Positions 1 to 64,000 of a stretch of DNA of 64,000 nucleotides are shown here, piece by piece (position 1 is the first letter of the stretch; each line of letters begins with the position of its first letter). This stretch comes from Bartonella sp. M0177 (GTDB lineage Bacteria; Pseudomonadota; Alphaproteobacteria; Rhizobiales; Rhizobiaceae), in NCBI RefSeq assembly GCF_016102285.1, contig NZ_JACFOY010000001.1:434001-498000 (forward strand), read 5' to 3'. The notes under the pieces were generated by a model that ran no database searches, was not told the origin of the DNA, and saw only the letters and a program-made list of their open reading frames with translations. A program made the translations under genes and the position numbers.

Positions 1-273
1 TTTTTACTCTCGTTCATTTTTATGGCGTTTATGTATGGAATATTCGTCAGCTTGTTTTCAATATCGCTTGAACAAATGCATCTTGGTTTTTTGCGTAAAG
101 CAAAATACATATTTATTCTTTTTCTGTCTTCAATCATCGAATGTTTCGGCTATCGCCAAATCAATACATTCTGGAGGATAAAAGCCGCCGGAGAATATTT
201 TTCAGGAAAAACTTCATGGGGCGAAATCAAACGCACCGGTTTTGACGAGGTCAAGAAAAAAACGGCCCAATAA
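1..273 (+). CDS. Glycosyltransferase, C-terminal fragment (partial at window edge)
   Basis: The frame is open from base 1, so only the last 90 codons are present. The tail contains hydrophobic membrane stretches (roughly residues 8-25 and 35-48 of the fragment), then FGYRQINTFWRIKAAGEYF and a Trp-Gly-containing basic end. That FGYRQ...WR.K..  W pattern is familiar from the C-terminus of membrane-bound family 2 glycosyltransferases that make surface polysaccharides. The catalytic part lies outside the window, so the donor sugar cannot be judged. A strong terminator follows directly, so this is the last gene of its transcript. Confidence 0.55.
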   Translation, partial: FLLSFIFMAFMYGIFVSLFSISLEQMHLGFLRKAKYIFILFLSSIIECFGYRQINTFWRIKAAGEYFSGKTSWGEIKRTGFDEVKKKTAQ

Positions 274-283
274 ATTTTCCAAT

Positions 284-317
284 GCTCCAGCGGATAAAAC
301 CGCTGGAGCTAATTTTT
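284..317 (+). terminator. Rho-independent terminator after the glycosyltransferase
   Basis: Perfect 10-bp stem GCTCCAGCGG / CCGCTGGAGC (284-293 with 300-309) with loop ATAAAA, followed by TAATTTTTT. It lies 10 bases after the stop codon. On the other strand it also sits just past the end of the epimerase gene and could act in both directions. Confidence 0.85.
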
Positions 318-347
318 TAAACATGGTTCTTCGCAATTATTGCGTGC

Positions 348-1349
348 TTATTTAACGACGAAACCATGCTTATATGGATCGCGATCGTCGATAAATATTG
401 TGTTGAACCCTGTCATCCTCGCCCATCCTGCAACGGACGGAATAATGGCCGGAAGTCCCTCTACATCGGTCAATTTTTCAACACGGCCTTCAAAGATAGA
501 ACCGATGATCGATTCATGGACAAAATTATCACCGGCTTTCAGAATTCCCTTGGCTGTCAATTGTGCCATTCGTGCCGAGGTTCCGGTGCCGCAAGGCGAG
601 CGATCAATGGCTTTATCGCCGTAAAACACAGCATTGCGTCCATTGGCTCCGGGCTTTGTCGGTTTTCCTGTCCACATAATATGGCTCAAGACATTGATTT
701 CGGGTTTTTGCGGATGCTGGAAGCTATAGAGTTCATTCAGTCTTTTCCGCAATACAGGACTCCATGCGATAAGCTGCAACGCATTATAGTCGGCCATATC
801 GGTGTAATTTTTTTGTGGTTCGACAATGGCATAAAAATTACCACCATAAGCGACATCCACTTTAAGCAGGCCCAAGTCCGGACATTCGACCTCTAGATCC
901 TGTTTGTAGAGGAAAGCCGGCACATTTGTCAGGCGAACTTTTTCCACATAAGGGCCATTTTGCTCATATGTAATGTCGACTTTTCCAGCCGGAGTATCCA
1001 GACTGAGTTTTCCCGGAATGCGCGGCGTAATAAGTCCATATTCGATGGCCATTGTAACGGTTCCGATTGTGCCATGTCCGCACATAGGCAAACATCCGGA
1101 AGTTTCGATATAGAGGACGCCAATATCACAATCATCGCGTGTTGACGGATAAAGAATAGAGCCGGACATCATATCATGCCCGCGCGGTTCGAACATCAAA
1201 CCGGTTCTGATCCAGTCGAATTCACGTAAAAAATGCAGGCGCTTTTCCATCATGGTTTTGCCTTGCAGAAGCGGACCGCCACCGGCAACCAGACGAACAG
1301 GATTACCACATGTATGACCATCAATACAGAAAAACGAATATTTCGCCAT
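348..1349 (-). CDS. lhpA: 4-hydroxyproline 2-epimerase (proline racemase family)
   Basis: 333 residues, the usual length for the proline racemase/hydroxyproline epimerase family. Both catalytic cysteines are present: Cys90 in MCGHGTIG and Cys253 in DRSPCGTGTSA. The second Cys argues against the trans-3-hydroxyproline dehydratase branch, which carries Thr there. The family interconverts trans-4-hydroxy-L-proline and cis-4-hydroxy-D-proline in the cytoplasm. The start MAKYSFF is chosen because GGGAGG lies just upstream; a longer frame to 1406 would overlap the previous gene. It is one base from the oxidase stop, so the two are co-transcribed. The oxidase and deaminase neighbours support hydroxyproline rather than proline as substrate. 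Confidence 0.85.
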   Translation of the reverse strand: MAKYSFFCIDGHTCGNPVRLVAGGGPLLQGKTMMEKRLHFLREFDWIRTGLMFEPRGHDMMSGSILYPSTRDDCDIGVLYIETSGCLPMCGHGTIGTVTMAIEYGLITPRIPGKLSLDTPAGKVDITYEQNGPYVEKVRLTNVPAFLYKQDLEVECPDLGLLKVDVAYGGNFYAIVEPQKNYTDMADYNALQLIAWSPVLRKRLNELYSFQHPQKPEINVLSHIMWTGKPTKPGANGRNAVFYGDKAIDRSPCGTGTSARMAQLTAKGILKAGDNFVHESIIGSIFEGRVEKLTDVEGLPAIIPSVAGWARMTGFNTIFIDDRDPYKHGFVVK

Positions 1350-1350
1350 G

Positions 1351-2592
1351 TCAAAACCTCCCGGCACGAAATGGATAAATTGAAAGAGCAGGCTCTTTAT
1401 GTTCAATGAGATTGTGTATGAGACGGGCGGTGGCTGCCGATTGAGTCAAGCCAAGGTGGCCATGACCGAAAGCATATAATATTCGCCGACTGTTTTTCGC
1501 ATAATCAATAACCGGTAAACCATCGGGAATAGACGGCCGATACCCCATCCATTCCACCCCGTTTTCCAGCTTCAAATCGGGGAAAAATTCCTTCGCTTTT
1601 TTCAGCATGGCTTGCGAGCGTTTAAAATTGGGAGGCAGGTCAAGCCCGCCCATTTCGACCGCCCCGCCAACTCTTATACCGGTACTGAGCGGAACAACAA
1701 CAAAACCGTGCCCACCAAAGGTTACCTGATGTTGAAGCTTGAGACTATCAACCGGTAATGTCGTATTATAACCGCGTTCGGTATCAAGTGGTATATTATC
1801 GCCGAGAAGGCGGGCAAATGTGTTTGACCACGCCCCACAAGCAACAACCACAAAATCGCTCCGGATTTTTTCAGCGCCAGTTGTCAGTGTAACGCCGCCT
1901 TCATCCTGTGACAGATCAAGAACCGGCAATTTGATAAATTTTGCGCCCTGTCCGCTCGCATAGGACCAAAGGGCTTTACCGAATAATTTCGGGTCCTTCA
2001 CATTGCGCCAGGAAGGAACATAGGAAGCTTTTACAAATTGCTTTGAAAGGCCGGGAACCATATCGTGCAATTCGTCAGAATCAATATGGCGTACTTTTAT
2101 GCCGAAACTTTCACGCCAATTCCAACTTGGAAGTGCTGCCTGAAATTCTTTTTCGCTTTCATAAACCTCGAGTTCACCTTCGGTTCCGAGTTTGTCCAAA
2201 AGTTCCGCTCTGGTGAGCAAACCCATCATTTCCTTCTCTGCAAGACGCATGATGGCAACTTGCGCTTTGATGGTTTCCAATTGGGCTTTTTTCCGGCTTG
2301 CCTTCCAGAAACGAATGAACCAAGGCATAAGTTTTGGCAAGTATGTCGGACGGATTGTGAACGGTCCCAAGGGATCCATCATCCATCCGGGTAGTTTCCT
2401 TAATATACCTTTTGACGCAATCGGTAATACGTCGGTAAAGGCAAATGCCCCTGCATTTCCTGCACTTGTTTCTTCACATATCCCGCTTCTGTCGATGACG
2501 GTAACATCATATCCGTTTTCAGAAAGAATGGCAGCCGTAGCGACGCCGACAATACCGCCTCCGATTATTGAAACCGACTTTTTCGCCTGCAT
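1351..2592 (-). CDS. FAD-dependent D-amino-acid dehydrogenase, probably D-hydroxyproline oxidase
   Basis: 413 residues of the DadA/DAO family. The N-terminus carries the dinucleotide-binding motif GGGIVGVATA (about residues 11-20) and a beta2 acidic end (VTVID), then SAGNAGAF, typical of DadA-like enzymes. A C-terminal GYRPSIPDGLPVIDYA...GHGHLGLTQSAATARL block is the second FAD contact. The expected reaction is oxidation of cis-4-hydroxy-D-proline to 1-pyrroline-4-hydroxy-2-carboxylate, with electrons passed to quinone or oxygen. GGAGG precedes the ATG. It is followed after one base by the epimerase that would make its substrate, and preceded by the deaminase that would use its product. A generic D-amino-acid dehydrogenase is the alternative. 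Confidence 0.8.
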   Translation of the reverse strand: MQAKKSVSIIGGGIVGVATAAILSENGYDVTVIDRSGICEETSAGNAGAFAFTDVLPIASKGILRKLPGWMMDPLGPFTIRPTYLPKLMPWFIRFWKASRKKAQLETIKAQVAIMRLAEKEMMGLLTRAELLDKLGTEGELEVYESEKEFQAALPSWNWRESFGIKVRHIDSDELHDMVPGLSKQFVKASYVPSWRNVKDPKLFGKALWSYASGQGAKFIKLPVLDLSQDEGGVTLTTGAEKIRSDFVVVACGAWSNTFARLLGDNIPLDTERGYNTTLPVDSLKLQHQVTFGGHGFVVVPLSTGIRVGGAVEMGGLDLPPNFKRSQAMLKKAKEFFPDLKLENGVEWMGYRPSIPDGLPVIDYAKNSRRILYAFGHGHLGLTQSAATARLIHNLIEHKEPALSIYPFRAGRF

Positions 2593-2729
2593 CGCTTATT
2601 ATCCTCCCCCGATCATTATGATTTTTGTCTTTCGGGCTGATGCAATCATGTAAATTTTTAATCCGGCCGGCGTCACGAATAAAAATTCGCTCACCTCTTA
2701 TCCGGCCAGATGTTATTCAGAAAAACTAT

Positions 2730-3695
2730 TTATGCGACTTTGTATTTTTGAACTGCTCCCGGCAATTCACTCCATTTCTTATACCATGTATCAAACAGCT
2801 TAAGCTGCTTTTCGACAAATCCACGCTGGCTTTCTGTGAGTTCGTCGGTTTCATTGAAATGGAGTTTATAAGCTTTGTCGCCTTTCACAACCATCATATG
2901 TTTGAAAAATAGTACGAGATCGGGGCCGGCATCGAATGATGAAAGAATAGCCAAAGCTTGCTCGAGTTCTTCAGCACGTTGGCGTGCTTCGACATCCCCC
3001 TTCGCTGCGGCTTCACACAGACGACATAGGTGGATGACTTCTTTCGGCAAGACATTTCCTATACCGGTGATAGCACCCGTTGCACCACAATTGACATAAC
3101 CATGGACAACTGTTGTATCAACACCGATCATAAGAGAGACATTGTCATCACGACTGGTAATGTTTTCGGCGGCATAGCGCATATCGTCAGGCCCGCCGAA
3201 TTCTTTGAAGCCGATCAGGTTTTTATGTTCTGCCCGCAGAGCGAAAAAAAGATCGGCGCGCGTAGCAAATCCATAATAAGGACTATTGTAAATCACGGCG
3301 GGAAGGTCAGGCGCAGCCGATAAAATAGCTTTGAAATGGTTTTTCTGGGCAGCCAACACACTACCACGGGAGAGAACGCGCGGAATAACCATCAAACCTT
3401 TTGCACCAACCTTCTGGGCGTGACGCGCATGTCTGACCGCAGTTTTCGTGTTAACCGCACCGGTGCCGACAATAACCGGAATTCCGGCTTTAACCAGATT
3501 TTCAACACCCTCCATACGTTCTTCATCGGTCAATAGGGGCCAATCGCCCATTGATCCGCAATAGACTACAGCCGACATCCCTGTGGCGATCAGCTCTTTC
3601 GCTTTTGCAACAAGGGCAGAAAAATCCGGTGTCCGGTCCTGTTTGCAAGGCGTCATTAATGCGGGGATTACCCCTGAAAATATACTTGAATCCAT
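2730..3695 (-). CDS. DapA-family lyase, probable 1-pyrroline-4-hydroxy-2-carboxylate deaminase
   Basis: 321 residues with the (beta/alpha)8 dihydrodipicolinate synthase fold. The Schiff-base lysine is Lys164 in LIGFKEFGG and the catalytic Tyr lies in VIYNSPYYG (about 135-142). The usual GSTGE loop is replaced by CGSMGDW, as in the hydroxyproline-pathway deaminases. The predicted reaction converts pyrroline-4-hydroxy-2-carboxylate to alpha-ketoglutarate semialdehyde and ammonia. The start at 3695 has AAGGGG upstream; the longer frame to 3797 would run through the palindromic promoter region and is rejected. It is the first gene of the leftward operon and lies divergent from the GntR gene. Confidence 0.78.
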   Translation of the reverse strand: MDSSIFSGVIPALMTPCKQDRTPDFSALVAKAKELIATGMSAVVYCGSMGDWPLLTDEERMEGVENLVKAGIPVIVGTGAVNTKTAVRHARHAQKVGAKGLMVIPRVLSRGSVLAAQKNHFKAILSAAPDLPAVIYNSPYYGFATRADLFFALRAEHKNLIGFKEFGGPDDMRYAAENITSRDDNVSLMIGVDTTVVHGYVNCGATGAITGIGNVLPKEVIHLCRLCEAAAKGDVEARQRAEELEQALAILSSFDAGPDLVLFFKHMMVVKGDKAYKLHFNETDELTESQRGFVEKQLKLFDTWYKKWSELPGAVQKYKVA

Positions 3696-3802
3696 AATAT
3701 TCCCCTTATTTGGCGCTTGCGTGGTTCCTCCCCATAAAGCGACCGTACAAATTTTATTTGTTGATATCAAAATTGACAGTGGCACTCGGCGCCACAATCA
3801 CA

Positions 3803-3890
3803 GATATATTGATACCTACCCAATATTATGAGGTATTGATATATCAAAAAAATATCATATAAATTACGCTTGTCAAGTGATATATTAAAG
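3803..3890. promoter_or_regulatory. Divergent promoter with repeated GATATAT operator motifs
   Basis: Between the leftward deaminase operon and the rightward GntR gene lies a perfect 12-bp palindrome TTGATATATCAA (3836-3847). GATATAT recurs at about 3803 and 3879 (AGTGATATATTA), and ATACCT/AGGTAT form a looser inverted pair around 3811-3836. Spaced copies of a short palindrome between a GntR gene and its divergent target are typical of FadR-subfamily operators. No footprint data exist here; the assignment is inference from position and symmetry. Confidence 0.5.
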
Positions 3891-3896
3891 GTAGAT

Positions 3897-4544
3897 ATGA
3901 AAAATATGAAAGTAATGGCAGTCAATGAAAGTCAGGCGGACATAGCTTATAGAAGTCTGGAACGCATGATTGTTACATTGGCTCTCGAGCCGGGCATGGT
4001 GGTCAATGAACGTGCACTGATCGACGCAACCGGAATGGGGCGCACTCCTGTCAGGGAAGCTATACAGCGGCTGGCGTGGGAAGGTTTTTTTGAAATTCGC
4101 CCCCGTTCAGGGGTGCGGGTTGCCAATCTCGAACCACAAGACTTTGGTCGTGTGCTTGACGTACGTCAGGGGATAGAAGTTCTGCTTGCACGGGATGCCG
4201 CGCGTTTTGCTGGCGCCGTTGACATCGAACGAATGAAAATGGCGGCAGAGAATTTGAAAAAGTCGGCTGAAGAAAATGACCCTTATAACTTTCTGGATGC
4301 GGACAAGCTTTTCGATGAAACATTGGGCAAAGCCGCAGGCAATATATTTGCAGCTCGGGTTGTCGAACCTTTGCAAACCCATTCCAGACGTTTCTGGTTC
4401 CGTCTCTACCGCGGACAGGAAGCTATTATAAACTCTGCCAATGCACATATTTCACTGATTGAAGGGATTGTCAGCGGTAAGCCGGATGTAGCTGGCAATA
4501 GAGCAATGAAACTGATGGAACATTTACGAAAAATGGTCCCGTGA
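3897..4544 (+). CDS. GntR-family regulator (FadR/FCD type) of the hydroxyproline genes
   Basis: 215 residues. An N-terminal winged helix with GMVVNERALIDATGMGRTPVREAIQRL is followed by a wing ending RPRSGVRVA. The helical C-terminal ligand domain is FCD-like (DADKLFDETLGKAAGN; later NAHISLIEGIVSGKPD). The ATG at 3897 is chosen because AAAGG precedes it; a TTG at 3870 gives nine more residues without a clear ribosome site. Its position divergent from the deaminase-oxidase-epimerase operon and upstream of the hydroxyproline-type ABC operon suggests it senses a hydroxyproline catabolite. The gene ends in a tandem repeat carrying extra stop codons. Confidence 0.8.
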   Translation: MKNMKVMAVNESQADIAYRSLERMIVTLALEPGMVVNERALIDATGMGRTPVREAIQRLAWEGFFEIRPRSGVRVANLEPQDFGRVLDVRQGIEVLLARDAARFAGAVDIERMKMAAENLKKSAEENDPYNFLDADKLFDETLGKAAGNIFAARVVEPLQTHSRRFWFRLYRGQEAIINSANAHISLIEGIVSGKPDVAGNRAMKLMEHLRKMVP

Positions 4545-4578
4545 TTGCCAGACGATTTTGATTGCCAGACTATTTTGA
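4542..4578 (+). repeat. 17-bp tandem repeat carrying the GntR stop codon, stops in three frames
   Basis: Two units TGATTGCCAGACNATTT (4542-4558 and 4559-4575) followed by a third TGA at 4576. The first TGA is the gene's own stop. Because the unit is 17 bp, the three TGAs fall in three different reading frames. A similar design follows the next gene at 6118. Confidence 0.8.
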
Positions 4579-5307
4579 TGCTTAAATCACGCCTCTTATA
4601 AAAATCTTATGAGCACCGATATAGGCCAAGCGCTGATCCAAGCCAAATGTAAGTGAGGCCGATCCCGTCTTCCTTTTCTTTCGCCGGTTCCGTTTCTTAT
4701 CAATTGATAAAAAAGGGGAGCAGTCGCTGACTTTCTCCCCTGTCATTGAAGAGAGACGACACATTTTCAAAATTTACTGCCCTTTGTTCCATTTCGTCGT
4801 CAAAAACGGGAGCGCAATTCAAAAAAATTTCCGCTTTGATACTATTTGACTTCTATGATGATACGTCCCCACGCCCTTAAAAACTGTGTGGTTTGTAAAC
4901 TCTTCCTGCTAACGCCACTTTGATATATTTTTCCCAAAAATCGTCTTTTCGAAGCGGAAAAATTCATTTCATTTTTTTTACAAACAATCTGCAAACGGAA
5001 TGTTCACTCCACGAGTAATATCAGCGTAACAGTCTGTTTCTATTGTAAAATTCAATGGTAAATGGTGATTTGTTATTGTTATTTTTTTGCTTTGAAACAA
5101 AACAAAAAATTGCGTTTTTACACAAGTTGAAAATTCTTGGTTGCACTTTAAAAACAACTGTGATTTTATAGAGATATATCAGTTATAGATCAACAGACAA
5201 AACTATATAACATTAATTGGGAACAACCATCATCTGAAATGGTCCGTCTGGAAGTCTTAATTTGATAGCGAGCGCTAAGTGGGCGATGACAAAATGGGAG
5301 CATAGAC
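4579..5307. other. Intergenic stretch upstream of the hydroxyproline ABC operon
   Basis: About 730 bases with no credible gene; the only long frame on the minus strand (4582-4770) has no family resemblance. A perfect 14-bp palindrome TTATCAATTGATAA lies at 4697-4710. The last 400 bases are strongly AT-rich with long T and A runs, as expected for a promoter and leader of the downstream operon. The binding protein's ribosome site is GGGAG just before 5308. Confidence 0.5.
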
Positions 5308-6120
5308 ATGAAAAACATCACACGCATTTCCGCTATGGGTTTAGCTTTGGCTACCGGTTTCACATGTGAGGCTTTGGCAGATAAAGTCGACGACATTATC
5401 AGTGCCGGAACGTTACGTTGTGCCGTAACGCTTGATTTTGCTCCCATGGGGTCACGTGATGCAAATAATCAACCGATCGGTTTTGATGTTGATTATTGTA
5501 ATGATTTGGGCAAAGCCCTCGGCGTTAAAACCGAGATTGTGGAAACGCCTTTTCCTGATCGGGTGCCTGCTTTAATGTCGGATCGCGCCGATGTTGTTAT
5601 CGCTTCGACATCGGACACACTTGAAAGAGCGAAAGTCGTCGGTTTTTCCATACCTTATATGGTCAACCGGATGATCGTGCTCACAAGAAAGAATACAGGT
5701 ATCTCTTCTTATGAGGATTTGAAGGGTAAGAAACTCGGTGATACCGCTAGCACTTATGAAGAGGGAAAACTCAAAGCCGACATTGAAAAATGGGGTGGTG
5801 GCAGCTATAGCTCCTACCAATCACAAAACGATACAATTCTTGCTGTCGCACAAGGGCATATTGATGCAACTGTCTTGACCGAAAGCGTTGCGCAACTTGC
5901 TATCAATTCAGGTAATTATCCCGATCTCGTTATAACCGGTGTAGCGCCTTATATTCCGGACTATTACGCCATTGCGACAAAACGTGACGAATACGGCTTC
6001 ATCAATTATCTTGACCTGTTTGTTCACCAGCAAGTACGCACCGGTCGTTATGCCGAGCTTTATAAAAAGTGGTTCAAGAGTGAACCTGTCGATCTGACAA
6101 TACCGCTCGTCTATCGTTGA
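5308..6120 (+). CDS. Polar amino-acid ABC transporter, substrate-binding protein
   Basis: 270 residues. A signal peptide runs to about ALA-DK (residue 24), followed by a mature SBP_bac_3 domain: ISAGTLRCAVTLDFAPMG, GFDVDYCNDLGKALG, ADVVIASTSDTLERAKVVGFSIPY and a C-terminal YKKWFKSEPVD. It is a periplasmic receptor of the PAAT family that binds an amino acid and delivers it to the membrane permeases encoded downstream. Linkage to aconitase X and the epimerase genes suggests a hydroxylated proline as ligand. The last codons form the start of a 19-bp tandem repeat that continues past the stop. Confidence 0.85.
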   Translation: MKNITRISAMGLALATGFTCEALADKVDDIISAGTLRCAVTLDFAPMGSRDANNQPIGFDVDYCNDLGKALGVKTEIVETPFPDRVPALMSDRADVVIASTSDTLERAKVVGFSIPYMVNRMIVLTRKNTGISSYEDLKGKKLGDTASTYEEGKLKADIEKWGGGSYSSYQSQNDTILAVAQGHIDATVLTESVAQLAINSGNYPDLVITGVAPYIPDYYAIATKRDEYGFINYLDLFVHQQVRTGRYAELYKKWFKSEPVDLTIPLVYR

Positions 6121-6196
6121 ACTGCCAGTCTATCGTTGAACTGCCAGTCTATCGTTGAACTGTTAGTCTATTGATAAACGGTTAGTCTATCGCTGA
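6118..6196 (+). repeat. Four 19-bp tandem repeats, each beginning with a stop codon
   Basis: Units start at 6118, 6137, 6156 and 6175, and a further TGA stands at 6194. The consensus is TGAACTGCCAGTCTATCGT; the third and fourth units have drifted (TGAACTGTTAGTCTATTGA and TAAACGGTTAGTCTATCGC). The first TGA is the stop of the binding protein. A 19-bp period shifts frame by one each time, so stops appear in all three frames. Confidence 0.85.
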
Positions 6197-6211
6197 TCGA
6201 AACGCGAAAAA

Positions 6212-6235
6212 GGGCGAGTGGTCAAACACTCGTCC
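6212..6235 (+). promoter_or_regulatory. Intercistronic hairpin between binding protein and aconitase X
   Basis: GGGCGAGTG (6212-6220) pairs with CACTCGTCC (6227-6235) with one G-U pair and loop GTCAAA. No T run follows, so it is more likely an mRNA-stabilising or processing structure than a full terminator. Such hairpins after a binding-protein gene commonly keep that protein more abundant than the downstream membrane parts. Confidence 0.45.
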
Positions 6236-6319
6236 GGAAATAATCAATGAAATTTTGTGAATGAAGAGAATTGATGGGGCTTCTCATCTTTACTCGGGAT
6301 TACTGTCCAGGACATTCTG

Positions 6320-8134
6320 ATGCAAGGATCACTCCAATATCCAGACCCGACTTTTATTTCGGGAACAACCTATATTGATGGGGGTGCTTGTGGTGAGGTT
6401 CTCTATACAGAAACGCCATTAAGTTTTTGGGGCGGGATAGATCCTCGGACAGGGAAAGTGATTGATAATCATCATCCGCTTTCAGGCCAATCTATATCGG
6501 GCAAGATATTTGTTTTGCCATCCGGGCGTGGTTCATGTACGGGGAGCTCTATTGTTCTGGAACTGCTTCTTAACGGTAAAGCACCTGCGGCACTTATTCT
6601 CTCTGAAATGGATAGTATATTATTGGCTGGCGTTCTCGTTGCCAAAATTTTCTTCGGCTATTCTCTTCCGGTAATGGTGGTTCAAAAGGCAAAGTTCCAA
6701 CGCATTGCCGCAATGGAACGGGTCAAGCTTTGCCATGATGGATTGATGGCAGCCGGAGAGGCTGATGAGGAAAATGGTCATCCCGAAGAACTTTCGCTTA
6801 CAGAATTTCCGTCACTTGATCTGACATCTTATGACGAAGAATTGCTTTCGGGAAAACATGGCGAAGCTGCCCGACTTGCCATGACAGTTATTTGTAAAAT
6901 GGCTGTTTTTCAAAATGCAAAATCTCTCATCAATGTGCAACAAGCACATATTGACGCCTGTATTTATACCGGCAAAGGCGCGCTCGCTTTTTCGGAAAAG
7001 CTGAAAATGCTTGATGCCAGAGTGGCCGTTCCGACAACGCTGAATGCTATTTCAATTGATCTTCAAAATAGAAGCCGTCAGCCGGTTCCAGAAAAGATTG
7101 CCGTTCCGGCGAAATGTCTTGCCGAAAATTATTTGGCAATCGGAGCCGAAGAAAGCTTCACTTGTGCTCCCTATCTGCTTTGTTCCGCCCCGTTGAAAGG
7201 GCAGGAAATCGGTTGGGCAGAATCGAATGCAGTGGTTTTTGCCAATAGTATTATCGGGGCTCATAGCCAAAAAAATCCGGACTTTATGGATGCTTGTATT
7301 GCAATTACCGGACGCGCACCGAAGACAGGGTGCCATATAAAAGCCAACAGGATGCCAACCATCCGAATTATTGTTGAAAAGCCGGACGTTATTGATGACT
7401 CTTTCTATCCTTTGCTTGGCTACCAGATAGGGCTGATTTCGGGTTCTCATATCCCTTTGATCAACGGTTTATCCGGACTTCATCCAAATCGGGATAATTT
7501 GAAAGCAATGTCTGCGGCATTCGCCACAACATCTGCAGCTCCGATGTTTCATATTGAAGGTATAACGGCAGAAATTTCGGATAATCACGATTGGCTTGAT
7601 CTTGATTTGGAAACTTTTCGCATCGGGCGGGAAGAGCTATTAGAAGCATGGCATGTTCTGAACGGGAATGCGGGCAATAAAAATGCCGATAATCAACCGG
7701 CATATGACAAAATTGATCTTGTAGCACTCGGCAATCCCCATTTTTCGCTCGAAGAAGCACTTCTCCTTACGAAACTTTGTCAAAACAAAACCAGATCTCG
7801 CAATACAGGCCTTTACATTACTATGGGTAGGCATTGTTTATCAGAACTTCAAAAGCATCAATCTTTCCAAATTCTCAAAGATTTTGGTACCACAATCATA
7901 ACAGATACATGTTGGTGCATGATTGGTGCGCCAATTATCAAGAATAATCATAAAACTATTCTTACAAATTCAGGGAAATATGCCCATTACGGGGCAGGAT
8001 TGACAAAATGCACTATGCGTTTTTCCGGTCTTGCCAATTGCGTTCAAGCGGCAGTCGCAGGAAAATTTGAAGTAAAACCACCGTATTGGCTTACGGGTCA
8101 TGGAAACGAAAGTAAAAGCCATGTTCAATTATAA
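6320..8134 (+). CDS. acnX: Fused aconitase X, probable cis-3-hydroxy-L-proline dehydratase
   Basis: 604 residues in one chain. The N-terminal swivelling domain (about 1-140) carries VLPSGRGSCTGSS (65-77) and SEMDSILLAGVLVAK. The large AcnX catalytic domain follows (about 180-585), with IDACIYTGKGALAFSEKL, VPTTLNAISIDL, SIIGAHSQKNPDFMDACIAITGRAP and ITDTCWCMIGAPI near the end. Cysteines suited to an iron-sulfur centre or metal are retained. In the characterised fused (type I) AcnX enzymes the reaction is dehydration of cis-3-hydroxy-L-proline to 1-pyrroline-2-carboxylate. Its place between a binding protein and two permeases is a strong functional link. In many genomes the two domains are separate genes. 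Confidence 0.8.
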   Translation: MQGSLQYPDPTFISGTTYIDGGACGEVLYTETPLSFWGGIDPRTGKVIDNHHPLSGQSISGKIFVLPSGRGSCTGSSIVLELLLNGKAPAALILSEMDSILLAGVLVAKIFFGYSLPVMVVQKAKFQRIAAMERVKLCHDGLMAAGEADEENGHPEELSLTEFPSLDLTSYDEELLSGKHGEAARLAMTVICKMAVFQNAKSLINVQQAHIDACIYTGKGALAFSEKLKMLDARVAVPTTLNAISIDLQNRSRQPVPEKIAVPAKCLAENYLAIGAEESFTCAPYLLCSAPLKGQEIGWAESNAVVFANSIIGAHSQKNPDFMDACIAITGRAPKTGCHIKANRMPTIRIIVEKPDVIDDSFYPLLGYQIGLISGSHIPLINGLSGLHPNRDNLKAMSAAFATTSAAPMFHIEGITAEISDNHDWLDLDLETFRIGREELLEAWHVLNGNAGNKNADNQPAYDKIDLVALGNPHFSLEEALLLTKLCQNKTRSRNTGLYITMGRHCLSELQKHQSFQILKDFGTTIITDTCWCMIGAPIIKNNHKTILTNSGKYAHYGAGLTKCTMRFSGLANCVQAAVAGKFEVKPPYWLTGHGNESKSHVQL

Positions 8135-8786
8135 ATTCCAGTGGGGTACAGTTTGGCAACATATCAACCAGCTTCTGGCAGGAGCGTGGGTTAGCCTTTA
8201 TACAACAGCCATTTGTATGGTCTTATCGATCCTCATAGGGCTGGTTCTGTTGGTTATAAGGCGCTCTGCCAATCGTCCACTTAATGCAATCGCCATCACC
8301 TGGATATCGATTGCCCGCAATACCCCGGCGCTTTTACAGCTTTATTTTCTATATTTCGGTTTTGGTGCATTCGGTATTTTTATCTCGTCCTGGTGGGCTT
8401 TATTGATTGGTATAACGTTTAACAGTGCCGGATATTTGGCAGAAAATTTCCGTGGTGGTTTGCAAGCCGTTCCCGAAACACAGACACGCGCTGCCCGTTC
8501 ATTGGGAATGACGGCCTTTCAGTCCTTTCATCTTGTCGTGGTTCCCCAACTTCTGCGGGTTGTCTACTATCCGTTGACCAATCAGTTGATTTGGGCCCTT
8601 CTGATGACATCGCTCGGTGTTGTTGTCGGATTGGACAAGGATTTGATGGCTGTTACCAAAACTTTGGCCGACTCTTCCTACCGCACATTCGAATATTTCT
8701 TTGCCGCTGCAGTCATTTATTACATCATGTCAAAAATGCTGCTTATCCTCGCCAGATTATCGGCATGGAAAATTCTAAGATATTGA
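8121..8786 (+). CDS. Amino-acid ABC transporter permease 1
   Basis: 221 residues with about five membrane helices, of the HisM/GlnP type. The ABC-coupling loop reads FNSAGYLAENFRGGLQAVPETQTRAARSLGMTAFQSF, containing the EAA-like pattern (AxxLGM). It overlaps the end of acnX by 14 bases, showing translational coupling. An ATG at 8100 in the same frame is an alternative start; neither has a strong ribosome site. It forms the membrane channel with the next gene. Confidence 0.85.
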   Translation: MFNYKFQWGTVWQHINQLLAGAWVSLYTTAICMVLSILIGLVLLVIRRSANRPLNAIAITWISIARNTPALLQLYFLYFGFGAFGIFISSWWALLIGITFNSAGYLAENFRGGLQAVPETQTRAARSLGMTAFQSFHLVVVPQLLRVVYYPLTNQLIWALLMTSLGVVVGLDKDLMAVTKTLADSSYRTFEYFFAAAVIYYIMSKMLLILARLSAWKILRY

Positions 8787-8799
8787 TGGAGAGGGACAG

Positions 8800-9450
8800 A
8801 TGTTTACAACAAAACTTACCTGGAGCGATCTTGTCTATCTTTCAAATGGTGCTCTTGTCACGATAGAACTGACTGTGGCGGCCATGGCTATCGGTACGGT
8901 TTTAGGCATTATATTCGGTTTCATTCGCGCTGGAATGCCGAAAATATCCATGCCGCTAGCGTGGTTTCTGGACATTCCCCGTTGTGTACCGTTACCAATA
9001 CAATTTGTCTTGTTCAATTCTTTCAAGACCGTTATCGGCATTAAATGGAGTGCTTTTACGGTTGCCTGCTTTGTGCTCGGCCTTTACACGGCTTCTTATT
9101 GCACTGAAGTTGTGCGGGGAGGCATTTTGGCCGTGCCGGGAAATTTGCGTAGGGCGAGCCGTTCTCTTGGTTTGAGCTGGTGGCAGGATGTCTTTTATAT
9201 CGTCATACCGCTTGCGGTCAGAGTAGGCTTTTCCGGTTGGCTCAATCTTACCCTTTCGGTCATGAAAGATACCTCTCTGGTTTTCTGGATAGGAATTATC
9301 GAGCTGCTCCGCGCATCCCAACAATTGAATATAAGATTGAACGAGCCATTCGTAATCTTCTTCCTCGCAGGGATTTTTTATTACGTCATTAGTTGGGTGG
9401 TTTCCAACTTTGGTTCGCGTTTTGAAAATAAATGGGTGATAAATGATTGA
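8800..9450 (+). CDS. Amino-acid ABC transporter permease 2
   Basis: 216 residues, second membrane subunit of the same importer. The coupling loop is YTASYCTEVVRGGILAVPGNLRRASRSLGLSWWQDVFYIVIP. GAGAGGGA precedes the ATG. It is 13 bases after permease 1 and overlaps the ATPase by 8 bases, so stoichiometry is probably held by coupled translation. Confidence 0.87.
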   Translation: MFTTKLTWSDLVYLSNGALVTIELTVAAMAIGTVLGIIFGFIRAGMPKISMPLAWFLDIPRCVPLPIQFVLFNSFKTVIGIKWSAFTVACFVLGLYTASYCTEVVRGGILAVPGNLRRASRSLGLSWWQDVFYIVIPLAVRVGFSGWLNLTLSVMKDTSLVFWIGIIELLRASQQLNIRLNEPFVIFFLAGIFYYVISWVVSNFGSRFENKWVIND

Positions 9451-10165
9451 GATTGATAATGTTCATAAATCCTTTGGTGCCTTGAAGGTTCTCAAAGGCG
9501 TTTCAATGACTGTTAACAAAGGTGAAGTTGTTTCCATTATCGGCGGTTCGGGATCCGGAAAGTCGACACTGTTGATGTGTATTAACGGTCTTGAAAAAAT
9601 TGATAGCGGAGCGATCAAAGTCGACGGTACGGATGTATTTTCTCCATCTACCAACCTTGACAAATTAAGACAGAAAATCGGCATTGTTTTTCAGCAATGG
9701 AATGCATTCCCGCATTTGACTGTTATAGAGAATGTTTCATTGGCTCCTCGTAAAGTCCTGAAAATGTCAAAAGAACAGGCAAGGGAAATTGCCATCAAAC
9801 AGTTGGAACATGTCGGTTTGGGGCAAAAGCTTGATGTCTATCCGAATAAATTGTCCGGTGGACAACAACAGCGTATGGCGATTGCCCGTGCACTTGCCAT
9901 GTCACCGGATTATATGCTTTTCGATGAGGCAACCTCCGCTCTTGACCCGCAACTTGTTGGCGAGGTTTTGGATACTATGCGCCTGCTTGCAGAAGAAGGA
10001 ATGACAATGGTTCTTGTTACCCATGAAATTTCCTTTGCAAGAGATGTTTCGAACCGCGTGGCGTTTTTCCACCAAGGCCAAATCCACGAAATTGGTACGC
10101 CTGACGAGGTCATCAGAAATCCACAACGTCCGGAAACAGTCGCTTTTCTCCAGTCTGTTCGCTAA
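9443..10165 (+). CDS. Amino-acid ABC transporter ATP-binding protein
   Basis: 240 residues, a complete nucleotide-binding subunit: Walker A GGSGSGKST (34-42), Q-loop VFQQWNAFPHLT, signature LSGGQQQRMAIARAL, Walker B YMLFDEATSALD and the switch His in VLVTHE. It is closest in style to GlnQ/HisP ATPases that power polar amino-acid uptake. Last gene of the operon; a hairpin follows about 75 bases downstream. Confidence 0.92.
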   Translation: MIEIDNVHKSFGALKVLKGVSMTVNKGEVVSIIGGSGSGKSTLLMCINGLEKIDSGAIKVDGTDVFSPSTNLDKLRQKIGIVFQQWNAFPHLTVIENVSLAPRKVLKMSKEQAREIAIKQLEHVGLGQKLDVYPNKLSGGQQQRMAIARALAMSPDYMLFDEATSALDPQLVGEVLDTMRLLAEEGMTMVLVTHEISFARDVSNRVAFFHQGQIHEIGTPDEVIRNPQRPETVAFLQSVR

Positions 10166-10239
10166 TGATAATATAAAGATATGCTTGAAAAAACATATCT
10201 ATTGTTACCCGAAAGAATTTATCTTTCAGGAAAATTTGG

Positions 10240-10276
10240 CTTGCGAAAAACATAAATTCGCAAGTAAAAATTTTCT
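10240..10276 (+). terminator. Probable terminator of the hydroxyproline ABC operon
   Basis: Perfect 8-bp stem CTTGCGAA / TTCGCAAG (10240-10247 with 10257-10264) followed by TAAAAATTTTC. A second, weaker hairpin AGATATG/CATATCT lies closer to the stop codon. The T-rich tail is broken by A residues, so efficiency is uncertain. Confidence 0.5.
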
Positions 10277-10678
10277 TATATGCTAAAATAATTCATATGT
10301 TCTTATGTTATTTATATATTATTATTTTTAATATAAATAAAAATAGAAAATTAAATTGATAATTTTATTAATATTTTTATCGATTTCACTTAAAAATAAA
10401 ATGGTAAAAAATATTGTTTTTCTGTGGAATGTAAAGATTTACTGTCATCCATATTTTTCTATAAGCGTATTCATCTTTTAACATTATCTCTCACAGTAAC
10501 TGGGAGAGACAAGTTTAGAGCTGCATAGAGCATGAATATAAGGGCAGTTGATTTAAATTTATAAGCCTTTGATCAAAGCCCTGTCTTATCATTAGTCTAT
10601 TTTCCAAACCTTTCCGCAAAATGAGGCAGGTTTCGTCATCAAAAACTTGATGTGGTGTCGGAAGCTTTGATGGATAAA
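10277..10678. other. AT-rich gap without genes
   Basis: About 400 bases, very AT-rich up to 10500 with long A/T runs and few G or C. No frame with a ribosome site and no family match by eye; no RNA gene recognised. Confidence 0.5.
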
Positions 10679-11026
10679 TCAAATTTGCATGTCTGCTTTT
10701 TCAAAGCTGTAGTCACGTTCTACTTTTGCAACGCGGATGACGTAATGCGAGTAAAATATTTCCCGACCGAGTTTCTGGGCAAGTTTATGGTCGACATTTG
10801 CTTTCCAAGCCTTCATGCTCGCTTCATCTTTCCAGAACGAGTTGGTAATGCCGAAACCATCAGCGCTACGAGCACTTTCAGCACCAAGACAACCCGGTTG
10901 CTGTAGTGCCAGTTCTTCCATAGCTTTTGCCATTTCTGCGTAACCATTGTCTCCTTCTGTCCTTCGGGATGAAAAAGCAACAATGTAATAGGGAGGAATG
11001 GGCGTTTTTGAAAAAAACTTCGTCAT
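10679..11026 (-). CDS. Antibiotic biosynthesis monooxygenase (ABM) family protein
   Basis: 115 residues, one ABM ferredoxin-like domain. Recognisable segments are PPYYIVAFSSRRTEGDNGYAEMAKAMEELA, QQPGCLGAESARSADGFGIT, FWKDEASMKAWKANVDHKLAQKLGRE and a C-terminal HYVIRVAKVERDYSF. Members of this fold include quinol monooxygenases and haem oxygenases; this subgroup is uncharacterised and usually annotated only by family. AAGGA precedes the ATG. It stands alone on the minus strand. The neighbouring siderophore locus is separated by 800 bases, so an iron or haem role is only a possibility. Confidence 0.75.
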   Translation of the reverse strand: MTKFFSKTPIPPYYIVAFSSRRTEGDNGYAEMAKAMEELALQQPGCLGAESARSADGFGITNSFWKDEASMKAWKANVDHKLAQKLGREIFYSHYVIRVAKVERDYSFEKADMQI

Positions 11027-11843
11027 TTGAAATTTCCTTGATGCGAATAAGTTTTAATAGGTCAAATCTCTTGTTTATACTTTTTTCTATCATTTATTTT
11101 GCCGGGAATGGAAGCGGCTCTTGTTTGTTTTTGACCGTTATGACGTGTGTCCTGTTTGTGATTAAAAAGGAATTGAAGTAAGGTTCAGAACATTAATCTT
11201 TTTGTCCTCAAGCGACGAAGATTGTTTAGGAAAGGACATATTCGTGGCTGGTCGCATACGATTTTTATCAATATGATCGTTGGAGATGTTTTTAACTGCA
11301 GCTCTGGAATGCGAACTGTATAAACAATGACGAATGGTAATTCTTTTGGAAAACATGAGCTATATTTAAACAATCGATACCTAACGGTTTTTACGACATC
11401 AGATGCGTTTGATGCCAAGTCTACTTTGAGATTGCGGAACTTCATTTTCTATCCAAGCTAATCAAGCAAAAGGTAAGTACAGACTACCGTAAAATTTTCC
11501 GTTCTGGTCGCAGTGTGCTTTATTGCCGGATTATATGTTTTCTTTTTCAAGTTGAAATGCAATTGCTTTGAATTTTTCTGCTTTTATTCGATATGGCTCA
11601 AGCTGTAACTAATCTAAAGCGGAAAGACTGTTTCAGACCTATAAATTTCTTGCAATCCTGTTTTTCTTCATTTTTTCTCATTACAGCTCATAACTGCTTG
11701 ACCAAACGGGCGCAGCAATTTGTTTTTGTGCGATATTCTGATTGTGAAATTTATTGCAAGCAGAAAAATGTTATTTGATGTTCTTGATGTTGATTTTATT
11801 AACAAAAATACGGTCTAATCCCAATATTGCTAACATTTTGACG
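11027..11843. other. Gene-poor gap between ABM protein and siderophore locus
   Basis: About 820 bases. Open frames exist (11185-11445 minus; 11593-11778 plus), but they lack good ribosome sites and I recognise nothing in their translations. It may hold the debris of a former gene. Confidence 0.35.
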
Positions 11844-13055
11844 TTATATTTTTTTAAATAAAACAAATGCTATCCAAGATAAAAATATAAGACCGAGAAC
11901 AGGTGAAATCAAAAAAGTTGTTTTAAAGCCCAAGTGAGCGGCAATCTGACCGGCAATAATCGCAGCAATACTATTTGTCCAGCTTTCCATGCATTGCGTA
12001 GCTGTGAAATCGGTTCCGGCCTGTTTTAATGATGACCAGTGCATGAACAGCGTAAAAAATGCTACATATGAAATGCCACTTGCCAAACCGCTAATAAAGC
12101 TGACCACTAAAACGGAACTTAGGAATATCTGCGGTAAAAGAGCGAGAAACCACCAAAAAAATAAACTGATCGCAGCAATCAAACTTGAAAAGACAGCCAC
12201 TTTTTTCACGTTGAACACACGTGTTAGCCACCCCCCGATAATGCCTCCGACAACAATAGTCGCCGAGGCGGCAATGCCTGTTACATTGCCGACATCAATT
12301 AACGAGAAGCCCCTATCGATCAAAAAGGGACCTGTCATGGTCGAAGTTAGGGTATTCGAAAAATAAAACAGACCGGCAACAGATAAAATATAAAAAACAT
12401 CTTTACGTTGCAATAATTTGCGTAGGCTCGGCGTGTAACGTGTTATCTCTACTGGTGGGGTAGGGCTTGAACTCTTCACAAGAAACACTGGAATGATGCT
12501 GAAAAGGGTAATAAGCATGATCGTTGCAATAGTCGCAGACCATCCACCATAAGTGAAAATAAATAAGGTAACAGAACCGCCAAGTAACATACCCAAAGCA
12601 AATCCACTGATTTGCAAACCATTTGCCCAGGCTAGATCGGGACCTTTCAATAATTCTATTACCCAGCCATCTGTTGCTATGTCTTGAGTAGCACATACGA
12701 GGTTGATCAAAAATATGATCGACAATAAAACGCCGGTTGATGAAGTTATAAAACTCAAAAATATAAGAAAAAAATAAAGAATAATTGTAAGTAGTTGAGC
12801 CAATATGATAAAATAACGGCGGCCACCTATATGTTTATTGCTGAATCTGTCAATGAAGGGTGCCCAAAAGATCTTTAGCGACCAAGGCAATATAACAAGT
12901 CCTATCATACCGATAGAGTCAGCGGAAATGCCCAGGTTACGCAATATTGCTGGTAAAGCGAGAAAAGCGAGTCCCATAGGTATGCCTTGAGTCAAATAAA
13001 GCATTCCTATTGCAGTAAGAGTAAGGCCTGTATTGGTTCGTTGCGCAATTGTCAT
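11844..13055 (-). CDS. MFS siderophore importer of the RhtX/FptX (AmpG-like) type
   Basis: 403 residues with about twelve membrane helices. The N-terminus LYLTQGIPMGLAFLALPAILRNLG and the following LPWSLKIFWAPFIDRFS are characteristic of the AmpG/RhtX/FptX branch of the major facilitator superfamily, single-protein inner-membrane transporters for ferri-siderophores. Its start overlaps the receptor stop by one base (TAATG), so the two are translated together. The TonB receptor and AraC regulator upstream make the siderophore role far more likely than muropeptide uptake. No siderophore synthesis genes are nearby. Confidence 0.78.
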   Translation of the reverse strand: MTIAQRTNTGLTLTAIGMLYLTQGIPMGLAFLALPAILRNLGISADSIGMIGLVILPWSLKIFWAPFIDRFSNKHIGGRRYFIILAQLLTIILYFFLIFLSFITSSTGVLLSIIFLINLVCATQDIATDGWVIELLKGPDLAWANGLQISGFALGMLLGGSVTLFIFTYGGWSATIATIMLITLFSIIPVFLVKSSSPTPPVEITRYTPSLRKLLQRKDVFYILSVAGLFYFSNTLTSTMTGPFLIDRGFSLIDVGNVTGIAASATIVVGGIIGGWLTRVFNVKKVAVFSSLIAAISLFFWWFLALLPQIFLSSVLVVSFISGLASGISYVAFFTLFMHWSSLKQAGTDFTATQCMESWTNSIAAIIAGQIAAHLGFKTTFLISPVLGLIFLSWIAFVLFKKI

Positions 13056-15103
13056 TAGAAGCGGGCTTTCAGTGTTACACCAATCATACGTGATTGCCCG
13101 GCTACAGCTACATTACTGGCAAATGGACTATTTTCAAAGTCACGATACCCGAAGGCGCGATAATCTTTATCAAAGAGGTTTTTAACGAACAAAGTTGACG
13201 AAAAACCATTTTTTTCGACACCAATTCGTAGATTAACCAGCCCGTATCCTTCCTGTTCCAATTTATTGTCCACGTCAAAATATTGGTCACCGATAAAGTG
13301 GTATTCAGCTCGCATAAAAGCATCGAAAGGGAGTGACTGGAGCGCCCATCTATATTGTCCTGCAACACCGGCTGTCGTAGAGGGCGTATTTACTAATTTA
13401 TTACCGGCGAGATTTTTACCGGTAGAACCGATAAATGTATCATATTCACCGCTAATTATCCCCAGATAACCGGATAGATCCAGCCCCTCTATCGGCTGCC
13501 AGTCCGCTTCAAGTTCGATACCCTTGCTATGTGAACGTCCCGCATTAACAATTTGCACAATATTGGCACCAACCAATGAGCTGACTTGTTGGTCTTTCCA
13601 ATCAATGTAATATATCGAGCTATTCAGGGTCAGCTTTTTGTCAAACCATTGTGTTTTCAATCCGGCTTCATAATTCCATAAATATTCCGGATCGAAAGCA
13701 CGATCTGCCGCGATACGATTGTAACCTCCCGATTTTGCTCCCCTGACCGCCGATATATAAACGAGCTTTTCATCGTCAAAACGATAGGCAATACGATATT
13801 TCGGGGTTGCCATGTTAAAGCTTGCGGATTGATCAAAGGAATTATTCGTTAAAAGAGCGTGTTTTTCATCAGAAACACGTATACCCGTGGTCAGGTCAAG
13901 TCCTCCTATAATGTTCCAGGTAACTTCACCAAAACCGGCAATTTCTCTACGTTTATAATGGGATGCATTTAAGGAAGGGGAACCGAACGCACGCATATTG
14001 AAAAGATAATCATAATCACTGCTTTCATTTAGAAAAAAACTGCCAACTAGCCAACTTAGTCGGTCGATCTCGCCTTTTAAACGAAATTCCTGGCTGATTT
14101 GGTGACCTTTTTCGTCGGAAGTCGTGTCTCCTCCACCCATCGTGGAAACAATATGGTTATAATTCAAATCCTGATCTGCAGATAAATCATAATGTTGAAA
14201 ACCGGTAATTGCTACGACTTGCATTTTTCCAAAATCATAAGTGACGTTCGCATTCATATTTTGGCTGTCACGCACTTCTTTATTGGGAGGAGAAATATCA
14301 AGGACACGTTTTTTATATTGATCGAATGGTTGATAGGCATAACTGCCCTGATTAACGCGTTCAATTGATCCACTTAAAACGATAGTGAGCTGATTATCGG
14401 GTTTATAATGGATAGATCCTGAGCCGGTATATGTCTCAAGACCATCTATAGTACCTGAAGAGTCGAGATAATCTGTATATCCGTTGCGATGGGAATAATC
14501 AAAAAATAAGGTGCTGGTTAAATCTTTTCCGGTTATTGGGCCACCGAACCATATGCTTCCCTGCCGCTGTCCCAGATTACCAACTGTAGATTCAACATCA
14601 AATTCAGATTTGTCACCCGGTTTCCGGCTGGTCAGGTTAATCACGCCAGCAGCTGTATTATGACCAAAAAGGGTTCCCTGAGGTCCGCGAAGAATCTCGA
14701 TATTTTCAATATTTCCCAACCTTTGGCTGAATTCGGCTGTTGTTAAAGGAACACCATCAAGGTAGATGCCGAGAGAACTGTTGAAATAGTTTGTTCGAAT
14801 TGTATTACCGATGCCGCGTATGGTATTTACAGTAAAACGCTGGGACCCTTGATCATTCAAAACGACATTGGGTGTTGTGTTGGCGATATCTTTAATATTT
14901 TGAAGCCCTGCATCTTCAACATCCTGACGAGAAATTTGTGTGATACTTGCCGGCGTTTTTTGACTTTTATATTTATTTTTTTCTCCCTCGATTACGATCG
15001 TCTCAAGTTCTGTTGCGGTTTGTGCAACACTTTGAGAAGTGGTCGCAAGAGCCGATATGCCCGCTAATAAAATATATTTGCATTTATAAGAAAAACAAAA
15101 CAT
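13055..15103 (-). CDS. TonB-dependent siderophore receptor
   Basis: 682 residues. A signal peptide runs to about residue 28 (SVAQ), then a TonB-box-like segment (ETIVIEGEK). The plug domain (about 48-160) contains ISRQDVEDAGLQNIKDIANTTPNVV, IRGIGN and the hallmark IEILRGPQGTLFGHNTAAGVIN. A 22-strand-type barrel follows, ending in the terminal aromatic motif GVTLKARF. It resides in the outer membrane and uses TonB energy to import a ferri-siderophore. It is paired with the MFS importer downstream and the AraC regulator upstream. Confidence 0.9.
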   Translation of the reverse strand: MFCFSYKCKYILLAGISALATTSQSVAQTATELETIVIEGEKNKYKSQKTPASITQISRQDVEDAGLQNIKDIANTTPNVVLNDQGSQRFTVNTIRGIGNTIRTNYFNSSLGIYLDGVPLTTAEFSQRLGNIENIEILRGPQGTLFGHNTAAGVINLTSRKPGDKSEFDVESTVGNLGQRQGSIWFGGPITGKDLTSTLFFDYSHRNGYTDYLDSSGTIDGLETYTGSGSIHYKPDNQLTIVLSGSIERVNQGSYAYQPFDQYKKRVLDISPPNKEVRDSQNMNANVTYDFGKMQVVAITGFQHYDLSADQDLNYNHIVSTMGGGDTTSDEKGHQISQEFRLKGEIDRLSWLVGSFFLNESSDYDYLFNMRAFGSPSLNASHYKRREIAGFGEVTWNIIGGLDLTTGIRVSDEKHALLTNNSFDQSASFNMATPKYRIAYRFDDEKLVYISAVRGAKSGGYNRIAADRAFDPEYLWNYEAGLKTQWFDKKLTLNSSIYYIDWKDQQVSSLVGANIVQIVNAGRSHSKGIELEADWQPIEGLDLSGYLGIISGEYDTFIGSTGKNLAGNKLVNTPSTTAGVAGQYRWALQSLPFDAFMRAEYHFIGDQYFDVDNKLEQEGYGLVNLRIGVEKNGFSSTLFVKNLFDKDYRAFGYRDFENSPFASNVAVAGQSRMIGVTLKARF

Positions 15104-15320
15104 GAGATTTTTTATCCAGTTATTTTTCTTAATCTATGATAAATAATTTTAAAAAGTGCCAGAGGGGAAATTTAGCGTTCAGCCAAAAAACTTTTTTGAT
15201 CCGCTCAAAAACGGGTAGTCATAGAGCGCAAATTAGATGAAGTTAATTTTTGAACATCGAAGATAGAAAATATTGGCAATATATTTATTGCGTTCGGGAC
15301 TTATAAAATTCGCAACATAG

Positions 15321-16250
15321 TTATTTGTCATTTTGCAATAAATGCCGTGGGGGATAACCATAATGCCGGCGGAACAAAGTCGAGAAATGTGCAGGTGTAT
15401 AACCGATTTTATATGCAATTTGTGAAATCGACATTTTGTTTTCACGCAACATTTGCCGAGCATATTCAAGGCGCTGATGTTGGAGAAATTCGACAATAGA
15501 CATTGAAAAAACTTTTCTGAAACCGGCCGTTAAACGTGAGGTGCTAATGCCAACTTGACGTGATAATTGAGCCAAACTAGGTGGTTCGGAGAGTGAGGCA
15601 ATTAGAATATCACGTATATGCATAAAACGTTCTATTTCATGATGAGGAATGAATTTATCATTATCAGTCAGACTGGACGGTTTTAAAAAAAGATTTTCGA
15701 AAGCGAGCGCGAGAAACTCGAAACTCTTACCTTCAAAATAAAGCGAGCGTAAACCATTTTTATAAGAACAATTATGAATTTCATGGCAAAGTCGTATCAA
15801 CCTCTCATCAGGCATAAAGCATTGTAGATCGTTATTTTGTCGATCATTGTTCTGCAAAAGTTCACGATTTGTAATATCATGATGCTGTTTTTCCAACATC
15901 AGCAGAGCTTGTTGAGGGATATGCAAGAATGTGCCCCTTATTTCCTCATCAGCAGAGATAGAATGGTGCGTCGTTACAGGTTCCGATGCTTTAAGAAAAT
16001 AACCGAATTGACGGTTGAACGATGAAATGCTCCCTTTGTTGAATTCGAATTTCATTCTTCCCTGAATAACTCCAACATATAAGCCTGGTTGAGTTGAAGA
16101 CGTCCATTGTGTGTCATCGGGCATAACGATTCTGGTCTTTGATAACGACCAGCCTTCATGATTTTTAAATGTTTCATGAACGCAACCGGTATTTTCTGTA
16201 ATAGTAGAAAAACCTCGATCTTTAATTTGCAAACTATTGCTGCTGTGCAT
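15321..16250 (-). CDS. AraC-family regulator of siderophore uptake (PchR/RhrA type)
   Basis: 309 residues. A long N-terminal sensor region is followed by a C-terminal double helix-turn-helix (about 215-305): PSLAQLSRQVGISTSRLTAGFRKVF and then SISQIAYKIGYTPAHFSTLFRRHYGYPPRHLL. The ATG has AGGGA upstream. Regulators of this layout next to a TonB receptor bind the incoming siderophore and activate the receptor gene. The 217-base gap before the receptor would hold the target promoter; I could not pick out a confident Fur, Irr or RirA site there. Confidence 0.82.
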   Translation of the reverse strand: MHSSNSLQIKDRGFSTITENTGCVHETFKNHEGWSLSKTRIVMPDDTQWTSSTQPGLYVGVIQGRMKFEFNKGSISSFNRQFGYFLKASEPVTTHHSISADEEIRGTFLHIPQQALLMLEKQHHDITNRELLQNNDRQNNDLQCFMPDERLIRLCHEIHNCSYKNGLRSLYFEGKSFEFLALAFENLFLKPSSLTDNDKFIPHHEIERFMHIRDILIASLSEPPSLAQLSRQVGISTSRLTAGFRKVFSMSIVEFLQHQRLEYARQMLRENKMSISQIAYKIGYTPAHFSTLFRRHYGYPPRHLLQNDK

Positions 16251-16900
16251 AGCAGAAATCCCTGTTTGAGCATTCGTGATTAGAAATTTTTAATTTTTTT
16301 AAAATCGTCCCGATAAGGGAATTGGAAAACTACCGCCGCTTTGACGATTATTTTATAAGTATCGGGAGGGAGCAAACAGGATCCTTTCAATTGTTTCTGA
16401 ACTTGCTTAAATGCATTTGCATAGCGGCAATGTGTCCACTGATATCAATCAGCTTTTGTGAGGTTGCAGATATCCCGCAGGGTTGATTTTCGATATTTAT
16501 ATTGAACTTTTTAGTATAGAATTGCAAGTTCCGAAAAATACCGGGTTCTCATTAGTTTTTAAAAAGAGAAAAGAACTATAATCAAACCGGCAATAACAGC
16601 GGGATTGACTGCTTTTAGAAATTTATAGCGTGCAGTGTTATTCGTTTTTTCCCATCTGGATAGTGACATTTTATAATTCTTTTTTTGGAAAAAACGCAGA
16701 TTTGATCCGCTATCAAATTGGCTTTAAAATCATTGAGAAAACATGATTGTTTCGACGTTACAAAAATGGAAGAATTTACTTATTGTGGGTTATCGTTCAA
16801 GGCTATTGATAATATTTTCTATGAGCACAAGAAAGTGGCTCCGGTATTTTTGCCGCTGTTGTAACGCTTCATCATATCACCGGGAAAAAATATGGCGGTG
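16251..16900. other. AT-rich gap without genes, left of the IS6-type remnant
   Basis: About 650 bases. The frame 16743-16976 overlaps the C-terminal end of the transposase remnant on the other strand and is not credible as a gene. Part of 16830-16900 resembles 34955-35020, suggesting the repeated element extends slightly past its transposase. Confidence 0.4.
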
Positions 16901-16954
16901 CTGCCAGATTAACTTCAACTTGTTTCTGATTGTCACAGTTGTCATGTTTTATAC

Positions 16955-17640
16955 AAGTGGCAAATTCAACCATTGATGAAGAGCAGTTATTCGTTTTTCT
17001 CTGTAAGTTTGTCTGCTGACGAAATGTGTTTCATGGTTAAAATGATTGTGTATTTGTCCGTGGATATACGTGAACTTTTGTAACGTTATCCTGCTCTTGA
17101 AACGTTGCATTGTACATTATTATCGATAAAACGCGGTTTATTAATTCTCACATCGTTTATTAAGTCGGTGAGCTATTTGTTGGCGATTTTCGACACCAAT
17201 ACCTTTAAATACAGTTTTATATAAAGCAAGTTTATCGGTTGTTATTACGTTGGGTAAACCATTCTGCTTCATATAAATTAAAGGGCAGCTTCTTTATTTC
17301 TGCGTTTGGAAATATAACATTCTAAGACTTCACCTTGATGATCAACTGCGCGCCATAGATAGTGCTGAACACCACTAATTTTGACAAAAACTCCATCTAA
17401 ACGCCATTACCAATTTGAAATTTTTTCTTTCGATTTTTACGAATGAAAGACGCTATTAATTTACAAAAACGAGCAATCCTTTAGCGAACTGTTTCGTGAC
17501 GAATATCAATGCCTCTATCATGTAAGATATCTTCTACTCATCGACAACCAAGGAGATACTGCACGTATTACATGACCACCAGGTGGATGATTTCAGGTGA
17601 AGTTTCGAAATATTTGAATAAGTTTATATTACTTATGACG
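16955..17640 (-). pseudogene. Decayed IS6-family transposase (copy A)
   Basis: Translating the minus strand in pieces gives a near full-length IS6-type DDE transposase broken by stops and frameshifts. Pieces include KYFETSPEIIHLVVM at the N-terminus, FVKISGVQHYLWRAVDHQGE in the core, ITTDKLALYKTVFKGIGVEN, then RLNK and a C-terminal IHNHFNHETHFVSRQTYREK. This copy matches 35035-35705 over its whole length and 38925-39265 over its N-terminal half. It has no intact frame and cannot transpose by itself. Confidence 0.75.
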
Positions 17641-17660
17641 TGAAACAGTCACGTCATAAG
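17632..17660 (-). terminator. Perfect 12-bp hairpin at the IS end, beyond the aminotransferase gene
   Basis: CTTATGACGTGA (17632-17643) and TCACGTCATAAG (17649-17660) are perfect complements with loop AACAG. It lies 40 bases past the aminotransferase stop on the minus strand and could end that transcript, although no T run follows. Copy C has a comparable hairpin at the equivalent edge, so it may belong to the IS end instead. Confidence 0.5.
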
Positions 17661-17701
17661 AAAATCGAAAAATTCATCTGATAATGCCATCAGGCAATAT
17701 T

Positions 17702-18880
17702 TTATCTATCTAAATATTTTTTTAATCTTGCAATTCCAGCATTTAATTTGTCTGTTTCTACAGCGTGACACCAACGTAACCATCCATTTCCTTCAGCCCC
17801 AAAAGCTCCACCTGGGGCAAGTCCAATACCGGCATTCCGGATAAGATCTTTAGCTAGTTGAACTGTGTCATCATAATCTTCCAAACGGAAGAAAACATAC
17901 ATGGCGCCATCTGCTTCAGGAACTATAGCTCTTGGTATTTGCATAAGGTTGTCAACTAATAATTTACGTGTTTTGCGCAAATGTAGACGAAATTCAGCTA
18001 CAGTATCTTCCCCGTTTTCCAGTGCTGTAGCACCTGCACGCTGAACAGGTTCAAATATACAAGAGGCATTATACTCGATCACTTTGCTTAAATTTTTAAT
18101 GATTTCTTCAGGGGCTGTTATCCAACCAAGGCGCCAGCCTGTCATATTCCACGCTTTAGAAAAACTGTTAACGGAAATTATTCGATCCCCATCTTCAAAG
18201 CGGCTTATAAATGACGGAGCCGATTTACGATTTTTGTCGTGAATAAGTCTTTCATAGACGTCATCAGCTAAAATCCAGATGCCATATTTACGACAGTGAG
18301 CAAGGACCATATCAATTTCGTTATCATTGATTGTCCAACCAGTTGGGTTGTTAGGTGAATTAATCACTAGCAGTTTTGTATTAGGTGTGAGCACCTTTAA
18401 AAGTTGTTCTGTGTCTAATGCCCAACGATTATTTTTAATGGCCAAAGGAACGCGCTCGACATGAGCACCAAGAATTTTGGGAATTTCGGTTATGTTGGGC
18501 CAAATTGGCGTTACTGCAACCATTTTGTCGCCTGGATCCAATAGCATTTGCATAGTTAACATTAGCCCTGATACGCCTGAATCAATTGCGGCAATGCGTT
18601 GGATGGGAACTGATTTTTCATGGAGTTTTCTCATATATTGAGAGATTGCTTCACGCAAATAAGGACGGCCAAGATTTTGAGAATAGAAAGTTTCACCATT
18701 GTTAATCGACGTGATTGCAGCATCACGAATAAATTTGGGCGTTACTTGATCGGATTCACCAAACCAGAATGGAATGATATCTTTTTGTCCCATGGCAGTG
18801 TTAGCAACTTCACGAATAAGAGATTCATCAAGGCTTTTAATAACGGCACGTGGTTCGGGTATTTTAAGTGTTGTCATCAT
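17702..18880 (-). CDS. Class I/II PLP-dependent aminotransferase
   Basis: 392 residues with the AAT-I fold. Visible landmarks are NSPNNPTGW (substrate Asn), ILADDVYERLIHD (Asp and Tyr contacting PLP) and the Schiff-base lysine in SFSKAWNMTGWRLGW. A C-terminal Arg for the substrate carboxylate is plausible in GWLRWCHA. The start at 18880 is preferred over 18901 because GGAG lies upstream of the ATGATG. It is the last gene of a leftward set with an FAH-family protein and a polar amino-acid importer. The likely job is to turn an imported amino acid into its 2-keto acid. The exact substrate is not readable. Confidence 0.85.
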   Translation of the reverse strand: MMTTLKIPEPRAVIKSLDESLIREVANTAMGQKDIIPFWFGESDQVTPKFIRDAAITSINNGETFYSQNLGRPYLREAISQYMRKLHEKSVPIQRIAAIDSGVSGLMLTMQMLLDPGDKMVAVTPIWPNITEIPKILGAHVERVPLAIKNNRWALDTEQLLKVLTPNTKLLVINSPNNPTGWTINDNEIDMVLAHCRKYGIWILADDVYERLIHDKNRKSAPSFISRFEDGDRIISVNSFSKAWNMTGWRLGWITAPEEIIKNLSKVIEYNASCIFEPVQRAGATALENGEDTVAEFRLHLRKTRKLLVDNLMQIPRAIVPEADGAMYVFFRLEDYDDTVQLAKDLIRNAGIGLAPGGAFGAEGNGWLRWCHAVETDKLNAGIARLKKYLDR

Positions 18881-18913
18881 TATAATGAGCTCCAAGGTCA
18901 TTAAAAGAAATGT

Positions 18914-20068
18914 TTACAAAAGATGGCGCTGAGATAAATTCTTAAACATAAATGAAATTCCCATTTTCCACGGTGGACATTGAGTTGAGCTATCTACAGA
19001 ATTAACCAGAGCTCCCAATTTATCATTAGAAATAGTGACGATATCTCCATATTTGTGTGTAAAACCTTCACCTTCGACATCACGATCCTTTGTGGGCGAA
19101 AATAATGTTCCCATAAAAAGCATTAGACCATCGGGATATTGATGGTGTTTACCTATTGTTTGGTTGATTAGATCAACCGGGTCACGGCTGATCTCTTTCA
19201 TCGAACTATGCTCATCAAGTGTAAATCCATCAGTGCCCTCAATATGTAAGAACACATCAGCTTCACGCACATCGTCCATAGAATATGTTTCATCAAACAA
19301 ACGAATGAATGGACCAATAGATGTCGATGCATTGTTGTCTTTTGCTTTTCCGAGCAAAAGAGCTGACCTGCCTTCAACGTCTCGAAGGTTAACATCATTG
19401 CCTAAAGTAGCACCTTTGGCCCTTCCTTTTGAATCGATGGCGAGTACCATTTCTGGTTCAGGATTATTCCATTGAGAAATGGGATGTAACCCAACTTTTG
19501 AACCATAACCTACACTCGATAAAGGCTGTGCTTTAGTAAAAACCTCGGCATCTGGCCCAATACCGACCTCGAGATATTGTGACCACATATTTTCTTTAAT
19601 TAAAGTAGCCTTGATTTGTTGCGCTTCTTGTGAACCTGCTTTGACGTTATGTAAACTATTGCCAATAATCGGTGAAACAAGCTCACGAATCCTAGCAGCC
19701 TCAACAGGATTACCAGTGGCCTTTTCTTCAATTACTCGTTCGAGCATTGATTGAGCAAATGTAACGCCACAAGCTTTTATTGCCTGAAGATCGCAAGGGG
19801 CTAAAATATGGTGTTGTGTCTCTTCTGCATCTTTTTGTGACTTCAGAAATAATTCCTCAAGAGAGCAAAGACGATCTCCTTCTACACGTTTTATAAAGTT
19901 GAGGAGATCATCACGTTCAATCAGGTCAGACATAGTTGGTGTTTGTTTGGATGAAATATCATAAACGACGCCATTACGAATATGAACAATAGCAGGTCCT
20001 TTGACATCAGCTCGCCAAATACGGCCGACAAATGTGCCTTGATTGAAAATTGTAAAGTCAAATGTCAT
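18914..20068 (-). CDS. Fumarylacetoacetate hydrolase (FAH) family protein, probable 2-keto-3-deoxy acid dehydratase
   Basis: 384 residues. The FAH catalytic half lies in about 85-360: KACGVTFAQSMLERV, MWSQYLEVGIGPDAEVFTKAQPLSSVGYG, then NNPEPEMVLAI (metal-binding Glu pair), GATLGNDVNLRDVEGRSALLLGKAKD and CTDGF-like IEGTDGFTL. Long FAH proteins of this type next to semialdehyde dehydrogenase genes often dehydrate 2-keto-3-deoxy sugar acids rather than hydrolyse fumarylacetoacetate. Here a decayed semialdehyde dehydrogenase and DapA-type dehydratase lie in the same block, supporting that reading. The gene precedes the aminotransferase with a 33-base gap. Confidence 0.75.
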   Translation of the reverse strand: MTFDFTIFNQGTFVGRIWRADVKGPAIVHIRNGVVYDISSKQTPTMSDLIERDDLLNFIKRVEGDRLCSLEELFLKSQKDAEETQHHILAPCDLQAIKACGVTFAQSMLERVIEEKATGNPVEAARIRELVSPIIGNSLHNVKAGSQEAQQIKATLIKENMWSQYLEVGIGPDAEVFTKAQPLSSVGYGSKVGLHPISQWNNPEPEMVLAIDSKGRAKGATLGNDVNLRDVEGRSALLLGKAKDNNASTSIGPFIRLFDETYSMDDVREADVFLHIEGTDGFTLDEHSSMKEISRDPVDLINQTIGKHHQYPDGLMLFMGTLFSPTKDRDVEGEGFTHKYGDIVTISNDKLGALVNSVDSSTQCPPWKMGISFMFKNLSQRHLL

Positions 20069-20094
20069 AATGGAAATACTCCGTACATAGTATA

Positions 20095-20844
20095 TTAATG
20101 AACGAGAGATTGTAAAAACTCTTTCGCGCGATCGGTTTGAGGATTATCAAAAAAATTATCGGGATCAGCTTGTTCTATGATGGAGCCTTTTTCCATAAAG
20201 ACTACTCTGTCTGATACTTTACGGGCAAAATTCATTTCGTGGGTTACGACAATCATTGTGGCACCACTTTTTGCCAAATCTTGCATTACATCAAGAACTT
20301 CACCGACCATTTCCGGATCAAGCGCTGATGTCGGTTCATCAAATAATAATACTTCAGGCTTCATCGCAAGAGCACGCGCAATAGCAACACGCTGCTGTTG
20401 GCCGCCGGATAGTTGAGGTGGGTATTTATGTATATGGTCTACAAGGCCAACACGTGTCAAAAGTTCCTCAGCATAAGTTTCTGCTTCAACTTTGCTTGTT
20501 CCTCTTACACGAATAGGTGCAATGGATACATTTCGTAAAACACTCATATGAGGAAAAAGATTGAACTGCTGAAAAACCATACCAACTTCCGCCCGGACTT
20601 TAGCTAAATTTCGTCCTTTTTTGACTTCAACGCCATCTACCTCAATTAAACCACCGTTATATTCCTCAAGAAGGTTGATGCATCGAATTAAAGTTGATTT
20701 TCCCGAACCTGAAGAACCAATTAATGCAATAACTTCACCTTTTTTCACAGAGAGATTAATTCCTTTAAGTGCATGAAAATGTCCGTAATATTTCTGTAGA
20801 TCGGATATTTTGATAATTATTTTTTTAGAATTATGATTGTTCAT
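20095..20844 (-). CDS. Polar amino-acid ABC transporter ATP-binding protein
   Basis: 249 residues. Walker A GSSGSGKST, Q-loop FQQFNLFPHMSVL, signature LSGGQQQRVAIARAL, Walker B EVLLFDEPTSALD and switch His in IVVTHEMNFAR are all intact. AAGG precedes the start. It is encoded between the permease (31 bases upstream) and the FAH protein (26 bases downstream), so transporter and enzymes form one transcript. Confidence 0.92.
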   Translation of the reverse strand: MNNHNSKKIIIKISDLQKYYGHFHALKGINLSVKKGEVIALIGSSGSGKSTLIRCINLLEEYNGGLIEVDGVEVKKGRNLAKVRAEVGMVFQQFNLFPHMSVLRNVSIAPIRVRGTSKVEAETYAEELLTRVGLVDHIHKYPPQLSGGQQQRVAIARALAMKPEVLLFDEPTSALDPEMVGEVLDVMQDLAKSGATMIVVTHEMNFARKVSDRVVFMEKGSIIEQADPDNFFDNPQTDRAKEFLQSLVH

Positions 20845-20875
20845 TTGGCAACCTTAGCTAATTATAAATCTATTT

Positions 20876-21547
20876 TCAGTGTCTCATGCGTGTTTGACGT
20901 GCTTCTAAAGCGCTAACAAGCCTAACCAACGGTAATAAAACGACGAGATATAGTAGTGCCGCAGCGACCAAGGGAGAGGGATTTGCATAGAAAGATTGTG
21001 CCGACGTTGCTTGTTTAAGAAGCTCTGGCATGGAAACAACAGATGCAAGGGCTGTATCTTTGATTAAGTTGACACCTACTCCAGTTGCTGGTGGTATTAC
21101 GACTTTGAAAGCCTGCGGTAATATTACATCTGTCATCATGCGGATCCATGAAAAACCTAAAGCATGCGCTGCTTCAAATTGTCCTTTAGCAACCGCTTCA
21201 ATACCGGCACGAAAAACCTCTGCGATATAAGCTGCCCCAATAATACTAAGTGCAACGACTGATGCCCAAAATGGCGGTAAAGTAATTCCGATATAAGGAA
21301 GCGCGTAGTAAACTAAGGTAAGGAAAACGAGAAGAGGAAATGCACGAAAAAGGTCAATATAGGCAATTGCTATAAGTTTTAAAGGCCATGCTCCGTACAG
21401 CCTGACGAGGACGATAATTAGCCCGAATATCGACCCTACAACAATGCTTGTGAAGCCAAGAAGAACAGTCTGTAACAAACCTTGGAGCAACAAAGGCCCA
21501 GCTTGTATCATTATATCCCAATTTAAAAAGATATCAAAAAAATCCAT
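20876..21547 (-). CDS. Polar amino-acid ABC transporter permease
   Basis: 223 residues, five predicted helices, HisMQ/GlnP type. The coupling loop is AAYIAEVFRAGIEAVAKGQFEAAHALGFSWIRMMTDVILPQA. Only one permease gene is present in this operon, so the channel is probably a homodimer. AGGA lies upstream of the ATG. A palindromic spacer separates it from the binding-protein gene. Confidence 0.9.
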   Translation of the reverse strand: MDFFDIFLNWDIMIQAGPLLLQGLLQTVLLGFTSIVVGSIFGLIIVLVRLYGAWPLKLIAIAYIDLFRAFPLLVFLTLVYYALPYIGITLPPFWASVVALSIIGAAYIAEVFRAGIEAVAKGQFEAAHALGFSWIRMMTDVILPQAFKVVIPPATGVGVNLIKDTALASVVSMPELLKQATSAQSFYANPSPLVAAALLYLVVLLPLVRLVSALEARQTRMRH

Positions 21548-21580
21548 AGATATAATTCCTCATTAAATAGGTTACTTTTT

Positions 21581-21625
21581 CATCGCAGATATATCTGCGA
21601 TGGCAGTTACATCTGCGATGAAAGA
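21581..21625 (-). repeat. 22-bp perfect palindrome plus a third arm between binding protein and permease
   Basis: 21581-21602 is self-complementary: the arm CATCGCAGATA is followed by its own complement TATCTGCGATG. A further ATCTGCGATG follows at 21611-21620, giving two alternative hairpins. Position after a binding-protein gene suggests mRNA stabilisation or partial termination that lowers permease and ATPase expression. Confidence 0.6.
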
Positions 21626-21648
21626 CAAATTGGGGTTATATATCGATG

Positions 21649-22434
21649 TTATTTAGCCTGAGGAATCTCGGTAATCTGAACGGTACTCGAGTTTTCATTA
21701 GGTTCCTCACCAAACCACTTTTTATAGATTTCTTGCATTTTCCCTTCTTGTTTCAGTTTTGTAATTTCTGCATTGATAGGGTCGCGTATAGGATTGCCTT
21801 TTTTTACAAAAACTGAATATTGTTCTTTTGTATCGATGTCATCGACAACTTTATATTGTGGCTTACCTTTGATAAAATAATAAGCAACAGGACAATCATG
21901 TATAACGCCACCTATACGTCCTGACGGAATATCTAAAAATGGTTCTGTTGTCGTATCGAAGCGACGGATTTCAGAGAACCCATATTCCTTGATGTTGTTT
22001 GTTGTCCAAATATCTCCAGTTGCACCGGTTAAAACACCGACAGCTTTGCCTCTCATGTCTTTAAGGTTATTAATTTTGCTGTCTGATTTAACAGTTAGGC
22101 ATTGTTTTGAATCGATAAAAGGTTGAGCAAAATCAAGAGTTTCAAGACGCTTTTGCGTAATTGTTACAGACCCAATAGCTAAATCTGCGCGTCCTGATTG
22201 AACTGCAGTAAAAATAGCATTGTGTGGCATTAAGGACATTTCAATATTCATCCCTAAGCGCTCTGCAATAATATTGATCAAATCAACTTCAAATCCAATA
22301 GTCTTCCCACTGGCATCTTGAAATTCAAATGGAAGATTAGCGGTTGCAGAAGCAACTTTAAGTGTCTCAGCCATTGCGTTATGGCCAATGGTCGATAGAA
22401 GTGTTGCAGCAAGAAATAGAATTTTTAATTTCAT
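21649..22434 (-). CDS. Amino-acid ABC transporter, substrate-binding protein
   Basis: 261 residues. A signal peptide ends near HNAMA-ETLKV (residue 22). The mature SBP_bac_3 domain has LPFEFQDASGKTIGFEVDLINIIAERLGMN, SGRADLAIGSVTITQKRLETLDFAQPF and ends KQEGKMQEIYKKWFGEEP. AAGGGA precedes the ATG. First gene of the leftward operon with the permease, ATPase, FAH-family protein and aminotransferase, which suggests the ligand is the amino acid degraded by the last two. Confidence 0.88.
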   Translation of the reverse strand: MKLKILFLAATLLSTIGHNAMAETLKVASATANLPFEFQDASGKTIGFEVDLINIIAERLGMNIEMSLMPHNAIFTAVQSGRADLAIGSVTITQKRLETLDFAQPFIDSKQCLTVKSDSKINNLKDMRGKAVGVLTGATGDIWTTNNIKEYGFSEIRRFDTTTEPFLDIPSGRIGGVIHDCPVAYYFIKGKPQYKVVDDIDTKEQYSVFVKKGNPIRDPINAEITKLKQEGKMQEIYKKWFGEEPNENSSTVQITEIPQAK

Positions 22435-22949
22435 CGAATTGTTCCCTTCTTTATTATGTGGATTATTTGATTGTAAAAATATTAAAGTTTATTGAAAATT
22501 ATATATAATTTTATTTTTAATTATTATTATAATATGTATATAATAATTTATTTTGTTGCGATGGCATTGATATAAAAAATTTTTTTATTTAAATTAAGTT
22601 ATATCCTCCTATGATAACATTAATCAATAATAGCAATATAATTATTGGATTCCCATGAAATTTAATGCCTATTATTATTGCCCCTCCCTTAAGGATTTGA
22701 GGTTGCCTTAAGGAAAAAAAATTGTAAATCCACCTTTATTGAATATGGATATAACAAAAATAGATACCGGATTATATGTTGTTTATCAAAAATGGTTAGA
22801 TGTGATCTTTAGTGGATATACGTATAAGTTGTAAAGAAAATTAACACTACTAAAGATAGAAATATAGTATTATTTAAATAGAATTGATCATTATATTGAT
22901 TTTATGTGTGTAAAGCGTTTTATGACGATATGTTGATTGACCTAAAAGA
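22435..22949. other. Very AT-rich promoter region of the leftward ABC operon
   Basis: About 515 bases, nearly pure A and T in 22470-22560. No credible gene on either strand. It must hold the promoter of the binding-protein operon and the 3' end of the LysR transcript. CTTAAGGATTTGAGGTTGCCTTAAGG around 22689-22712 contains an inverted CCTTAAGG pair, a possible regulator site or weak hairpin. Confidence 0.45.
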
Positions 22950-23873
22950 TTAGGTTGCCCGTTTTATAAGCGTATTTATAAAATCATTCGCCGCCGGTGG
23001 TAATGCAATGTTTTTGGGTGTAATGATTTCATAAGGTTCACTTTTTGATTTTAATTTGAAATTAAGCGCTTTTGCTAGCCCAAAGTTAATAAAAAAATCA
23101 GCAACATCTTTGGCTAATAGCGCAATATAGTTTGAATCAGACTGAATGAGTGACATTGTTGCAAATGCCGATCTGGTTTCAATCAAAGTTCGAGGAAAAG
23201 TAATCCCCTCTAATCTGTATTCATGTTCAAGAGATATCCGCATTGGCATTTGGTTGGTATAAACAATCCATCTTGATTTGGATAAATCATTCAGAGTTAG
23301 TTTTTTGCTTCTTACAAGAGGATGACAAGGGTTTGCAATAACAGTCAAGGTTTCATCGTAAAAGGTAAAAATATTATAGATATCAGGGGTATCAGAAACT
23401 AAACTTCTACCTATAATTAAATCAAGTGAACTTCTATCCAACTGACGAAGCAATTCAATGCTTGTGTCTTCAATAATTTCAACGGAAGTATTCGGATTTT
23501 TTTTTATAAATAATTTTACGGTGTCTGTTACAATTGGGACTGCCCCCATAATTGTGCCAATTCGTAATTTTGTCCAATTTCCCTGGGCAATATATTGGAG
23601 CTCTTCCTGTAAATTATTTGCTTGAGATAAGATTGTACGTGCATGTCGAATGACGCATTCACCAGCGGTTGTTGCTTTCATTCCTCTATTCGTGCGGTTA
23701 AATAACTGTCGATTTAAAAGATATTCAATATCTTGTAGTGCTTTGGTAGCTTGAGGCTGGCTCGTGCCAACAAGCAATGCTGCTTTTTTAAGGGAGCCAC
23801 ATTCATCAATAGATGACAGTAGAAGAAGTTGGCGCAAAGTTAGGCGCATTAAAAAAAACTTATCATCCACCAT
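22950..23873 (-). CDS. LysR-family regulator
   Basis: 307 residues. The N-terminal helix-turn-helix (about 10-70) reads LTLRQLLLLSSIDECGSLKKAALLVGTSQPQATKALQDIEYLLNRQLFNRTNRGMKATTAG. The periplasmic-binding-like effector domain follows, with LRIGTIMGAVPIVTDTV and LDLIIGRSL, resembling the GbpR subfamily of sugar and aromatic regulators. AAGGG precedes the start. It is divergent from the iron alcohol dehydrogenase, and a LysR-type inverted repeat lies between them. Confidence 0.85.
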   Translation of the reverse strand: MVDDKFFLMRLTLRQLLLLSSIDECGSLKKAALLVGTSQPQATKALQDIEYLLNRQLFNRTNRGMKATTAGECVIRHARTILSQANNLQEELQYIAQGNWTKLRIGTIMGAVPIVTDTVKLFIKKNPNTSVEIIEDTSIELLRQLDRSSLDLIIGRSLVSDTPDIYNIFTFYDETLTVIANPCHPLVRSKKLTLNDLSKSRWIVYTNQMPMRISLEHEYRLEGITFPRTLIETRSAFATMSLIQSDSNYIALLAKDVADFFINFGLAKALNFKLKSKSEPYEIITPKNIALPPAANDFINTLIKRAT

Positions 23874-23940
23874 GCCAGGTATCCCTTTTTATTATATCGA
23901 TATGCAATAAAAATGGATTTACTACACATAATTCACTCAT

Positions 23941-23978
23941 TAACGTCAATAATATACGTTATTTTTTGATAATTATCA
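23941..23978. promoter_or_regulatory. Candidate LysR operator
   Basis: TAACGT (23941-23946) and ACGTTA (23956-23961) form a perfect inverted pair spaced by 9 bases, containing the T-N11-A pattern of LysR sites. A second perfect palindrome TGATAATTATCA follows at 23967-23978. Both lie between the divergent LysR and alcohol dehydrogenase genes. Confidence 0.5.
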
Positions 23979-24026
23979 CAAAATTTATCACAGAAATAAC
24001 AATTACAAATATCTGAGGAGACTGTG

Positions 24027-25163
24027 ATGGGATTAATCAATTATGTAACGCGTGTTCAGCTTGGCTTTGGGATATTGGAAACGCTCCAAAGTGAACTTAC
24101 ACTTGCCGGTATAAAAAAACCAATTTTGGTGACAGATAAGGGAGTTCGCCAGCTTGGTATGATTGATACTGTTTTACAGCATCTTGATAATAAAGATATT
24201 GCTATTTTCGATGAGACGCCGGGAAATCCAACCGAGTTTGCTGTTCGTGCAGCTGTTGCTCTGTTTAAAAAAGTCGGTGCAGACGGGATTATTGCCTTAG
24301 GAGGTGGATCGCCCATTGATCTTGCGAAAGCGGTCGCTATTTCAGCTGCGCATGATGGCCCACTCAAGTCATTTGCCGCTATTGAAGGTGGTGTTGCAAA
24401 TATTACAAGCAGAACATATCCGACGATTGCTATTCCAACGACTGCCGGGACGGGAAGTGAAGTAGGACGCGGTGCTATTATTATTCTTGAAGATGGTAGA
24501 AAAGTTGGCCTTTTATCTCCGTATTTGGTGCCTCGTGCAGCTATTTGTGACCCTACCCTTACTCTAAGTTTGCCTGCTAAGCTAACAGCCGCAACAGGCA
24601 TGGACGCTATCTCGCATTGTATTGAAACTTATCTAGCACCTTCTTTTAATCCGCCAGCTGACGGTATTGCATTAGAAGGGTTGCGTCGTGCATGGAAGAA
24701 TATTCAACTTGCAACTGATGTTCCAGATAACAAAGATGCACGTTTAAATATGATGATTGCTTCCACGATGGGTGCTATGGCTTTTCAGAAGGGATTGGGG
24801 TGCATTCATAGCCTCAGTCATTCGCTAGGAGGTTTGAATCCAACCTTACACCATGGCACTTTAAATGCTATTTTTTTGCCCGCTGTGCTTGAATTTAATG
24901 CGACAAGTGAAACCACAATCAGTGAGGGGAAATATCAACGCTTAGCAGAAATTTTAGGTGCAAAATCATCTGCTGACGTTATGCAGGTTGTTGTTCAGAA
25001 AACAAAGCAATTGCGTCTTCCAACAAAATTATCTGAGTTGGGTGTTAAAAAGGATTTATTTCCTGCTATTATTGAAGGAGCGCTTAAAGACCATAGTCAT
25101 GCAACTAATCCTCGCGTCGCTACAGCCGAAGATTATCGTATTATGCTTGATAAATCATTTTGA
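24027..25163 (+). CDS. Iron-containing alcohol dehydrogenase
   Basis: 378 residues, group III family. NAD-binding GADGIIALGGGSPIDLAKAVA (about 83-103), then the metal-binding histidines in DAISHCIETYLAP and GCIHSLSHSLGGLNPTLHHG (Asp, His, His, His set). The ATG at 24027 has GAGGAG six bases upstream; the GTG at 24024 is less likely. It oxidises an alcohol or 2-hydroxy acid, or reduces an aldehyde, with NAD. It is followed after 44 bases by the decayed semialdehyde dehydrogenase, so it once belonged to a longer rightward operon under the divergent LysR. Confidence 0.87.
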   Translation: MGLINYVTRVQLGFGILETLQSELTLAGIKKPILVTDKGVRQLGMIDTVLQHLDNKDIAIFDETPGNPTEFAVRAAVALFKKVGADGIIALGGGSPIDLAKAVAISAAHDGPLKSFAAIEGGVANITSRTYPTIAIPTTAGTGSEVGRGAIIILEDGRKVGLLSPYLVPRAAICDPTLTLSLPAKLTAATGMDAISHCIETYLAPSFNPPADGIALEGLRRAWKNIQLATDVPDNKDARLNMMIASTMGAMAFQKGLGCIHSLSHSLGGLNPTLHHGTLNAIFLPAVLEFNATSETTISEGKYQRLAEILGAKSSADVMQVVVQKTKQLRLPTKLSELGVKKDLFPAIIEGALKDHSHATNPRVATAEDYRIMLDKSF

Positions 25164-25207
25164 TTTTGTCTTGCTTTTTAAAAATACCAATTGAAAAGAA
25201 CTATTCA

Positions 25208-26731
<1,524 letters not shown>

Positions 26732-26742
26732 AATCGCCTACG

Positions 26743-26762
26743 CATCAATTTTTAAATTGATG
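26743..26762 (+). terminator. Possible terminator after the decayed dehydrogenase
   Basis: CATCAATTT and AAATTGATG are perfect complements around a two-base loop (26743-26751 with 26754-26762). No T run follows, so it is only a candidate. Confidence 0.35.
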
Positions 26763-26985
26763 AAATACGACACACCATAAATAATCACAATGATCACTCC
26801 AATGCCGGGAGGCTTTAAAGGAGGGTAGGGGGGCGGTTATGCAAAAATTATTTGATGTCAACGTGAACATCTTTCATGAACCATCAACTGTCTCAAAAAA
26901 AAGCGCGCTTACAAGACGTTTTATAAAAATTAAATTTAAAAAGAAAAACTGTTAAGTAATTCATTTTCTTTGGGAGGGAAGTTTT

Positions 26986-28288
26986 ATGAACGTCAAGAAT
27001 ATTAAACTTAAACGTTTGAACTCCATTCAGTATACTTCTGTTGGTTTTCTTATCACAGTAGGCATTGTTATTTATTTAGATTGCAGGGCTCTTTCAATAG
27101 CAAATTCCACTATCAGTGCAGATTTGAATTTAAACGTTTCTGAAATGGGATTTTTGCTTTCAGCCTTTTCTTTATCTTATGCTATTGCACAACTTCCAGT
27201 AGGTGGACTGCTTGATCGTTTTGGGGCACGCCTAGTTTTAGGTGTATCAATGTTTGTGTGGCTGCTAGCGCAATTTGTTGGTGGTTTGGTCCATACACTT
27301 CATCAATTTTTTATTGCAAGAATTTTTCTAGGAGTGGAGGAAGCACCGTAGTTCTATGCTGGAGCAAAAGTCGTTAGTGAACGGTTTAATCCGAAGGAAT
27401 GTGGCACACCAACAGGCATTTTTGTGGTGTCATCAACAATTAGGCCTGCTTTAGCGCCACCAATCTTAACAGCTATGATGCTCTTAACGGGGTGGCCGTG
27501 GATGTTTATTATATTAGGTTTTCTTGGCATTATTGTATCTATTGGTTGGTATTCGATCTATCGTAATCGTAGTGAAGTTTCGTTGACACAAGATGAGATT
27601 GATCACTTGAGTATTGGCGAAGATAAACAAATTTCTAATGAAATGGCCAAGCCAAGTTTTCGCGACTGGATACGGTTATTTAAGTACGCAACCACTTGGG
27701 GATTAATTTTCGGCTTTATGGGCGTGATTTATATGCTTTGGTTGTATTTACCTGGCTACCAGTTTATCTAGAACATGAACGCGGTCTTAATGTTCATGAA
27801 ACGGGTTGGATCGTTTCAATTTCTTATATTTTTGCTACAATTGGTATGTCAGGTGGTGGTTGGTTTACCAATATGCTTCTTGCTAAGGGAATTGCACCGC
27901 TTGCTAGCCGTAAATGGCTAATGACAATAGGTTTAATCCTGGCTGGTACCTTTATTATGCCGGCTGCTTACACGCCAAGTCTTGTTTTAGCTATTATCTT
28001 TATTTCCGCGGCTATGTGCTTTCTTAATATGGCAAGCGGACTTGCTTGGGCAACTGTCAGTATTAATGTTCCTGGCCGGTTAGTTGCTTCTCTTGGTAGT
28101 TTAATGAACTGTGGCGGGTATTTGGGTGGATCTGTTGCGCCTTTGTGACAGGGCGTATCGTTGATACAACAAATTCTTTTGTTATAGCTTTAGTAGTTAG
28201 TGCAATTGTAGCTATGGCTGCCCCCATTGTCTCTTCCATTTTTATACGCAAACCGATCAAAGAAACCAATATTATAATTAAGCGTTAA
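26986..28288 (+). pseudogene. Decayed MFS permease (anion:cation symporter / sugar-acid type)
   Basis: Three consecutive pieces give a major facilitator of about 430 residues. The first reads ...YAIAQLPVGGLLDRFGARLVLG and stops at a TAG (27349) right after VEEAP. The second continues FYAGAKVVSERFNPKE...WPWMFIILG. The third, shifted near 27750, reads TWLPVYLEHERGLNVHETGW through to a further shift near 28145, and the end is VTGRIVDTTNSFV...IKR at 28286. The DRFGAR and FPxxERA-like signals point to the sugar-acid (ACS) branch. A GGGAGG ribosome site survives. One stop and two shifts mark it as dead, but the decay looks recent. Confidence 0.82.
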
Positions 28289-28380
28289 AAATTAGAAACC
28301 TATGAAACAGGTTTAATATTGAAAATATCTTAAGCCTGTTAATCAATAACCAATATAAGAAATATATAATTAAAATAATT

Positions 28381-29080
28381 ATGCATAAAAGTCCAAGATA
28401 TCATAGAGTTTTTCCAATTATCCCGAATATTTTTGATAAAAAGGTCATCTCATTATAGAAGGTCAGTGTCGTCGTGTAGATTTTAAAATAGATAGAGGCG
28501 CAAAGAGACTTTGCATTTTAGTTAATTTGTCTGGCCAATTTGCGTTATCAGATCAAGACGTGTACTCTTAAGCCGACTGATTTTAAGGTAAGTTGTGGGT
28601 CATATTCCAGTCATTTTAACGACAACAGATTAAAATAGTTATATTTGCGCGCGACGAAGCAAGCGTTCGCAAGAACTTGGTGTCACAATGGTTATGATAA
28701 TGCCACCATTTCATGGCGCTATGCCAAGTGTCATTGAAGAGAAATATTCGAGTTTTTAAGTATCTATCTGATGCTATCTCTATTCCAAGTAAGATCCAAG
28801 ATGCGCCAGTGAGTGGTACATTCCTTTCTGTTTCAAATTCATTCTTTATGGCAAAAGAGTTAAAAAACGTTGCTTGTTTTAAGATTGAAACACGCCAATC
28901 AACGAATAACCTATAGAAGTTCGTTGCTCTAGGGGGAGTTTTTATTGGAGGTCCGTGGGGGTGAAGAAGGGTTAAAATATTGTCAGATTTAAAAGCAGGG
29001 CGACAGGTGCAATGACAGGTGGCGGTTATGTTGACGGGAATAGGCAGATATTTCATCCACTTGTAAACTACAATCATGGT
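28381..29080 (+). pseudogene. Decayed DapA-family dehydratase (2-keto-3-deoxy-pentonate type)
   Basis: Fragments in different frames follow the order of DapA-type 2-keto-3-deoxy-arabonate dehydratases: SPRYHRVFPIIPNIFD, GHLIIEGQCRRVDFKIDRGAKRLCILVN, VTMVMIMPPFHGAMPSVIEE, IQDAPVSGT, VACFKIET (Schiff-base Lys) and ATGAMTGGGYVDGNRQI. Stops and shifts occur throughout. In the intact pathway this enzyme makes alpha-ketoglutarate semialdehyde from the deoxy-keto acid. It lies directly downstream of the dead MFS permease and dead dehydrogenase. Confidence 0.75.
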
Positions 29081-29626
29081 CTCCTTTATACCTAAGTTAG
29101 ATATAGTGTCTGATTTACGCCGGCTTTTTGATAAATTAGCTCCTTACTTCACAAAATAAAATCTTAAAATCTGTGTCGGTAATGTTAAAGCCATTGAACG
29201 AAATCGGGATCATTCGTACATAGCAAAATTTGCCCACTAATTCCTTGTATTTTTGAAATGACACATGAAACGACCAATCCTTACCACCAAAATGCACTCA
29301 GAGCCAGAGCGCATAAAAAGCGCAGATAATAGCAGAAAATAAATTTCTCAAAAAAGATAGAATCGAGCTCTTTGAAATCTTGTTGCATCATATGGGATAA
29401 AAGAAACTATCGTAAGATCGTCGTGTCTTAATGGCGGAGGGACAGTTCCCTTTGTTATTGTTTCAGACTGTCCCATTTAGTTTTGTTAGCAATATCAATT
29501 GGTTATTTTTCTTTATCGTCCCTTATAATACCGTTGTTTCCAAGTTTTATTGGGGGATGAAATGGGGGATGAAAAAATACAAAAGTAATTGATATTACTG
29601 TTTTATATATATTTTTTTGATTGAAA
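29081..29626. other. Gene-free stretch next to tRNA-Ser(UGA), with a hairpin and a partial tRNA-end repeat
   Basis: No gene is seen. GGGACAGT (29439-29446) can pair with ACTGTCCC about 20 bases later. AATGGCGGAGGG (29430-29441) repeats exactly the tRNA 3' end at 29625-29636. TGGGGGATGAAA occurs twice in tandem near 29552-29575. The stretch may be the edge of a former insertion at the tRNA gene. Confidence 0.4.
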
Positions 29627-29716
29627 TGGCGGAGGGGGTGGGATTCGAACCCACGGTACAGTCGCCTGCACGCCGGTTTTCAAGACCGGTGCCTTAAACC
29701 GCTCGGCCACCCCTCC
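29627..29716 (-). tRNA. tRNA-Ser(UGA)
   Basis: Minus strand, 90 nt including encoded CCA. Acceptor GGAGGGG pairs with CCCCTCC, the anticodon loop CTTGAAA gives UGA, the variable arm is long as required for tRNA-Ser, and the T arm is GGGTTCGAATCCC. Discriminator G. Its 3' end faces the accessory block to the left. Confidence 0.95.
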
Positions 29717-29789
29717 AAAAAGGATGCGCAAGTCTTTACAAGGTTCTGGCTAAAGGTCAATCACTTATTTGAATTTTTTTGAGCCAAAT

Positions 29790-31247
29790 TTAATTTGTCC
29801 GAGTTCCTTTATAGATGTTCACTTTCAGATCGCGCACTTTTTTGCGCAAGGTGTTGCGATTAAGCCCCAATAGTTCTGCGGCCTTGATCTGGTTACCCTT
29901 TGTTGCTGTGAGGCAGGCGAGAATAAGCGGGTACTCGACTTCTTCCAAAACTCTGTGATAAAGCCCTGCGGGCGGTAATTCTTCGCCAAATGATGCAAAA
30001 TATTTCTGCATATTCATTTCGACAGCTTCGGCAATTGTGACATTGTCATTAACAGAAGCCGGATTATGAGAATCATGATTTCCGGTTTCGTTTTTTAATT
30101 CTGTTTCGATAACATCAACCGCGATTTCTTCTTGCGGATAAAGAGCTGCAAGTCTGCGTACAAGATTTTCCAATTCCCTGACATTGCCGGGCCAGGAATA
30201 GCGGCGTAACAGATCAAGCCCTTCATTGCTGATATGTTTCAACGGTAAACCGTCATCAGTTGCCATTTTGAAGAAATGACGCACAAGATCGGGAATATCG
30301 TCGGCTCTTTCACGTAAAGCGGGAATGCGCAACGGTACGACATTAAGTCTATAAAACAGATCTTCGCGGAATTGTCCCTGATTGATGAGCTGGTGCAAAT
30401 CCTTGTTGGTTGCAGCAACAATTCTGACATCGGTTTTGATCGGTGTCCGCCCGCCAACGGTCATATATTCGCCCTGTTGCAGGACACGTAAGAGGCGGGT
30501 TTGCGCGTCCATAGGCATGTCGCCAATCTCGTCAAGGAACAATGTGCCGCCGTTCGCTTGTTCAAAACGCCCGCTTGAACGCGTATTGGCACCGGTAAAG
30601 GCACCTTTTTCATGGCCGAATAATTCCGATTCAATGAGATCCTTGGGAATTGCCGCCATATTGATTGCAACAAATGGCCCTTTGCGTCGTCTGCCATATT
30701 CATGAAGTGCGCGTGCAACAAGCTCTTTTCCTGTTCCTGACTCGCCGGTAATCATCACTGTAAGGTCAGTCTGCATCATGCGGGCAAGAATACGATAGAT
30801 TTCCTGCATTGCGGGAGAACGGCCGACAAGCGGCATCGTGTCGTTTGTTTCTTCGGATTTCTGTTTTTCATTTTCGGGGCGGGGTTCAACCATAGCCCGT
30901 CCGACAATATTGATAAGCTCCGATAGATCGAACGGTTTTGGCAGATAGTCATAGGCACCAGCCTCCGAAGCTTTGATTGCGGTCATAAAAGTGTTTTGCG
31001 CACTCATGACAATGACGGGAATTTCCGGACGCGCCTTTTTGATGCGGGGTATAAGATCGAATGCGTTTTCATCAGGCATAACGACGTCGGTAATGACAAG
31101 ATCTCCATCGCCATTGGCAATCCAACGCCATAGCATCGCCGCATTCGGCGCTACCCGCACATCATATCCGGCTCGCGAGAGCGCCTGGTTGAGAACAGTG
31201 CGGATTGCCGCATCGTCATCGGCAACAAGTATCATCCCTTTGGTCAT
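29790..31247 (-). CDS. ntrC: Nitrogen regulation response regulator NtrC
   Basis: 485 residues. The receiver domain (1-120) has phospho-acceptor Asp54 in VITDVVMP and Lys in YLPKPF. The sigma-54 AAA+ domain (about 139-370) has Walker A GESGTGKE (168-175), GAFTGA (215-220) and Walker [13 protein letters not shown]. The C-terminal Fis-type helix-turn-helix is [22 protein letters not shown]. Start MTKGMIL at 31247 overlaps the ntrB stop as ATGA; the longer frame to 31340 lies inside ntrB. Phosphorylated by NtrB, it activates sigma-54 promoters under nitrogen limitation, relevant to the many amino-acid catabolic operons here. Confidence 0.95.
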
Positions 31248-32374
31248 TGGCTTTCTCCGCTTGACTTTGGTTCTGTCTCTTCCGGTCGCCACATGGGCAA
31301 GAGAACACGGAATATCGTCCTTCCCGGTTGTGACTCGCATTCAACGACCCCGCCGTGGTCATTCACAAGTTTTGCAACAAGAGCAAGGCCGAGGCCGGAT
31401 CCATTCGGTTTACTGGTGATAAACGGGTCAAAAAGGTTTTCCTGAATGTCTTTGGGGACACCCGGTCCATTATCCTCGACACAGAATTCCATAGGCAATG
31501 TGACTTTATCATGCCGCCCTTGTACAGAAAGCTTGATGCCCGGTCGGTAGGACGAGGTAAGCGTAATTGTAGGATTCTCTACGCCGCCCAGCGCTTCAGT
31601 CGCGTTTTTAACAAGATTGAGGAAAATCTGGATAAGCTGGTCGCGATTGGCATAGACCGGAGGCAGTGACGGATCATATTTTTCAATAAATTTGATCTTT
31701 TTTGCAAAACCGCTTTGCGCCAGCCTTTTTACGTGATCAAGTACTGTATGGATATTCACCGGAAAACGTTCGATTGGCCGTTCATCGGAGAACACTTCCA
31801 TACGATCGACCAGAGCAACGATACGATCTGTCTCATCAGTAATCAGACGTGTGAGTTGCCGGTCATCATCGCTGACAACACTTTCAAGAAGTTGCGCAGC
31901 ACCACGAATACCTGAAAGCGGGTTTTTTATTTCATGGGCAAGCATTGAAGCAAGGCCAGTCACCGAACGGGCAGCCCCTCTATGGGTCATCTGCCTGTCA
32001 AGCTTTTCCGCCATGGATTTTTCCTGAAACAACACAACGACACTTCCCGGAATTTCCGGTAGTGGTTGAACAAAAATATCCACGAGCTTGTCATAACCGA
32101 GTTTTGGGGACGATAAATCGACATGATATTCATTGACTGGTTTGGGTTTTTCTCTGACCTGATTGATGAGCGAGAGAAGAGGGCTACCAAAGGGTAAGAA
32201 TGTTTCGAGTCTGTTTCGTGCCAATACAGAAGAACTCGCCTTGAAGAATTGTTCGGCATCGGCATTGGCATAGGCGATGCTATTATCCTTGTCGACAAGA
32301 ATAACCGGATGTCGGACAGCATCAAGCACCAGTCTTGCAAGATTTTGTTCAGAATTTTTTGCTTTTTGTTGCAT
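31244..32374 (-). CDS. ntrB: Nitrogen regulation sensor kinase NtrB
   Basis: 376 residues, cytoplasmic (no membrane helices). A PAS-like sensor occupies about 10-125. The phospho-acceptor is His147 in [12 protein letters not shown], followed by DHp helices and a HATPase domain with [10 protein letters not shown] (N box), [10 protein letters not shown] (G1) and [14 protein letters not shown] (G2). It phosphorylates or dephosphorylates NtrC depending on PII signalling. It is two bases after dusB and overlaps ntrC by four bases, the standard rhizobial dusB-ntrB-ntrC operon. Confidence 0.95.
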
Positions 32375-32376
32375 CG

Positions 32377-33363
32377 TCAGGCTGCCTTTTCCGGATTATC
32401 CAAATCTCTTGAAAATATCGAATTGAGCAGTGTCAGAACGTGTTCCGGCTTGCGTGAAGTCATAATTTCCTGCCGTTCTTCACTGCTATAGAAGCCCTTG
32501 GCGTGTTTGTTCAAATACCAGTCGATATGTTTTCGAGCATGACGCACACCGGTATTTTCGCCATAATAGTCGAGCATCGCGCGATAATGGTCGCAAATAT
32601 AATGGTCGAGATTCTGACAGAAGGGGTGGCCTGCGATTTCTCCTGCCAACCACGGTGCACCATAGCTTGCCCGCCCGATCATGACAGCATCGGCGCCAGA
32701 ACGACGAAGGCATTCTTCCGCTTGCTTAAGATTTCCGATATCGCCATTTGCAACCATCGGAATCGAAATAACATCGCGAACCTTTTTCAAAGCATCCCAA
32801 TCGGCTTGACCGTTGTAAAATTGCATTCTTGTGCGGCCATGCACGGTAATCATGGAAATACCGGCTTCTTCGGCCATTTTTGCAAGTTCCGGCGCATTGA
32901 TTGTTGTTTCATCCCAACCAAGCCGCATTTTGAGCGAAACGGGAATTCTAGCTACTTTGAGAACCGCTTCGATCAAGGACATGGCAAGTTTCAAGTCGCG
33001 CATAAGGGCAGCACCGGAATATCCGCCGATAACCTTTTTAGCTGGACACCCCATATTGATATCAATCATATCGGCATGATTATCCTGAACAATTTCGGTT
33101 GCTCTTGCCATCCATTCCGGCTCACGACCGGCAAGCTGTACAACATGTTGTGGGAGACCCTTGCCATTTATGCGCATCTGGCTTTCAACCGCGCCGGAAC
33201 ATAATTCTGCGCTAGCCACCATTTCCGAAACCACCATGCCGGCACCGGCACACCAACTTCTTTGGCGGAAAGGCAAATCGCTCACGCCCGACATAGGAGC
33301 AAGAAAAACGCGGTTTCTAAACTCGATATTGCCAACTTTGAGAGGTGTGGAAAGAAAGGTCAA
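32377..33363 (-). CDS. dusB: tRNA-dihydrouridine synthase DusB (NifR3)
   Basis: 328 residues, FMN TIM barrel. Landmarks are [38 protein letters not shown] with the catalytic Cys, [22 protein letters not shown] and [24 protein letters not shown] for FMN phosphate. It reduces uridines in the tRNA D-loop. The frame begins with TTG (33363) with AAGG upstream; no in-frame ATG fits the usual N-terminus. First gene of the ntrBC operon. Confidence 0.93.
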
Positions 33364-33631
33364 TCATTCGTGCCTTTTTGTTGTGCAATTTTAAAAACGC
33401 CTAATCTTTTACCATTTTATCAATAAAAGGCAATGCTGAGGGGATAATTTCGTTGTAAAAATCGACTTTTATCTATCGGAAATAAGGACATGAAAAAACG
33501 GGGCGTTAAATATAAATTGAAATGCGCAAACGAATTGGACATTGTAAAATGGTAAAAGCTTATTGAAAAATTCGAAAAGCTGTATCAATTTTGGGCTATA
33601 AGACAGCAATATTTTTGAAGGGATAGAGATT

Positions 33632-34234
33632 ATGAAATTGTATTTTGCCCCCGGTGCCTGTTCACTCTCTCCACATATCGTAGCGCTGGAAGCCGGAATA
33701 CCGATCACACTTGAAAAGGTTGACTTGGCCAAAAAGAAAACGGCGAGTGGCAAAGATTATTTGACGGTTACTCAAAAAGGCTATGTTCCGGCACTTGAAC
33801 TTGATGATGGTCGGGTCATTACCGAAGGTCCTGCTATTGTTCAATATCTGGCCGATCTCAAACCGGAAAAGAATTTGGCTGAAAAACCGGGTACATTCGA
33901 GCGGGCAAAAGTACAGGAATGGCTGAATTATATTGCGACCGAACTTCATAAAGGTTTTGGACCGCTTTTCCATCCCGGTTCAGAGGAAGAAAAAAAGGCT
34001 GCGAAAACAAAACTTATCCAGAGGCTTGTCTATGCAGAAAAACAGCTTGAAAATTCCGAGTTTGTTGCGAGCGACCATTTCACTGTAGCCGATGCCTATC
34101 TTTTCACCGTTTTGACATGGTGCAAATTTGTGGGGATTGATCTTCTCGATATGCCGGCCTTGTCTTCCTATATGGAAAAGATCAATGGCCGCGACAGCGT
34201 AAAAAAAGCTTTTGCTGACGAAAAGGCAGCCTGA
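33632..34234 (+). CDS. Glutathione S-transferase (beta-class-like)
   Basis: 200 residues. The N-terminal thioredoxin-like half opens MKLYFAPGACSLSPHIVALEAG with the catalytic Cys10 of beta-class GSTs and Ser12. KGYVPALELDDGRVITEGPAIVQYLAD is the glutathione-binding loop with cis-Pro. The helical C-terminal half carries DHFTVADAYLFTVL, the N-capping box. It is a cytoplasmic detoxification or peroxidase enzyme. AGGGAT lies upstream of the ATG. It is divergent from dusB and monocistronic, ending before a hairpin. Confidence 0.92.
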   Translation: MKLYFAPGACSLSPHIVALEAGIPITLEKVDLAKKKTASGKDYLTVTQKGYVPALELDDGRVITEGPAIVQYLADLKPEKNLAEKPGTFERAKVQEWLNYIATELHKGFGPLFHPGSEEEKKAAKTKLIQRLVYAEKQLENSEFVASDHFTVADAYLFTVLTWCKFVGIDLLDMPALSSYMEKINGRDSVKKAFADEKAA

Positions 34235-34708
34235 AACATAATTAAAATAGGCGGGAAATCATCGCGAAAGCGAATAAATATCCCGCACAATCTATTGAAA
34301 GAGTTTTCATTATTGAAAAGTTTTCAAGGGGAAGAAAAGCCTGCTTTTGACTGAACGTCTGGCAGGCTTTTCATTTGGCAAATTTGGAGTTTCCATAATA
34401 TCCTCTTTCATAAAAAATTTAGGGAATGCCCGACACGCACGTTCGTCCGATTTTAAAAATTATTGAAAGACGGTATTATTGCTTAATTGCTGTTGCTCTG
34501 CCCTCAGCACCGGATGCGGTAGTTCCGGTTCAGTAATTGCGGGGACAAGTCATAAAGGTTTCACGCAATTAGCACATTTCGTTAGGGCACTCTTCGGCTG
34601 TTTGTTGCCATTATCTCTGCAGACAATGATGAATGAGCGACTTTTTCCTGTATGAAATGAAGTTTCCTCTTGAACTCGGAGTCTTTCCCGTTATATTGCA
34701 GCCTCGCT
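34235..34708. other. Gap between GST and tRNA-Ser(GGA)
   Basis: About 470 bases without a gene. It contains the candidate terminator at 34335-34381 and, close to 34700, the promoter region of the tRNA. Nothing else recognised. Confidence 0.5.
34335..34381 (+). terminator. Candidate terminator after GST
   Basis: AAAAGCCTGC (34335-34344) and GCAGGCTTTT (34372-34381) are perfect complements separated by 27 bases, ending in TTTT. The large loop lowers the expected efficiency. Confidence 0.55.
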
Positions 34709-34798
34709 GGAGAGGTGGCCGAGTGGTTGAAGGCGCACGCCTGGAACGCGTGTATACGGGCAACCGTATCAAGGGTTCGAATCCCTTTCTCTCCGCCA
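34709..34798 (+). tRNA. tRNA-Ser(GGA)
   Basis: 90 nt including CCA. Acceptor GGAGAGG, anticodon loop CTGGAAC (anticodon GGA), long variable arm, T arm AGGGTTCGAATCCCT, discriminator G. Its 3' end faces the autotransporter/ApeA accessory block on the right. Confidence 0.95.
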
Positions 34799-35034
34799 TT
34801 AGGACATTATAATTATACGATGTTCCTTTTTATCCCACACAATACAGCGAGATTTCAAAGGGTTAGATTCCGTCTTTTTCTTAAGAGATTTATTTTCTGT
34901 TATTATTTGAAAATTTCCTGCACTTTTCCTCTGTTTGCGGTTTTCGTTGGTGAGGGTCGATATTTTTACGGCTGTTGTCAGACTAACGCTCACCCGTTTC
35001 AAAAGAGCAGGGATAGCCGTTTTTATGCAAGTGA
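34799..35034. other. Gap after tRNA-Ser(GGA)
   Basis: No credible gene. The frame 34670-35053 runs through the tRNA and is an artefact. From about 34955 on, the DNA resembles 16830-16955, i.e. the outer flank of IS copy A. Confidence 0.4.
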
Positions 35035-35738
35035 CAAATTATATCATTCCTGAAGAGGTGTTGTTCGTTTTTTCTTGTATGTTTGTCTGGTGAAGAGATG
35101 CCTTTCGTGATTAAAATAATTGTTAACTCGTCCGTTTATATCGATAAAATCTTCATAAATGAGGCTTTCAAACTTTTAAAATGCTCGTTCTCGTCACCGA
35201 AAGGTTAGATGAGAATTCTTACATCAATTATTGAGACGGCGACCTGTTTCTTGACGACCTTCTATGCCAATATTCCGGAATGCTGCTTTAGATGATGCAG
35301 GCCGATTTGTATTATAACTTCAGTTAACCCGTTTTCTTTCATAGTTTTTTGATAAACTCCAAGGCAGTCTTCTTATTTCGATGCCTGAAAATATAAATTC
35401 AGGAACTTCGCCTTTATGATCAACTGCTCGCCATAGATAATGTTGAACACCGTTGATCTTGACGAAGACTTTATTCAAACGACATTGCCAATTGGGGTGT
35501 TGGTTCTTGCGTTTCTTTCTTATTGAACGAGCTATTCATCTGGCAAAAGAGAAAACTGATAACGCGCAGTTTTAACGAAAGTATCTATATCTCAATCATC
35601 GAATATATCTTCAACTTGGCGAAAGAGGAGTTGATATAGAAAGTAAAAAAATATAGTAAAACGAACGATTTTCGTGTTAAGTTTAGAAATATTTTAATGC
35701 ATCTATTGCACTCATGGCGTAAAAATATCATTAATAAT
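35035..35738 (-). pseudogene. Decayed IS6-family transposase (copy B), left of the autotransporter
   Basis: Minus-strand pieces reproduce an IS6-type transposase: NQHPNWQCRLNKVFVKINGV, QHYLWRAVDHKGEVPEFIF, then GRQETGRRLNN, KNSHLTFR, RERAF and a C-terminal NYFNHERHLFTRQTYKKKRTT. Many stops interrupt it. Its N-terminal end faces the autotransporter and ends with the segment CACTCATGGCGTAAAAATAT, whose complement is repeated at the matching end of copy C. Confidence 0.75.
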
Positions 35739-35888
35739 CATATTAAAAAAGTTAGCCGGTTAATTAAATATGTTTGAAATACAAATTTAATATTAATATT
35801 ATTATAGAATCACTTGATTATTAAAAAATGATATTGTAGAAGCCAAAAAAATTAAAAGTTAAAAACTTATCTTTTTTAAGGATATAAT
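35739..35888 (+). promoter_or_regulatory. AT-rich promoter region of the autotransporter
   Basis: 150 bases of nearly pure A/T between the IS end and the gene, including TTGATT...TATTGT-like boxes near 35814-35836 and AAGGAT as ribosome site. No regulator site recognised. Confidence 0.4.
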
Positions 35889-38840
35889 ATGAAAAACTTG
35901 ACCTCAATGGCCATGCTTTTATGTGGAGTTAGCTCGTTTACTGTGTCGGCATACGCGGATATTATTGAGGATTTAACTGGTAAATGTAGCCCTTATAATT
36001 GTGTATGGAGTGATGACGAAGTTGAACAAACGATCGGAACAGAAAAAACTTATGCTCGTATGTTTATAGGAAGTGGAACATACAGCGTTTCTGGACCGGA
36101 TACAGTTTTAAATATAAAAATAAATGAAGGTGCACCGGCATATCTACGTCAGGGAAGCCTATATGTCGGTAATCCGGAAGGTAGTTACAATACTCACTCC
36201 TCATTAATTATAAATGATCATGCGAAAGTTAATTTGGATTATAGTCTTTATATCGGGGGCGACCAAGGAAGTGACTCGAGTTCCATGGTAGTTTTAGATG
36301 GTGGTTCAACCTTAAGCGCCGGATCTGTAATGAATGCAGGTGGGGCGGGAACTGCTAGTCTCGTGGTTAAAGGTGCCAGCGTCATTAATGTGCTTCAAAA
36401 ACAAAATGTTTCGAATGGAAATTTTTATAATGGAGTGTCAGCGTTCGGAACGACTACGATTTCAGGCGAAGGTTCTCAAATTAACGTCGATGGTCTGTTT
36501 TATGCAAGCACCAACGCAGAAGGAATATTTAATATTGAGAATAATGGTGAGTTAAATACCAAAGGTGTTTCTTCTGTCGGTGAAGAACATTATGGCCAAG
36601 TGAATATCATTGGGGGGCGCTGGAATAGTTCTTCGACAGTTAATTTATACAAAAGAGGTGAAATAAATATCTCTGATGGTGGTATTCTGTCCACAAATAT
36701 ATTTAGTCTGTCTGGTGAAGGGGAAAATGCAGGCCGGACAACAACGATTTCTCTTGCTAGAGGCGGGAAATTTAATATTTTAAATGATATTACGACATAT
36801 TATACAGCCGCGAATACCTTACTGAAAATTGCTAGCGGTTCTACAATGGATGTGAACGGTAAGTTCAATGTTGGTGGGGTTGGAGCTTCAAGATCCGAAA
36901 ACACTACGCAGCATCATGATATTGTTGTCGATGGCGACGGTTCGTTATTAACGGTCAAAAGTCTCTCCTTAACTCCTGATGGAGGCGAGACAAACTTTAC
37001 TCTATCCAATAACGGAAGATTGAAAAGCTCCGGGGATATTCTTTTAACCGATACCAATGTCAATTCTACTGCGACATTAAATATTGGTGCAGCGGCTGGT
37101 AAGACTGCTGCTGCAGCCGGTGTTGTCGATGCAACAAATATTCGAGTTGGTAGTGGTACTTCTACAATCAATTTTAATCACACTTCAACAGATTATAATT
37201 TTTCAAGCGCAATCACTGAAGCAACAAGTGGTGCAACCAATGGCACGATCAATCAAATTGCCGGCCATACAAGATTAACGGCTGACAGTAGCGGTTTTGG
37301 TGGTCAAACAAATGTTGCAGGTGGTTCACTTATTGTTAATGGTTCTCTTGGTGGCAATTTGTCTGTTGATACAGCTGGTATACTCGAAGGCTTTGGAAAC
37401 GTCGGTAATGTGACAAATGCCGGTATTGTTTCGCCCGGTGATGGTAAAGCCAATATCGGTACATTAAAAATTAACGGCAATTACGTTGGTAATGGTGGCT
37501 CATTACTGCTTGATACTGTTCTTGGTGATAGCCATTCACTTACAGACCAGCTGATGATTACAGGTGATGCTTCTGGTACGACATCCGTCACAGTAACAAA
37601 TCGTGGTGGTCTTGGTGCTTTGACAACCGGTAATGGCATCGAGGTTATCACTGTTGGGGGCACTTCTACCGCGGATGCTTTTGCTCTGAAAAGTGATTAT
37701 CAGTTTGAAGGGCAAAATGCTGTTGTTGGAGGGGCTTATGCTTACTCGCTCTATCATGGGATTGGAAGTGACGGCAGTTGGTACTTGCGTACGCTTGATA
37801 CAACCTATTTCCCTTCGATAATTTCAGGGAAACCGACACATCCTTCAAGTCCTGTTTATCAACCAGGTGTACCTTTATATGAAGTTTACCCACAAGTTCT
37901 TCAACAAATGAATAAGCTTGGTACACTGGAACAGCGTGTTGGTAATCGTACATGGCTTGAACAACATGAAAATGGTGTTGATGCAGCCGGATTGACGGAA
38001 GGTCGTGGTTTTTGGATGAAGGTTGAAGGCTCGGCAAGCCATATCAATTCGGATAAAAGCAAAACCAATGCGAACTATGATTTAAACATTGTTAAAACAC
38101 AGCTTGGCTTGGACTTTGAAGCTATTGAAAATACACAAGGCACATTTATTGGTGGTGTGTACTTCCAATATGGCCATGCTAAAGGCGATATCTCATCACG
38201 TTTTGGCAAAGGTGATATCAAAGCAGATGGTTATGGCCTTGGTGGAACATTAACATGGTACGGCAATAATGGCTTTTATGTTGATAGTGTTGCACAAGCT
38301 ATGTGGTATGAGTCGGATATTGATTCCGATACGCTTGATCGTCGTGAGATTGATGGCAATAAGGGGACTGGCTATTCATTGAGCGTTGAAGCAGGAAAAA
38401 AGATTGCTGTTGCCAATGGCTGGAATGTAACACCACAGGCACAATTATCATATAGTTCAGTTGATTTTGATAGTTTCCATGATGTTTACAAGGCGCGAGT
38501 TAGCCGTAACGATGGTGACGCTTTAACAGGTCGCCTCGGTGTTGCCTTTGATCGCGAGAAGGCATGGAAATCAGCTGCCGGTGATGTGCGTCGTTTAAAA
38601 GTTTATGGTATTGCAAATCTTTACTATGAGTTTCTGGATGGAACACAGGTGGAAGTTACGGGCGTCAAGTTCCGCAACCAACCGGATCGTTTCTGGGGAG
38701 GTTTAGGAGCTGGTCTTTCCCACGACTGGAAAGATGACAAATACTCGCTCTATGGTGAAGTTGCTGCACGTTCAAGCTTTAATGACTTTGGTAACAGCTA
38801 CTCACTTAATGGAACGGTGGGCTTTAGAGCCAAGTTCTAA
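35889..38840 (+). CDS. Autotransporter (type Va), beta-helical passenger with outer-membrane barrel
   Basis: 983 residues. A signal peptide ends at about AYA-DI (residue 23). The passenger (24-about 640) is rich in short Gly/Asn/Ser repeats such as GGSTLSAGSVMNAGGAGTASLVVKG, typical of a parallel beta-helix, with a PL-type autotransporter repeat (QIAGHTRLTADSSGFGGQTNVAGGSL...GFGNVGNVTNAGIVSPGDG) near 455-525. The C-terminal barrel (about 700-983) contains RGFWMKVEGSASHI, FIGGVYFQYGHAKGDI and the terminal GFRAKF. It exposes the passenger on the cell surface, probably as an adhesin. It stands alone between two inverted IS6-type remnants. Confidence 0.9.
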   Translation: MKNLTSMAMLLCGVSSFTVSAYADIIEDLTGKCSPYNCVWSDDEVEQTIGTEKTYARMFIGSGTYSVSGPDTVLNIKINEGAPAYLRQGSLYVGNPEGSYNTHSSLIINDHAKVNLDYSLYIGGDQGSDSSSMVVLDGGSTLSAGSVMNAGGAGTASLVVKGASVINVLQKQNVSNGNFYNGVSAFGTTTISGEGSQINVDGLFYASTNAEGIFNIENNGELNTKGVSSVGEEHYGQVNIIGGRWNSSSTVNLYKRGEINISDGGILSTNIFSLSGEGENAGRTTTISLARGGKFNILNDITTYYTAANTLLKIASGSTMDVNGKFNVGGVGASRSENTTQHHDIVVDGDGSLLTVKSLSLTPDGGETNFTLSNNGRLKSSGDILLTDTNVNSTATLNIGAAAGKTAAAAGVVDATNIRVGSGTSTINFNHTSTDYNFSSAITEATSGATNGTINQIAGHTRLTADSSGFGGQTNVAGGSLIVNGSLGGNLSVDTAGILEGFGNVGNVTNAGIVSPGDGKANIGTLKINGNYVGNGGSLLLDTVLGDSHSLTDQLMITGDASGTTSVTVTNRGGLGALTTGNGIEVITVGGTSTADAFALKSDYQFEGQNAVVGGAYAYSLYHGIGSDGSWYLRTLDTTYFPSIISGKPTHPSSPVYQPGVPLYEVYPQVLQQMNKLGTLEQRVGNRTWLEQHENGVDAAGLTEGRGFWMKVEGSASHINSDKSKTNANYDLNIVKTQLGLDFEAIENTQGTFIGGVYFQYGHAKGDISSRFGKGDIKADGYGLGGTLTWYGNNGFYVDSVAQAMWYESDIDSDTLDRREIDGNKGTGYSLSVEAGKKIAVANGWNVTPQAQLSYSSVDFDSFHDVYKARVSRNDGDALTGRLGVAFDREKAWKSAAGDVRRLKVYGIANLYYEFLDGTQVEVTGVKFRNQPDRFWGGLGAGLSHDWKDDKYSLYGEVAARSSFNDFGNSYSLNGTVGFRAKF

Positions 38841-38924
38841 ACGACCTTTATAAATAAAGGGCATTGTCAGAGTAATTTTTACATTTGATCATGGCGTGAT
38901 ATTTTTACGCCATGAGTGCGATAG
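38841..38924 (+). terminator. Hairpin after the autotransporter, overlapping the end of IS copy C
   Basis: CATGGCGT (about 38891) and ACGCCATG (about 38908) are perfect complements; the loop is GATATTTTT. The right arm is also part of the sequence shared with IS copy B, so the terminator function may be borrowed from the IS end. Confidence 0.45.
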
Positions 38925-39265
38925 ATCCATTCAAATATTTCAAAACTTAACCCGAAAAGCATTCGTTTTTGCCGTATTTTTTACGTTCTATACCAACTCC
39001 GCTTTCGCCAAGTTGAAGATATATTACATGATTGAGGTATAGAGATTTTCCTTGAAACTGTGCGTTATCAGTTTTCATCTTTTGCCAGATGAATAGCTTG
39101 TTCAATACGAAAGAAACGTAAAAACCAACACACGAATTGGCAGTGGCATTTGGATGAAATCTTCGTCGAGATCAAAGGTGTTCGACATTATCTATGGCGA
39201 GCAGTTGATCATAAAGGCGAAGTTTCTGAATTTATATTTCCAGGCGCCGTAAAAAGAAAACTGCG
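38899..39265 (+). pseudogene. Truncated IS6-family transposase (copy C), right of the autotransporter
   Basis: Plus-strand fragments match the N-terminal half of copy B in reverse orientation: the shared edge TGATATTTTTACGCCATGAG, then LARLNLTRK-like and NTRIGSGIWMK, followed by HYLWRAVDHKGEVSEFIF and a stop-rich end. Everything after about 39265 of the transposase is missing. Copies B and C therefore point away from each other on either side of the autotransporter. Confidence 0.72.
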
Positions 39266-39304
39266 TTAGAAAATTTATCTCGTCGAAGGATGTAGGGGAT
39301 AACA

Positions 39305-40639
39305 TCAATAGATAAATCGTTCTTTTTTCATAATTTTACCAATTCCTTTTGTGTCGACACCTATCTCTTTCAATATTGCGAGATGGGAGATCATTTTAAC
39401 AATGTTTACGGCGCGTAAAAGCTCGTAACCAGTCAAGACATTTTCTGACTTATCGGGGCGATGGGCGTAATAATTTCTTGTCTCAACCAGTTTGTTTATA
39501 ATATCGTTTTTCTTGATAGCAGGAAATGTATCGTTAAGTTCTTCGGAAAATACATCCCAATAAGATTTCAACCGCGTTCTAAGTCCTGGTTCATTTATGT
39601 GAGCAAGCATGCCTTTGATACGGTCACAAATATCCTTAGGGACATCCGCTTGTCGCAATGTGCTGTATATTTTGTCGGTATCTATGTCTTTTCGTTTCTT
39701 CGAAGAAACAGTTTTTCGGTGCAGTGCTTCAATAGCTTGTATAAAAAACTGGAACTGCAAAGAGAGATTCAATTGCCTAAGTTCGAGGCCTTGATAATGG
39801 AGATTAACGGCTAATTTAATATTTTCTTCGATTGCGAGCCATTTATCAAGAAGCGGTGATAATTCGAAAATATTATTCAAATGGACAATGGAATTCGATG
39901 GCTTTTTAGAGCGCAGTATTTTTCTGAAACCGTATACGTCGACTGTTGCCGGTATACCGTTGTCATTGATATGCATGGAAATGCTATTGATATCAAGAAT
40001 GCGTCCGAAAAGGAACGAAAAAAACTTTCGGACACTATAAATTTTATCCAAAGCAAAATTGAAATCGACGGGCTTCGCAAAATGTAAAATAATGGGATAA
40101 CTAAAGGTTCTCAATAGTTCGTTGCGTGATAACTTTTTTCGAGATAAAGATTGCTGAAGTTCCAACTTCATATTGCAACTTGGACAATTGATTAAGACAG
40201 GTTTTGAAGGATAATAGGTTGAAGTGATGCCTTTCACCTTACCGGAAGGATCAACATCAATATCATCTTCAAACTTTGGCCAATTGTGAATTTTATCAAT
40301 ATCTTCAATATCAATTTTCCAATTATCCGAACGTATTTCGTCGAAATTTTCGAAGTTTGCTCCTTTAAATGCAAAGCTTATATGAAATCTTGTGTCGGAT
40401 GCGCCTGAAAAATCGAAATTCGCATTTTCTTCATGAAGTTTATACAATGAAAACAAACCGTTGGATGATTTGAAATTCAGTAATTCAATTTCGCTCGGAG
40501 CCACCGATTTTGGCCAACCACTTTTGAATAGAGCTTTTTCATTGATAATCAGCAGTCCCGATATGTTAATGGAAATTTTTTCGTCGGTTAGATGGAGTGC
40601 GGCAGGAAATTCCTTTCCATAAAATATTACACCACCCAT
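39305..40639 (-). CDS. apeA: ApeA-like HEPN-domain protein, candidate abortive-infection defence
   Basis: About 444 residues from the ATG at 40639 (450 from a TTG at 40657). The N-terminal half is beta-rich (GGVIFYGKEFPAALHLTDEKISINISGLL...) like the ApeA N-terminal domain, with a CPSC pair (158/161 in the longer numbering). The C-terminal third is helical and carries RNYYAH, the RX4H catalytic motif of HEPN RNases (Arg394, His399), preceded by LSLQFQFFIQAIEALHRK. ApeA proteins are single-gene anti-phage systems thought to cleave RNA on infection. It is alone, next to IS remnants and a tRNA. The 5' end may be frameshifted: an upstream frame encodes MFEVGNDFQIKEFQNWSKKN before stopping. Confidence 0.75.
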   Translation of the reverse strand: MGGVIFYGKEFPAALHLTDEKISINISGLLIINEKALFKSGWPKSVAPSEIELLNFKSSNGLFSLYKLHEENANFDFSGASDTRFHISFAFKGANFENFDEIRSDNWKIDIEDIDKIHNWPKFEDDIDVDPSGKVKGITSTYYPSKPVLINCPSCNMKLELQQSLSRKKLSRNELLRTFSYPIILHFAKPVDFNFALDKIYSVRKFFSFLFGRILDINSISMHINDNGIPATVDVYGFRKILRSKKPSNSIVHLNNIFELSPLLDKWLAIEENIKLAVNLHYQGLELRQLNLSLQFQFFIQAIEALHRKTVSSKKRKDIDTDKIYSTLRQADVPKDICDRIKGMLAHINEPGLRTRLKSYWDVFSEELNDTFPAIKKNDIINKLVETRNYYAHRPDKSENVLTGYELLRAVNIVKMISHLAILKEIGVDTKGIGKIMKKERFIY

Positions 40640-40839
40640 ATGTTCTTCTTTGACCAATTTTGAAATTCCTTTATTTGAAAATCGTTACCTACTTCAAACA
40701 TATGAAACGGTTTTAGAATAGTAGGAATATTGACATCAAAATTTAAAGAAAAATCGTCGGTTATATTACACCACATTGGTCAATGAAGATTTATGAAGAG
40801 AGCATTTTTTCGTTAGAAAATTTTCACTTGAAGCGTTAC

Positions 40840-42075
40840 TCAGAACAGAAAAAACACTCCTGCACAGACAAGTGTCATAACGCCCCAAACACCTGTCCAG
40901 GATGTTGCGTGTAGTATCCACGGAATAATTGTCGGGGTTGCAAATAATATAAAGAAGGTTGCGGTATTTGCCATTGCCATAGCGGTTGCAACGCTTTTCG
41001 GGCCTGCCATTGTTGCCAATTCGGTCATGCCGACACCTTGCCATGATAATATAAAGACGCCGGCAACGAGAACAGCGGTGATGAGCGCCCAGGTGAGATG
41101 TGTCGATGGAATTTCGCCATAGAAAAAGGTAAGCAGCGTAAGGATAAAAAACGCGATCCCACTTAATATCGTTACCGTTTTTAGAAAGCCTACGCGATTG
41201 TTTTTCTTGTCGGTATAATAGCCGCCGGAAATACGTGTGAAACCGGCACTTATCTGGATAAAGAACAGTATCGCGCTGATATATTCAATATTGATATGGG
41301 CAAAGTCATGTAAGAAAAGCATTGTAAAAGTCATCAACGCAAATTGCGGTGCGCACAAAAGGCCAATAGCTATGACAATACGCCATATGGCCAACTGTTT
41401 GAAAACATGGGTAGCAGTTTCTTTCTCGGCCGGTTTTGTTGTCTCGATACCCTTGTTCTGGTCAATATCAACAACCCAAAGATAAGTTAAAAAGGCAAAG
41501 AGAATGCAAAACAAGGCCGAGATATAAAGTGACCAGACAAAACTCGATTTATAGGAAATCAATGGGAAAAACACCGCTCCCAAGGCGTAACCGAGTGGAA
41601 CAGCCGTCTGTCTGACACCCATAGCAAATCCACGTTCATCTTTGTCGAACCATTGCATAATAGCTCGTCCACTCGAACCGTTCAGACTGCCGCCTGAAAG
41701 ACCGATAATGAGTAGTCCGATGAATAATGTTACCGGTGCATAAACAATCGGAACAGCATTTATTAAAATAGCGGTTACGGCGAGAACAAATGCGGTTGTC
41801 GTCAAACCGGTTATAAGAATAGGGCGGTCGCCAAGCCGGTCGGTCAGCATTCCCCAGGGAACTTCACCCAAAGCTATGCCTATGCCGACAATTCCCATAA
41901 GCATGCCTAAAACCGGTGTCGAGATCTGATAATCATCCCGTAAAAGGAGAGCTGTGGCCGGAACACCGCCAATTACAAATGTAAAACATGTATTCGCCAA
42001 AGCACATGTAAACAGCACTTTCCATTTATGCCCGCTTGAATGGACCCCGTCGTTTATGAAAGCTTTTTCACTCAT
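40840..42075 (-). CDS. MFS transporter
   Basis: 411 residues, about twelve helices. N-terminal FVIGGVPATALLLRDDYQIS and GEVPWGMLTDRLGDRPIL (the MFS loop 2-3 motif), LIIGLSGGSLNGSSGRAIMQWF and RGFAMGVRQTAVPLG are typical of the NNP/CynX-like or sugar-acid branches. GGAG precedes the ATG. It is divergent from the LysR gene and presumably its target. The substrate cannot be read. Confidence 0.82.
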   Translation of the reverse strand: MSEKAFINDGVHSSGHKWKVLFTCALANTCFTFVIGGVPATALLLRDDYQISTPVLGMLMGIVGIGIALGEVPWGMLTDRLGDRPILITGLTTTAFVLAVTAILINAVPIVYAPVTLFIGLLIIGLSGGSLNGSSGRAIMQWFDKDERGFAMGVRQTAVPLGYALGAVFFPLISYKSSFVWSLYISALFCILFAFLTYLWVVDIDQNKGIETTKPAEKETATHVFKQLAIWRIVIAIGLLCAPQFALMTFTMLFLHDFAHINIEYISAILFFIQISAGFTRISGGYYTDKKNNRVGFLKTVTILSGIAFFILTLLTFFYGEIPSTHLTWALITAVLVAGVFILSWQGVGMTELATMAGPKSVATAMAMANTATFFILFATPTIIPWILHATSWTGVWGVMTLVCAGVFFLF

Positions 42076-42188
42076 TATTCAGCTCCGCTTTTTTCAGTTG
42101 TGAAATGCGTAGCATTGAATTAATTATAAATATAACAGGATTTTTTTATAAAATAATTCGGTTTTTCCGAATTATAGAAAGGCGACCG

Positions 42189-43052
42189 ATGCAAAATCTT
42201 GATCCCGATCTGCTAACGACTTTTGTAACAATTTTGGAAACCGGAAGTTTTTTGAAAGCCTCCGAACGTCTTTATCGTTCCCAGTCGGCACTGACTGAAC
42301 AAATGCAAAAACTTGAACTTGTTTGTGGGTGTCAATTGCTGGAAAGAGGGAAAAAAGGAACACGTCCGACAATTGATGGCGAGAAGTTGCAAAAACATGC
42401 TCTCGCCATTTTGAAACTTAACCGTTTGGCGCTTGCCGATATGCATAATGTTGCCGAAACCGAAAATATCTCGATTTCTATTACAGATTACCTCACGCCC
42501 GAAAAAGTTGCACAGGCTTTGGAGATGTTGACAGCTGATCGTCCGAACATTGAATTGAGCCTTACATTTAAAAGCGGGTCAAATACGCTTGTCCACGACA
42601 ACAATCTTGGCGGTTTCGATATAATAATCCTGACGCATCTTATCGGAACGCCGTTACCGGCCTATCCGGACAGGGTCGTTATAAAACGGGATCCGTTATA
42701 TTGGGCAGGTGCTGCAAAGAAAAGGTTTTCAACCGGTGGGGTTTTGCCGCTGATCGGTATGAAAAAAGGCTGTTTGATACAAAAGGCAGCCCTTCAACTT
42801 CTCTCGGATAGTTCGGTTTCTTACGGATTAACACATACGGCCGCGAATGTTGCCAGTTTACAATTGGCGGTCAAAGCGGGCTTGGGCATCGGCTGTCTCA
42901 ACAAAAATTCAATGGATGATAGCCTGAAAGATTATACGCATTTATATAATCTCCCAAGTCTACCGGATGTTGAATATCTGCTTTTATATAAGCCGGAAAA
43001 ATCGGATATTGCCGACGTTTTACGGCAATCGCTTGATGCAGCTTTAATCTAG
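42189..43052 (+). CDS. LysR-family regulator
   Basis: 287 residues. Helix-turn-helix in LLTTFVTILETGSFLKASERLYRSQSALTEQMQKLELVCGCQLLERGKKGTRPT. The effector half is short, with ENISISITDYLTPEKVAQAL and FDIIILTHL. The ATG at 42189 is chosen because MQNLDPDLL is the usual LysR beginning; the frame to 42105 runs into the divergent promoter. It probably controls the adjacent MFS gene. Confidence 0.83.
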   Translation: MQNLDPDLLTTFVTILETGSFLKASERLYRSQSALTEQMQKLELVCGCQLLERGKKGTRPTIDGEKLQKHALAILKLNRLALADMHNVAETENISISITDYLTPEKVAQALEMLTADRPNIELSLTFKSGSNTLVHDNNLGGFDIIILTHLIGTPLPAYPDRVVIKRDPLYWAGAAKKRFSTGGVLPLIGMKKGCLIQKAALQLLSDSSVSYGLTHTAANVASLQLAVKAGLGIGCLNKNSMDDSLKDYTHLYNLPSLPDVEYLLLYKPEKSDIADVLRQSLDAALI

Positions 43053-43261
43053 AAAATGGGGGGGGCATCAAAGCTGTTCAATGGGTTCTATTCTTCAGAA
43101 GATCATATGCCGTTTCAACGGAATGGCTTTGACGCAAAATTGTGTAATGAAATGCCAGACGCGCAACATCTGTTTTTTATCTTGAATTGCCAATTTTCGG
43201 AGCGCTTGCCTAAGGCAAAATCGGATTGTTATTTTTGAATAAAATAGTGGTTCAAGGTTTT

Positions 43262-43303
43262 TTAAAAAGGGAAAGTATGTTCTATTTACCAACATACTTT
43301 CCC
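43262..43303 (-). terminator. Strong terminator between convergent LysR and MFS genes
   Basis: 13-bp perfect stem GGGAAAGTATGTT / AACATACTTTCCC (43269-43281 with 43291-43303). On the minus strand it is followed by TTTTTAAAAAA, so it ends the MFS transcript. Confidence 0.85.
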
Positions 43304-43321
43304 TGAATGTAATTAACAAAC

Positions 43322-44650
43322 TCAATTAAGGACGCCGGCGTCGTTCAAATTGAGGTGCTTTGTTTCTGTCGCAAGAAAATAGGAGACGACCAGACCAAAA
43401 AAAGTAACAGCTGCAGCAGCATACATCGTGTCTGAAATTCCGAACTTATCAAGCGATAATGGGACAAGATATGTGCCGATTGCTGCGCCAATACGTGACA
43501 ACGATGTGCCGATACCAACCGCCGTTGCGCGAATTTCTGTCGGGAAAATCTCGTTCGGGTAAACCAGTTGCAGAACTTGCGCACCTCCGATGAATACCGC
43601 ATAAGCACCAAAAAGAATGAGGATGACGATTTCCGAACTGTTATAGAACATACCCAATAAAAACAGTGCGATGCCTGATAACAGAAAGCTATATATCAAC
43701 ATCGGGCGGCGCCCCATGACATTGATGAGCTGGGTTGCAATAATACATCCCACCACAAATAGAAATGTAATTGCGATAGATCCGAAGGATGCCCATTCTC
43801 CCCGTAAATTCAAAGCGAGCAAAACTTTGGGAGCAAAGGCATAAACGGCAAAAACTGGAATGACAGAACATGTCCAGAATGTGGAAACAAAGAACATTCG
43901 TTTTCCGTAACCTGAATGAAGCAAATCAAGAAACGAGACTTTTTGTTCGGCCGGTTGTTCAGGTAAATGATCGAGTGAATATTCCTCGCCATAGACATTT
44001 TTGATGACTTTTTCAGCTTCGTCAATTTTACCCTGAGCAATCAGCCAACGGGGAGATTCAGGGGTGCCGAGGCGAATCAGAAATAATAACAGTCCAATAA
44101 TTGCGGTACTTGCCAGAATATAACGCCAGGCGTCTTCTCCCCCCGCTCGCAAGATCATATCGCCGACGAGGTATGCAACCGCAGCACCTGCAAACCACAT
44201 GATTGTGAGCGTTGCAAGTAACGGGCCGCGGGCTTTTTTGGGTAAAAATTCAACGAGCAAAGCTGTCGCCACGGGATATTCAATGCCGACAGCTACTCCG
44301 ATGAAAAACCGGTAAATGAATAAAGCATAACCTGATTGAACCCAGAATTGTCCGAGCGAGCAAATGATGAATAAAGTCGGACCGATGAAATAAGGTTTTT
44401 GCCGACCGAATTTTCCGGTTATCCACCCGCCGACAAAACCACCGAAAAAAATGCCGATTAACGCTGAAGCGGCAACCATGCCTTGCCAGAAATTTGTCAG
44501 GTGTAATGCCGAAGTTATCTGTAACATTCCAACCCCGATAATGGACAGGACATAACCGTCGACGAATGAGCCACCACCGGAGCGAACACTTAAAAGACGA
44601 TGAAAATTATTCAATTTTATATCTTCGACAGATTGCACTATAGTGCTCAT
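43322..44650 (-). CDS. MFS transporter, sugar-porter-like
   Basis: 442 residues, twelve helices. FVDGYVLSIIGVGMLQI, GGWITGKFGRQKPYF (loop 2-3), RFFIGVAVGIEYPVATALLVEFLPKKARG, TPESPRWLIAQGKIDEAEKVI and GGAQVLQLVYPNEIFPTEIRATAVGIGTSLSRIGAAIGTYLVPL are the signature blocks of the sugar porter/metabolite symporter group. GGGAGG precedes the ATG. It is monocistronic with a strong terminator. Substrate unknown; sugars, aromatic acids or carboxylates are all possible. Confidence 0.87.
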   Translation of the reverse strand: MSTIVQSVEDIKLNNFHRLLSVRSGGGSFVDGYVLSIIGVGMLQITSALHLTNFWQGMVAASALIGIFFGGFVGGWITGKFGRQKPYFIGPTLFIICSLGQFWVQSGYALFIYRFFIGVAVGIEYPVATALLVEFLPKKARGPLLATLTIMWFAGAAVAYLVGDMILRAGGEDAWRYILASTAIIGLLLFLIRLGTPESPRWLIAQGKIDEAEKVIKNVYGEEYSLDHLPEQPAEQKVSFLDLLHSGYGKRMFFVSTFWTCSVIPVFAVYAFAPKVLLALNLRGEWASFGSIAITFLFVVGCIIATQLINVMGRRPMLIYSFLLSGIALFLLGMFYNSSEIVILILFGAYAVFIGGAQVLQLVYPNEIFPTEIRATAVGIGTSLSRIGAAIGTYLVPLSLDKFGISDTMYAAAAVTFFGLVVSYFLATETKHLNLNDAGVLN

Positions 44651-45443
44651 AAAATACCTCCCACTTTATAATCCTATTCTATGAAAGTCATTCGACCGGC
44701 ATCATCTCCTGTGATGCGGCCGAAGGATTATCCTGATCGCTTCTTGCTTGAACGTCGGACGCAAAATAAAATTTTCGCGGTCATCAATACTTCAATCATA
44801 GTCATAACCAACGTCAAAGACCGTCGTTGAACCTGATATTCAATTGCTGAACGGTTAACTCCAAACGTTGAAAACAATTGTTTTGAATGACGGGCTGAAC
44901 CTGAAATACTGATATTCTTGTGCTGTCCATTTCTCGTCGCACCGAAATATCCAAAAGTAATAACAAAACCGGTGTAATGGTTGAACCGCTGCCGGATATT
45001 GGCGCGATCATCCTTAGATGTTCTATGAACACTATGAACTGATCGCTCTGTGAACCGGATAAAATCGGTAACTGATAAAAACGCCGCAAACTTTTGGCTT
45101 ATTGCCTCCAGACGTGCTTTAACCGGTTTTGTCAAAAAAAACGGAATGATTGTAAAGAACGAACTGAAGCCCTTCAAAACATCGGTTAACGCTATTTTTG
45201 AAACATATGAAACAGGCAAGAGCATAGCGCATCTTTCATAAAACCTAAGTAAAACCAGCAAAGAGCGCGCATTTATCCTTTACGCTTCAAGCATAGCTGT
45301 AAAGCGCCTCCTCCATCCTTATTTTTTTATAATACATAATAAATAATAAAAATATACAATTATTATTGACCTTGTAAAAAAAAGTCGTAAATTGAAACGG
45401 TATTTGGTATCGCTTCTCTTATTGTTATTTCAGGAGAGGCAAT
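44651..45443. other. Gap with possible gene debris, then an AT-rich promoter
   Basis: About 790 bases. A 177-codon minus frame (44728-45261) has no recognisable family. On the plus strand, pieces such as FYEHYELIAL and DKNAANFWLIASRRALTGFVKKNGM lie in adjacent frames and look like a broken regulator, but I cannot name it. From 45310 the sequence is AT-rich and holds the promoter of the next GntR gene, with AACGGTATTTGGTATCG at about 45398. Confidence 0.35.
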
Positions 45444-46124
45444 ATGAGGAACGGGAAAAGCGTTCTCTACGAAGACCTTAAGCGTCAAATACTGATTATG
45501 GAGCTTGATCCGGATGAGTATTTGGATGAAGTGCGGTTAAGCAAGGCCTACGGTCTTTCGAGAACGCCCGTAAGGGAGGTGTTGCAACGTTTGGCTGGCG
45601 AAGGCTATGTCGATTTGCGGGAGAATAAAGGCGCACGTGTTTCTTCAATGAATCATTCGACAATGAGAAATTTTTTTCTTGTCGCTCCGATGATTTACGC
45701 GGCAATCGGGCGTCTGGCCGTCAATAATTATAAACAGAAACAACTTGTCGAGCTTGAAAGGGTGCAGGAGGATTTCCGGAAGGCCAATGAAGAAGGTAAT
45801 GCTGTTGTTATGACAGTCAGCAATAACCGCTTTCATGAAATTATCGGAGAAATGTCGGGAAATGTTTATTTGCAGGCAAGTCTGGGACGACTTCTTATAG
45901 ATCATAGTCGTATTGGCAGTATTTTCTATAACCAGAATAGTGGCGACATGAAAGCCAGAATGGATAAAGCGGTTGCCCACCATGACGGATTTATTGCTGC
46001 AATAAAAGAAAGAGATCAGGAAGCCTTTGCGGATCTGGTGTCACAACATTGGACTTTGTCGCGCGAGAGAATGGAAATGTTTGTTATTCCCGAGTCACTG
46101 ACACCTGACAATTTCGATATTTAG
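45444..46124 (+). CDS. GntR-family regulator (FadR/FCD type)
   Basis: 226 residues. The winged helix has LDPDEYLDEVRLSKAYGLSRTPVREVLQRLAGEGYVDL and wing ENKGARVSSM. The FCD-like C-terminal domain has metal-site style residues NNRFHEIIGEMSGN and HHDGFIAAIKERD. GGAGAGG precedes the ATG. It is upstream of and codirectional with the DapA-type, aldehyde dehydrogenase and FAD oxidoreductase genes and probably regulates them. Confidence 0.85.
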   Translation: MRNGKSVLYEDLKRQILIMELDPDEYLDEVRLSKAYGLSRTPVREVLQRLAGEGYVDLRENKGARVSSMNHSTMRNFFLVAPMIYAAIGRLAVNNYKQKQLVELERVQEDFRKANEEGNAVVMTVSNNRFHEIIGEMSGNVYLQASLGRLLIDHSRIGSIFYNQNSGDMKARMDKAVAHHDGFIAAIKERDQEAFADLVSQHWTLSRERMEMFVIPESLTPDNFDI

Positions 46125-46236
46125 AACAGAAACTCAAGTCTGCTCGTCAATTAAAATACGATTTCTATTGTTTGATGTTTTTTGGCAAACGCCAAAGGCA
46201 GCGCTCTACTATTACGTAAAATTTCGGAGGAAAAAT

Positions 46237-47142
46237 ATGCAATTCAAGGGGATTTATACACCTGTCGTCACGCCCTACAAGCAAGATTATACCATTGACA
46301 AGAAAGCTTATGCAGAGGTGTTGGAGTCATTGATCGATGCCAAGGTTCACGGCATTATTGTTGCCGGTTCAACCGGTGAATATTACGCACAAACCCAACA
46401 GGAACGGTTGGACCTTGCGGAATATGCCAAAAAGGTCATAGCTGGCAGATTACCTCTCATTATCGGTACAGGTGCAATCCGTACAGAAGATTCTGTGATT
46501 TACGCAAAACATGCAAAGGAAATCGGGGCTGACGCAATTCTGGTGACCACGCCCCCTTATGCTGTCCCCACAGAAGAAGAAAATGCCCGCCATGCGCTCG
46601 CCATTGATAAAGCGGCCAATTTACCGATTATGCTTTATAATTATCCGGGTCGTATGTCTATGTCGATGGGAGAAACCTATCTCGATATTGTCAGTCAATC
46701 GAAGAATGTTGTGGCAATAAAGGAAAGCTCCGGTGACATTAATCGCGTCCATTTATTTGTATCGAAATATCCGAATATAAAGCTCGCATGCGGTTGGGAT
46801 GACCAGGCTCTCGAATTTTTTGCGTGGGGTGCACCAGCCTGGGTTTGTGCCGGATCGAACTTTATTCCCGCCGAACATATTGCGCTTTATGAAACTTGTA
46901 TTCTTGAGAATGATTTCGCCAAAGGGAGCAAAATCATGCTGGAAATGCTGCCTTTGATGAATTTTCTTGATGAAGGAAAATTTGTGCAATCGATCAAATA
47001 TGGTTGCGAGCTGCGTGGGCTGAATGTTGGTCCCGTTCGTGCACCTTTGCAAGAGCTTGGTGAAAAGGAAAAAGAACGCCTCTCGCAGATTATTGAAACT
47101 CTCAAAACAAATGTAGCAGCAATACAAAAAGGTGTTAAATGA
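46237..47142 (+). CDS. DapA-family lyase/deaminase of the second catabolic cassette
   Basis: 301 residues, (beta/alpha)8 barrel. AGSTGEYYAQTQQER, Tyr134 in LYNYPGRM and the Schiff-base Lys162 in VVAIKESSGD are all intact. True dihydrodipicolinate synthase has GTTGE; the surrounding genes argue for a catabolic role, such as deaminating a hydroxy-pyrroline carboxylate or acting on a keto-deoxy acid. The ATG at 46237 follows GGAGG closely; the frame from 46168 is an upstream extension. It overlaps the aldehyde dehydrogenase start as ATGA. Confidence 0.8.
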   Translation: MQFKGIYTPVVTPYKQDYTIDKKAYAEVLESLIDAKVHGIIVAGSTGEYYAQTQQERLDLAEYAKKVIAGRLPLIIGTGAIRTEDSVIYAKHAKEIGADAILVTTPPYAVPTEEENARHALAIDKAANLPIMLYNYPGRMSMSMGETYLDIVSQSKNVVAIKESSGDINRVHLFVSKYPNIKLACGWDDQALEFFAWGAPAWVCAGSNFIPAEHIALYETCILENDFAKGSKIMLEMLPLMNFLDEGKFVQSIKYGCELRGLNVGPVRAPLQELGEKEKERLSQIIETLKTNVAAIQKGVK

Positions 47143-48629
47143 CCGAGCTTAATACCACCCAATATTATCACGAGCTAGCCGACAAATTAAAATTTCCGAC
47201 CAATGCTTTTATTGACGGTGCTTTTGTAAACTCGGTTGCAGGTGATAGATTTGTGACCCGTAATCCGGCAACAGGCAAAGAACTGGCAACGATTGCCAAT
47301 TGTCATAGCGAGGATGTCGACATAGCAGTCAAAGCGGCACGAAGATCGTTTGACGAAGGTGTGTGGAGGAACCGCACGCCATTGGAACGCAAGCTGGTCC
47401 TTCTGAAATTTGCCGATCTTCTCGAAAAGCACAGCGAAGAATTGGCGGTGCTGGAAAGCCTTGATAGCGGCAAGCCGGTTGGCGAATGTATGAATGGCGA
47501 TGTTCCCGATACGATCTATACAATTCGTTGGCATGCCGAGCTGATCGACAAAATTTACGATAATACTGCCCCCACAGGGTCAGAACGCATAGCTATGGTG
47601 GTTCGCCAACCTATCGGTGTTGTCGGGCTGGTCTTGCCGTGGAATTTTCCGCTTTTGATGGCAGCGTGGAAAATAGGGCCGGCTTTGGCTGCGGGCTGTT
47701 CAATCGTCTTAAAGCCTGCACAGGAAACAACCCTCTCGACGTTAAGACTTGCCGAAATTGCCTATGAAGCGGGCATTCCTGCCGGTGTTCTCAATATTGT
47801 GCCGGGATCAGGACGCGACGCCGGTGAACCGATAGGGCGGCATATGGATGTCGATATGGTCAGCTTTACCGGTTCAACCGCAACAGGACGGCGCTTTTTG
47901 CATTATTCGGCAGAATCCAACCTCAAACGGATCGTGCTTGAATGTGGTGGCAAAAATCCCGCAATTGTTCTTGATGATGTCGACGATATCGACAAGGTTG
48001 CCGAACAAGTGGTGAATGGTGCTTTCTGGAATATGGGAGAAAACTGCTCGGCCACGTCACGTTTGATCGTTCATCGTGATATTAAGGAACGTTTGCTCGA
48101 AAAAATTCTGGTTCATATGAAAGACTGGAAAATGGGCGATCCGCTTGATCCGAAAAACCGCGTAGGGACATTGGTGAGCCCGACGCATTTTAAAAAAGTA
48201 TCGGATTTTCTTTCTGAAATTGACAAAGAAGGATTGCATCTTGTCGCGGGCGGCAAAACCGATCAGGAAATTTACGTCGAACCGACAGTCGTCGATTACG
48301 TGACAGATAAGAGCCGGTTTTTTCAGGAAGAAATTTTTGGCCCCGTTTTGAGCGTGACGACTTTTACGACAATCAGCGAGGCGATCAAGCTTGCCAATAA
48401 TACCCGCTATGGATTGGCGGCCTCGGTTTATACAAGCAATTTGCGCAATGCTTTGTCTTTATCCCAAGCAATTTTAGCCGGAATTGTTACCGTCAACTGT
48501 TTCGGGGAAGGGGATGCAACAACGCCCTTCGGAGGTTTCAAGGAGTCCGGTTTTGGAGGTCGTGACAAATCCATTTGGGCACATGACCAATATACCGAAT
48601 TGAAAACCATCTGGATTGATATTTCTTAA
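47139..48629 (+). CDS. NAD(P)-dependent aldehyde dehydrogenase
   Basis: 496 residues, full ALDH length. Landmarks are LPWNFPLLMAAWKIGPALAAGC, cofactor loop FTGSTATGRRF, general base Glu268 in LECGGKNP, catalytic Cys303 in GENCSATS and EEIFGPVLSV. It resembles the PuuC/BetB branch. In this cassette it would oxidise the aldehyde from the DapA-type enzyme, plausibly alpha-ketoglutarate semialdehyde. It is the only intact ALDH in the window, so it may also serve the hydroxyproline genes at 0.3-10 kb. Confidence 0.87.
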   Translation: MTELNTTQYYHELADKLKFPTNAFIDGAFVNSVAGDRFVTRNPATGKELATIANCHSEDVDIAVKAARRSFDEGVWRNRTPLERKLVLLKFADLLEKHSEELAVLESLDSGKPVGECMNGDVPDTIYTIRWHAELIDKIYDNTAPTGSERIAMVVRQPIGVVGLVLPWNFPLLMAAWKIGPALAAGCSIVLKPAQETTLSTLRLAEIAYEAGIPAGVLNIVPGSGRDAGEPIGRHMDVDMVSFTGSTATGRRFLHYSAESNLKRIVLECGGKNPAIVLDDVDDIDKVAEQVVNGAFWNMGENCSATSRLIVHRDIKERLLEKILVHMKDWKMGDPLDPKNRVGTLVSPTHFKKVSDFLSEIDKEGLHLVAGGKTDQEIYVEPTVVDYVTDKSRFFQEEIFGPVLSVTTFTTISEAIKLANNTRYGLAASVYTSNLRNALSLSQAILAGIVTVNCFGEGDATTPFGGFKESGFGGRDKSIWAHDQYTELKTIWIDIS

Positions 48630-48652
48630 TATTTCGTGGAGGAGATAGAGGC

Positions 48653-49978
48653 ATGGAAGAAATACAAAGATTTCCGGCCAAGGCGGGCGATCTCGGTTGG
48701 TTTGAACTTTCACGTTTCAAGGATCATAAATTCACCGACATATCAAAGCTTAAAAAAGACTATGATTATGTCATTATAGGTGGCGGATTTGCCGGTGTGA
48801 ATGCCGCACACAAATTGGCAGAAAACCGGCCGAATGCAAAAATAGCGTTATTTGAAGCACTCAAAATCGGTATGGGAGACAGCGGGCGAAATGCCGGGTT
48901 TTTGATGGATATTCCCCATTCATTCGGTGAACCGGGAGTAACAATGGATGACCACAAATACCGGTTTCACTTGAACAAGCTGATTATCGAGCGCATGCGC
49001 AATCTGAAAAATAAATATAAGCTGCAAGTGGATTGGGTCGAATCCGGAAAGTATTTGGCGGGGCATGAAACAAAATATTTGAAAAATCTTGATGCTTTGG
49101 CAAATATCGTAGCGGGTGTGGGAGGAAAAAGCCAATTTATTGACGGAGAAGAATTGGCCGCAAGGCTTGGCACACGCTATTATCAAAAAGCAGTTTATAC
49201 AGCCGGAACAGTGCTGATAAATCCTTCCGAAACGGTGCGCGGTTTTGCATCTGTTTTGCCGGAAAATGTCGATATATTCGAAGAAACCCCTGTTTTAAAG
49301 ATTGATGAAGGCAAGACAATCAACATTCAACTAGTGAACGGGAAAAGTGTGAAGGCGGGTGATCTCCTGCTTTTATCAGGTGTTTTTATCGACTCTTTCG
49401 GGATCGAGCAAAAAGGAAGAATGACTCCGGCAGGTAGTTTCGGTGCATTCACACGTGAATTGACGGAAGATGAACTCACCGAATTCAAAAATGTGAAACC
49501 GTGGGGATGTACGTCGGCACATGCGGCCGGTACGACTGTTCGTTTCACCCCGACAAAACGTATTTATGTGCGGAATGGCCTGACATTTCCAACCCATTTG
49601 ACCCTCTCGCCGGAACGTGTATTCCGGGCACGGAAAATGTTACGCAGAGCATTCGAAAACCGTTTTCCAAAGCTGAAACATGTCAATTTTGAATTTGTTT
49701 ATGGTGGCATGATACCGCTGACCATTAATGGAGCATCATTTTTCTTTCAAAAAAGCCCCCATGTTTACGCTGCAGCAGTTGGTGATGGTTCGGGACTTAC
49801 ACGGAGTTCCATGTTGGGCTATTACCTTGCCGATCTTGCATGTGGAATAGACAGCGAGGAATTGCGTTATCTATTGAAGACGAGCCATCCTAAATGGTGC
49901 CCGCCCGAGCCAATCAAAACAATTGCTGCAAATATCCGTATGTCGTTGGAAGAGTTTAACGCAAAAGGCGAAATATGA
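48653..49978 (+). CDS. FAD-dependent amino-acid/amine oxidoreductase (DAO family)
   Basis: 441 residues. A 38-residue N-terminal extension precedes the FAD motif VIIGGGFAGVNAAHKLAE (about 40-57). DSGRNAGFLMD is the family signature and the second FAD block is YAAAVGDGSGLTRSSMLGYYLADL. It resembles PuuB-type oxidases and is co-operonic with a PuuC-like dehydrogenase and a DapA-type lyase (23-base gap). It probably oxidises an imino acid or a secondary amine. GGAGG precedes the ATG. Gamma-glutamylputrescine-like substrates are an alternative. Confidence 0.8.
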   Translation: MEEIQRFPAKAGDLGWFELSRFKDHKFTDISKLKKDYDYVIIGGGFAGVNAAHKLAENRPNAKIALFEALKIGMGDSGRNAGFLMDIPHSFGEPGVTMDDHKYRFHLNKLIIERMRNLKNKYKLQVDWVESGKYLAGHETKYLKNLDALANIVAGVGGKSQFIDGEELAARLGTRYYQKAVYTAGTVLINPSETVRGFASVLPENVDIFEETPVLKIDEGKTINIQLVNGKSVKAGDLLLLSGVFIDSFGIEQKGRMTPAGSFGAFTRELTEDELTEFKNVKPWGCTSAHAAGTTVRFTPTKRIYVRNGLTFPTHLTLSPERVFRARKMLRRAFENRFPKLKHVNFEFVYGGMIPLTINGASFFFQKSPHVYAAAVGDGSGLTRSSMLGYYLADLACGIDSEELRYLLKTSHPKWCPPEPIKTIAANIRMSLEEFNAKGEI

Positions 49979-50749
49979 CGTGATCTTTATCACGCCAATT
50001 TAAAAATTAAAAATATTCATCAGCAGGAGATATAATTTTTCCGGTTGATGAATGTTTTGAATGTCCGAAACTATATTTTATAGTTAGTATACATTTATCT
50101 CGTTATGTCAGTGAGAATAGAGTGTTTGGATAAAATACTGACAGTACTTACCGTTCCGGAAAAATCTGTACCTTTTCCCCTCGGAAACCCTGTTCATGCT
50201 GCCGAGATAGTTCGAGATGCGTCCATAATATTAATCAGGAAAAGATAGCTAGCTCAAGAGTAAGCCTTAAACATCTCCATTGGTATCATTCGAAGCGTAA
50301 CACTTCTATCAATCGACGCCATAGGCTTCCAATGCACGCTTAGTATGATCGCACACAGCCATCAATAAATGTTCATTTTTACCAATCAAGAAGGCTTTTC
50401 CGCTTCATCCGAAGTTTTATTATGGGGAGCTGATAAAGATGGCCTTGCGAAACGGCATGGGAGCCTGAAAGATAAAGTGCCAGAAAAGTTTTCGTTGCAG
50501 GGTGATCAAGTATCGCAAGATCTTCTATATGGTAGCGGACTTCCCCGCTATCCTATCCGGTCTATCCCTCGTTGAGCACCCGATGGACATTGATAGTCTT
50601 CAGGCTACTGTCGCCGCTATATAGAATTAGACTTCTACAACGAGAGGTCTCATCACGTCCTCCCCAAAAAAATAGTAGACTAAACAATTATAGGGCGATA
50701 TTGCATACAAATCGTATACCAACACCATACAATAACAAAGAGACGGTGA
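49979..50749. other. Gap between FAD oxidoreductase and MHS transporter
   Basis: About 770 bases. A short hairpin CGTGAT-CTTT-ATCACG lies immediately after the oxidoreductase (about 49979-49995). Short frames (50369-50575, 50572-50775) have no recognisable family and look like debris. GTATAC cores at 50096 and 50712 (CGTATACCAACACCATAC) resemble FadR-type half sites and may serve the GntR regulator next door. Confidence 0.4.
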
Positions 50750-52045
50750 ATGGAAAGCAGTATAGAAGAGACTGAACCACCTATAGAACGGAAGAGCCTT
50801 ATCAAGGCTTTTGCGGCTAGTTTAAGTGGAACGTCTCTCGAATGGTATGACTTTGCTGTTTATGGTGCCTGTGCGGCTTTGGTCTTTGGCCACTTGTTTT
50901 TCCCGGATGGCGATTCGCTGGCAGGTACTTTGAAAGCGTTTGGTACTTATGCGGTGGGATATATTTCCCGTCCTTTAGGCGGCATATTTTTTGGTCGTCT
51001 TGGAGATATTGTCGGGCGCAAAAAAGTTCTGGTTTGGACGCTATTGCTGATTGGTATTGCAACTTTTATCATTGGCCTTTTGCCGACATTCTCGTCAGTG
51101 GGTTACCTCGCTCCCGTTCTTCTTGTTTTATTGCGTTTTGCACAAGGCGTCGGCGTTGGTGGCGAATGGGGAGGGGCGGTTCTTCTTTCCAGCGAATTCA
51201 GCAAACCCGAACAAAGGGGATTTTGGGCATCTGCTGCGCAAGTAGGCCCCCCGTTGGGCAATTTGCTTGCAAATGGTGTTCTGGCAATCTTTTCGCAAGT
51301 CTTGACCACGGAACAGTTTATTGATTGGGGGTGGAGAGCAGCATTCTTGCTTTCGGCTCTATTGGTCATATTCGGTTTGTGGGTTCGTTTTTCGCTCGAA
51401 GAAACCCCTGTTTTCAAAAAGCTTGAACAACATGATGAACGCTCCAATGCGCCGGTTTCGGAAATATTCAAACATGAAAGCAGAGCCCTTTTTGCCGGTC
51501 TATTTGCACGCATCGGACCGGATGTTCTCTATTCATGCTTTACAGTTTTTGTACTCGCTTATGCCACCCAATATTTGGGAATGCCACGCTCCGATGCGAT
51601 CGAATCTGTAACAATAGCTTCCGGCATTCAGGTGTTTTTCATTCCATTTAGCGGTTGGTTGTCGGATAGAGTAGAACGGCGTCTTATCTATGCTGTCGGC
51701 ACGATAGGTGCGGCAATATGGACATTTGTGTTTTTCTATATGATGCAGGAGCCGACATTTACCCGCCTTTTGATTGGTGTTACAGGCGCCCTTATTTGCC
51801 ACTCATTAATGTATGGCCCTCAGGCATCTTTGATAGCAGAACAATTCTCGGCGCGTCTGCGTTATACAGGAAGCTCTCTAGCCTATACTTTTGCCGGTAT
51901 TGTTGGCGGTGCAGTTGCTCCGATCCTGCTCACCTGGTTTATCTCATTCGACCCGAGCGGTTTTGTCATTTGTCTTTATATCGGGCTATCATGTATCCTG
52001 ACATTGATCGGCCTTGCAATGACGAGACGTCCGCATCAATTATGA
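50750..52045 (+). CDS. MFS transporter, metabolite:H+ symporter (MHS) family
   Basis: 431 residues, twelve helices. SLSGTSLEWYDFAVYGACAALVFGHLFFP, GGIFFGRLGDIVGRKKVLVWTLLLIGIATFIIGLLP and GVGVGGEWGGAVLL are the diagnostic MHS blocks shared with ProP, KgtP and ShiA-type carriers. Members import betaines, proline, dicarboxylates or shikimate with protons. Placement in the cassette suggests it brings in the substrate for the oxidoreductase. Confidence 0.88.
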   Translation: MESSIEETEPPIERKSLIKAFAASLSGTSLEWYDFAVYGACAALVFGHLFFPDGDSLAGTLKAFGTYAVGYISRPLGGIFFGRLGDIVGRKKVLVWTLLLIGIATFIIGLLPTFSSVGYLAPVLLVLLRFAQGVGVGGEWGGAVLLSSEFSKPEQRGFWASAAQVGPPLGNLLANGVLAIFSQVLTTEQFIDWGWRAAFLLSALLVIFGLWVRFSLEETPVFKKLEQHDERSNAPVSEIFKHESRALFAGLFARIGPDVLYSCFTVFVLAYATQYLGMPRSDAIESVTIASGIQVFFIPFSGWLSDRVERRLIYAVGTIGAAIWTFVFFYMMQEPTFTRLLIGVTGALICHSLMYGPQASLIAEQFSARLRYTGSSLAYTFAGIVGGAVAPILLTWFISFDPSGFVICLYIGLSCILTLIGLAMTRRPHQL

Positions 52046-52120
52046 AAACACAAAACGGACTGGAGCAGCTTATTTCTGTTGCAGCCCGTATATAGTCTGG
52101 AGGAATAAAATTTCTTTTGA

Positions 52121-52750
52121 TCAATCAAGATGCCGGCGTGTCATATCAAGATGATCAAGTATAGCTTTTTTTGCCTTTTTGATATCTTTGGTTAAAAGTG
52201 CATCCAGAATATATTGGTGTTCTTTTAATGCCTCTATCCGCCTTATTGTATTATTATGCATTACGCGTAGACCAAAAGTAATAAAACGGGCACGAAGCAA
52301 CTCATACATCTGATTTAAAAATTCATTGCCGGTAGCCCGAACCAGAGCGCAATGGAAAGCATGGTCATGTTCAATGAAGTCAGGATAAGGATCATCAAGT
52401 GCCATCGTTTTCTGGAGTTCCAGTTCTTTGATCATGTCCGGTGTCGGGTCGATACTGTGGGAGATACAATATTGTGCACTCCAGCTCTCGACAACGCCAC
52501 GCGCCTGAAACAGATCATTGACTTGTTTTCTGTTCAAAGGCGAAACAAATGCTCCCCGATTGGGTTTCAGGTCAATCAGCTCTTCACTGGCAAGCATCAT
52601 GAAAGCTTCTCTGACCGGCGTGCGCGAAATGCCCAAACTATCAGCAATTTCCCGCTCGTTCAGAAATGTTCCGACAGATGATGGATTTGTCAGAATTGTG
52701 TTACGGATATGAGAATAGGCCCGTTCACGGCCCGAAGTTTTCTTTTCCAT
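52121..52750 (-). CDS. GntR-family regulator (FCD type)
   Basis: 209 residues. Winged helix with NEREIADSLGISRTPVREAFMMLASEELIDLKPNRGAFVSPL. The FCD domain has the metal ligands DHAFHCALVRATGNEFL and a C-terminal EHQYILDALLTKDIKKAKKAILDHLDMTRRHL. It is convergent with the MHS transporter and divergent from the nitrilase-type gene; an inverted repeat lies in that divergent gap. Confidence 0.86.
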   Translation of the reverse strand: MEKKTSGRERAYSHIRNTILTNPSSVGTFLNEREIADSLGISRTPVREAFMMLASEELIDLKPNRGAFVSPLNRKQVNDLFQARGVVESWSAQYCISHSIDPTPDMIKELELQKTMALDDPYPDFIEHDHAFHCALVRATGNEFLNQMYELLRARFITFGLRVMHNNTIRRIEALKEHQYILDALLTKDIKKAKKAILDHLDMTRRHLD

Positions 52751-52762
52751 AATCGTACATTA

Positions 52763-52780
52763 CTTGAATTTGATTTCAAG
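52763..52780. promoter_or_regulatory. Candidate GntR operator
   Basis: CTTGAA (52763-52768) and TTCAAG (52775-52780) form a perfect inverted pair with spacer TTTGAT, between the divergent GntR and amidase genes. Confidence 0.4.
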
Positions 52781-52823
52781 AATATAGGAAATTAGAATAT
52801 TGGCAAGTATAGGGAGAAAATAA

Positions 52824-53597
52824 ATGGGTGAAATAGTCAGAATCGGCTTGGCTCAGATCCGAAGCGGCGTCAACAAAGACAAAAACAACGAACAAATTGT
52901 TCAGATGATTAAAAAGGCTGCCGAGCAAAAGGTCGACATACTGGTTTTTCCAGAAGCAGCCCAAGTTTCCTTTGAAGCGGCTTTGAAGGATGAGGCAGAG
53001 CCACTTGAGGGTTCTTTTGCAACATTGATCCGCTCTTATGCAGTGAAATATGATATGATGATTATTGCCGGTATGTTTGAACCGGCAAATGACGGACGCA
53101 TACGCAATAAGTTGATCATTACCGGAAAAAACACGGAAGCCACTTATCAGAAAGTTCATTTATATGACGCGTTCGGCTCACGTGAATCAGACCTTGTTGA
53201 AGCGGGAAGTGATTACCTTGTTCTCGATACAGTGTTCGGCAAGATCGGTTTTGCCATTTGTTATGATTTGAGGTTCGCCGACCAGTTTACGGCAATGGGA
53301 AAGAAAGGTGCAAAATTGATTATCGTTCCGGCTTCCTGGGGGGATGGTCCTGGGAAAGCCGAGCAGTGGGATTTATTGGTTCGCGCCCGTGCTGCCGATT
53401 CTGAAGCTTGGCTTGTTGCTTGCGATCAGGCTTGGCAACCGCCAAAAGGAACAGCACCGCTTGGAATCGGACAGAGTTCTATTGTTGACCCGACGGGCAG
53501 TATGCGGGCACGTCTGGCGAGCGAAGCTGAGTTCATGGTCTTCGACATTGATTTGGGAAAGGTGGAAGCTATTCGCGCCCGTATTCCGATTTTATGA
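52824..53597 (+). CDS. Carbon-nitrogen hydrolase (nitrilase superfamily amidase)
   Basis: 257 residues. The catalytic triad is complete: Glu44 in VFPEAAQ, Lys110 in YQKVHLYDAFG and Cys146 in FAICYDLRFAD. The final IRARIPIL is the usual end. The family hydrolyses amides such as omega-amides of keto acids, deaminated glutathione or carbamoyl compounds in the cytoplasm. AGGGAG precedes the ATG. Control by the divergent GntR suggests it belongs to the same catabolic cassette, perhaps opening a cyclic or amide intermediate. Confidence 0.87.
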   Translation: MGEIVRIGLAQIRSGVNKDKNNEQIVQMIKKAAEQKVDILVFPEAAQVSFEAALKDEAEPLEGSFATLIRSYAVKYDMMIIAGMFEPANDGRIRNKLIITGKNTEATYQKVHLYDAFGSRESDLVEAGSDYLVLDTVFGKIGFAICYDLRFADQFTAMGKKGAKLIIVPASWGDGPGKAEQWDLLVRARAADSEAWLVACDQAWQPPKGTAPLGIGQSSIVDPTGSMRARLASEAEFMVFDIDLGKVEAIRARIPIL

Positions 53598-53686
53598 TAG
53601 CCGGATATGCGGATAATAAAATATTGTTTTGAACAGATATTACGGTGTTGCGCGGCTCTCTGGCACAGGTTCCGCAAAACACAAAA

Positions 53687-53720
53687 TCGGGCAATGATGA
53701 ACGCCCACCATGCCCGATCT
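53687..53720 (-). terminator. Terminator between convergent amidase and ThiY-like genes
   Basis: TCGGGCA (53687-53693) pairs with TGCCCGA (53711-53717), loop of 17 bases. On the minus strand it is followed by TTTTGTGTTTT. Confidence 0.6.
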
Positions 53721-53732
53721 TTCATTTGATTT

Positions 53733-54671
53733 TTATTTCAATTCGGTCGCAAAACTGTCAAGCGGATATTCTTTTTTGACAATGCCTTTTTTATAAAGAT
53801 AGGTGCCGTAAGAAATATATTTTTCTTTGTCGAGGTGGAGCGGATTTTCGCTGAATAACGGAACCGTTTCCATCCATATCTTTTTATTGAGATCGGTATC
53901 GAGTTCCTTATATTTTTTTGCAAAATTGTCCCATGTTTCTTCCGGGTGAGCTTTCAGATATTGCTGGCCTTCATGAACGGCTTCAAGGAATTTTTTATAA
54001 GCGTCGTGTTTTTGAAGGTCTTTTTTGGCAACGAAAATCAGCTCGTCGTAAGGGGGAATGCCATAGTCCTCAACCTTCATAATAACAGGTTCTACGCCCT
54101 GTTCGCGTATTTCATTGCCCTCCACATTGCGATAGCCACCAATGACGGCATCAACCTGTTTCGACATCAATCCGCTTACGAGGTTGAAATTGACGTTAAT
54201 AAGCTCGACATCCTTTATTGTCAGCCCCTGATTTTCCAACATGGTTCCCAAAATCACCGGCTCGATACTGCTCACAGAAAACCCTACCTTTTTGCCTTTA
54301 AGATCGGCCGGTGTTTTTATCCCGCTATCGGGAAGTGCCAAAACTGTATTGAGCGGCGTTTCTATGAGTGTTCCTATGCGTGTGAGCGGCAAGTCTTCAT
54401 CCTGAAAAATGTAGAGTTGCTGTTGATAGGATAAAGCAATATCGGCTTTGTCGGATGCAACCAGACGCGGTCCGATATTGGGGTCGGAGGGGGTGACAAT
54501 TTCGACATCAAGTCCGCGTTTTTCAAAACTGCCAATCTGTTCGGCAACAATCAAAGGTGCATGATCGGGATTAAGATACCAATCAAGAACAACGGTAAGT
54601 TTATCATTTGCTTTGGCACCGAAAACGCCGATAAAAATGACGAGGATCGAAAATAATATTTTCTTAAACAC
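53733..54671 (-). CDS. ABC transporter substrate-binding protein, NMT1/THI5-like (ThiY type)
   Basis: 312 residues from a GTG start with GGAGG four bases upstream; a frame to 54740 would overlap the permease gene. The signal peptide ends at about GAKA-ND (residue 21). The mature part opens LTVVLDWYLNPDHAPLIVAEQIGSFEKRGLDVEIV, the classical pattern of the pyrimidine-precursor (hydroxymethylpyrimidine) receptors, with DIALSYQQQLY and KGKKVGFSVSSIEPVILGTML. It is the last gene of the leftward ATPase-permease-receptor operon. The TPP riboswitch often found with such genes is not seen. Confidence 0.8.
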   Translation of the reverse strand: MFKKILFSILVIFIGVFGAKANDKLTVVLDWYLNPDHAPLIVAEQIGSFEKRGLDVEIVTPSDPNIGPRLVASDKADIALSYQQQLYIFQDEDLPLTRIGTLIETPLNTVLALPDSGIKTPADLKGKKVGFSVSSIEPVILGTMLENQGLTIKDVELINVNFNLVSGLMSKQVDAVIGGYRNVEGNEIREQGVEPVIMKVEDYGIPPYDELIFVAKKDLQKHDAYKKFLEAVHEGQQYLKAHPEETWDNFAKKYKELDTDLNKKIWMETVPLFSENPLHLDKEKYISYGTYLYKKGIVKKEYPLDSFATELK

Positions 54672-54702
54672 GTTTCCTCCGGAAATATAATAAAAAGAAA
54701 AA

Positions 54703-55479
54703 TCAATTTTGTTGTGATTTTTTATCCCAGTAGATAACATATTTCAATATGATGTCGATAATATACCATAAAATCATTGCGATAATGGAAAGTATAAATA
54801 TTGCGGCAAAGCATGTCGGCGTCTGCATGCGGGCATTGGCGTTCAACATGATATAGCCGAGCCCGCCGGATGACCCCACCCATTCACCGATAATCGCACC
54901 AATCGGGGCAATGGCGGCAGCAACACGCACACCGGAACCAAGTGCGGGCAGCGCTGCCACAAGCCTGATATGGACAAGTTGCGACAAGGAAGATGCTCCC
55001 ATGGTTTTTGCAAGATCAAGGTAACCTTCATTCGTTCTCCGCAAACCGTCAAAAAAGGCTGTTGTAACAGGAAAAAAGATAACGAGTATTGCGGCGATGA
55101 TTTTCGAAAGGATGCCATAGCCGAACCATAGAACCAGAATGGGGGCAAGGGCGAAAACCGGTATTGACTGGCTTACAATGAGAACCGGCATCAACCATTT
55201 TTGCAATGTCTTGGAAAACATTAGAAGAAGCGCCAGAGCAGCACCGGACAAAATCCCCAAAATAAAACCGATGACAATTTCGACAATTGTAATCAAAGAA
55301 TTTTCCAGAAGATATTCCCGTCCTGTCCAAAGCGATTGTGCGACAACCAGAGGGGAGGGCAATATATATTTTTTGAGATCGAAAATAATGGCAACAGCCC
55401 ACCATAATGCGAGGATGCCAAAGAAAACCACAAGGCCGTGAAGGAAAAATGCAAGTTTTTTATTGAAGCGGTTCTGCAA
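54703..55479 (-). CDS. ABC transporter permease (ThiX/SsuC type)
   Basis: 258 residues, six predicted helices. The coupling loop is FDGLRRTNEGYLDLAKTMGASSLSQLVHIRLVAALPALGSGVRVAAAIAPIGAIIGEWVGSSGGLGYIML, typical of the nitrate/sulfonate/thiamine-precursor group. The start is a TTG with AAGGGG about seven bases upstream. It lies one base after the ATPase stop. Confidence 0.88.
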   Translation of the reverse strand: MQNRFNKKLAFFLHGLVVFFGILALWWAVAIIFDLKKYILPSPLVVAQSLWTGREYLLENSLITIVEIVIGFILGILSGAALALLLMFSKTLQKWLMPVLIVSQSIPVFALAPILVLWFGYGILSKIIAAILVIFFPVTTAFFDGLRRTNEGYLDLAKTMGASSLSQLVHIRLVAALPALGSGVRVAAAIAPIGAIIGEWVGSSGGLGYIMLNANARMQTPTCFAAIFILSIIAMILWYIIDIILKYVIYWDKKSQQN

Positions 55480-55480
55480 A

Positions 55481-56215
55481 CTATATCCCCTTTAAAAAAT
55501 GCATCAATTCGGTTTCGCTCTTTATGCGGTCTTTATCATCGTAATTTCGCGGCGCTGTTCCCTCTACAATGATAGCGGGCAGGAACATTGCCGGCTGACC
55601 TTTAAGAACCAGTATACGCCGACATAATCGTGCAGCTTCGGATGGATCATGGGTAACAAGCAATACAGTTTTGTTTCTGAGAAGATCGAATGCAAGTTCC
55701 TGTATGGTAGCGCGGGTAACCGCATCAAGTGCCGAAAAAGGTTCGTCCATCAATACAACGGGCTTGTCTTCATATAATGTGCGGGCAATAGCCACCCTTT
55801 GGCGCATACCGCCCGATAAAGTTTCGGGAAGCTGCTCTTTGACCGACAAAAGACCAACTTTGTCCAACAATTCTTCGGCTTTTTTGTAGTCTTTCTTCTC
55901 ATGGCGCAGTCTTGCCCCAAGGCAGACATTGTCTATCACCTTGAGCCAGGGAAATAATAAATCCTGTTGTGCCATATAGGTTATACGACCATGAAGACTG
56001 TCACCGTCGGAACCTGAAATCTTTCCACTATCGGGGGCAAGCAGTCCGGCAATAATTTTCAGAAGGGTGGTTTTGCCAATTCCGCTTTGCCCTAAAAGCC
56101 CGACAAATTCACCGGCAGGAATATCAAAATCCAGCGACCGAAAAACCGGTTTTCCTTCATAATCGAGAGAAATGTTTCGAGCTTTGATACCCAATAAGGG
56201 AGAAGAACTTGTCAT
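55481..56215 (-). CDS. ABC transporter ATP-binding protein (ThiZ/SsuB type)
   Basis: 244 residues. Walker A GQSGIGKTT, Q-loop YMAQQDLLFPWLKV, signature LSGGMRQRVAIARTL, Walker B VVLMDEPFSALD and switch His in LLVTHDPSEAARL. The MRQR signature is that of the taurine/nitrate/thiamine-precursor ATPases. First gene of the operon. Confidence 0.92.
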   Translation of the reverse strand: MTSSSPLLGIKARNISLDYEGKPVFRSLDFDIPAGEFVGLLGQSGIGKTTLLKIIAGLLAPDSGKISGSDGDSLHGRITYMAQQDLLFPWLKVIDNVCLGARLRHEKKDYKKAEELLDKVGLLSVKEQLPETLSGGMRQRVAIARTLYEDKPVVLMDEPFSALDAVTRATIQELAFDLLRNKTVLLVTHDPSEAARLCRRILVLKGQPAMFLPAIIVEGTAPRNYDDKDRIKSETELMHFLKGI

Positions 56216-56543
56216 TGATCAATGATCCTGAAATTAAACTGTTCCGGCATTATTGAAATTCGGGTAACAAACAATTCTTTGCTGTTACCGGCAAAGCAGT
56301 TTGAAGCAAAAAGCGGTTTCTTCTCCATGAGACGAGGTGTTTATAAGACTGGCGAAGAACATGACCTGTTAGGCTCTGCTAATCAAGCTATTTTTAAATC
56401 GACAAGAAATATCTGACAGAAAACAAGAAATATGTGACAGAAAATATGTCGGGATGGTTCAAACTGTTCAACAAAGAACACTTGACGGAAAAATGAAATG
56501 AGCCTCGTCAAATAGAATAGTAAATATTTTCAGATTGGAAAAA
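56216..56543. other. Leader region of the ThiXYZ-like operon with a 21-bp tandem repeat
   Basis: No gene. Two tandem 21-bp units (56402-56422 and 56423-56443) differ at one base and contain ACAAGAAATAT and TGACAGAAA. GGTAACA (56263-56269) can pair with TGTTACC (56283-56289), about 50 bases from the ATPase start. I searched by eye for the CTGAGA and ACCTGATC motifs of a TPP riboswitch on the minus strand and found none. Confidence 0.5.
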
Positions 56544-57443
56544 TTATTCTGGTGCATGCCGCTTCAAGGCTTCAATGAATAATTGGAAAGCAACCGGATG
56601 ATGACGACGATTGGGATAATAGAGATAATAACCGGGAAACGGTAAACAATATTTTTCAAGAACGCGTATGAGCCTTCCCTGTCTCATAAATTCCTCGATT
56701 TCCCGTTCAGGGATATACGCAAGTCCGAAACCGTCAAGGACAGCTTCCACAATGTGCGGATAGGTGTTGAAGATGAGCTGACCTTTCGGGCGTATACTCA
56801 CCGCTCCGTTTTCGTCATCAAGCTCCCACGGATAAAGTCCGCCGGATGTCGGAACCCGTAAATTGATACAATTCTGTTCCATCAGATCGTGCAAGGTTTC
56901 CGGTTTTTTATGTGTTTCAAAATAACTCGGAGCCCCGACAATTGCCATACGCATCGGCGCGCCGATCGGAACGGCAATCATGTCTTTGGCGAGATGTTCG
57001 CCAATACGGATACCTGCATCAAAACGTTCTTCGATAATATCGGTAAGACCATAATTGATATTGATCTCCACTTCGATTTTCGGATATTTCCGTAAAAACG
57101 GCTGCAATTTCGGTCGCAAAATATAGGAAGCGGGATAATCCACCGTGGTGATGCGGATTTTTCCTTTCGGCTCTTCGGCGGCATTGGTGATGAGATCAAG
57201 CTTTTCATCCATTGTTTCGATGAGTGGCGAAAGCTCTTCTATCAGCCTCTCGCCTGCAGTCGTGGTTGAAACATTGCGCGTTGTCCGCGTGAGAAGACGA
57301 ATTCCCAAACGCTCTTCAAGACCCCGCATGGCATGGCTTAACGCGGATTGCGAAACACCCAGTTTGCTTGCCGCACGGGTAAAACTTTTTTCTCGTGCAA
57401 CCACGAAAAAAGACATGAGATCATGGATGTTTTCTCTTAGCAT
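56544..57443 (-). CDS. LysR-family regulator
   Basis: 299 residues from MLRENIHDLMSFFVVAREKSF, a start common in this subfamily; 13 more residues are possible from 57482. The helix-turn-helix is FTRAASKLGVSQSALSHAMRGLEERLGIRLLTRTTRNVSTTTAG. The effector half has GKIRITTVDYPASYILRP and DAGIRIGEHLAKDMIAVPIGAPMRMAIVGAPSYF. This type often controls a divergent oxidoreductase, here the zinc alcohol dehydrogenase. Confidence 0.87.
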   Translation of the reverse strand: MLRENIHDLMSFFVVAREKSFTRAASKLGVSQSALSHAMRGLEERLGIRLLTRTTRNVSTTTAGERLIEELSPLIETMDEKLDLITNAAEEPKGKIRITTVDYPASYILRPKLQPFLRKYPKIEVEININYGLTDIIEERFDAGIRIGEHLAKDMIAVPIGAPMRMAIVGAPSYFETHKKPETLHDLMEQNCINLRVPTSGGLYPWELDDENGAVSIRPKGQLIFNTYPHIVEAVLDGFGLAYIPEREIEEFMRQGRLIRVLEKYCLPFPGYYLYYPNRRHHPVAFQLFIEALKRHAPE

Positions 57444-57762
57444 TTTTTTTGAGCAAAATCCGTTATTGGTAATTAACTTCATTATAACATGTTTATTTAT
57501 GAATTGAATTCATAGAGACATGCAGAAATTTCCTCTTCTTTTATGCGCATCATGGCCTTTAATTAGTAAGATGAAAGCTGGCGGCAGTTCGTCCGGCAAG
57601 CTTTGAACGATTGTCATTGAGTCCGTCATTCGGGCATCATTCAAGCCTGCCATTCGCGGTTCGATAAAATACCGGAGGTTTTCAAGGACTTGTCGCAGTG
57701 AACCGGCAAAAACCGGATTGATTGGATGATAAATCCATTATGCCGGTTCGGGAGATTTGAAA
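57444..57762. other. Divergent promoter region between LysR and alcohol dehydrogenase
   Basis: About 320 bases. CATT recurs every 11-13 bases at 57615, 57627, 57638 and 57651 within similar 12-base units (GTCATTCGGGCA, TCATTCAAGCCT, GCCATTCGCGGT). Such phased short repeats may be LysR contact sites. No gene seen. Confidence 0.4.
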
Positions 57763-58986
57763 ATGTGTGAAGCATGTGGAAATTCTAGCCATAAAAAACA
57801 CGAAACTTTGGCGCGGCGTGAATTTTTGAAAGAAGGCGGCGCGTCTGTTCTTGCCGCCGGTGCAATGATGGGAACAAGGGCAGCCGCAAAGGCAGCTCCT
57901 TCAGAAGGCAAGACGGTTATTGGCAAAGAGCCTTTCGAAACCCGCGCCTATGCTGCAAAAAGTGCAACATCCGGTTTTTCGCCGATCACCATCACACGAC
58001 GTGCTTTGAGGCCGGACGATGTTCTTCTCGACATTCTTTATGTCGGCATTTGCCATTCCGATATTCATGCTGTTCATTCCGACTGGAGCGCCGCCCATTA
58101 TCCTATCGTGCCCGGTCATGAAATCGTCGGTCGTGTTCTTGCGGTTGGTTCAAAGGTTACGAAATTCAAAGTCGGCGATATTGGCGGCGTTGGTTGCATG
58201 GTGGATTCTTGCGGTACATGTGAAAATTGCCTTGATGACCGCGAACAAAACTGTCTGAACGGGACCACCTTTACCTATGATTCACCCGACAAGATAAGCG
58301 GTGGTTATACCTTTGGCGGCTATAGCGACCGCATGGTTGTAAACGAGCGTTTTGTTATTCATATTCCAGCCCAAGTGCATCTTGCCGCTTACGCGCCTCT
58401 GCTTTGTGCCGGTGTGACCACCTTTTCCCCTATGCGCCATTGGAAATTGAAAAAAGATCAAAAAATAGCAATTGTTGGCCTTGGTGGTCTTGGACATATG
58501 GCCTTGAAACTTGCCCATTCCATGCGTGCGGATGTCACTGTTTTCACGACAACAGAAGGAAAAATTGCCGATGCCAAACGTTTGGGCGCAAGTGCTGCAT
58601 TTTTGTGGACTGACAAAAAGGCTTTCGAGCGCCTTACCAATCATTTCGATTTGATGATCTCGACAGTGCCGGTTTCATATCCGATGCAGCCTTTCATGAA
58701 TATGCTCAAACTTGACGCAACACTCGTCAATGTGGGCGCTCTTGGAGAATTGACAGGCGGGTTGAGTGGCATGGCCAATGGCTTTGGCCGAAAAAGCCTT
58801 GCCGGTTCGATGATTGGCGGCATTGCCGAAACACAGGAAGTGATTGATTATTGTGCGGCGCGCCATATCGAGGCCGATATAGAACTTATCAAACCCGACG
58901 AAATTGATCGCGCTTATGAACGGGTTATGGCCAAAGATGTGCGCTACCGGTTTGTTATCGACTTTGCGTCGGGTAAATCCGCTTGA
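57763..58986 (+). CDS. Zinc alcohol dehydrogenase (CAD/YahK type) with a Tat signal
   Basis: 407 residues. The N-terminus carries a twin-arginine signal RREFLKEGG followed by a hydrophobic ASVLAAGAMMGTRAAAKA, then a full medium-chain dehydrogenase. Catalytic zinc ligands lie in GICHSDIH and PGHEIVG, the structural zinc site in CGTCENCLDDREQNC, and the cofactor loop is GLGGLGH. The CAD group reduces aldehydes with NADPH. Export by Tat would place it in the periplasm, where NADPH is scarce. The ATG at 57763 has GGGAG upstream. CMD and DUF2255 genes follow. Confidence 0.87.
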   Translation: MCEACGNSSHKKHETLARREFLKEGGASVLAAGAMMGTRAAAKAAPSEGKTVIGKEPFETRAYAAKSATSGFSPITITRRALRPDDVLLDILYVGICHSDIHAVHSDWSAAHYPIVPGHEIVGRVLAVGSKVTKFKVGDIGGVGCMVDSCGTCENCLDDREQNCLNGTTFTYDSPDKISGGYTFGGYSDRMVVNERFVIHIPAQVHLAAYAPLLCAGVTTFSPMRHWKLKKDQKIAIVGLGGLGHMALKLAHSMRADVTVFTTTEGKIADAKRLGASAAFLWTDKKAFERLTNHFDLMISTVPVSYPMQPFMNMLKLDATLVNVGALGELTGGLSGMANGFGRKSLAGSMIGGIAETQEVIDYCAARHIEADIELIKPDEIDRAYERVMAKDVRYRFVIDFASGKSA

Positions 58987-59097
58987 AATCGGCGTTATAT
59001 CTTCATTGACGACGATTTTTTTGAGGCGAGTTTAATTTTCGCCGGTACGCCAAGTTATTTTTCACAAAACGGTTTTGCAAAATTACAGGAAAAAACA

Positions 59098-59721
59098 ATG
59101 TTGACACTTGAACAGAAAAGACTTGTTCCCGTTGCCGCTTTTGCGGCTGAAGGAAATATTGATGGATTGAAAAATGCACTAACCGAAGCGCTAGACGACA
59201 AGGTTGCGATCAATGCTATCAAGGAAGTGCTTGTTCAAACTTATGCCTATGCGGGGTTTCCAAGAAGTCTGAATGCACTTTCTGCTTTGATGGATGTAGT
59301 CAATAAAAGACGTGAAGCGGGTAAAAAAGATGAACAGGGTAAAAATGCCTCTCCCGTCCACACAGATAAAACAATGTTGGAGGTCGGGACCGGAATCCAG
59401 ACAAAACTGGTTGGGCAACCGGTGACAGGCCCGCTTTTTGAATTTGCTCCCGCAATTGACCAGTTTTTGAAAAGTCACCTTTTTGGCGATATTTTTGTGC
59501 GTGACAATCTTGACTATGAAACTAGAGAAGTCGCGACAATTGCTATGCTTGCAGCACTTCAAGGCGCCCAGTCGCAATTGAAATCACATTATCAGATGGG
59601 AACGAATACTGGTCTTGAAAAAACGGATTTGCAGGAAATTGTTACCATTCTTGAAACGAAGGTCAGTCCGGACGTTGGAAAACGGGCAAGTGAAGTGCTT
59701 GACAGTTTCCTGAATGGTTGA
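59098..59721 (+). CDS. Carboxymuconolactone decarboxylase (CMD) family protein
   Basis: 207 residues with two CMD-like halves. The first has KEVLVQTYAYAGFPRSLNALSALMDVV, the second LDYETREVATIAMLAALQGAQSQLKSHYQMGTNTGL. The CxxC of AhpD-type peroxidase helpers is absent, so a decarboxylase or an uncharacterised function is more likely. CAGGA precedes the ATG. It is 111 bases after the alcohol dehydrogenase and 36 before the DUF2255 gene, a common trio. Confidence 0.85.
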   Translation: MLTLEQKRLVPVAAFAAEGNIDGLKNALTEALDDKVAINAIKEVLVQTYAYAGFPRSLNALSALMDVVNKRREAGKKDEQGKNASPVHTDKTMLEVGTGIQTKLVGQPVTGPLFEFAPAIDQFLKSHLFGDIFVRDNLDYETREVATIAMLAALQGAQSQLKSHYQMGTNTGLEKTDLQEIVTILETKVSPDVGKRASEVLDSFLNG

Positions 59722-59757
59722 CGTTTTTGGTGAAAATGTTTTTCAAGAGGCTGAATA

Positions 59758-60132
59758 ATGAGTGAATGGACAAAGAACGAGCTTGCTGCAATTGATGCAG
59801 CCGATGATCTCGAAATGGCTCCCTATCACGAGGATTTAAAGACAACCGGTACACCGGTGCGGATTTGGGAAGTTGTCGTCGATGGCGGCCTTTATGTGCG
59901 TGCCTATAGCGGCACATCGTCACGCTGGTATCAGGCCGCAATCAAACAAAAAAGCGGAAAAATTATCGTGTCCGGAAAGACACAATCTGTTCATTACGAA
60001 GCTGTTAAAGATCCGGCGGTTCTTGATAGGATTGATGAGGCTTATCACAAAAAATATGATCCAAGCCCCTATGTCGGACCAATGGTAGGAGAGAGAGCGA
60101 AAGCCGCAACAATCAAAATCATAAAAGCCTGA
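59758..60132 (+). CDS. DUF2255 family protein
   Basis: 124 residues, one small domain: WTKNELAAIDAADDLEMAPYHED, RIWEVVVDGGLYVRAYSGTSSRWYQAAIKQKSGKI and YHKKYDPSPYVGPMVGERAKAATIKI. The family has no established activity; its fold is thought to resemble flavin- or nitroreductase-type small barrels. AGAGG precedes the ATG. Last gene before a strong terminator. Confidence 0.85.
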   Translation: MSEWTKNELAAIDAADDLEMAPYHEDLKTTGTPVRIWEVVVDGGLYVRAYSGTSSRWYQAAIKQKSGKIIVSGKTQSVHYEAVKDPAVLDRIDEAYHKKYDPSPYVGPMVGERAKAATIKIIKA

Positions 60133-60182
60133 TCGTCATTGTTGGTTATCGTTTTTCAAAACAGCAAAATGAAAGTTCAAAT

Positions 60183-60218
60183 AAAAGGCCGACAGTTCCG
60201 GAGCTGTCGGCCTTTTTT
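60183..60218 (+). terminator. Strong bidirectional terminator
   Basis: AAAAGGCCGACAG (60183-60195) and CTGTCGGCCTTTT (60204-60216) are perfect complements with loop TTCCGGAG and a TTTTTT tail. It separates the alcohol dehydrogenase operon from the convergent metallo-hydrolase gene. Confidence 0.93.
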
Positions 60219-60306
60219 AATTGGTTGTGTGAAAAAGCACGCACAAGCTAGATTTGAAAATATCAAAGTCGGTTGCACTTTTTTACTTTTTTAAGTAGCA
60301 AGTGAC

Positions 60307-61089
60307 TTAGAATTCGAGTTTGTCACCTTCAAGCGGGATAATAACCGATTTGCCAATACCTGCCTTATCGACATAAGAACGAAGTTCTTTCCGGCTTAAA
60401 ACAGCATGGTTGCAGGCTTCCATATGGATAGCAACGAGCTTTGATTGTGGCGCGATTTTATGGGTGTGAACGACATCCTCCTTGCCCATAATAATTGAAC
60501 CGAAGCCTTGAAGCTGTGCGTCACCTGCATGAAGAACAACAACTTCCGGCTTATATTGTTTTAAATTATCTTCGACAGCGTCAATCCATATTGTGTCGCC
60601 TGCAAAATAAAGCGTTGGTTCATTCGGTGCTTCAAAAATAAAGCCGGTGGCATGGCCTAGGACTTCACCAACTTCATGGTTCTTGAAAGCTTCATTGCTT
60701 CCGTGCTGGCATAAAGTTTTGGTTACATGAATGCCGTTTTCATAATCAAGTTTTTGCGGCAGAACGGCGAGATTTTTGAAACCTTGGCTCCCAAGAAAAT
60801 CTTTATCTTTTTCATTCTGTACGAATATTTTCTGTTCTTTGTCTATAAGTCCTGTTGCAACCTCGTCCCAATGGTCGGGATGGGTGTGACTTAAAAAAAC
60901 GGCATCCACATTTTTGATAATGTCTCTGGCATCAAAAGGCAGTTCTACGCGCGGAAACCGTCGCTCGCTATGAACTGTACCGGGAAGTCCGGGATAGCGA
61001 TCTTTTTCTGCGAGCATCGGATCAATCAAAATGTGTTTTCCCGCGTAATCAAGAACAACCGTTGCGTTACGAATGAATGTGAATTTCAT
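60307..61089 (-). CDS. MBL-fold metal-dependent hydrolase (UlaG-like)
   Basis: 260 residues. The metal motif is HTHPDH (68-73), preceded by VDAVFLS, with further ligands in TLCQHGS, FAGDTIW (Asp) and VAIHMEACNH. The N-terminal IRNATVVLDYAGKHILIDPML is typical of the UlaG/lactonase-like subgroup. Substrate unknown; lactones or phosphodiesters are possible. AGAGG precedes the ATG. It is a single gene ending before the shared terminator. Confidence 0.83.
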   Translation of the reverse strand: MKFTFIRNATVVLDYAGKHILIDPMLAEKDRYPGLPGTVHSERRFPRVELPFDARDIIKNVDAVFLSHTHPDHWDEVATGLIDKEQKIFVQNEKDKDFLGSQGFKNLAVLPQKLDYENGIHVTKTLCQHGSNEAFKNHEVGEVLGHATGFIFEAPNEPTLYFAGDTIWIDAVEDNLKQYKPEVVVLHAGDAQLQGFGSIIMGKEDVVHTHKIAPQSKLVAIHMEACNHAVLSRKELRSYVDKAGIGKSVIIPLEGDKLEF

Positions 61090-61221
61090 GGTTAAAACCT
61101 CTTCAATTTCTTGAAGTTTATGTAAGCATGCTTTTAACCATTAGAAACTGGCCTGATGGTCAAAAGACATTCATATCGGGCCAAAATTTAGCGAGGTTTT
61201 TTGTTGGAATAAAACTATCGG

Positions 61222-62229
61222 TTAAATTGAAAACGTTTGGCGCCATTTTGTTGGTGTAACCTGAAACGCGTCAATAAAGCTGCGGCGGAATGATTGGGTA
61301 GAGGCAAATCCGGCAAGTTGCGCAATTTCCTCAATAGAAAGTTTTGTTGTTTCCAATGCGTGTCTCGAAAAATGCAGCCTTTCATGGTTAAGCCATTCCA
61401 TTGGTGAACGGCCGGTTGCCTGATGAAAGCGGCGGGTAAATGTGCGCCGGCTCATACCGACATTCTTGGCCATAGTGTCGAGAGAATAGGATGAGGCGAG
61501 GTTTTTTCTGATTGTTTCAAGCAATGAATTTATGCGCTGGTCGCTTGTCGATATTGGAACAGGGGTGGCAAGATATTGGGCTTGACCGCCCTCGCGATGC
61601 GGTGGCGTCACAATCATACGTGCAGCATGATTGGCAACAGCGCCACCGTAATTTTTGCGAATAAGGTGAAGACAACAATCAATACCCGCAGCAGTTCCGG
61701 CGGAAGTGATGATATTACCATCTTCAACATAAAGGGCATTAAAATCGACTTCCGTATCAGGAAATTGTTCGGCAAACTGTTTTTCATAGGCCCAGTGCGT
61801 TGCAGCTCTTTTCCCCTTCAAAAGCCCGCTAAAGGCCAGAACATAAGTGCCAAGACAAAGCCCCATAATGGTTTTATTTTTTCGCGCTTCACTGTTAAGA
61901 CTTGTCTTCAGGGCAGAAGAGATCGGTTGTTCAGGATCCGGCCAATAGGGAATGACGATTATATCGGCGTCCTCAAGGCTTTTTAGATCGTGGTCGACTT
62001 TTATTGAAAAAGTATCCTGACCTTCAACAATTCCGGTTTTTTCTGAAAACAGAATTGGCTTGTAATAGGTTTTGTCCGGCATAGCCGCACCGAACGCCAT
62101 GACCGGAACAGAAATGTGAAACGGGCTGAAATTTGCCATGACATAAATGGCAACAGTTTTCGGTATCCGGTTCAAAGTTCTATTTTCAGCGGTATCCATG
62201 TTTTGCAGGCCGTGTGATAGCCGGTCCAT
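61222..62229 (-). CDS. GlxA-family transcriptional regulator (DJ-1/PfpI + AraC)
   Basis: 335 residues from the ATG at 62229; a TTG at 62238 with AAGG five bases upstream is an alternative and would overlap the previous stop. The DJ-1/PfpI domain (about 25-210) has the nucleophile elbow MGLCLGTYVLAFSGLL with Cys and ends TSAGTAAGIDCCLHL. The C-terminal AraC pair is SLDTMAKNVGMSRRTFTRRFHQATGRSPMEWLNHERLHFSRHAL and SIEEIAQLAGFASTQSFRRSFIDAFQVTP. Such regulators often control betaine or amino-acid catabolism. It is translationally coupled to the aminotransferase. Confidence 0.86.
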   Translation of the reverse strand: MDRLSHGLQNMDTAENRTLNRIPKTVAIYVMANFSPFHISVPVMAFGAAMPDKTYYKPILFSEKTGIVEGQDTFSIKVDHDLKSLEDADIIVIPYWPDPEQPISSALKTSLNSEARKNKTIMGLCLGTYVLAFSGLLKGKRAATHWAYEKQFAEQFPDTEVDFNALYVEDGNIITSAGTAAGIDCCLHLIRKNYGGAVANHAARMIVTPPHREGGQAQYLATPVPISTSDQRINSLLETIRKNLASSYSLDTMAKNVGMSRRTFTRRFHQATGRSPMEWLNHERLHFSRHALETTKLSIEEIAQLAGFASTQSFRRSFIDAFQVTPTKWRQTFSI

Positions 62230-62234
62230 TTCTT

Positions 62235-63431
62235 TCAAACAGACCTTGCAATGGTTGTAACAATCTTGTCAAACGTCTCGTCATCAAGCCACAGACTATT
62301 TGATATGGTCAACATTCTTGCTGCAAAATCTCTGGCATTGGGCGTTGAAAAATGCGTGTTGAAATGAGGTTCAAGATAGGAATAATCCGGCAAAGCATGA
62401 ACAAACAGGCGTGTCACGCCATAGGGTGAAGGCCATAAGGTTTCAAGTGCTTTGTCCCGTGCTTCTCTGCTTTTAAAAAGCACCATAATAAATGGCCAAA
62501 TGGCCCCTTCATCATCAATGCCTTTAACAACCGTGATTGAGGGAATTTCCGCAAGCTTGTTGATGCGACGTTGCGCCTGTTTTTTTATGTCCTCTAAAAA
62601 AGGTTTGAGCCTTGAAGCGGCATTTGCGCCTCTTTTCATTCTGAAACGGCTCACAAGATGAACGGGAATATCGTCATCAAAAACATCACCGACCGCTTCC
62701 TCTATATTGCCGACGGCAAGTTCCTTGCGCCTCGGCACGCCATAGGCGAGTGATAAAAGCTCTGGACGATAGGCGATAGAATATCCCAACAATTCGCTTA
62801 TGCGTTTAAGTTCAAAGAAAAAACGGGATTTTACTATTTTTTTGTGGGTTTCCTTTAATGCCAGACGGATTTCATCATTGGACGATGTCAAAAGGCCGCC
62901 TTCATAAAGGGTAAGGCCCTTTCCGACGGCGAGACTGAAAAAAGCAATATCCCCCGTTTTGCCGGCCGCTGAACCAAGCGCCTGTGCCCCGTCTTCAATG
63001 ACATAAGCACCTTTTTTATGAGCCATTTGAACGCATTTTTTTACGTCTGCCAATTGGCCGCCAATATGGGTCGGAATAACAGCCAGTGTTTTTTCGTCGA
63101 TCAGTTTGTCGAGGCAATCAAAATCGAAATCGAAACTGTTTTTTGCTGTATCGCAGAGTTTTACTGTCAAATTGCAATGGGCAATGGCAAGCACAACGAG
63201 AGGGCAATTATAAGCCGGTATGATAACGTCTCTGCGCCCTTCGTTCCTGGGCATATTTGCCAGAGTTTGAAGGGCAACAATGAGCGAAGCCGTGCCGGAA
63301 CATTCCAGAATAAGCGGCGGCAAATCGAACAATTCGCTTAAATTGGAGCAGAGTTCTTTTTTTGTTGGCAACCAATCATGCCAAACCATAGGGAGACCGG
63401 CGGTTGGTGGAATTTCGCCTTGTCTCGTCAT
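62235..63431 (-). CDS. DegT/DnrJ/EryC1/StrS-type PLP enzyme
   Basis: 398 residues. LECSGTASLIVALQTL, IPAYNCPLVVLAIAHCNLTVKLCD, AVIPTHIGGQLADVKKCVQMAHKKGAYVIEDGAQALGS (PLP Asp) and the Schiff-base lysine in FFSLAVGKGLTLYEGGLL identify the sugar-aminotransferase fold. Unlike classical family members it is not next to nucleotide-sugar genes but to small exporters and a GlxA regulator. It could be a surface-sugar aminotransferase or an amino-compound enzyme. Confidence 0.8.
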   Translation of the reverse strand: MTRQGEIPPTAGLPMVWHDWLPTKKELCSNLSELFDLPPLILECSGTASLIVALQTLANMPRNEGRRDVIIPAYNCPLVVLAIAHCNLTVKLCDTAKNSFDFDFDCLDKLIDEKTLAVIPTHIGGQLADVKKCVQMAHKKGAYVIEDGAQALGSAAGKTGDIAFFSLAVGKGLTLYEGGLLTSSNDEIRLALKETHKKIVKSRFFFELKRISELLGYSIAYRPELLSLAYGVPRRKELAVGNIEEAVGDVFDDDIPVHLVSRFRMKRGANAASRLKPFLEDIKKQAQRRINKLAEIPSITVVKGIDDEGAIWPFIMVLFKSREARDKALETLWPSPYGVTRLFVHALPDYSYLEPHFNTHFSTPNARDFAARMLTISNSLWLDDETFDKIVTTIARSV

Positions 63432-63433
63432 TG

Positions 63434-63829
63434 TCAGGATTTCTCGTTTTCTTTTTTGATGACATCACGTTCGGCAAATGCAAGGCAGACAATGCCCGCA
63501 ACAATAAACAGCGCACCGGCAAAATGTGCCAATGAAATTGTTTCGCCGAATATCAGAACGGAAGCAATCATGACAGTGACGACTTCAAGATGCGACGCCG
63601 CAAATGCCGGACCTACCGGTGCGCGTCTTAAAAGCGTCATCCATGTGAAGAATGCCCCGACATAGCCGAGAATGGCAAAATAGACAAAAGGATGGGAAAA
63701 AATACGGTATAACCATCCGAAGCTTGCTTCCAAGGGCAGGGCGGCGGTTGCTGAAAGCTTGAAGCTGATCTGTCCGAGCGTGTCGAACATCATCAAAAAG
63801 AAAAAGCCCAGAATATAGAAGCGACGCAT
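63434..63829 (-). CDS. Small EamA/DMT-family transporter, subunit 1
   Basis: 131 residues, four predicted helices, a half-size drug/metabolite transporter like ArnF/EmrE. It ends EVVTVMIASVLIFGETISLAHFAGALFIVAGIVCLAFAERD, the typical EamA tail. Its start overlaps the stop of the upstream partner (TAATG), and its stop is two bases before the DegT-type gene. It probably pairs with that partner to form a full exporter. Confidence 0.8.
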   Translation of the reverse strand: MRRFYILGFFFLMMFDTLGQISFKLSATAALPLEASFGWLYRIFSHPFVYFAILGYVGAFFTWMTLLRRAPVGPAFAASHLEVVTVMIASVLIFGETISLAHFAGALFIVAGIVCLAFAERDVIKKENEKS

Positions 63830-64000
63830 TAAAAAGCTCCCACAATAGCAACACCAATGGCAACAAAGCTGATGCCGAGAACCCGCATAGAGGTGAGTTT
63901 TTCATCAAAAAACAGCCGCCCCAATACCATAATGACAATGATATTGATTGAGCCGAGCAATATGCCTTCCGAAAGCGGAACCAATGTTAAAAATGCCATC
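63829..64000 (-). CDS. Small EamA/DMT-family transporter, subunit 2 (partial at window edge)
   Basis: The last 56 codons are visible: FLTLVPLSEGILLGSINIIV, then a short loop DEKLTSMRVLG and a final hydrophobic ISFVAIGVAIVGAF. This is the second half of an EamA repeat (PLxEGI...GE/DEKLT...G). The stop TAA shares bases with the next ATG. The N-terminus lies beyond base 64000. Confidence 0.72.
   Translation of the reverse strand, partial: MAFLTLVPLSEGILLGSINIIVIMVLGRLFFDEKLTSMRVLGISFVAIGVAIVGAF

Follow-up and report, generated by a model that had tools for sequence, protein, structure and literature searches.

The 19-bp tandem array at the end of a solute-binding protein gene in this Bartonella genome is, in all probability, a variable-number tandem repeat (VNTR), and the stop codons that it places in all three reading frames are an incidental product of ordinary repeat expansion. 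The array consists of a single unit repeated head to tail, and the number of units varies between close relatives.

The window analysed is a stretch of 64,000 nt (G000:C1:434001-498000) from a genome of 2.62 Mb in three contigs, and the features described lie on its + strand unless noted otherwise. The array (6109-6196) overlaps the 3' end of a gene for a family-3 solute-binding protein of 270 aa (5308-6120; Pfam SBP_bac_3, E 2e-32), which is followed in the operon by an aconitase X gene, acnX (6320-8134; Pfam AcnX and AcnX_swivel_put). Open reading frames (ORFs) and Pfam assignments place two permease genes and an ATPase gene 3' of aconitase X. Upstream of the binding-protein gene, they identify a GntR-family regulator gene with an FCD domain (3870-4544; Pfam GntR and FCD) and, further to the left, proline-racemase, DHDPS-family and FAD-oxidoreductase genes. 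Judging by the known roles of these families, the gene set around the array probably serves hydroxyproline use, and honey bees are presumably the home of the window's Bartonella clade.

The array was delimited by TRF, a repeat search and comparison of orthologs. TRF assigns it a period of 19, 4.6 copies and 86% matches, and its score of 113 is the highest TRF score in the window. Stops stand at 6118 (the natural stop), 6137, 6156, 6175 (TAA) and 6194, exactly where the original prediction had placed them. The prediction had also made the stop the first triplet of the unit, which does not hold: the repeat opens at 6109, 9 nt inside the coding sequence, with the last three codons (GTC TAT CGT TGA). 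The stop thus belongs to the copied stretch without opening it, and where the unit is taken to begin is a choice. Units 1 and 2 are identical, unit 3 carries two base differences, and the divergence that had been ascribed to the later units in general is clear in units 4 and 5 only; the identity of the first two units and near-identity of the third reflect recent expansion. As a repeat, the array exceeds chance, because when the flanks were shuffled in five rounds, none of 380 gene stops was spanned by a tandem duplication. The RNA structure of the array was no better than that of shuffled sequences (z -0.39; 64 of 200 as stable), and a search for known RNA families over 4400-6500 gave none near its gathering score; two matches were weak and of the kind expected by chance (E 0.16 and 4). 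Within its genome, the unit GTCTATCGTTGAACTG matched the array alone at fewer than three mismatches; at three mismatches it matched 13 places, compared with 11 for the reversed control. A dispersed intergenic repeat family of the REP or TAACTGA-like kind was accordingly rejected.

To place the array among its relatives, orthologs of the binding-protein gene were sought by protein search over 71 Bartonella genomes. Some related binding protein was found in each of the 71, and orthologs with 97-100% protein identity were found in five, the window's genome included. The number of stop-bearing units is 5 in the window's genome (G000), 4 in G045, 3 each in G003 and G062, and 2 in G044. Copy number within a species is compared between two genomes only, G000 and G045, the latter labelled as the same species; their genes are 98% identical and their arrays differ by one unit. 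Loss of the stops in close relatives had been named as a sign of chance duplication, and the comparison bears this out by half: whole units are absent, while the units present keep their stop. Within the array, 96 of 494 pairwise column comparisons show a difference (19%, a figure that depends on the aligner's gap placement), compared with 5-15% at the gene's third codon positions. Outside Bartonella, no array (TRF score of at least 40) lay over the stop in 78 homologous loci, mostly from Pseudomonas, and the next long ORF followed there at a median distance of 10 nt and a maximum of 256 nt (76 loci), compared with 199 nt in the window. The lack of arrays and the short gaps in these homologs indicate that the array-bearing spacer is a feature of this group of Bartonella.

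Both the duplication and the difference in copy number are thus directly observed, and a mechanism may be proposed for them. The starting point would have been the 12-bp sequence GTCTATCGTTGA, comprising the last three codons and the stop, a sequence that the relative with the fewest units carries in two copies separated by 7 bp. If such direct repeats misaligned during replication, 19-bp units could have accumulated beyond the stop, where additional sequence would be tolerated. Each copy has a stop because the copied stretch holds one, and since 19 is not a multiple of three, the frame shifts with every unit, so that stops in all frames arise by arithmetic. The direct repeats make slippage the probable mechanism, and the array itself is probably neutral. 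In three sampled genomes, arrays of this kind are also found at other stops and elsewhere in non-coding DNA, and stops hold no more of them than expected. Some observations weigh against the VNTR reading. Across the five genomes, TGA or TAA is retained in each of the 12 later units, an outcome compatible with a neutral model although not predicted by it. Furthermore, in a survey of gene ends, short duplications were commoner across stops (12) than inside genes (1, 1 and 3 at three offsets) and twice as common as 50 nt downstream (6).

The retention of stops, together with their occupation of all three frames, is what favours a termination-security element selected to catch read-through or frameshifted ribosomes, a proposal of the original prediction that we now consider very improbable. 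The array is also dense in stops, with 8 stop triplets in 79 nt, a number reached by 4.2% of 380 gene ends; these ends, like those of the larger gene-end survey and of the array-placement counts given below, come from a crude longest-ORF caller (at least 100 aa) and not from annotation. Against selection, the period itself delays the in-frame stop: with a period of 19, a unit stop recurs in the gene's own frame only three units on, at 6175, and an in-frame TGA stands just ahead of it at 6172, 54 nt past the natural stop. The distance from the natural stop to the next one in frame is 54 nt in G000, 27 in G045, 84 in G003, 27 in G062 and 84 in G044, and over the 380 gene ends the median is 45 nt, with 58% having one within 54 nt. 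In G000, every frame has met a stop by 54 nt, which is equally true of 54 of the 380 gene ends (14%). G044 has two unit stops only, and arrays showed no excess on stops (19 of 103 non-coding arrays, 21.2 expected). Retention also fits the absence of selection: nine independent changes were counted in the 12-bp core, two of them TGA to TAA, and at nine changes all stops would be kept with P 0.10-0.14 (0.08-0.18 over 8-10 changes), so that the 12 retained stops are suggestive of selection at most. Under the fail-safe hypothesis of additional stop codons (PMC6764699), as passages of that survey present it, in-frame stops lie close behind the primary stop; the present array resembles this in having stops behind the primary stop and differs in that the frame shifts with each unit. 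The in-frame stops found here lie at 27-84 nt, in differing places among the relatives, and the three sampled genomes and the window show no enrichment of arrays at stops. According to the same passages, Ho and Hurst found in-frame extra stops to be scarce in eubacteria, with no selection for extra stops there (PMC6764699).

A mutational process aimed at gene ends, for example breaks where transcription meets replication, could instead duplicate sequence at stops, a reading that we regard as improbable. The neighbouring gene end lends it support. The original prediction had reported a similar 17-bp array behind the adjacent GntR gene, and TRF confirms it (4542-4579, at the GntR stop; 2.2 copies, score 69), so that two arrays stand at neighbouring gene ends of one window. 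Their units are alike, sharing a TGCCAG.CTAT core (shuffle P 0.006, post hoc), and the similarity was matched by none of 383 other gene ends. The 17-bp repeat is present in two copies in G000 and G045 and in one copy in G003, G062 and G044. Local duplication, as originally suggested, is therefore well borne out at both sites, by the graded unit numbers of the 19-bp array and by a GntR repeat doubled in the window's species only. Common descent of the two units, or their membership in a dispersed repeat, was rejected: the P value is post hoc only, and near matches of the units lay inside ORFs at all 11 loci examined, drawn from 16 and 63 places listed. Looser GntR-type patterns outnumbered their reversed controls in the genome, by 63 to 29 and 32 to 9, an excess for which codon usage is our guess.

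A process special to gene ends found no support in a survey of 400 kb each of G000, G003 and G014 plus the window, covering 1014 gene ends, in which arrays were defined by a TRF score of at least 50 and strict duplications as 8-40 bp spanning the stop. Of 151 arrays, 48 lay wholly inside ORFs, and among the 103 others the 19 touching a stop did not exceed the 21.2 that random placement would give when ORF interiors are excluded. Observed and expected numbers were 4 and 3.8 in the G000 sample, 5 and 3.5 in G003, 8 and 13.0 in G014, and 2 and 1.0 in the window; excluding G014, which has several long arrays, the count is 11 against 8.2. One of the long G014 arrays (L185:18031-20000; period 411, 4.8 copies) reaches the end of the stretch taken and is perhaps a repetitive surface protein gene. 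An enrichment obtained with coding-blind placement (1.9 expected, 6 of 38 seen) was discarded, as correction for the scarcity of arrays inside genes raises the expectation to 4.8. Strict duplications crossed the stop at 12 of the 1014 ends, compared with 1, 1 and 3 at the coding offsets -25, -50 and -100 nt, which favours a process at gene ends; downstream, they numbered 10, 6, 4, 5 and 3 at +25, +50, +100, +150 and +200 nt. The 10 duplications at +25 nt imply that the contrast is one between coding and non-coding sequence, as purifying selection would give. Excluding G014, duplications crossed the stop at 9 of 704 ends and 5 occurred at +25 nt, an excess that is at most small and beyond what this sample can settle. 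A first, smaller test found duplications at 5 of 380 stops, compared with 1, 1, 0, 3 and 0 at five offsets and none in five shuffles. Periods not divisible by three account for 8 of the 12 duplications across stops and for 22 of the 33 periods tested.

The units might also be regulatory sites or spacers, acting either as protein-binding iterons or through a stop-to-hairpin spacer length that tunes the mRNA, which is extremely improbable. A conserved hairpin does stand 16 nt past the last unit, and its distance from the stop varies with unit number. Nevertheless, nowhere in the region is conservation lower than in the array, and two units are enough in G044. Operator iterons in particular were rejected, given that three relatives (G003, G062 and G044) have lost the ACTG-C-CAGT dyad of the unit.

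The hairpin itself (6212-6235), which lies outside the array, has nine pairs and a folding energy of -17 kcal/mol (z -5.9), and none of 200 shuffles was as stable. Every pair is kept in all five genomes, a single A-U/G-U exchange included; each of the five operon-bearing genomes has the hairpin once, and the other 66 lack it. It forms the first part of a conserved stretch, and the 61-bp block at 6215-6275 shows no difference in 610 pairwise comparisons over 61 columns in the five orthologous loci. The block sits between the diverged array and a more variable stretch. On the + strand, the hairpin has no U-run, and no intrinsic terminator was listed for 6121-6320; a terminator-like site on the - strand (6232-6215) is the hairpin read backwards. 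The hairpin and block together (6212-6275) probably constitute an intercistronic element that functions as RNA or DNA, and they make a better candidate for function, and a better lead on operon regulation, than the array. Operons with selective RNA processing and stabilization (SRPS), as described in parts of the report on them (PMC8219983), offer a parallel: there, too, the first gene of an ABC-transporter operon has a stable stem-loop on its 3' side that no U-run follows, and the present hairpin is likewise stable and intercistronic. By this analogy, it may be of the stabilising stem-loop type (PMC8219983); the likeness concerns the neighbouring hairpin and not the array, and an effect on stability is a candidate one. 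Within 6261-6322, an ATG at 6261, at the end of the block, opens a 19-codon ORF. In G000, G045 and G003, the TGA of this ORF shares bases with the acnX start (TGATG); in G062 and G044, the equivalent ATG reads in phase into AcnX. The arrangement could give translational coupling or an N-terminus that varies.

As a VNTR, the array has counterparts among bacterial VNTRs and minisatellites such as the Bartonella henselae MLVA loci, which, as presented in parts of the study concerned, share short head-to-tail units whose number varies between close genomes (PMC2687025). The present locus lies in another Bartonella lineage and is not known to have served as a marker. A published parallel for the stops is the set of TAACTGA direct repeats of Beggiatoaceae, which, in the sections of the report that describe them, likewise have a period not divisible by three and stops in all three frames (PMC4679880). 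The same sections describe a dispersed 7-mer family with 169 sets in one genome, mostly before start codons; unlike it, the 19-bp unit forms no other array in its genome. The TAACTGA repeats overlap the stop of the upstream gene in 13 cases, and their position at ORF ends was read by those authors as a consequence of the stops (PMC4679880). The present locus is mostly of value as a corrective: any stop-containing period not divisible by three fills all frames arithmetically, and such a pattern alone is therefore no sign of selection.

For the organism, one functional consequence of the VNTR can be envisaged, although we consider it very doubtful: copy number could act as a dial, each 19-nt unit separating the stop from the conserved hairpin and adding stops in other frames. 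If so, the reach of terminating or slipping ribosomes to the hairpin and the acnX leader would change with unit number, and the ratio of binding protein to downstream protein would differ between strains. VNTRs are used to type Bartonella henselae, according to parts of the MLVA study (PMC2687025), and the 19-bp locus could similarly be a strain marker within its own Bartonella lineage.
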